Below are positions 1 to 21,660 of a DNA stretch of 21,660 nt, piece after piece. How positions within the stretch are numbered: position 1 is the stretch's first letter; the number at the start of each line of letters is the position of its first letter. The notes under the pieces are model-generated. The model searched no databases. It was given only the letters and a program-made list of their open reading frames with translations, and was not told where the DNA came from. Source of the stretch: a virus; the IMG/VR virus record IMGVR_UViG_3300031841_000579, positions 1 through 21,660 of that record, one strand, 5' to 3'. The translations under genes were made by a program, and so were the position numbers.

Positions 1-733
1 CTTGTAACTGTAATGTTTTTATTTCTCCTGCTAATACTTTATCTTGTATATCAGGATTAATTAATGCGCCAAATATTGTAGGTTGGTCTAATGCAATACC
101 ATATCTGTCTCTAAATAAAGCTTCTACTTCTGGTATTTGTTCTACAACGCCACTATATACTGTATCTATTCTTTGTTGAAATTCTAATCCAGATACTTCA
201 TTTGATATTAATTCTTGAAATTGTTTTTCAAAATCTTTAAAATCTGTAATTCCTACTTCTGCTAAAGTACTTTTATAAGTTGCAATAGTAGCTAAAGCAT
301 CTATTTCACTCATAATCAAAGAACCATCTTGTCTTTGTAAATAACCAAATTTTTGTTTCCAAGTTGAAGATTTACGAACAGCACCCATAGCTATATTAGC
401 ATCTCCATATTTTGCCCAACTTTCAGCAAAAGTATCTAATAATTCTGGTGGTAAAAAAGCATATAAAGCATTAGCTTTTTCTAATCCTTTCTGATAACCA
501 CTTTTATCAGATGCAGTCCCACCTGTATCTGCATACGCATCTGCAGTATCAGTACCTGTATATATTGAACCACCTGGTGCAGTTCTTCCTAAATCAGCAT
601 CAGCTGGATTTGTTGAATACCCAGCAGATTCTAGTTCTCTTGCTCTATCTTCAGTAACTAAATAATAATTTTGTCCATCAGTACCTTGACCAAAACCTAA
701 ATCACTACGATACACTTTAACCATATTAGCCAT
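1..733 (-). CDS. Partial virion-region protein, unknown function (N-terminal 244 residues)
   Basis: An open reading frame runs from an ATG at 733 leftward off the window, so only the first 244 residues are visible. It begins MANMVKVYRSDLGFGQG and has a Gly/Thr/Asp-rich stretch near residues 50-75 (GGSIYTGTDTADAYADTGG), followed by a more helical, acidic region. The stop codon of the gene upstream (TAA, 735-733) shares bases with this ATG in a TAATG arrangement, and GGAGGG lies just ahead at 744-739, so initiation is well supported. I recognise no family. Its position at the end of a packaging/portal/virion operon suggests a structural or ejected protein, but this is inference from neighbours only. 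The capsid gene would be expected further left, outside the window. Confidence 0.8.
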   Translation of the reverse strand, partial: MANMVKVYRSDLGFGQGTDGQNYYLVTEDRARELESAGYSTNPADADLGRTAPGGSIYTGTDTADAYADTGGTASDKSGYQKGLEKANALYAFLPPELLDTFAESWAKYGDANIAMGAVRKSSTWKQKFGYLQRQDGSLIMSEIDALATIATYKSTLAEVGITDFKDFEKQFQELISNEVSGLEFQQRIDTVYSGVVEQIPEVEALFRDRYGIALDQPTIFGALINPDIQDKVLAGEIKTLQLQ

Positions 734-1971
734 TATCTACCCTCCACATATTGTTGAGATTCTATAATTCCTGTTCCTAATTGTGACATCATAGCTTTAT
801 TTAATTCAGCATAAACTTTAGGTATATTTCTATTTAAACCTTCTTGTCTTAAATAAGCATTTTCTTGAGAAGTATCATTCATTCTAATTATTGTATCTAA
901 AGCTTCATCAGTTTCAGATATATCTATACCCCATATGTTTTTAATAGCTTGTTTTTTTGCTATAAGTATATTTTCCCAAGGTATATTTTGGTCATACATT
1001 TGATATGTTGCGTAACGTTTTTCTTTTAAATCTTCAATAAACTGTGCTTGATAACCACCAATGTTTCTTATTTTACCTGCTTCTTCTTGTATATTTATTG
1101 TATTGTGTTGTGATACAGGTAAATATTTATTTAATAAACTTTGTACAGTATCTTCTGATGTTGTAACCTTTGTAACAGATTTACCTTCTAATACACCAAG
1201 TAATCCTGTATCTATATTGTATGGTGAGTAATCATCTATAGCAGCATTAATTTGATTTACTACTTTAGTTTGTGTCCATACACCATTTGCCCATTGTCTA
1301 GCCATATATTGTTTAGCTTCTTCTGGAATAATGCCACCATTTTTTACTAATGTTGCGTTAATTACATCTAAATAATTTAAATAATTACGTTCATATTGTA
1401 TTGGGTCTGTACGTTTAATATCATATGCATTTATTTGTGATTCAGAAAAACCCATACCAGATATAAGTTGTCCGTATTCATCACTGTTTTTAAAATTGTT
1501 ATAACCTACAGATACATTACCATCTGCTAATAAAACGTATTTATTTAAAGTATCTACGTAATTTGGATTATTCCACCAAGGTGCTTCGCTTTTTAAACTA
1601 GCTACAGCTTCGTCAAATCCTACTAATACATCAACAGCATTTGCATCAATAAAAGATTCTATGTTACTAATGTTTCTAGGTACGCTAATTAATCTATCGT
1701 TTTTATAAAATCCAGATAAAAAGTTTTCATTACTTGTTGTAACTAAAATACCTTGTCTAATCATATCTTCTCTAGCATCTTTTTCAGATATAACATTACG
1801 ACTATTTTCTCCAGTAAATCCTACATAAGATGTTAAATCAGATAACTTGGCATTTTCTGGTGTATCAAAAACATATATAGCATCACCTTTATCAACAATA
1901 ATTTTATATTCTTTTGTATCTTCTATATATATTATGCCTGAACCTTCAGGACCTTTTATTTCATAACTCAT
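733..1971 (-). CDS. Unknown virion-region protein, 412 aa
   Basis: This 412-residue protein begins MSYEIKGPEGSGIIYIED. The first ~50 residues look beta-rich (GSGIIYIEDTKEYKIIVDKGDAIYVFD) and the rest is mostly helical and polar. No signal peptide, membrane segment or catalytic motif is visible. It starts with ATG at 1971, overlapping the TAA of the 40-aa gene upstream, and its own TAA overlaps the ATG at 733, so it sits in a chain of coupled genes. Size, composition and position after the giant protein fit a phage structural, tail or ejection protein, but I cannot assign a family and do not infer an enzymatic role. Confidence 0.85.
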   Translation of the reverse strand: MSYEIKGPEGSGIIYIEDTKEYKIIVDKGDAIYVFDTPENAKLSDLTSYVGFTGENSRNVISEKDAREDMIRQGILVTTSNENFLSGFYKNDRLISVPRNISNIESFIDANAVDVLVGFDEAVASLKSEAPWWNNPNYVDTLNKYVLLADGNVSVGYNNFKNSDEYGQLISGMGFSESQINAYDIKRTDPIQYERNYLNYLDVINATLVKNGGIIPEEAKQYMARQWANGVWTQTKVVNQINAAIDDYSPYNIDTGLLGVLEGKSVTKVTTSEDTVQSLLNKYLPVSQHNTINIQEEAGKIRNIGGYQAQFIEDLKEKRYATYQMYDQNIPWENILIAKKQAIKNIWGIDISETDEALDTIIRMNDTSQENAYLRQEGLNRNIPKVYAELNKAMMSQLGTGIIESQQYVEGR

Positions 1972-2093
1972 TAAAAACTACCTAGCATAAATTTAATACC
2001 TGCGTATGATTTTTGTAATAATTCTTTATACATAATTGTTTCAGGAGTTTCTGTTTCTTCAACAGTTTCTTCTTTAACTTCTTCATTTTCCAT
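1971..2093 (-). CDS. Small acidic protein, 40 aa
   Basis: A 40-codon frame fills exactly the gap between two larger genes. It starts at an ATG (2093) that overlaps the preceding TAA as TAATG, and ends in a TAA (1973-1971) that overlaps the next ATG. GGAGG is 7 bases ahead of the start, inside the end of the upstream gene. The first 18 residues are almost all Glu, Thr, Val and Lys (MENEEVKEETVEETETPE), followed by a short amphipathic segment (YKELLQKSYAGIKFMLGSF). The perfect fit between neighbours and the good ribosome-binding site argue that it is translated. Function is unknown; an assembly accessory role is possible but only inferred. Confidence 0.72.
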   Translation of the reverse strand: MENEEVKEETVEETETPETIMYKELLQKSYAGIKFMLGSF

Positions 2094-3235
2094 TACGAAC
2101 CTCCAAACATAACACTAAGTAATTGGTTTTGATAATCTTTTTTACGTTGACCAGCTTCAAATAAATCTATCTCTGCTTGCATTTTTGTTTCAAAATCTTC
2201 TTCAAATATTTCTTGTTGTGATTGTGCAGAAAATTGTGATAGGTCTGGTCCAGTAGCAGTACTTATCATATCATTAGTAGATACATTATCTTGTACAAAA
2301 CTAGCATCATCAAATGCTCTTTGTGCAGCAATAGCTTGTGCATATGCAGATGAGTAACTATTTGCTAAATTAGTTGACCATATATCTAACTCATCTTGTG
2401 TAGGTTTTCTACCTAATCTTGCATAAAAATATGATTCTGTATAATCATCTAATGCACTTTCACTAGGTGGTATAAACTGCATAGCTTGTTGTTTTTCTGA
2501 TAAACCTTTTTGAAATTCTTCTTCAGCTAAACCAGTTCTTATAAATTCTTTTAATCCATAATTAAATAAATTACGTTCAAAACTTGCATCTTGTTGTGAT
2601 TGTTGTACAGATGTAAAATAAACAGGTTGTTCTTTTTTAATAGCATCAATAGTTGCTGGTGTAACAGCTAAACTATTATCTATATAGTTCATAATTTCAT
2701 TTATTTTATTATGTAGTTTTTCACTCTGTTGACCTTCTGTACCTGCAAAGTAACCTTCTTCAACTACACCAGAATCATATAAATATTGTTGAAATGCTAG
2801 TATTTCATTTGGTGTAGCATATAAATTAATTATTTCGTCCCATGCAACATTATCAAAATAAGATTCTTGTTTTACTTCTAGTAACCTACCTTCTGTTTCT
2901 ATTAATCTTAATGGTGCATCATCATCTACATCTAATGCTCTAAGTTGATTAATTTGTTCTTGACTTAAACCAAGTTCTAACATTTCTGTATTACTTATAT
3001 TATTAGGATTTACAGAAGAACTACTTTGTATATTTATAGCTGAGTCTAATAAAACTTTAAATAACTCTACATTTTTATTTGTAAATGCACCTTGTAATTG
3101 TTTATATAAATCAGGATTGCCAGAAAAATATGGATTATCTTTTAAACCTGCAATAACCATAGCTACATTTAATTCGCCTTCATCTAATCCTAATTCTGAA
3201 GCATATTCTTTAAGTGCGTCTTGAAATTCTTTCAC
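2093..3235 (-). CDS. Unknown virion-region protein, 380 aa
   Basis: The 380-residue product is acidic and Gln/Ser-rich, predicted helical, without a signal peptide or membrane span. Around residues 270-310 it has YFYARLGRKPTQDELDIW followed by an Ala/Gln-rich helix, a pattern I associate with phage tail or inner virion proteins, though I cannot name a domain. The start needs comment: the TAA of the giant gene forms TAATG, but that ATG is followed at once by TGA, so the usable start is the GTG at 3235, one base further along. AGAAAGTTA precedes it as a ribosome-binding site. It overlaps the 40-aa gene downstream by the TAATG pattern. The role is inferred as structural from context only. Confidence 0.82.
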   Translation of the reverse strand: MKEFQDALKEYASELGLDEGELNVAMVIAGLKDNPYFSGNPDLYKQLQGAFTNKNVELFKVLLDSAINIQSSSSVNPNNISNTEMLELGLSQEQINQLRALDVDDDAPLRLIETEGRLLEVKQESYFDNVAWDEIINLYATPNEILAFQQYLYDSGVVEEGYFAGTEGQQSEKLHNKINEIMNYIDNSLAVTPATIDAIKKEQPVYFTSVQQSQQDASFERNLFNYGLKEFIRTGLAEEEFQKGLSEKQQAMQFIPPSESALDDYTESYFYARLGRKPTQDELDIWSTNLANSYSSAYAQAIAAQRAFDDASFVQDNVSTNDMISTATGPDLSQFSAQSQQEIFEEDFETKMQAEIDLFEAGQRKKDYQNQLLSVMFGGS

Positions 3236-3236
3236 A

Positions 3237-6200
3237 TTAACTTTCTGGTAAATAATCTAAATATTCTTGGTCATCTCTATATAACTTTAACATAACTCCT
3301 GTCCATACACCCCAAAAGTCTGGATATTCTGCTATAATCTGCTGTGCTTTATTATACATCCAAATTCTCATAGTTTTAGCTTTAACATTATCAGAACTTA
3401 ACCACCAATCAGGATTTTGTGATGGACTTAATTGTTTAGATATACTTTCCATTTCTTCCCAAAATGGTAACATTTCTGCAAAACCTTGTGCTGCTTCTTG
3501 GTCTTTTAGTATAGGGTTTACACTATATCCTGTATCTGTTTTATTTACCCATATTGATTTCATTTCATCATATTTATCTAATGACGATGATTGTGCAATA
3601 ACACCTTGTTCATCTCTTTGAAAACCAGGTAATTCTTCTATAAGTAAGTTTCTATAAAATCTTTTTAATAATACTTTTTTATTATTAGGTGCATCTAAAT
3701 TATCTACTTGTTCACTATATCTTTTGTATCTTAAAAATCCTATTGTGTCATTAGTATTACGTTGATACAAACTAGGAGACATTTGTTGTCTACTAACATT
3801 TAATTCGTTAAAACTTCTTTCATCATATGGATTATCAAGATTTAAATAATTAGCTGTACCTTTAGGTAATATATCATAAATTTCTTTGTTTTCTTTTTTC
3901 CATCTAGCAGCTGCAGATGTAAATGGTTCTTTAGGTCCAGTTTGTTGTGAACGTGGACTTGTTATCCAAGGATGTTCAAAACCATACAATTGTAAAAATT
4001 CGTTATGTGTAGCAATATAATCGTTATTATTTTTATTTCTTATACGTACATACTCATCATACAAAACAGCAGAACCCCATTGGTTACCATTAGGGTCATC
4101 TAATACATATTCTGGTTTCATACCTGTAGGTCCAAAAAATTGGAATAAAAATTGAAACATAAATAAATCACCAGATGCATATTTAGAATATTCAAGATAC
4201 GCAGTACTTATTTGTTTTTTAGTAATTGTATCTTTAGACCATTGTCCAGGATATAATTTGTCTAAATGAACGTCTAACTTACCAGCATCATATAGTTCAT
4301 TATGTACACCTGCAGCCATACCATATCTAAATACATCAATAGTTGCATTAGCACGCATTTTTTCTATTTCTGATGAACTATCATTTATTTCTTCAAAAGA
4401 TTCTGGTGACTTCATCCATGCACCTAATTTTTTATATGACGAAGATATAGTTACAATGTCAGTTATTTTTTCTGGTGGAGCAAATGTACCAAATAATTTT
4501 TCTCTTACATCATCTGCCCAAGGAGTTTCAGGTAATACTTTGTTAATACCAAAAGCTACCATAGGGTTAGGACCAGGTACAAAACCTTGACCTAATAAGT
4601 TAACTCCTGTTACATAACCTCTAGGTGATATTCCTATACCCTCTGTATCATCACCAAATATAACATCAGTCATAAATCCACCCCAAGGATAAACAAACAT
4701 TTCTTCGTCACTATTACCTGGAGCAGGTGTAAAGAAACCGTCTCCTGATGTTGCACCTAAAGAATCAGCACCACCAAAACCTCTAGTTGTTACTTGTGCT
4801 TTACGTAATACTGTAGGATTTTCTGCTAGTAATTTACCCCAAGTACTAAATACTTCAAACCATACTTCTGCGAATGGAAATATATTTGTTACTTTGTCAG
4901 CTAATGCATGTTTTTGTGTTGTATCATAAAGCAATTGTTTTGTCATAGATAAACCAAAAGCTTTAGATTCAGTATTCATTGTATAATAATCGTCTATTGC
5001 ACCTGAAGGATACAACTTCTTTAAACCTTTTAATTCATCTACAACTGATTTTGGTACAGCTGCATCAATAGCTTCTTTAATAAATTTATTACGTAAACCA
5101 TCACTCATGTATTGAAATTTATTACCAATGTATAACCATCTATTTTGTTTAAAAACAACTGACCTATTTAAATAACCAATAGGTTTTGTCATTAAATGCT
5201 CAAATAAAAAGTCTGTTGCATCATTTAGTGCGTCTAGTTGTCTAACTAATATATTTCCTTCTTGTACATCATCCATAGGTTTTGACAATTTAACATCACC
5301 AATATCTAAATCTAATCCTTCATCTGATACATATTTTTGCAATCTATCAAGTACACCGTTCTTTTTAAAGAATTTAATTGTTTTTTCTGGGTCTTCACTA
5401 AAATCTAAATAATCTTTTCTAGTTGCAGTTGCAGCATTATTTAAATCAAATGTTTCGTCAAACAATCTACCTTCTGCAATAGCGTATCTCAAATTAGCAT
5501 TACCAGTATCTGTGTTTTTTATTTTGTATCTATATTTTTGTGAGTTAGCTAATTTATAATATTCAGTACCTTTTTGTACTTTACCACCTGTTTTAATACG
5601 TATTCTTGCTTCTATTGATTGTAAGTACTGGTCTATAAAATCTTTATCATCTAATATTGGTTTAAAGTCATTACCACCCCAATCATACAATGAACGTCTT
5701 GCAGCAAAACCTTTTTCGCTATAAATCCAATCATTTAACTCTTTAGAACCATATCTAAATTTTGCAACATTACGTGATATTTCGTCATTACGTAACATAA
5801 TAAGTTCATTAAATGTTCCTAATGTATAATCTTTTATAAGTGTATCTGGACCTTTAGATTTTATAATATACTCTAAACCTTTAACATCTCTGTTGTATTT
5901 TGCAGATGTAAGAAAATCAGAACTTAAAAATGTTTTTTGTGCAGCTTGCATAGCTTCTTGTGAAGCTAATAACTCTACACCATCTGTATTTGCTTTGGTA
6001 ATACCAGGTAGTTTTCTTAAACTAAGAAACCAAGGGTTTTTAGGATTATGTGCAGATAGCCATTGTATATATCTAAATGGATGATTAAAAAACCCATCAA
6101 GACCACTAACAGCTATACGTGCTTGTTCTTCTAAAAACACCCTTGTAAAAAATGCAGCTCTTAATAGTACTAATGGTTTAAATACATTTCTTGTGTAGTA

Positions 6201-9026
6201 ATTAGCTAATAATGTTGCAGAGTCATCATTAAGTTGTTTTGTATTAATAATTCCTTTTTCAAATGGATTAACGTCTGTTTGATTAAATTTAAACTTTTTA
6301 TATTGATTAACATCATATGCAAATCCTCTTATACCTGTAAGTGCTTCACCACCAGGTTGTGCCTTAAACACTTTACCCATTGCTCTATTTACAATTCTAT
6401 AATCTAACAAAGGTATTACATTGTCTGACATTTCTGAAAACAACTGTGCAGTTACATGTTGTATATTTTTAGGATTACCGTCTTTAGGGTCAGTTAATTG
6501 TATAATTTCGTTTCTTGAACCAACATTAGGTAAAGTTTCTTTATTTGTTGCAGTAGCATATATTTTTGATTTACGCATACCTGCAAATTGTTTAGCAACA
6601 ATATCAGCTACTATTTCATCATTACCACCACGTTTTTTAATTAACTTTACATCTTCAAGCATTTGATTGTATGTAAAATCTCTAATAGCTTTTTTATCAC
6701 CAAAATCTAATTTTCTAAATTCATTTAATCTTGCAGATGCAGCAGACATATCATAACCAGTAATTTGCATATGACTTGCTAGTTGTTTATATCCTGTTGC
6801 AAAGTTATTAAGTGGTATTCCTAAATAAGGTACAACACCTAATAATTTTCTATAGTAAGGGTTATATGATGAGTTAAAGCTTGAACTAAAACCTAAATAC
6901 TTTTCAAATTCTAATTTGCCATATGTAGGGTCTAATTCATCAATAACTTTTTGTTTTTTAATCATTTCACCAGCAGCTTGTGTAGTGTCAATAATTGTAT
7001 CGTTTTTAGTAACAGGTTTTAACTGTGTAACTTTTCTACCAGGAAATGCATAATCTTTAAGTTGTTTACCTTTTGTACCTACGTAACTTCCAAAACTTCT
7101 ATATGCTGCATTTTCATTACCAACAGTAGATGCAATTCTACCTAATGCTCTTTCTGTTCTAGTACCTTTTTGTTGCAATCTAGTACCTGTTGCAGCAAGG
7201 TTTTGTGAAAGTTTATTAATAGTATTAGAACCTTTAACAGGTAATAAACCACCTGATATATTGTCAAGTGTTTGTAATCTATCAGCACCTACATCAGCTT
7301 TTATTGTATATCCTTGGTCCATCATGTCACCAAACATTTTTTTAATAACTGCAGGGTTAGTTTCTTTTAATATTTCTTCTTGTACTAATGGATGTAACTT
7401 ACCAATAATTGGATTATCAGCTAATGCCTGTGAAACACTTTCATCTGTTTTAGCTAATGCTTCAAAAAAGTTATTCATTACAGGTTGATTAAGTACCTCA
7501 TCTTTTGTTGTTTGAAAAAACTTAGGCACACGACCAAATACTGTATATTCTTTTTTAAGTTTTTTAGCAGCTTTTCTAGCTTGTTTACGATTAGCAACTA
7601 CATCATCAGAATATTTAACTAAATCATTTGTATTGTAATTAACTAATTTATCAAAATTACCTTTACCAGTAACAGCATCTACTTCATCACCAACTGTTTC
7701 TATTATGTCATCAGCAATTGCTCTAGGTGATATTTTTACAGTTTTACCTGTTTTTTTAACAATACCTAGTTCAGTAGCTTCAAATGCTTTGTTAATTCCT
7801 CTAAAACCTTTTTTAACATTTTTAATTCCTTTAACACCTTTACCTGCAATAATTTCAGGAACTATTTGATATGATGCATCAATTACACCAGATAAAGTAT
7901 TAAACGCAACAGAGCCTGGTTGTGCTATTTCTGATGCTTGTACACGACCTGGAGAGTATTCTAATAAAGTATTATTTTCTGCCCAATCAGGTTTGTAATA
8001 ATCTTGTGCAGTTTGACCACTAAAAAAGTATCTTTGTTTTGACCTACCTGCATAAAAATTAATTTTGTTTGGATTATATGCAGATGTGTAATGTATTTCT
8101 CCATCTTTATCAAATTGTTTAATTGGTTCACCAATATTGTTATATATAAACTTTTTAGCTTCTTCTTCTGAATAACCAAATTTTGTAGTTAAATCGTGAA
8201 ACATAGGTGTATTAGTAGCATCTATAGATTCAAGTGTTGCTTTTGTACCTCTATCAAAATTAACAGGTTTACCATTTACAACTTGTCTCCACATATTAGC
8301 TAATAATGGTTCTCCACCTAAATTATGAGCTTCTTGTATCATATCTATGTGTTTTCTTATATCACCTATTAGGTTTGTATCTTTACCAATATCTTCTATT
8401 TCTGTCCAACTAACATCTGTTTGTAACATACTTTGTGCTTGTTCTGGTGTATAACCATCTTGTAATAATTTATCGTAATAACGTATGTCACGTAAATATG
8501 CTTGCGACCTACCTACTTGCATAATTTGTCCAGGCACTAATGCGTTAGCAGCAGATGCTAATACTGACCATTTACCTGATGGTCCAAATGTTTGAAATAG
8601 TGCATCTAATGCAGCAAAAGCCCAAACACCATATTGTACATCTCCTGGTTTAGCACCACCTGGAAACAAACCTGCAGTAAATAAATCACCAACAGACATT
8701 TTCATATTTTTTTCCATATTTTCTGGTTGATACTTTTCGTATAAATCAGTCCACAGTTCAGCTTCTTTTTTAACTTTTAAGTTAACTACTTCATCTTCTA
8801 TTTCTCCTAAAGATAAATAATCAGGGTTTACACCATTAACAGCTAGTGCTACTACAACATCTGTAGGTAAAGCTGTATATTGTTCAGATATTTTTTCTAT
8901 ATTGTTAACAATGTCTTGTTGACCTTGAAAAGCTACTTTATAATTTTTAATTTGATTTTGTGCAACTTTAGTTGCTTTATCTAAATCACGTTCTCTAAAG
9001 TAGTCAGGTATGTAATAACTACTCAT
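3237..9026 (-). CDS. Giant virion-associated protein, 1929 aa (possible inner-core/DNA-ejection protein)
   Basis: This single frame of 5.8 kb encodes 1929 residues, over a quarter of the window. It is largely polar and helical, with basic stretches around residues 400-500 (GVKGIKNVKKGFRG, KQARKAAKKLKKEY) and short hydrophobic segments such as FMFQFLFQFFGP near the C-terminal third. A segment IFPFAEVWFEVFSTWGKLL resembles the Phe-Pro-Phe motifs I recall in very large phage internal proteins; this is recollection, not a search. I see no lysozyme, transglycosylase, protease or polymerase motif. It starts at an ATG overlapping the stop of the 127-aa gene (TAATG). Giant proteins in this position in short-tailed phages are often ejected with the DNA. 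A tape-measure role is an alternative, but the sequence lacks the long heptad or Gly-rich hydrophobic repeats usual there. Confidence 0.85.
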   Translation of the reverse strand: MSSYYIPDYFRERDLDKATKVAQNQIKNYKVAFQGQQDIVNNIEKISEQYTALPTDVVVALAVNGVNPDYLSLGEIEDEVVNLKVKKEAELWTDLYEKYQPENMEKNMKMSVGDLFTAGLFPGGAKPGDVQYGVWAFAALDALFQTFGPSGKWSVLASAANALVPGQIMQVGRSQAYLRDIRYYDKLLQDGYTPEQAQSMLQTDVSWTEIEDIGKDTNLIGDIRKHIDMIQEAHNLGGEPLLANMWRQVVNGKPVNFDRGTKATLESIDATNTPMFHDLTTKFGYSEEEAKKFIYNNIGEPIKQFDKDGEIHYTSAYNPNKINFYAGRSKQRYFFSGQTAQDYYKPDWAENNTLLEYSPGRVQASEIAQPGSVAFNTLSGVIDASYQIVPEIIAGKGVKGIKNVKKGFRGINKAFEATELGIVKKTGKTVKISPRAIADDIIETVGDEVDAVTGKGNFDKLVNYNTNDLVKYSDDVVANRKQARKAAKKLKKEYTVFGRVPKFFQTTKDEVLNQPVMNNFFEALAKTDESVSQALADNPIIGKLHPLVQEEILKETNPAVIKKMFGDMMDQGYTIKADVGADRLQTLDNISGGLLPVKGSNTINKLSQNLAATGTRLQQKGTRTERALGRIASTVGNENAAYRSFGSYVGTKGKQLKDYAFPGRKVTQLKPVTKNDTIIDTTQAAGEMIKKQKVIDELDPTYGKLEFEKYLGFSSSFNSSYNPYYRKLLGVVPYLGIPLNNFATGYKQLASHMQITGYDMSAASARLNEFRKLDFGDKKAIRDFTYNQMLEDVKLIKKRGGNDEIVADIVAKQFAGMRKSKIYATATNKETLPNVGSRNEIIQLTDPKDGNPKNIQHVTAQLFSEMSDNVIPLLDYRIVNRAMGKVFKAQPGGEALTGIRGFAYDVNQYKKFKFNQTDVNPFEKGIINTKQLNDDSATLLANYYTRNVFKPLVLLRAAFFTRVFLEEQARIAVSGLDGFFNHPFRYIQWLSAHNPKNPWFLSLRKLPGITKANTDGVELLASQEAMQAAQKTFLSSDFLTSAKYNRDVKGLEYIIKSKGPDTLIKDYTLGTFNELIMLRNDEISRNVAKFRYGSKELNDWIYSEKGFAARRSLYDWGGNDFKPILDDKDFIDQYLQSIEARIRIKTGGKVQKGTEYYKLANSQKYRYKIKNTDTGNANLRYAIAEGRLFDETFDLNNAATATRKDYLDFSEDPEKTIKFFKKNGVLDRLQKYVSDEGLDLDIGDVKLSKPMDDVQEGNILVRQLDALNDATDFLFEHLMTKPIGYLNRSVVFKQNRWLYIGNKFQYMSDGLRNKFIKEAIDAAVPKSVVDELKGLKKLYPSGAIDDYYTMNTESKAFGLSMTKQLLYDTTQKHALADKVTNIFPFAEVWFEVFSTWGKLLAENPTVLRKAQVTTRGFGGADSLGATSGDGFFTPAPGNSDEEMFVYPWGGFMTDVIFGDDTEGIGISPRGYVTGVNLLGQGFVPGPNPMVAFGINKVLPETPWADDVREKLFGTFAPPEKITDIVTISSSYKKLGAWMKSPESFEEINDSSSEIEKMRANATIDVFRYGMAAGVHNELYDAGKLDVHLDKLYPGQWSKDTITKKQISTAYLEYSKYASGDLFMFQFLFQFFGPTGMKPEYVLDDPNGNQWGSAVLYDEYVRIRNKNNNDYIATHNEFLQLYGFEHPWITSPRSQQTGPKEPFTSAAARWKKENKEIYDILPKGTANYLNLDNPYDERSFNELNVSRQQMSPSLYQRNTNDTIGFLRYKRYSEQVDNLDAPNNKKVLLKRFYRNLLIEELPGFQRDEQGVIAQSSSLDKYDEMKSIWVNKTDTGYSVNPILKDQEAAQGFAEMLPFWEEMESISKQLSPSQNPDWWLSSDNVKAKTMRIWMYNKAQQIIAEYPDFWGVWTGVMLKLYRDDQEYLDYLPES

Positions 9027-9409
9027 TATACTTTCCTGTTATTAATTAACTCCAAAATTATTGGTGATGGATTAGTTTGATATAAAGCTTGCAAGATTAC
9101 ATCAGTATTATCAGATATGACAGTAGGTTGTTCACCAGGTCCTATAGGTACTCCAGCAGTAATTGGTTCTCCAGGATTTTCTGTAGGTGCAAATACATTA
9201 GGAGGTGCTATACGATTTTGTTTAGGTAACCCACCACCAGCAGATACTTGTTGTTCTATTGCTTTTCTTTCACCATAGTCACCACCAGGTGCAGCTGCAG
9301 GTGCAGTAGCATTGCCATCTGTTCTTTGACTTAATGCACCAGGACCAGAAACTGCATTACTAGCATTTGCTGTAGGCTTTCTGTATCCACCTCGTCTACT
9401 TTTGGCCAT
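9026..9409 (-). CDS. Pro/Gly/Ala-rich portal-neighbour protein, 127 aa
   Basis: The protein begins MAKSRRGGYRKPTANASNAV and is rich in Gly, Pro, Ala and Asn for its first ~100 residues, so it is probably largely disordered. The C-terminal ~25 residues (DVILQALYQTNPSPIILELINN) look like an ordered helix and strand. I recall similar basic SRRGGYRKP starts followed by PGALSQRTDG in uncultured marine phages and actinophages near the portal gene, with no established function that I know of. The start ATG at 9409 lies inside the last codons of the 53-aa gene, and the TAA overlaps the ATG of the giant gene. A head-assembly or portal-accessory role is plausible from position only. Confidence 0.85.
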   Translation of the reverse strand: MAKSRRGGYRKPTANASNAVSGPGALSQRTDGNATAPAAAPGGDYGERKAIEQQVSAGGGLPKQNRIAPPNVFAPTENPGEPITAGVPIGPGEQPTVISDNTDVILQALYQTNPSPIILELINNRKV

Positions 9410-9557
9410 TATAAAAATCCTTAGTAATAAAAATAATTATACCTTCAGCTGGATATATAATGTTTTCTACACTTTCTGATAAAACATCTAATTCGTCTTG
9501 CATACCAAATTCGTCATACATCATATCCCAAAAAGCTACATCATATTCTTCTTGCAT
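9396..9557 (-). CDS. Small acidic protein, 53 aa, between portal and 127-aa gene
   Basis: A 53-codon frame exactly bridges the apparent gap after the portal gene. Its ATG at 9557 overlaps the portal TAA (TAATG), and its TAG (9398-9396) lies 14 bases inside the next gene. The product starts MQEEYDVAFWDMMYDEFGMQ, strongly acidic and aromatic for 25 residues, then has a hydrophobic strand-like segment (EGIIIFITKDFY). Both ends are coupled to neighbours and no other frame fills the space, so translation is likely. No family is recognised. An acidic protein next to a portal could be an assembly chaperone or adaptor, but there is no direct evidence. Confidence 0.7.
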   Translation of the reverse strand: MQEEYDVAFWDMMYDEFGMQDELDVLSESVENIIYPAEGIIIFITKDFYNGQK

Positions 9558-11347
9558 TATAAACCAAAAGCCTCTGCTATAGAGGGCGGTTGGGCCTGTG
9601 GTGGCAGACCCTGACCACCCAACATTTGTTGTTGTATCATTTGTTGTTGCTCAGGTGATAAACCTGGTTCTTCAGGAGTGTAAAATTGTTTCATAACTTC
9701 AGTAATAGCATTAGGTGACTCGTATATAGCAATTGCAGCCATAGTTGCAGCAGGGTCTCCTTGTGCAGACCTAGCTAATATAGAATCAAATAAAACACCT
9801 TCTGCTTTGTTTTTACGTATACGTTCTTGTACTTTTTGTATATTTTCTAAACCATCAATATTATCTTGTAAAGTTTCTACGTCTATAACACCAGCTTGTA
9901 ATAATTGCAATCCAGTTACAATTTTTTGTGGTTCATCAAAACCAGCCATAACTCCGTATATACGTCTAGTTCTTAAATCTCCACCTATGTCCTTTAATGG
10001 TTGATAATTTTCAGAAAATGCAGAACCATTTAAATATCCTGCCATAGGTTTTTTTGTAACACCTGTGGTATATGCTAAAACTGTATCCATTTCTAATCTT
10101 TTAGCATCCATCTCAACAACTGCGTTTTTAATAATTTCTCTATATTCATTAATCATTAATGACATAGCGCCATTAAGTTCTTGTAAACCAGCACCTGTTA
10201 CAAACGAATTAGGTGACTGCGCATCATCTGTAACAGGGTAACCACCAACAAGCCTGAGTTGTCTTTCTAATCTATCAATTTGTTGAAACAACTGATATGG
10301 CATGTTATTTTGTGGTTTGCTGACCTGTGTACCTGGTGACAAATAGTTAACGGCAAATCTACCTTTTCTATATTGTCCTGATTCTATTTCACCTGAAATG
10401 TTTGTTTCAGTAAATACAGCGTCTTCCATAGCTATTGCTGACATAATATTTATTTTGGCCATCATACCCATAAGACCTATGACGTGGTCATACTGTCCTT
10501 TGAGTTGGTCAAAAGAAACACGTTTCATAAATACAAAAGGTGGTGTAGATAATACGTTAGGTATAAAGTCTAAAATTAATCTACGTTCAGGAAATACAAT
10601 GTATGTACCACCTTGGTCATAGTATTCTACAACTCTTACACCTGCTCGTGTATTATCTTCCCAGTCTTGTGAATTATTTGTGTCATAACTTAAAAAGTTT
10701 GTAGGCATAGGTGCAAAGTCTTTATCTGTATCATCATCGTCACCTTTTAATATTTCATTAGCAAACTCTGGATAAATCTGTGCAAGTTTATATCTAGGTA
10801 TTCTTCTTATAACAGCTAGTTCTCTAGGTTGTTGGTCAGGACCAAAGTTGCCAGGAAATGTATCATAAGGGTCTCTTAGTTCTGCACTAGGATAAACAAA
10901 TCCATTATCATCTAATTTTGTAGATATTACCCAAGCACAATAACCATAACCAGGTAACCATCTAGATGCTTGTTGTAACTGCGAAGTTAAATTTTGTGTA
11001 GCATCATAAGAAGTTACAATACGTTCTAGTTTTTCTGCTTGAAACTTTGCTCTTTCAGATTCATTACCATTAAGAATATCTACACGTACTTGTGGTACAC
11101 CAGATATTTTTTGTGCAAGTCTATCAATACCAGATTGTAATAAGTTAGGTGCAGGTAATAAATCAGCATCATCTGCATCCATAGCATTACCAAGTAAAGC
11201 AGCCATACCTTCAGAACCACCGTTAAGTATTGCTTTTATTCTAGCTTTAGCTATTTGACGTTCTTGTACAGCTTGTCCACCAACTAACTCAGCTGCAGAA
11301 TCTATTACTTCATCGTATGTTTTTTTGTCTAAACTTTCTATCCCCAT
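9557..11347 (-). CDS. Phage portal protein
   Basis: The 596-residue product has the length, order and composition of a portal, the dodecameric ring at the head vertex through which DNA passes. The N-terminal half contains APNLLQSGIDRLAQKISG and the typical aromatic block RWLPGYGYCAWVI, then DPYDTFPG. The middle has a helix-rich segment (GMMAKINIMSAIAMEDAVF) and LQELNGAMSLMINEYREII, which fit the stem and crown region. The C-terminus is Gln/Pro-rich (SPEQQQMIQQQMLGGQG) and probably disordered. The start ATG at 11347 overlaps the terminase stop by 10 bases. Immediate linkage to the terminase large subunit is the classic order. The exact portal subfamily is not certain to me. Confidence 0.87.
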   Translation of the reverse strand: MGIESLDKKTYDEVIDSAAELVGGQAVQERQIAKARIKAILNGGSEGMAALLGNAMDADDADLLPAPNLLQSGIDRLAQKISGVPQVRVDILNGNESERAKFQAEKLERIVTSYDATQNLTSQLQQASRWLPGYGYCAWVISTKLDDNGFVYPSAELRDPYDTFPGNFGPDQQPRELAVIRRIPRYKLAQIYPEFANEILKGDDDDTDKDFAPMPTNFLSYDTNNSQDWEDNTRAGVRVVEYYDQGGTYIVFPERRLILDFIPNVLSTPPFVFMKRVSFDQLKGQYDHVIGLMGMMAKINIMSAIAMEDAVFTETNISGEIESGQYRKGRFAVNYLSPGTQVSKPQNNMPYQLFQQIDRLERQLRLVGGYPVTDDAQSPNSFVTGAGLQELNGAMSLMINEYREIIKNAVVEMDAKRLEMDTVLAYTTGVTKKPMAGYLNGSAFSENYQPLKDIGGDLRTRRIYGVMAGFDEPQKIVTGLQLLQAGVIDVETLQDNIDGLENIQKVQERIRKNKAEGVLFDSILARSAQGDPAATMAAIAIYESPNAITEVMKQFYTPEEPGLSPEQQQMIQQQMLGGQGLPPQAQPPSIAEAFGL

Positions 11348-13248
11348 GGTGCTTCATTCATATCTGTTAACTTATAATCTCCATAACTAGGCTTGTAATC
11401 TGTTCCTACGTCTGCAAGCCGTTCTTTTTGCATACGCCTAAAAACTTTCATAGGAAACCAGCTTGCCATAACTATATCAGTTTTTTCCTTGTTTCGCTTA
11501 GAAACAGGTTTACCATCAAAGTATAACAACTGTTGCCTGTATTTTTGTATTTTAGCATTACTTTCAGAATCTCCTGTAGGTAAATGTATTTTTCTATTTT
11601 CAAATAAATCTGCCATAGCACCTACACCATACAATGGGTCATGTTTGTTTTTACCTGTTAGATGTCCTTGTAACTGTATACCACTACGTAGTGTAAATTC
11701 TTTTATAGAATCATCTAAACGTATTGCAGTTTGAAAACCATTTTCTTCTACTATCCAATGTCTACAATCGTATTTGTGTAACCAATCAGCCATTTGGTCT
11801 AGTGCAGCTCTAATACCACCACCTTGTCTATTTTCTAAATCTACTAAAAACAATTCACCTCTATAACTATCTATACCCCAAAGTACAGATGCTTGGAAAC
11901 CAGATGACGCAGGGTCTAATCCTGCAACTAAGTGTAAGTTTTGATATACCTGTCCCATAACTAAATCTGGTCGCATACATTGGTCAATCATGTTCATTGT
12001 AAATATTTGCGTACCTTCTACATAAGTTTGGTTGTAATAAACCATTTCAAATATCTGTCTACCACCTGTAGATTCTGCAGAACGTAACCTAGACATTAAC
12101 CAAGGGTAACTACGTTTAGTAGGCCATAACATACAATCTGTGTGTACTTCTTCTGTATGTTCTGGTAACTCACATTCTAGTTTGTGTGCAGATTCAACAA
12201 TAGAAGTAAAGTTATCTGACTCTAAAAGATGGTTATATAAATCATCAGGATGTTGTCTAGAACCTATAACAACTACAGCTGTATGTTCTTCTTTACGACT
12301 TGATAATGTTGTTGTCCACCATTGTCTTGTAGATTCTCTTGCACCAGGTTGCATAGTAGTTTGATGGTCTTCAATATCGTCTGCAATAATTAAATCACAG
12401 TCTCTTGATAATATCTTTCCACCTTTACCTACAGCAACCATAGTAGGTGACTTAATACCTGCAACTGTTCTAGTTCCAACAGTAAATTGATTTTGTGACC
12501 AGTTCTTTCCAGAACGGTTATCTGGTTTAAAAGATGTACCTGGGGGACAATATGCGTCTCTTAGTTCTTCGTTTGTATCAAGGACATCTAAGACCGCTGA
12601 AAGTGCATTCTTTGCAATGTCTTCGTTACCACCTACCCACATAATTCTAATGTTAGGGTTTTTACATATCTGATATACAGCAAAGTGTATTAACAGTTCT
12701 GTCTTTCCATGTCTTGGGGGTGACAGTATTAATAATTCTTTTCCTTTATTTATAGATTCAATAATGTTATTTATCCAGTTAACATGAAAGTCCGCGGTTT
12801 CGTACTTCTTACCTAGTTCTGTCCTAAAGTATTTGTTGCGAAAGCTAGAAAAATTTTCTAAGTTTCTTTGAGCTTCTTCTGATATTTCCCAGTCTTCGGC
12901 AGCAACAGAGTTTCTAGAATCAATCTTGTAGGCAGCAGCCATCCTGGAGACTGTAGCTGAGCTTGTCCCAAGGAGCAAAGATACCTCAGCTACACTAATG
13001 TCTCCATTAGCCAGTAGTTCAGCGTATCCTTCACTTACGAAAGCTTGGTAATACTGTCCCCTTCGTACACTAGCGTAGTCACCATCGTCAGATTTTAGCT
13101 TCCTATTAATTGGTTTCTCAACCTTGTCGTTATGTCGCTTGTCGGCTGCAAACTGTCGTTTCTGACAGGTGGGTGAACAGAATTTACGCTGTTTACCCTT
13201 TAATCTTTTCCTACAGCCTTGAGCTATACATACAACATTCTTTTGCAA
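11338..13248 (-). CDS. Terminase large subunit with N-terminal zinc-finger and HTH extension
   Basis: The packaging motor is recognised by Walker A SPPRHGKTE (residues ~176-183 from the TTG at 13248), Walker B DLIIADDIED (~285-294), and a C-terminal RNase-H-like nuclease with LDPASSG (Asp ~444), VEENGF and KTDIVMA (Asp ~590). Ahead of the motor lie Cys7, Cys12, Cys24 and Cys28, a likely zinc knuckle, and a helix-turn-helix (~82-109, DISVAEVSLLLGTSSATVSRM). No separate small terminase is seen, so this extension may supply DNA recognition. The frame is open back to TTG 13326 and ATG 13317, but those starts lack a ribosome-binding site and would add a hydrophobic MFLMFVIVVIV segment lying over a likely promoter. 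TTG 13248 follows AGAAAGTTA, the same signal used by the 380-aa gene, so I prefer it. Confidence 0.9.
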   Translation of the reverse strand: MQKNVVCIAQGCRKRLKGKQRKFCSPTCQKRQFAADKRHNDKVEKPINRKLKSDDGDYASVRRGQYYQAFVSEGYAELLANGDISVAEVSLLLGTSSATVSRMAAAYKIDSRNSVAAEDWEISEEAQRNLENFSSFRNKYFRTELGKKYETADFHVNWINNIIESINKGKELLILSPPRHGKTELLIHFAVYQICKNPNIRIMWVGGNEDIAKNALSAVLDVLDTNEELRDAYCPPGTSFKPDNRSGKNWSQNQFTVGTRTVAGIKSPTMVAVGKGGKILSRDCDLIIADDIEDHQTTMQPGARESTRQWWTTTLSSRKEEHTAVVVIGSRQHPDDLYNHLLESDNFTSIVESAHKLECELPEHTEEVHTDCMLWPTKRSYPWLMSRLRSAESTGGRQIFEMVYYNQTYVEGTQIFTMNMIDQCMRPDLVMGQVYQNLHLVAGLDPASSGFQASVLWGIDSYRGELFLVDLENRQGGGIRAALDQMADWLHKYDCRHWIVEENGFQTAIRLDDSIKEFTLRSGIQLQGHLTGKNKHDPLYGVGAMADLFENRKIHLPTGDSESNAKIQKYRQQLLYFDGKPVSKRNKEKTDIVMASWFPMKVFRRMQKERLADVGTDYKPSYGDYKLTDMNEAPWG

Positions 13249-13284
13249 TTTAACTAACTTTCTGTAGATGGTTGCGTAGTTATA

Positions 13285-13290
13285 ATTATA
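13285..13290 (-). promoter_or_regulatory. Candidate -10 box for the minus-strand packaging/virion operon
   Basis: On the minus strand a perfect TATAAT reads from 13290 to 13285. A start site about 7 bases on would fall near 13278, just ahead of the AGAAAG ribosome-binding site and the TTG at 13248. TTTGTA 18 bases upstream is a poor -35. This is the main reason for distrusting the longer terminase start, whose first codons would lie on top of the promoter. Confidence 0.5.
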
Positions 13291-13385
13291 TGGTACTATA
13301 ACCACAATTACAAACATCAAAAACAAGTAATTTGTTACAGGTGAAGTTGCAATCGGGATGCAGAAAGCTGCTGATAGGTAAAACT

Positions 13386-13495
13386 ATAACGTAGAAACGC
13401 AAAGGCAGTACCCAAGGACATAAGAAAAGTTTTGATTAGCTTCTTTTTTTTACTGGCCCGCTAGTGCCTAAAAAGACAACTGCGACTTACGTTAT
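13386..13495. repeat. Nested inverted repeats around a T8 tract in the divergent region
   Basis: ATAACGTA (13386-13393) is matched by TACGTTAT (13488-13495). Inside this, CGCA (13398-13401) matches TGCG (13481-13484) and GGCA (13404-13407) matches TGCC (13465-13468). A run of eight T lies at 13444-13451. The nesting suggests a long-range fold, but the spacers are unequal and the inner pairs are short. No coding frame of note is present from 13327 to 13550. Confidence 0.35.
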
Positions 13496-13550
13496 TCAGA
13501 ATTACCAGCATATATTTTATGGGTTACTGTATATATATTAAACATCTAGA

Positions 13551-13683
13551 TTAACACTGGTAGGTCAATTAGATGTCTGTACCTATACTATATATAGTGT
13601 AGCTGTACATTATTACATACCTACTGTATGTATACAGACATCTAACATAATATACCTACCAGATATAGTATCCTGTCTGTTAA
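13551..13683. repeat. Large AT-rich nested inverted repeat; candidate replication origin or regulatory hub
   Basis: TGGTAGGT (13558-13565) and TAGATGTCTGTA (13570-13581) are matched perfectly by TACAGACATCTA (13633-13644) and ACCTACCA (13654-13661); TTAACA (13551-13556) and TGTTAA (13678-13683) add an outer pair. Between the arms lie two further inverted repeats: the palindrome ACTATATATAGT (13587-13598, extendable to 13583-13602) and TACATAC-CTACT-GTATGTA (13614-13632). The whole is a cruciform or three-way-junction shape at the divide between opposite transcription units. That is typical of an origin or a shared operator, but which of these it is cannot be told from sequence. Confidence 0.6.
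13584..13598. promoter_or_regulatory. Palindromic operator-like site, copy 1
   Basis: TATACTATATATAGT occurs here and again, identical over 15 bases, at 19772-19786 just ahead of the 51-aa gene. A shorter relative (TACTATATATAACT) is at 13730-13743. The core ACTATATATAGT is a perfect palindrome, as expected for a dimeric DNA-binding protein. Simple AT-rich chance recurrence cannot be excluded. Confidence 0.4.
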
Positions 13684-13777
13684 ACACTACCATATGTAGT
13701 TAAATGCTATACCTTTACAGACTAATGGATACTATATATAACTACTGTTATTTAATCTGACCAATAGAGTGAACAGC

Positions 13778-13902
13778 TTGACAGTACTATCTCTTTCTAC
13801 TTCCGTGACGCCAGGTCTGTCCTGTTGTATCTGTCAATATAATCATATTTCTCTGAATCTTTCGCTTCCGCAATTTGCTTTTTGATGGGAAAGCAAAGTT
13901 GC
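13778..13902 (+). promoter_or_regulatory. Structured leader and possible promoter of the first plus-strand gene
   Basis: TTGACAGTAC (13778-13787) can pair with GTATCTGTCAA (13827-13837), leaving one bulge. TATAAT at 13838-13843 is a possible -10, although no good -35 is found. Further on, GCAATTTGCTTT (13870-13881) pairs with 13890-13902 around an eight-base loop with one bulged G, ending 24 bases before the ATG at 13927. The hairpin could affect access to the GGAG ribosome-binding site at 13918-13921. Evidence is by-eye complementarity only. Confidence 0.42.
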
Positions 13903-13926
13903 TTACGCTTTCAGATTGGAGAAACT

Positions 13927-14184
13927 ATGAATAATACTATTGACTATACAACAGTTATAGACTGTGGCTTATGTCACGAGGAAGTAGCTAAAGAGGATAG
14001 ATTACCTGTGCAAGCACGTTCACGCACTGGTGCTATATTCTATTGGCCTGCATATTTGCATAAAGACTGCATTTATACTCGTGGTACTCGCAGAATTATA
14101 GACTGTCACAAAGACAGTTATACCTACATTGCGAAGGCTAAGGCAGAAGCTGCCAAAGCTGAGCAATTAAAGTTAGGTGTATGA
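13927..14184 (+). CDS. Small putative zinc-binding protein, 85 aa
   Basis: This is the first gene of the plus-strand arm. It begins MNNTIDYTTVIDCGLCHEEV and carries CGLCHEE (Cys13, Cys16, His17) and later HKDC and DCHKD, a spacing that could bind one zinc ion. The C-terminus is an Ala/Lys/Glu-rich helix (YIAKAKAEAAKAEQLK). I chose ATG 13927 because GGAG sits 5 bases upstream. The frame extends back to a TTG at 13882, but that codon lies in the loop of a strong hairpin without a ribosome-binding site. The TGA stop lies within the outer arm of the next intergenic hairpin. Function is unknown; small zinc-binding proteins at the start of phage early regions often act on host machinery, which is only a guess here. 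Confidence 0.78.
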   Translation: MNNTIDYTTVIDCGLCHEEVAKEDRLPVQARSRTGAIFYWPAYLHKDCIYTRGTRRIIDCHKDSYTYIAKAKAEAAKAEQLKLGV

Positions 14185-14240
14185 GTGTATATCTAAGTAT
14201 GTTCTTTATCGGAGAACATACTTATATCTATGACACTCAT
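14181..14240 (+). ncRNA. Intergenic stem-loop 1 with TTATCGG loop
   Basis: The inner stem AAGTATGTTCT (14195-14205) pairs perfectly with AGAACATACTT (14213-14223) around TTATCGG. An outer stem ATGAGTGT (14181-14188) pairs with ACACTCAT (14233-14240). The stop codon of the previous gene is inside the outer arm. No U-tract follows, so it is not a standard terminator; the AAAGGA ribosome-binding site of the next gene follows about 20 bases on. The loop is shared with three other intergenic hairpins. Confidence 0.7.
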
Positions 14241-14278
14241 AGGTATATAAGCTATATAGAAAGGAAATGTGATTACAT

Positions 14279-14572
14279 ATGGCTAAAGAAATGAATCCAG
14301 TTGTCTGTGGTATAACTGGCGAAACTCTAACAGAGTGGAATCAAAGGACATTTGTCCAAAGATATATTGGAGGTAAGTTGCAAACTTTACCTTTGTATCT
14401 TGATATAAATGCAGTCTTAGACTTGCATAGACAATCAGATACATATATCCAAAAGAAAGCACAAGAAAAAGCTTTCGAACAAGCTGAATCTAGCGAATTT
14501 GATATGAGCTTTGATGAAGCTGATGGCGATTCTATGAACGCTGAATATGACAATGAAAATGTCATAGCATAA
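14279..14572 (+). CDS. Unknown small protein, 97 aa
   Basis: The product begins MAKEMNPVVCGITGETLTEW and has a very acidic C-terminal third (SSEFDMSFDEADGDSMNAEYDNENVIA). The first 45 residues include CGITGE and a basic, beta-prone segment (FVQRYIGGKLQTLPLY), so it may be a small folded domain with an acidic tail. Initiation is supported by AGAAAGGAA about 12 bases before the ATG, a slightly long spacing. It stands between two hairpins that share the TTATCGG loop. I recognise no family. Acidic tails are common in phage proteins that mimic DNA or bind basic partners, but nothing here proves that. Confidence 0.72.
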   Translation: MAKEMNPVVCGITGETLTEWNQRTFVQRYIGGKLQTLPLYLDINAVLDLHRQSDTYIQKKAQEKAFEQAESSEFDMSFDEADGDSMNAEYDNENVIA

Positions 14573-14582
14573 TATAATAAGT

Positions 14583-14619
14583 TATATATACTGTCGTTTA
14601 TCGGACGACAGTATATATA
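14583..14619 (+). ncRNA. Intergenic stem-loop 2 with TTATCGG loop
   Basis: A perfect 15-base stem (14583-14597 with 14605-14619) closes on the loop TTATCGG (14598-14604). It begins 10 bases after the previous stop codon and is followed by an A-rich stretch and AGAAGGGA, the ribosome-binding site of the gene at 14644. The stem sequence is unrelated to stem-loop 1 apart from AT-richness, while the loop is identical. The 3' arm also contains part of a TATAAT-like string (14618-14623), so a promoter role is an alternative reading. Confidence 0.7.
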
Positions 14620-14643
14620 TAATTAAAAAAGAAGGGATTTACT

Positions 14644-14862
14644 ATGCAAATCGTTGGCGATAGTTTTGAATTTGAATTAGATACAAAGCTATCAAAATTA
14701 TCTAAAGAAGAATTAGAAAGTATAGTGCAATGGATACTAACTGACTTGCAAAATTGGACAAACAATGGCGCTGTAGCAAATATTACACAACACTGTGCAA
14801 TGCTACATGAAGCAGTTAGTTATCAAATTGACAAAGCATACAAAAAATTGGAGGAAGTATGA
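14644..14862 (+). CDS. Unknown small helical protein, 72 aa
   Basis: This 72-residue acidic protein begins MQIVGDSFEFELDTKLSKLS and is predicted mostly helical, with one longer amphipathic segment (KEELESIVQWILTDLQNW) and a second helix with Cys and His (NITQHCAMLHEAVSYQIDKAY). AGAAGGGA lies 6 bases before the ATG. Its stop overlaps the ATG of the next gene as ATGA, so the two are translationally coupled and their products may act together. No family is recognised and no catalytic motif is visible. Confidence 0.75.
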   Translation: MQIVGDSFEFELDTKLSKLSKEELESIVQWILTDLQNWTNNGAVANITQHCAMLHEAVSYQIDKAYKKLEEV

Positions 14863-15068
14863 CTAATGACGAACAAAATACTATTGAGCTAGTTACATCT
14901 TTGTTGGGAAATATGGAACAAGCTATGCGTGGTTTAACTGTATTTGTAGAAACATCACGCAAAGAAATTGCAACACTTCAAACAGAAGTCAGTGCAATGA
15001 AACAACAAATTAAATATCTTATTGATACTATTCCATTAGAAAGCGAGTGGGATGATGAATCAATTTGA
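14859..15068 (+). CDS. Small coiled-coil protein, 69 aa
   Basis: The start overlaps the end of the previous gene by four bases (ATGA), and GGAGG is 6 bases upstream. The product (MTNDEQNTIELVTSLLGNME...) is almost entirely helical. Residues 15-60 have regularly spaced hydrophobic residues (LLGNMEQAMRGLTVFVETSRK, ATLQTEVSAMKQQIKYLI) that suggest a coiled coil and self-association. The C-terminus is acidic (SEWDDESI). The next gene starts 17 bases before its end. Function is unknown. Confidence 0.75.
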   Translation: MTNDEQNTIELVTSLLGNMEQAMRGLTVFVETSRKEIATLQTEVSAMKQQIKYLIDTIPLESEWDDESI

Positions 15069-15273
15069 TATTTACGAATACACAGATGAAAATCTTAAAA
15101 GAGATGAAAACTGTTTAACTGTAGACTTTTACTTCACAAGTGATGTGAGTAAAGATAGAGCAGTACAAATTGTTGATAACATGGTAAGTGATAATGATGG
15201 TATGCATACCAAATTAGTATCACATAGACCAGCTATATTTGTTAAATCTCCGTTTATCACTGATAGCAACTAA
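15052..15273 (+). CDS. Unknown small protein, 73 aa
   Basis: It overlaps the previous gene by 17 bases and starts with tandem ATGs (15052 and 15055) after GAGTGGG, so either Met may be used. The product (MMNQFDIYEYTDENLKRDEN...) alternates beta-like and helical segments: CLTVDFYFTSD, a helix DRAVQIVDNMVSD, then KLVSHRPAIFVKSPF. This could be a small alpha/beta fold. It ends at the last stop before a long structured gap, so it closes a three-gene coupled cluster. No family is recognised. Confidence 0.72.
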   Translation: MMNQFDIYEYTDENLKRDENCLTVDFYFTSDVSKDRAVQIVDNMVSDNDGMHTKLVSHRPAIFVKSPFITDSN

Positions 15274-15283
15274 ACAATTTATC

Positions 15284-15292
15284 TGCTAAAAT
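15284..15292 (+). promoter_or_regulatory. Candidate extended -10 promoter for the structured leader
   Basis: TGCTAAAAT fits an extended -10 (TGn followed by TAAAAT at 15287-15292). No convincing -35 is present, as is common for extended -10 promoters. A start 7-8 bases on would fall at A15300, exactly the first base of the three-way-junction stem. That exact coincidence supports both the promoter and the RNA structure. Confidence 0.52.
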
Positions 15293-15299
15293 GAAACGC

Positions 15300-15530
15300 A
15301 GCTATCTACATTGTTGTTCCCCTTTACAACTGTCAGGCAACTGACAACCATAATGTAGGTAGCTTGTAGCACATGAGTAGTAACTCAATTTCCGACTTCT
15401 GCTTGTGTGTTACGAGCTATCTATAAAAATACATAATGCCCTGTGTAGCGTACAGATAGCAAGAGTACGAAGGTGTGTAGTTCCGCACTACATACCTTTC
15501 GTTACTCTTTATCGCAGAGCAACGAAAGGA
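15300..15530 (+). ncRNA. Continuous structured leader RNA, candidate RNA switch ahead of the 153-aa gene
   Basis: The gap between genes is filled by adjoining stems. Module 1: 15300-15312 pairs with 15352-15364 (13 bp, one G-U), enclosing GTTGT-TCCCCTTT-ACAAC (15313-15330) and TGTCAG-GCAA-CTGACA (15331-15346, a GNRA tetraloop). Module 2: 15363-15373 pairs with 15406-15416, enclosing TGAGT-AGTA-ACTCA. Module 3: GCTATCT (15416-15422) pairs with AGATAGC (15454-15460). Module 4: 15461-15481 pairs with 15487-15509 with two single-base bulges. The 3' part of module 4 can instead pair with 15516-15529, which holds the ribosome-binding site of the gene at 15535. Almost no bases remain unpaired between modules. 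I know no Rfam family matching it. Confidence 0.68.
15495..15529 (+). ncRNA. Stem-loop 4 (TTATCGC loop) sequestering a ribosome-binding site
   Basis: CCTTTCGTTACTCT (15495-15508) pairs with AGAGCAACGAAAGG (15516-15529) with a single A-C mismatch around the loop TTATCGC. The GAAAGGA ribosome-binding site (15524-15530) is inside the 3' arm, five bases before the ATG at 15535. Formation of this stem should hide the site, while pairing of 15487-15509 with 15461-15481 should free it. The loop differs by one base from those of stem-loops 1 and 2. Confidence 0.68.
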
Positions 15531-15534
15531 AACT

Positions 15535-15996
15535 ATGGAAGTACACGGACATGAAATAACTATTGAGTCCTTGCCTACTAAAAAATATCTTGTAAGAGTC
15601 GCTTACTTACGTAATCAAATGTTTAGTGACCCTACAAACACTGATATTGACGAAAATAATGCAACAGCATTTGAATATACTGTTGACGCAAGTAGTTGTA
15701 GACAAGCAATAGATAAAGCATTAACTATAAACATGGTCGTTCAAGCAGAGACCATGATGAAATGGCCTATGATAATACCAGAAGACATGGCAAACAAAGA
15801 AGCTGTTATGGCATTTGGTGAATTTCTTGAAGAACGTGGATTATTCAGTGCATGGATGACTATAGACCCTACATCAGTACAGTGTACAGCTGTTGATGAC
15901 AAGGAACTACTAGAAACATTGACTGAAAATAATATAATGTCAAAGGCTAAAAATATGCCTAAAGATATAGAAGATTTTCTCAATAGGGAAAAATAA
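15535..15996 (+). CDS. Unknown protein, 153 aa, behind the structured leader
   Basis: The product begins MEVHGHEITIESLPTKKYLV and appears to be alpha/beta: an N-terminal strand-rich part (KYLVRVAYLRNQMF, FEYTVDASSC), a helix (CRQAIDKALTINMVVQAETM), then a Met- and Asp/Glu-rich C-terminal half ending in a helix (KNMPKDIEDFLNREK). No catalytic motif or membrane span is seen. The strong ribosome-binding site GAAAGGA is 4 bases from the ATG but buried in a hairpin, so expression may be controlled by RNA folding. It directly precedes the MoxR-like ATPase gene by 23 bases and is probably co-transcribed with it. A role linked to the ATPase/VWA pair is possible but unproven. Confidence 0.78.
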   Translation: MEVHGHEITIESLPTKKYLVRVAYLRNQMFSDPTNTDIDENNATAFEYTVDASSCRQAIDKALTINMVVQAETMMKWPMIIPEDMANKEAVMAFGEFLEERGLFSAWMTIDPTSVQCTAVDDKELLETLTENNIMSKAKNMPKDIEDFLNREK

Positions 15997-16019
15997 TACA
16001 GATACGAAAGGAGCTAATC

Positions 16020-16754
16020 ATGGCAAAAGATTGCTGGGAATTAGTAGAATCTGTAGTGGGCAATAGCCGTAGAGTATTACTCTATGGTCCACCTGGTACA
16101 GGTAAAACATATGCTGCTGTTAAAACTAAAACGCCAACAGCGTTTAGTAAATCAGCAGGTAAAGAGATAGACAATGTCTATCAAATAACTATGACAGAAG
16201 ACACTGCTAGTGCTAACTTAGAAGGTTTTTACAGACCTAGTAGCACAGGTGCTTTTGAGTGGCATGATGGTATTGCAATACAATCATGGAAGAATGGTGG
16301 TCGTCTCATAATTAATGAGATAGACCATGCATCACCAGATGCTATGACATTCTTGCACGCTATACTTGACGACCAAGATATAGCAATGTTGACACTAAAT
16401 AACGATAAGAAAGAGACTGTTAGACCTTCTGAAGGTTTTCAAGTAGTTGCTACTACTAACAGTCCACCAGAAAGTCTACCTTTAGCGCTTAAAGATAGAT
16501 TTCCTGTCAAAATACACGTGGATACAATACATCCTGATGCTATGAAGGACTTTCCTGAAAAGTGGCATCAAGTTATCAATGACACATCATTGGTAGAAGA
16601 TGCGGAAGATAGAGTATCAATACGTTCATGGCGTGAGTTCTTTGACTTACAAGACAAAGGATTCGATGAACAAACAGCTGCAACGTTAGTATTTTCTGAC
16701 AAAGCAGACGAACTGTTAGATGCTATCACGTTAGCTGCAGCTGATGCAGAGTAA
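16020..16754 (+). CDS. MoxR-like AAA+ ATPase
   Basis: A 244-residue single AAA+ module. Walker A is GPPGTGKT (residues 23-30), Walker B is RLIINEID (95-102), the sensor-1 region is VVATTNSPP (Asn147), and LKDRFPV (Arg160) supplies the likely arginine finger. The segment LEGFYRPSSTGAFEWHDG between the Walker motifs is typical of the MoxR/CobS/dynein-related group, which remodels partner proteins carrying a von Willebrand A domain. CGAAAGGAG precedes the ATG by 5 bases. The stop overlaps the start of the next gene by 11 bases, and that gene encodes the expected VWA partner. Marine phages are known to carry CobS-like genes, but the partner here does not look like an intact cobaltochelatase subunit, so the substrate is unknown. 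Confidence 0.9.
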   Translation: MAKDCWELVESVVGNSRRVLLYGPPGTGKTYAAVKTKTPTAFSKSAGKEIDNVYQITMTEDTASANLEGFYRPSSTGAFEWHDGIAIQSWKNGGRLIINEIDHASPDAMTFLHAILDDQDIAMLTLNNDKKETVRPSEGFQVVATTNSPPESLPLALKDRFPVKIHVDTIHPDAMKDFPEKWHQVINDTSLVEDAEDRVSIRSWREFFDLQDKGFDEQTAATLVFSDKADELLDAITLAAADAE

Positions 16755-18192
16755 AGCATATCCGTATCCAGAGATAGTTACAGGCGATACATGGACTGTT
16801 CATCAGACACCTGACAACAGTCCAGCAGCTAGTACAGATAATCTCAACAAAAATATGCATGTTCCATTAAATAGGAACTGTGAGTTTTGTGGAGTTAATC
16901 ACAGTCGTATGATACGTAGACACGAGTTAGGTCATGTTAAATGGTCACCAAAGACTATGGGCAAACTTAAACCTGGTGTGCGTAAAGAAGCTGTAGAAGT
17001 ACTAGAAGAAATACGTGTAAATTTTTTACTTGCACGTAACAAGTTAGACCTTAACGAACCAACAATGTGCTTGGATAGTATGCAAGTAAGAACTAACGAT
17101 ATGTTACTTCATGCAAGTATATCTAAAATTATATTGTATGGTATGGCAAGTATGTGGCCAGTTGTAGATTATGGTGATGGTATATCTAAATATTATCGTG
17201 GATATAGAGATGAATGGTGTCCAGAATACAAAGCTGTTCAGACATTTATTGATATGTGTTTAGATGATATAAACATTAGTGAAATACGTAAAGAAGAATT
17301 ACGTTTTGCACAAAGTACAATGCACAGGTTCTATAGAAACTTAACTGATAGTTATCACAGTTACGGTATGATTTCATATCGTAAGGTACAAAAGTTAGCT
17401 GCAGATTTGTCACATATTCTAAATGCATTTACTGAACCACCTAAAAAGCATGAGATATATGCTAATCCACAAGATGGATTGTTAGGTGCAGCTGAAGAAA
17501 GTGAAGAAGACGGTACACTTGAAGAACAAGAAGCTGGTGCAGGAGCTAGTAACAATGACCTAGAAAGACGTATGCGTAAAGGTTTGTTAGAACAAATGAG
17601 ATACCATCGTCATGGTGTAGGTACGTGGGGTGATATGGAAATACATAAACCACCATTGACTGTAAATCTAACATCTAGACTTAAGAATGGTAGAGCATAC
17701 AGACCTGCTGATATAGGTTACAATCCTAAATACATTAATAGATATTGTGTGGATAAAAAGATATTCAAACAAAAACAACATGTAATGGGTGGCACAATAC
17801 TTATAGATGCGTCAGGTTCTATGTGCTTTAGTGGTCAAGATATATTAGAAATATTACAGCTGCTTCCTGCAGCAACCATAGCAATGTACAACGGTTCTGG
17901 ATATTATGGTGATTTACGCATAATTGCTAAGAATGGCAGACGTGTTGATGAACAATACATGGATAGACACTCTGGTAAAGGTAATGTTGTAGATGGTCCT
18001 GCATTGGACTGGTTATCAACAATGCCAGCTAGAAGAATCTGGGTATCTGACATGCATGTATTTGGTAGAGGTAATGATACTGGTATAAATCTAGTTAAAT
18101 ATTGCTATGAAATGTGTACAAAACACAGAATTATCAACTTAAAAGATGTTGATGAAGTAAAGGAACATGCATTAAAACTGAATGTAGTATAG
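16744..18192 (+). CDS. Zincin-like (HExxH) plus von Willebrand A domain protein
   Basis: The 482-residue product has two parts. Near the N-terminus RRHELGH (His60, Glu61, His64) is an HExxH zinc-hydrolase motif, followed by VLEEIRVN (residues 86-93), which resembles the LEDxRxE helix that gives the third ligand in CobT-like and other VWA-linked putative metallopeptidases. CEFC (46-49) and His53 could hold a second metal. An acidic linker (~250-262) and then a C-terminal VWA domain follow, with MIDAS motif DASGS (355-359) and a late acidic motif WVSDMHVFG (Asp436). It overlaps the MoxR-like gene by 11 bases, so the pair is coupled. Known MoxR-VWA pairs insert metals or remodel complexes; a phage-encoded protease or chaperone acting on host or virion proteins is my inference. 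Confidence 0.85.
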   Translation: MQSKAYPYPEIVTGDTWTVHQTPDNSPAASTDNLNKNMHVPLNRNCEFCGVNHSRMIRRHELGHVKWSPKTMGKLKPGVRKEAVEVLEEIRVNFLLARNKLDLNEPTMCLDSMQVRTNDMLLHASISKIILYGMASMWPVVDYGDGISKYYRGYRDEWCPEYKAVQTFIDMCLDDINISEIRKEELRFAQSTMHRFYRNLTDSYHSYGMISYRKVQKLAADLSHILNAFTEPPKKHEIYANPQDGLLGAAEESEEDGTLEEQEAGAGASNNDLERRMRKGLLEQMRYHRHGVGTWGDMEIHKPPLTVNLTSRLKNGRAYRPADIGYNPKYINRYCVDKKIFKQKQHVMGGTILIDASGSMCFSGQDILEILQLLPAATIAMYNGSGYYGDLRIIAKNGRRVDEQYMDRHSGKGNVVDGPALDWLSTMPARRIWVSDMHVFGRGNDTGINLVKYCYEMCTKHRIINLKDVDEVKEHALKLNVV

Positions 18193-18193
18193 T
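18188..18193 (+). promoter_or_regulatory. Candidate -10 box for the 18200 structured RNA
   Basis: TATAGT lies at the very end of the VWA gene. Six bases (AATAGG) separate it from A18200, where the first stem of the structured RNA begins. This repeats the arrangement at 15287-15300. No clear -35 is seen, so confidence rests on the matching geometry. Confidence 0.42.
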
Positions 18194-18199
18194 AATAGG

Positions 18200-18448
18200 A
18201 GCAATGCAACGTTGTGAAACGTAGCAAAGTTCCTTTCCTTTGCTTAAGCATTGTTAAAGTTAGTTGAAGTAGAATAGAGTGCAAAGAGAGCTTGCAACAG
18301 GGTGTTTATATTCATCATGTCAACAGTGACCTATAGTGAACACTACTTCAATTAACACTTCATTAGCCTGTACAGCACAAACTCAAGTCTTCGTTCCATT
18401 GGCTGGAACTATGACTTTCGTTTCTGCCTGCCCTGCTAATTCGTGTTA
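18200..18448 (+). ncRNA. Structured noncoding RNA or leader between VWA and HTH genes
   Basis: This 287-base gap has no coding frame of note but is dense in stems. Module 1: AGCAATGC (18200-18207) pairs with GCATTGTT (18248-18255), enclosing ACGTT-GTGA-AACGT (18209-18222, a GNRA tetraloop) and AGCAAAG-TTCCTTTC-CTTTGCT (18223-18244). Module 2: 18259-18272 pairs with 18343-18356 (14 bp, one G-U), enclosing TGCAA-AGAGAGC-TTGCA (18280-18296). Module 3: ATTAGC (18362-18367) pairs with GCTAAT (18435-18440), with TAACAC and GTGTTA just outside, enclosing AAGTC (18385-18389) and GTTCCA (18393-18398) paired with TGGAAC (18404-18409) and GACTT (18413-18417). The next gene has its own promoter-like boxes after this, so the RNA may be free-standing. 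Confidence 0.62.
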
Positions 18449-18453
18449 GGTTC

Positions 18454-18481
18454 TTGTAACATATTTAAATGAATGTATAAT
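18454..18481 (+). promoter_or_regulatory. Candidate promoter of the HTH/phosphoesterase pair, possibly leaderless
   Basis: TTGTAA (18454-18459) and a perfect TATAAT (18476-18481) are 16 bases apart. The TATAAT overlaps the first ATG (18480). A start seven or eight bases on would fall at 18488-18489, where a second in-frame ATG begins. With no ribosome-binding site at either ATG, a leaderless message starting at 18489 is a reasonable reading. Confidence 0.5.
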
Positions 18482-18722
18482 GAACCGTATGAAAGACATA
18501 GAAAAACTTCTGAAAGAAGCAGAACATGGAAAGATTAGTTCTGTTACTGAAAGAATCACACAAGAAGCTATGCCGTTTTGGGAGGGCTGCCTTGAACGGT
18601 TAAAGTCTGGACGCACCATAAAACCATATGTTGTGCATAGACTACTAAGAGAAGAATATAATATAAAAATATCAGAATCAGCTATACGTAATCACTTTAC
18701 GAAAGTCTTAGAAGATGAGTAA
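18480..18722 (+). CDS. Small helix-turn-helix-like DNA-binding protein, 80 aa
   Basis: The product (MNRMKDIEKLLKEAEHGKIS...) is helical. Its C-terminal half (RTIKPYVVHRLLREEYNIKI, then SESAIRNHFTKVLEDE) has the spacing of a helix-turn-helix: helix, turn at YNIKI, recognition helix SESAIRNHF. No ribosome-binding site precedes ATG 18480; the fourth codon, ATG 18489, could be the true start of a leaderless message, giving 77 residues. It overlaps the phosphoesterase gene by 8 bases. The first residues KDIEKLLKEAEHGKI resemble the start of the next protein (KEVDKLIAEAESAKI), hinting at related N-terminal helices that could pair. Function beyond likely DNA binding is unknown. Confidence 0.78.
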   Translation: MNRMKDIEKLLKEAEHGKISSVTERITQEAMPFWEGCLERLKSGRTIKPYVVHRLLREEYNIKISESAIRNHFTKVLEDE

Positions 18723-19770
18723 AGAAGTTGATAAGTTAATAGCTGAAGCAGAATCTGCAAAGATACAAGAATTAAAAGCTGATAATTTACGTTTGCTTAA
18801 AGCATTAGATAAAGCTAAAAATAAAAAAGCTGATTTGATTGAAGCAATGTATGAAGCTGTACGTATGAATGTATCTACTTGGCCTAAAGCTAAGATTCCT
18901 AAACCTGCTTTAAGTAAAGCAAATAAAAATGAGGAAACTGCAGTAGCAATACTATCTGATATACAGTTAGCTAAAGTAACACCTGATTATGATACAAAAG
19001 TAGCTGAGAAAAGAGTCGAAGCATACGCACATAAGATAGTTGAACTAACAAATCTGCAACGCAATGCACACCCAGTAAACAAGTGTGCTGTATTAGTTGC
19101 AGGTGATATAGTCGAAGGAGAACTTATATTTCCTGGTCAATCACATCTTATAGATGCAAGTTTGTATAGTCAGGTAACTATTGATGGACCTAGAATACTA
19201 ACTAAGTTCTTTGATATATTGTTAGCTAACTTTAAAGAAGTTGATGTTACATGGGTAATAGGTAACCACGGAAGCCTAGGTGGACGTGCAAGAAAAGACT
19301 ATCACCCAGACAGTAACAGCGACAGAATGCTAGGAAAGATAATGCAAATGATATATGAAACAGAAAAACGTATAAGTTTTCATGTACCAGATAGCACAAC
19401 AGAAGACCATTGGTATGCAATAGCAGACCTTGGTAAAGACTGTAAGTTCTTTGTATGGCATGGTGATAATGTAAGAGGACACAGTGGATTTCCCTGGTAT
19501 GGCTTTGGTAAAAAGCTATTAGGATGGAAAGCATTAGCAAGTCGTGGTTTAATGCCTGATTTTGACTATGCAATAGCTGGACACTTTCATACACCAACAA
19601 CAATGTACGTAAATGACGTACGATTATGGGTAAATGGCAGCACAGAAAGCTATAATAGTTATGCTATGGAACAGTTAGCAAGCATGGGTAGACCTTGTCA
19701 ATGGCTATTATTTGCTAAACCTAACCATGGAGTTACTGCTGAATACCTTGTAAAACTGGATAAAGTGTAG
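18715..19770 (+). CDS. Calcineurin-like metallophosphoesterase
   Basis: The 351-residue product has a coiled-coil-like N-terminus (~1-50) and then the dimetal phosphoesterase motifs in order: SDIQLAK (Asp82), AGDIVEG (Asp131), IGNHGS (Asn184, His185), WHGDN (His249) and AGHFHT (His290, His292). The first motif normally reads D-x-H; here the His is replaced by Gln84, which may alter one metal site. Such enzymes hydrolyse phosphodiesters, from nucleic acids to cyclic nucleotides. A nuclease role in phage DNA processing is likely by context, with a DNA-binding-like gene overlapping upstream and an annealing protein downstream, but the substrate cannot be read from sequence. ATG 18715 overlaps the previous gene by 8 bases. 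Confidence 0.88.
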   Translation: MSKEVDKLIAEAESAKIQELKADNLRLLKALDKAKNKKADLIEAMYEAVRMNVSTWPKAKIPKPALSKANKNEETAVAILSDIQLAKVTPDYDTKVAEKRVEAYAHKIVELTNLQRNAHPVNKCAVLVAGDIVEGELIFPGQSHLIDASLYSQVTIDGPRILTKFFDILLANFKEVDVTWVIGNHGSLGGRARKDYHPDSNSDRMLGKIMQMIYETEKRISFHVPDSTTEDHWYAIADLGKDCKFFVWHGDNVRGHSGFPWYGFGKKLLGWKALASRGLMPDFDYAIAGHFHTPTTMYVNDVRLWVNGSTESYNSYAMEQLASMGRPCQWLLFAKPNHGVTAEYLVKLDKV

Positions 19771-19777
19771 GTATACT
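19748..19777 (+). promoter_or_regulatory. Candidate promoter of the 51-aa gene
   Basis: TTGTAA (19748-19753) and TATACT (19772-19777) are 18 bases apart, and the same TTGTAA hexamer is used at 18454. The ATG at 19787 is 10 bases after the -10 box, so the message would have little or no leader. The -10 is embedded in the palindrome TATACTATATATAGT, which would suit repression by a bound protein. Confidence 0.45.
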
Positions 19778-19786
19778 ATATATAGT
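19772..19786. promoter_or_regulatory. Palindromic operator-like site, copy 2
   Basis: This is identical over 15 bases to the site at 13584-13598 in the divergent region. It covers the -10 box and ends immediately before the ATG at 19787, a natural position for a repressor or activator. Confidence 0.4.
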
Positions 19787-19942
19787 ATGTTAAATACAAC
19801 AAAAGATTCTGTTAGTAGAGTCGCCATAGAATATAATGGATTAGGTTCACAACCTTATTTTGTTATAGATGTTGAGGGTGAAATTAAATTTATACCCATA
19901 AAACGTGGTGTTACTAGACTAACAGATATAATAGATAATTAA
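19787..19942 (+). CDS. Small protein, 51 aa, after the phosphoesterase
   Basis: A 51-codon frame occupies the gap before stem-loop 3. It begins MLNTTKDSVSRVAIEYNGLG and continues with a beta-like pattern (PYFVIDVEGEIKFIPIKRG), ending in RLTDIIDN. No ribosome-binding site is present, but a -10-like TATACT lies 10 bases upstream, so it may be translated from a near-leaderless message. The hairpin starts directly after its TAA, as with the other loop-conserved hairpins that follow stop codons. Good amino-acid periodicity and exact fit favour a real gene; no family is recognised. Confidence 0.62.
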   Translation: MLNTTKDSVSRVAIEYNGLGSQPYFVIDVEGEIKFIPIKRGVTRLTDIIDN

Positions 19943-19983
19943 TTTATCTATTGTACGTCTTAACGGAACGTACAATAGATAAA
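19943..19983 (+). ncRNA. Intergenic stem-loop 3 with TTAACGG loop
   Basis: A perfect 16-base stem (19943-19958 with 19968-19983) closes on CTTAACGGA. It begins at the base after the stop codon of the 51-aa gene and is followed by an A-rich run and GAAAGGA, the ribosome-binding site of the Rad52-like gene at 20001. No U-tract follows. The stem is unrelated in sequence to the other hairpins, while the loop core matches TTAWCGGA. Confidence 0.7.
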
Positions 19984-20000
19984 AAAAAGAAAGGAATGTT

Positions 20001-20561
20001 ATGACTAATAACGTTGATTTGCTATCTCCTTTTCCACAGGAGTTAGTTCGTAAAGCACCTGCTGGAAAGTTTGGTGATTATGTACCACATGCTAATTACG
20101 TAGAAAGATTACGTGATAGTGGTGTTAAATATTCATGGGTATGTGAACCTGTGTATGGTACATACAATGGAGAAAAGCGTATTGTAGGTGCTAAAGGTAC
20201 TATTAGTATCGATGGTATGGGTAGTTACGATGGATTTGGTGACGTTGATACGTTTAAACTATCAAGTCCTAAGTTTAATGACGGCAGCAATCTAAAAGAT
20301 GCAGAGTCAGATGCTTTTAAACGTGCTTGTATGCGATTTGGTCTTGGTGTAGAACTATGGTCAGGTAGTAAACAGTCAGAAGAAGAAGCTACATCTGCTG
20401 AGCCTGAAGATAGAATTGAAGTAACTAAGGTAGATATGCGTAAGAAAGAAAATAAACCTACTAAAGAAGATATTGAACGCATGAATGCCATTATGGATAG
20501 CATTGTTAGTGAAGGTGTTACTGTAGATACAGAAGAACCTGTAGAAGAACCACCGTTCTAA
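20001..20561 (+). CDS. Rad52-like single-strand annealing protein
   Basis: The 186-residue product fits the Rad52/Sak group of phage annealing proteins, which coat single-stranded DNA and pair complementary strands during recombination and replication. Key signs are YVPHANYVERLRD, a beta region with SWVCEPVYG and GAKGTISIDGMG, and near residue 100 the signature LKDAESDAFKRACMRFGLG, the most typical segment of the family. The C-terminal ~70 residues are charged and end in an acidic tail (EEPVEEPPF), as in proteins that contact single-strand-binding partners. GAAAGGA lies 6 bases before the ATG, behind stem-loop 3. The TAA overlaps the start of the zinc-ribbon gene (TAATG), a pairing I recall from actinophage-like genomes. 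Confidence 0.85.
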   Translation: MTNNVDLLSPFPQELVRKAPAGKFGDYVPHANYVERLRDSGVKYSWVCEPVYGTYNGEKRIVGAKGTISIDGMGSYDGFGDVDTFKLSSPKFNDGSNLKDAESDAFKRACMRFGLGVELWSGSKQSEEEATSAEPEDRIEVTKVDMRKKENKPTKEDIERMNAIMDSIVSEGVTVDTEEPVEEPPF

Positions 20562-21121
20562 TGCAGGATATTAACTTTATTACACAAACAATACAAAATA
20601 TGACAGAATCTGTAACGCATACAGAAACTTTGCATAAAATTATTGGCACTGCTAATCAATATGCAACAACAATGAAGTTTCCATTAGACAAAACACAATG
20701 GTCTGATGTACAACTAGATAAGTATTTTTCTATGATAGAGAAGTTAGTAGAGATGCCAGTAGAATATACACAGGCAGACTTTGATAGTATGTCTATACAA
20801 GAAAAACTAGAAGCAGCTGGTATACAAACAGAAGATAAGTCTGATGGTGTACAACAAGCTGGTGATATGTTAGGAGGCATAGTAGAAAAAATGGAACAAC
20901 AGAACAAATATCGTGACGATTTAGCATGTCCATTCTGTAAAGCAATGGTATATGACAATCGTAACAATAAAAAGTCAGAAAAGTCACCTGACTTTGTGTG
21001 TAGCACTAACGACCCTGTTGTATGTGGTGGTCATACAGGCAAATGGCGTAAGTCATGGTGGTTAGATAACAGTGATATACCACAAGAATGGAACTTAGAT
21101 GGCGAACAGACTACAGCGTAG
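20561..21121 (+). CDS. Zinc-ribbon protein coupled to the annealing protein, 186 aa
   Basis: The N-terminal two thirds is helical and acidic (FITQTIQNMTESVTHTETL, LDKYFSMIEKLVEMPVEYTQ). The C-terminal ~65 residues contain CPFC (residues ~124-127), then FVCSTNDPVVCGGHTGKW, which gives four cysteines for a zinc ribbon, and an aromatic KSWWLDNSDIP. This C-terminal pattern is familiar from phage recombination or replication loci, where it probably binds nucleic acid. The start overlaps the annealing-protein stop as TAATG, so the two are made together and may act as one recombination module. The precise activity is unknown. Confidence 0.82.
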   Translation: MQDINFITQTIQNMTESVTHTETLHKIIGTANQYATTMKFPLDKTQWSDVQLDKYFSMIEKLVEMPVEYTQADFDSMSIQEKLEAAGIQTEDKSDGVQQAGDMLGGIVEKMEQQNKYRDDLACPFCKAMVYDNRNNKKSEKSPDFVCSTNDPVVCGGHTGKWRKSWWLDNSDIPQEWNLDGEQTTA

Positions 21122-21200
21122 AGCTGCTAAATCAAAGAAAAAAGCTAGATACCAAGGTATAAGTAAGAAACAAGTGCTTCATCCTGGTAGCTGGAGATAA
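21099..21200 (+). CDS. Very small basic peptide, 33 aa
   Basis: The frame begins inside the end of the zinc-ribbon gene (23-base overlap) and fills most of the gap to the next gene. The product (MANRLQRRAAKSKKKARYQG, then ISKKQVLHPGSWR) is highly basic. GGAAC at 21090-21094 is a weak ribosome-binding site. Short basic peptides with this kind of start are frequent in actinophage-like genomes, and the TAA sits just before the strong AAGGAGG of the next gene. It could bind nucleic acid. It is plausible but not proven. Confidence 0.5.
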   Translation: MANRLQRRAAKSKKKARYQGISKKQVLHPGSWR

Positions 21201-21210
21201 GGAGGTTAGA

Positions 21211-21477
21211 ATGATACCTGAATCATTTAGAGGAGAATACATACCTGCATATATAAAAAGTAAGTCACAACTTGTAGCGTATGTACTAGAGAAATACATG
21301 GGTGACATACCAATAAGTAACGGTGAGTTTGTTTATGACTTACATTGTCACAGATTTGGTGGAATAATACATAACTTAAGAAAGGAAGGATATGTTATAC
21401 ATACGCTTCCTGATAGTGTTAAAAAGGGATTAGTTAAGTACCATTGTACAAAAGTACCTAATAAAGCAACAGTCTAA
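21211..21477 (+). CDS. Winged-helix-like protein, 88 aa
   Basis: AAGGAGG, the best ribosome-binding site in the window, lies at 21200-21206. The product (MIPESFRGEYIPAYIKSKSQ...) has a helical N-terminal half and then DLHCHRFGGIIHNLRKEGYV followed by a strand and KYHCTKV. This FGxxIxxLRxxGYxI pattern with a following wing is what I associate with small winged-helix domains in phage genomes (similar to PF14090, from memory). Cysteine and histidine residues are present, but not in a clear metal site. The TAA overlaps the ATG of the lysis-like gene, so the two are coupled. A regulatory or DNA-binding role is inferred. Confidence 0.78.
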   Translation: MIPESFRGEYIPAYIKSKSQLVAYVLEKYMGDIPISNGEFVYDLHCHRFGGIIHNLRKEGYVIHTLPDSVKKGLVKYHCTKVPNKATV

Positions 21478-21660
21478 TGTTAAAACTTATTGTAGGATGT
21501 ATGTTTCCTATGCTACTTACACCAGACTTTCTTATGGAATACAAAGAGTGTCGTAATGATAAGTACATCATAGAAAACGTAGCTGAGTGGTATCCTATAG
21601 TAAGTGCGTCATTCGATGAAGGGGATAAGATGCTAGCTATGAAGATAATATACTGTGAAA
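21477..21660 (+). CDS. Partial lytic-transglycosylase-like gene (N-terminal 61 residues)
   Basis: The frame starts at an ATG overlapping the preceding TAA and runs off the right edge. The first ~20 residues (MLKLIVGCMFPMLLTPDFLM) are hydrophobic after Lys3 and could be a signal or anchor segment. Residues 34-61 (NVAEWYPIVSASFDEGDKML, AMKIIYCE) match the start of SLT-type transglycosylase domains, in which a helix ends with the catalytic Glu in an ESxG-like context; here Glu61 would be that residue and is the last one visible. The enzyme would cleave peptidoglycan for lysis or entry. Confirmation needs the sequence just beyond the edge, where S/R-G-N should follow. Confidence 0.62.
   Translation, partial: MLKLIVGCMFPMLLTPDFLMEYKECRNDKYIIENVAEWYPIVSASFDEGDKMLAMKIIYCE

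Follow-up and report, generated by a model that had tools for sequence, protein, structure and literature searches.

RNA hairpins with related loops and freely varying stems precede early genes in uncultured marine phages

The window analysed here is a whole virus record (IMG/VR IMGVR_UViG_3300031841_000579; 21,660 bases, 33.6% GC) from an incomplete genome, about half of which is missing. Its left part carries terminase, portal and further virion genes on the minus strand, and its right part holds a plus-strand early gene cluster encoding an ATPase, a 482-aa protein, a metallophosphoesterase/exonuclease and a single-strand annealing protein. A first-pass annotation had placed four hairpins ahead of early genes, at 14195-14223, 14583-14619, 15495-15529 and 19943-19983; all four are present, the first being slightly longer than proposed. 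On the plus strand, H1 (14191-14227; one mismatch, perfect 12-bp core, loop TTATCGG at 14206-14212) is followed by a 97-aa early gene (14279-14572) of the Cys-containing VCGITGE family, which occurs in most relatives and is without a Pfam or PHROG match. H2 (14583-14619; perfect 15 bp, loop TTATCGG at 14598-14604) precedes a 72-aa early gene (14644-14862) whose family is likewise found in most relatives, and H3 (15495-15529; 14 bp with one mismatch, loop TTATCGC at 15509-15515) precedes a 153-aa early gene (15535-15996) whose product has a confident structure model. The last, H4 (19943-19983; perfect 16 bp, loop CTTAACGGA at 19959-19967), stands before the gene for the annealing protein (20001-20561; PHROG 3290, Rad52-like), all four genes lying on the plus strand. 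As RNA, the loops read UUAUCGG, UUAUCGC and CUUAACGGA. From H1 to H4, the hairpins begin about 6, 10, 221 and 0 nt after the preceding stop codon, in keeping with the earlier statement that three lie within 10 bases of it, and they end 51, 24, 5 and 17 nt before the next start codon, within the 5 to 55 bases given there. H1, H2 and H4 leave the Shine-Dalgarno sequence free; the description of each hairpin as lying ahead of a ribosome-binding site does not extend to H3, whose 3′ arm contains its own Shine-Dalgarno sequence and which overlaps and competes with an alternative hairpin at 15461-15509.

The four hairpins are real and not a product of chance. Their RNA folding z-scores are -6.0, -5.5, -4.3 and -6.2 (H1 to H4), and across 60 dinucleotide shuffles of the window a stem score of at least 12, reached by three observed hairpins, was reached by a mean of 0.28 (maximum 2), and one of at least 14, reached by two, by 0.03. 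Of five plus-strand occurrences of the string TTAWCGS, four lie within H1-H4; the fifth, like both on the minus strand, has no stem. On the plus strand the loop string is almost confined to these hairpins, whereas the first-pass annotation had said that an equal frequency outside hairpins would count against a hairpin family. Stems of the copies within one genome are unrelated, with cross-pairing of 0.41-0.58. A search of Rfam gave no match at the gathering score and, at a relaxed threshold, only two chance-level matches (E 0.6-0.7). The genome is AT-rich, and its AT-rich stems and the short words shared by some 5′ arms (for example CTGTCGT) would agree with an origin by chance or as copies of a mobile repeat; such an origin is hardly credible, being contradicted by the shuffle controls, the unrelated stems, and the covariation and clean covariance search over 886 kb described below.

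About 150 related contigs in viral metagenomes were reached through the ATPase and the annealing protein, and two close relatives through the 153-aa protein. Among isolated phages, a DNA search with the hairpin region gave no match, nor did a search with the annealing protein; the terminase is closest to those of Streptomyces phages (~26%), and only distant actinophages were matched. Two relatives are contained in MAGs, one actinobacterial and the other gammaproteobacterial. Our guess is that the host is a marine actinobacterium.

Distant relatives carry hairpins in the same four gaps, before the same four gene families: 11 distinct hairpins before the 72-aa gene (H2), 9 before the annealing protein gene (H4), 8 before Cys-containing small genes (H1 type) and 7 before the 153-aa gene (H3), counts that do not represent independent events. 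Orthologs with other stems occur in 10 more relatives for H2 and in 8 more for H4. Over the inner nine pairs, a hairpin's own arms are 95-99% paired, a value that falls to 44-59% when the 5′ arm is taken from one phage and the 3′ arm from another; changes on both sides were found at nine of nine tested pairs in each of the four gaps. Among 13 hairpins of equal length, each of the 11 pairs has changes on both sides. Their covariation score is 1.02; shuffles score 0.24, and slid controls no more than 0.20. A covariance model, R1, was built from this ungapped 13-hairpin set only, as MAFFT misplaced some hairpins by one base. Searched against 886 kb on both strands, R1 gave 19 matches with E values up to 1. 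Every one of them lies on the coding strand and agrees with a catalogued leader hairpin or an ortholog of one, no evident false match being among them, and the model recovered H1 from outside its training set. The same model found no match in two MAGs that contain a relative, which is weak evidence on hosts. The first-pass annotation had proposed such a search and had counted stems not conserved in homologous gaps as grounds for dismissal; further copies were found, and pairing is kept at all four gaps. Selection on the hairpin at the RNA level is nearly certain. Many relatives are without the motif in some or all four gaps, with other hairpins there or none, and some hairpins at these gaps have other loops, such as GAGCGTGGTG in G001.

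The loops were compared through a k-mer test on all strong hairpins of the window and its relatives, without a preset motif and with those followed by a Shine-Dalgarno sequence and start codon as the subset. Ahead of genes, TTACG was found in 12 loops (1.0 expected), TTATG in 10 (1.4 expected) and TCCTT in 11 (1.2 expected), and TCCT/CTTA-type words were also enriched; loop words of the 482 remaining hairpins were mostly the reverse complement of this same hairpin set. The catalogue of hairpins yields a degenerate loop core, YYUWYG, so that the conserved loop of the first-pass annotation stands as part of a family broader than TTATCGG. When 49 hairpins were anchored at YG, counting back from the base that precedes the G, the fourth and third positions were pyrimidines in 47/49 and 49/49 cases, although this anchoring itself applies a motif filter and only the k-mer test is free of such bias. 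Loop length ranges over 6-11 nt, and the majority, at 7-11 nt, form no recognised ultra-stable tetraloop; a few relatives have CTTCG loops, and the loop types include UUAUCGG, CCUUACGG and CUUAUG. The CsrA/RsmA site ANGGA occurs in no window loop, and GGA is absent from the H3 loop and from most loops of the relatives. A CsrA reading was rejected on the missing ANGGA.

Position separates these hairpins from others. Motif hairpins end a median of 17 nt before the start codon, versus 34 nt for equally strong non-motif hairpins before genes, and 58% of them compared with 20% of the others end 10-20 nt before it (KS p = 1e-4). Their end lies a median of 8 nt upstream of the Shine-Dalgarno sequence, and for some hairpins of H1 type the start codon is 45-59 nt away. 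The distance from the upstream stop is variable, from 0 to about 290 nt, with some short upstream genes missed by automatic gene calls. Because the distance is fixed to the start codon and variable to the upstream stop, the element belongs to the downstream gene. On the coding strand, no U-tract follows any of H1-H4, as had been claimed from the letters, and the 8 nt after the stem hold a mean of 2.3 T and 3.8 A; intrinsic terminators were rejected because a coding-strand U-tract is absent. Other transcriptional roles, either as weak terminators in an actinobacterial host or as hairpins that RNA polymerase reads for pausing or for put-like antitermination, would suit gaps between the genes of a single long early transcription unit, and a simple terminator scan marked H2 and H4 as terminator-like when read on the opposite strand. 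Such roles appear quite improbable: the coding strand has no U-tract, each gene has a single element fixed to its start codon, and antitermination usually works from one or two promoter-proximal sites.

Across different gaps, loop similarity is 0.32 within a genome versus 0.11 between genomes, and loops of the same gap in different genomes reach 0.18. The observed excess was never attained when genome labels were permuted 500 times (p about 0.002); counting close relatives as different genomes biases this comparison against the result, and shared ancestry of hairpins inside one genome could add to the signal. Stems behave in the opposite way, being most alike within the same gap. That loops are alike across the genes of one phage suggests a trans-acting reader, and a factor differing between phages would be the simplest cause of loops tracking genomes. 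The original contention that this is an RNA read by something, and not a DNA site or terminator, is thus upheld as to selection on RNA, through compensatory changes, the covariance search, loop enrichment and the missing U-tract, whereas its recognition part is made likelier only, by loops tracking the genome. If the hairpins were instead structural insulators, extra-stable folds preventing upstream RNA from mispairing with the ribosome-binding site, good folding would be the only reason for keeping the loop, as in UUCG loops, and no trans reader would be needed. Their end a median of 8 nt before the Shine-Dalgarno sequence would fit, as would the C(UUCG)G or C(UACG)G loops of some relatives and the YG with which loops end, like UNCG loops. 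We nevertheless regard insulation as unlikely: most loops, at 7-11 nt, are no recognised ultra-stable tetraloop, loop clustering follows genome and not structure, and H3 acts opposite to insulating.

The leader of H3 is predicted to contain a switch. A decoy, strand 1 (AAGAGTACGAAGGTGTGTAGT; plus strand, 15461-15481), mimics the H3 3′ arm and pairs with strand 2 (plus strand, 15487-15509), freeing the Shine-Dalgarno sequence; strand 2 has as its partner either the decoy (on) or the H3 3′ arm (off). In minimum-energy predictions at 37 °C, which include neither tertiary contacts nor the ribosome, the probability that the Shine-Dalgarno sequence is free is 0.00 when H3 is folded from the hairpin onward and 0.87 with 50 nt of natural upstream sequence; with shuffled upstream sequence the mean is 0.01, and 0/200 shuffles are as high as the natural one. 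Six other leaders exhibit the decoy effect, with probabilities of 0.81 (L004), 0.80 (L019), 0.99 (G019), 0.78 (L015) and 0.85 (G001; 1/200 shuffles as high), and a less sharp 0.58 in L009 (8/200). The G019 leader is unrelated in sequence, yet has the same competing fold, and the Shine-Dalgarno sequence is covered by an H3-type hairpin in the window, L019 and G019, with differing stems. Loops of H3 among these leaders are TTATCGC, TTACTGC, CTTTACGCA, TTGTCGC, CTGTCGC and CTGTGGC, and the H3-type loop departs from the core in L004 and L009. Because strand 1 is transcribed first, the free state should form first. The buried state, with the loop displayed, would then need help or time, and loop binding by a repressor would trap this off state.

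Cleavage of the early polycistronic transcript near the hairpins, by a host nuclease or one that reads the loop, would make them processing or stability elements that protect either the new 5′ end of the gene that follows or the upstream gene's 3′ end. They are indeed intercistronic in a run of early genes, with stable stems and no U-tract, and there is precedent in T4, where a 5′ CUUCGG hairpin stabilises gene 32 mRNA (PMC8948821). Their position, however, is set by the next start codon and not the previous stop, and stabilisation requires neither an H3 that buries the Shine-Dalgarno sequence nor a conserved decoy against sequestration. Phage RNase III (PF00636) was found in 0/10 relatives, with positive controls detected and half of the window's own genome missing, though a host enzyme could serve. 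On balance we view processing or stabilisation as a somewhat doubtful explanation.

No RNA-binding family was found among the early proteins of the window that were searched, and a comparison of gene content between hairpin-rich and hairpin-poor genomes points to no single gene as the reader of the loops. A small Cys-rich family (window 13927-14184) occurs in 6 genomes with and 0 without, and was set aside as unconvincing because it is absent from other hairpin-rich genomes. As to an antisense kissing partner, CCGATAA is absent from the window, about half the genome, beyond the hairpins' own complement. The 153-aa protein (model pLDDT 85), encoded by the gene with the tightest operator, is present in nearly all relatives, and a fold search of the PDB and viral models gave no match. 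On its tree, the hairpin of its own gap is clustered (3 changes versus 10.1 in shuffles, on long branches), a pattern that common descent alone could explain. From position only, we infer that it is a candidate autoregulator. An extended reading, in which a phage-encoded regulator controls an early regulon, each lineage has its own loop and its own version of the regulator, and the decoy switch acts at one gene, perhaps the regulator's own (153-aa), is possible, although we would not presume it.

Translational operators bound by a phage or host factor are the explanation that we put forward, at what we judge to be an even chance. The first-pass annotation had listed an RNA-binding protein, an RNase processing site or an mRNA stabiliser as possible readers; the fixed distance to the start codon and the H3 Shine-Dalgarno switch favour translational control. 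Under this proposal, the hairpins would be RNA leader elements of an early operon in which the stem need only pair and the loop, with its YYUWYG core, would be the recognised part; certain early genes have them over the ribosome-binding site or at its 5′ edge. The loop would be bound by a factor that is probably encoded by the phage and has diverged among lineages; this would hinder 30S binding, so that several early genes would be tuned together. We infer repression as the sign of control, the existence of the reader, and an H3-like mode of action for H1, H2 and H4. Several observations weigh against operators: the 153-aa protein matches no known fold, and the early proteins searched include no RNA-binding family; repression at H1, H2 and H4 requires a bound factor, their Shine-Dalgarno sequences being free; those H1-type hairpins with 45-59 nt to the start are too far for simple blocking; and many relatives are without the motif in some or all of these gaps or have other loops there.

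Collectively, the family looks like an undescribed RNA signal of uncultured marine phages, read by something, probably a protein, to control translation; in the openly accessible literature, we found no description of such elements. If this is right, abundant uncultured marine phages carry a repeated post-transcriptional signal that can be detected from sequence alone, and their early operons provide an example of gene-by-gene tuning without promoters. The loop would change between lineages and in step within a genome, a kind of natural variation in RNA-protein contacts that is rare and useful, since readers might be matched to loops by co-variation and new orthogonal hairpin-binding pairs obtained. 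The H3 leader would further offer a small, naturally occurring translation switch with two states, of which several independent sequence versions exist.

Several known systems share part of this design. The coat protein operator of MS2 and Qbeta is a phage translational operator hairpin, and the extended start-associated sequences (ESAS) of cluster K mycobacteriophages are inverted repeats shortly upstream of start codons with arms conserved in sequence. Like ESAS and other actinophage upstream palindromes, the present elements are repeated inverted repeats before starts; unlike them, their arms vary and the loop is conserved. In T4, the leaders of gene e and mobE bury the ribosome-binding site in a hairpin, and the T4 and RB69 gp43 operator hairpins have the loop and top bases in common (PMC3014915). 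H3 resembles the gene e and mobE leaders in that its 3′ arm contains the Shine-Dalgarno sequence, and differs from them in its conserved loop and decoy strand. As in the gp43 and MS2/Qbeta operators, where loop bases matter and stems may vary, the hairpins adjoin or overlap the ribosome-binding site (a median of 17 nt before the start codon, with the Shine-Dalgarno sequence inside H3); those operators, however, each serve one gene and a known protein, whereas here several early genes share the element. The nearest known kind are the CUUCGG hairpins, which occur in many phages, above all T4, and mostly in intergenic regions (Tuerk et al. 1988, per PMC8948821). As described there, they too are numerous in one genome, with different stems, one loop and some copies ahead of a gene, a pattern that the window shares. 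The T4 loop in that account is the ultra-stable C(UUCG)G, which none of the window loops has, whereas here a 6-11 nt loop with a YYUWYG core changes between phages, the hairpins lie ~17 nt before start codons, and H3 is part of a Shine-Dalgarno switch. By analogy, the present family might be seen as a blend of CUUCGG hairpins and operator or sequestering leaders.

Upstream of the gene for the 153-aa protein (15535-15996) lies a long noncoding stretch (15280-15460) containing a large stem, GTAGCTTGTAG..CACATGAG / CTTGTGTGTTACAAGCTAC, which recurs with altered sequence in related phage contigs (L028:4332, L057:4116, L005:1250); this stretch and its counterparts look like a separate structured RNA. 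In the lineage of L019 (5420-5484) and G001 (L161:5280-5350), the decoy hairpin, an alternative upstream fold that competes with the H3 hairpin overlapping the Shine-Dalgarno sequence of the 153-aa gene, contains an in-frame upstream start with a Shine-Dalgarno sequence of its own. From this start, H3 itself would be translated as MHSFRYSLSQSNERN, a predicted peptide that would precede the usual start. The 153-aa protein family is near-universal across the phage group, and phages with the H3-type hairpin at the gene's own gap form very long branches within it; their members lack the DSHxDK signature present in most others.

Other leader structures recur among the relatives. A second hairpin type, with a CCCCT(T) loop (L180:2716, L034:1581, L054:2620, L049:2664 and similar cases; for example, TAGTACCTATCA[TCCCCTT]TGGTAGGTACTA), also precedes early genes and has stems that differ between copies. 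At the gap before the Cys-containing small early genes, many relatives carry a different palindrome, TGATATATAT..ATATATATCA, ~30 nt upstream of the start codon (G010:17475, G016/L053:6108, L061:6346 and similar cases).

Elsewhere in the window, ~290 nt without a gene (18193-18480) separate the 482-aa gene from the next early gene; this gap pairs strongly with itself, through arms at 18362-18398 and 18404-18440. A 1929-aa protein (3237-9026), flanked by two virion-side genes, is kept in relatives.
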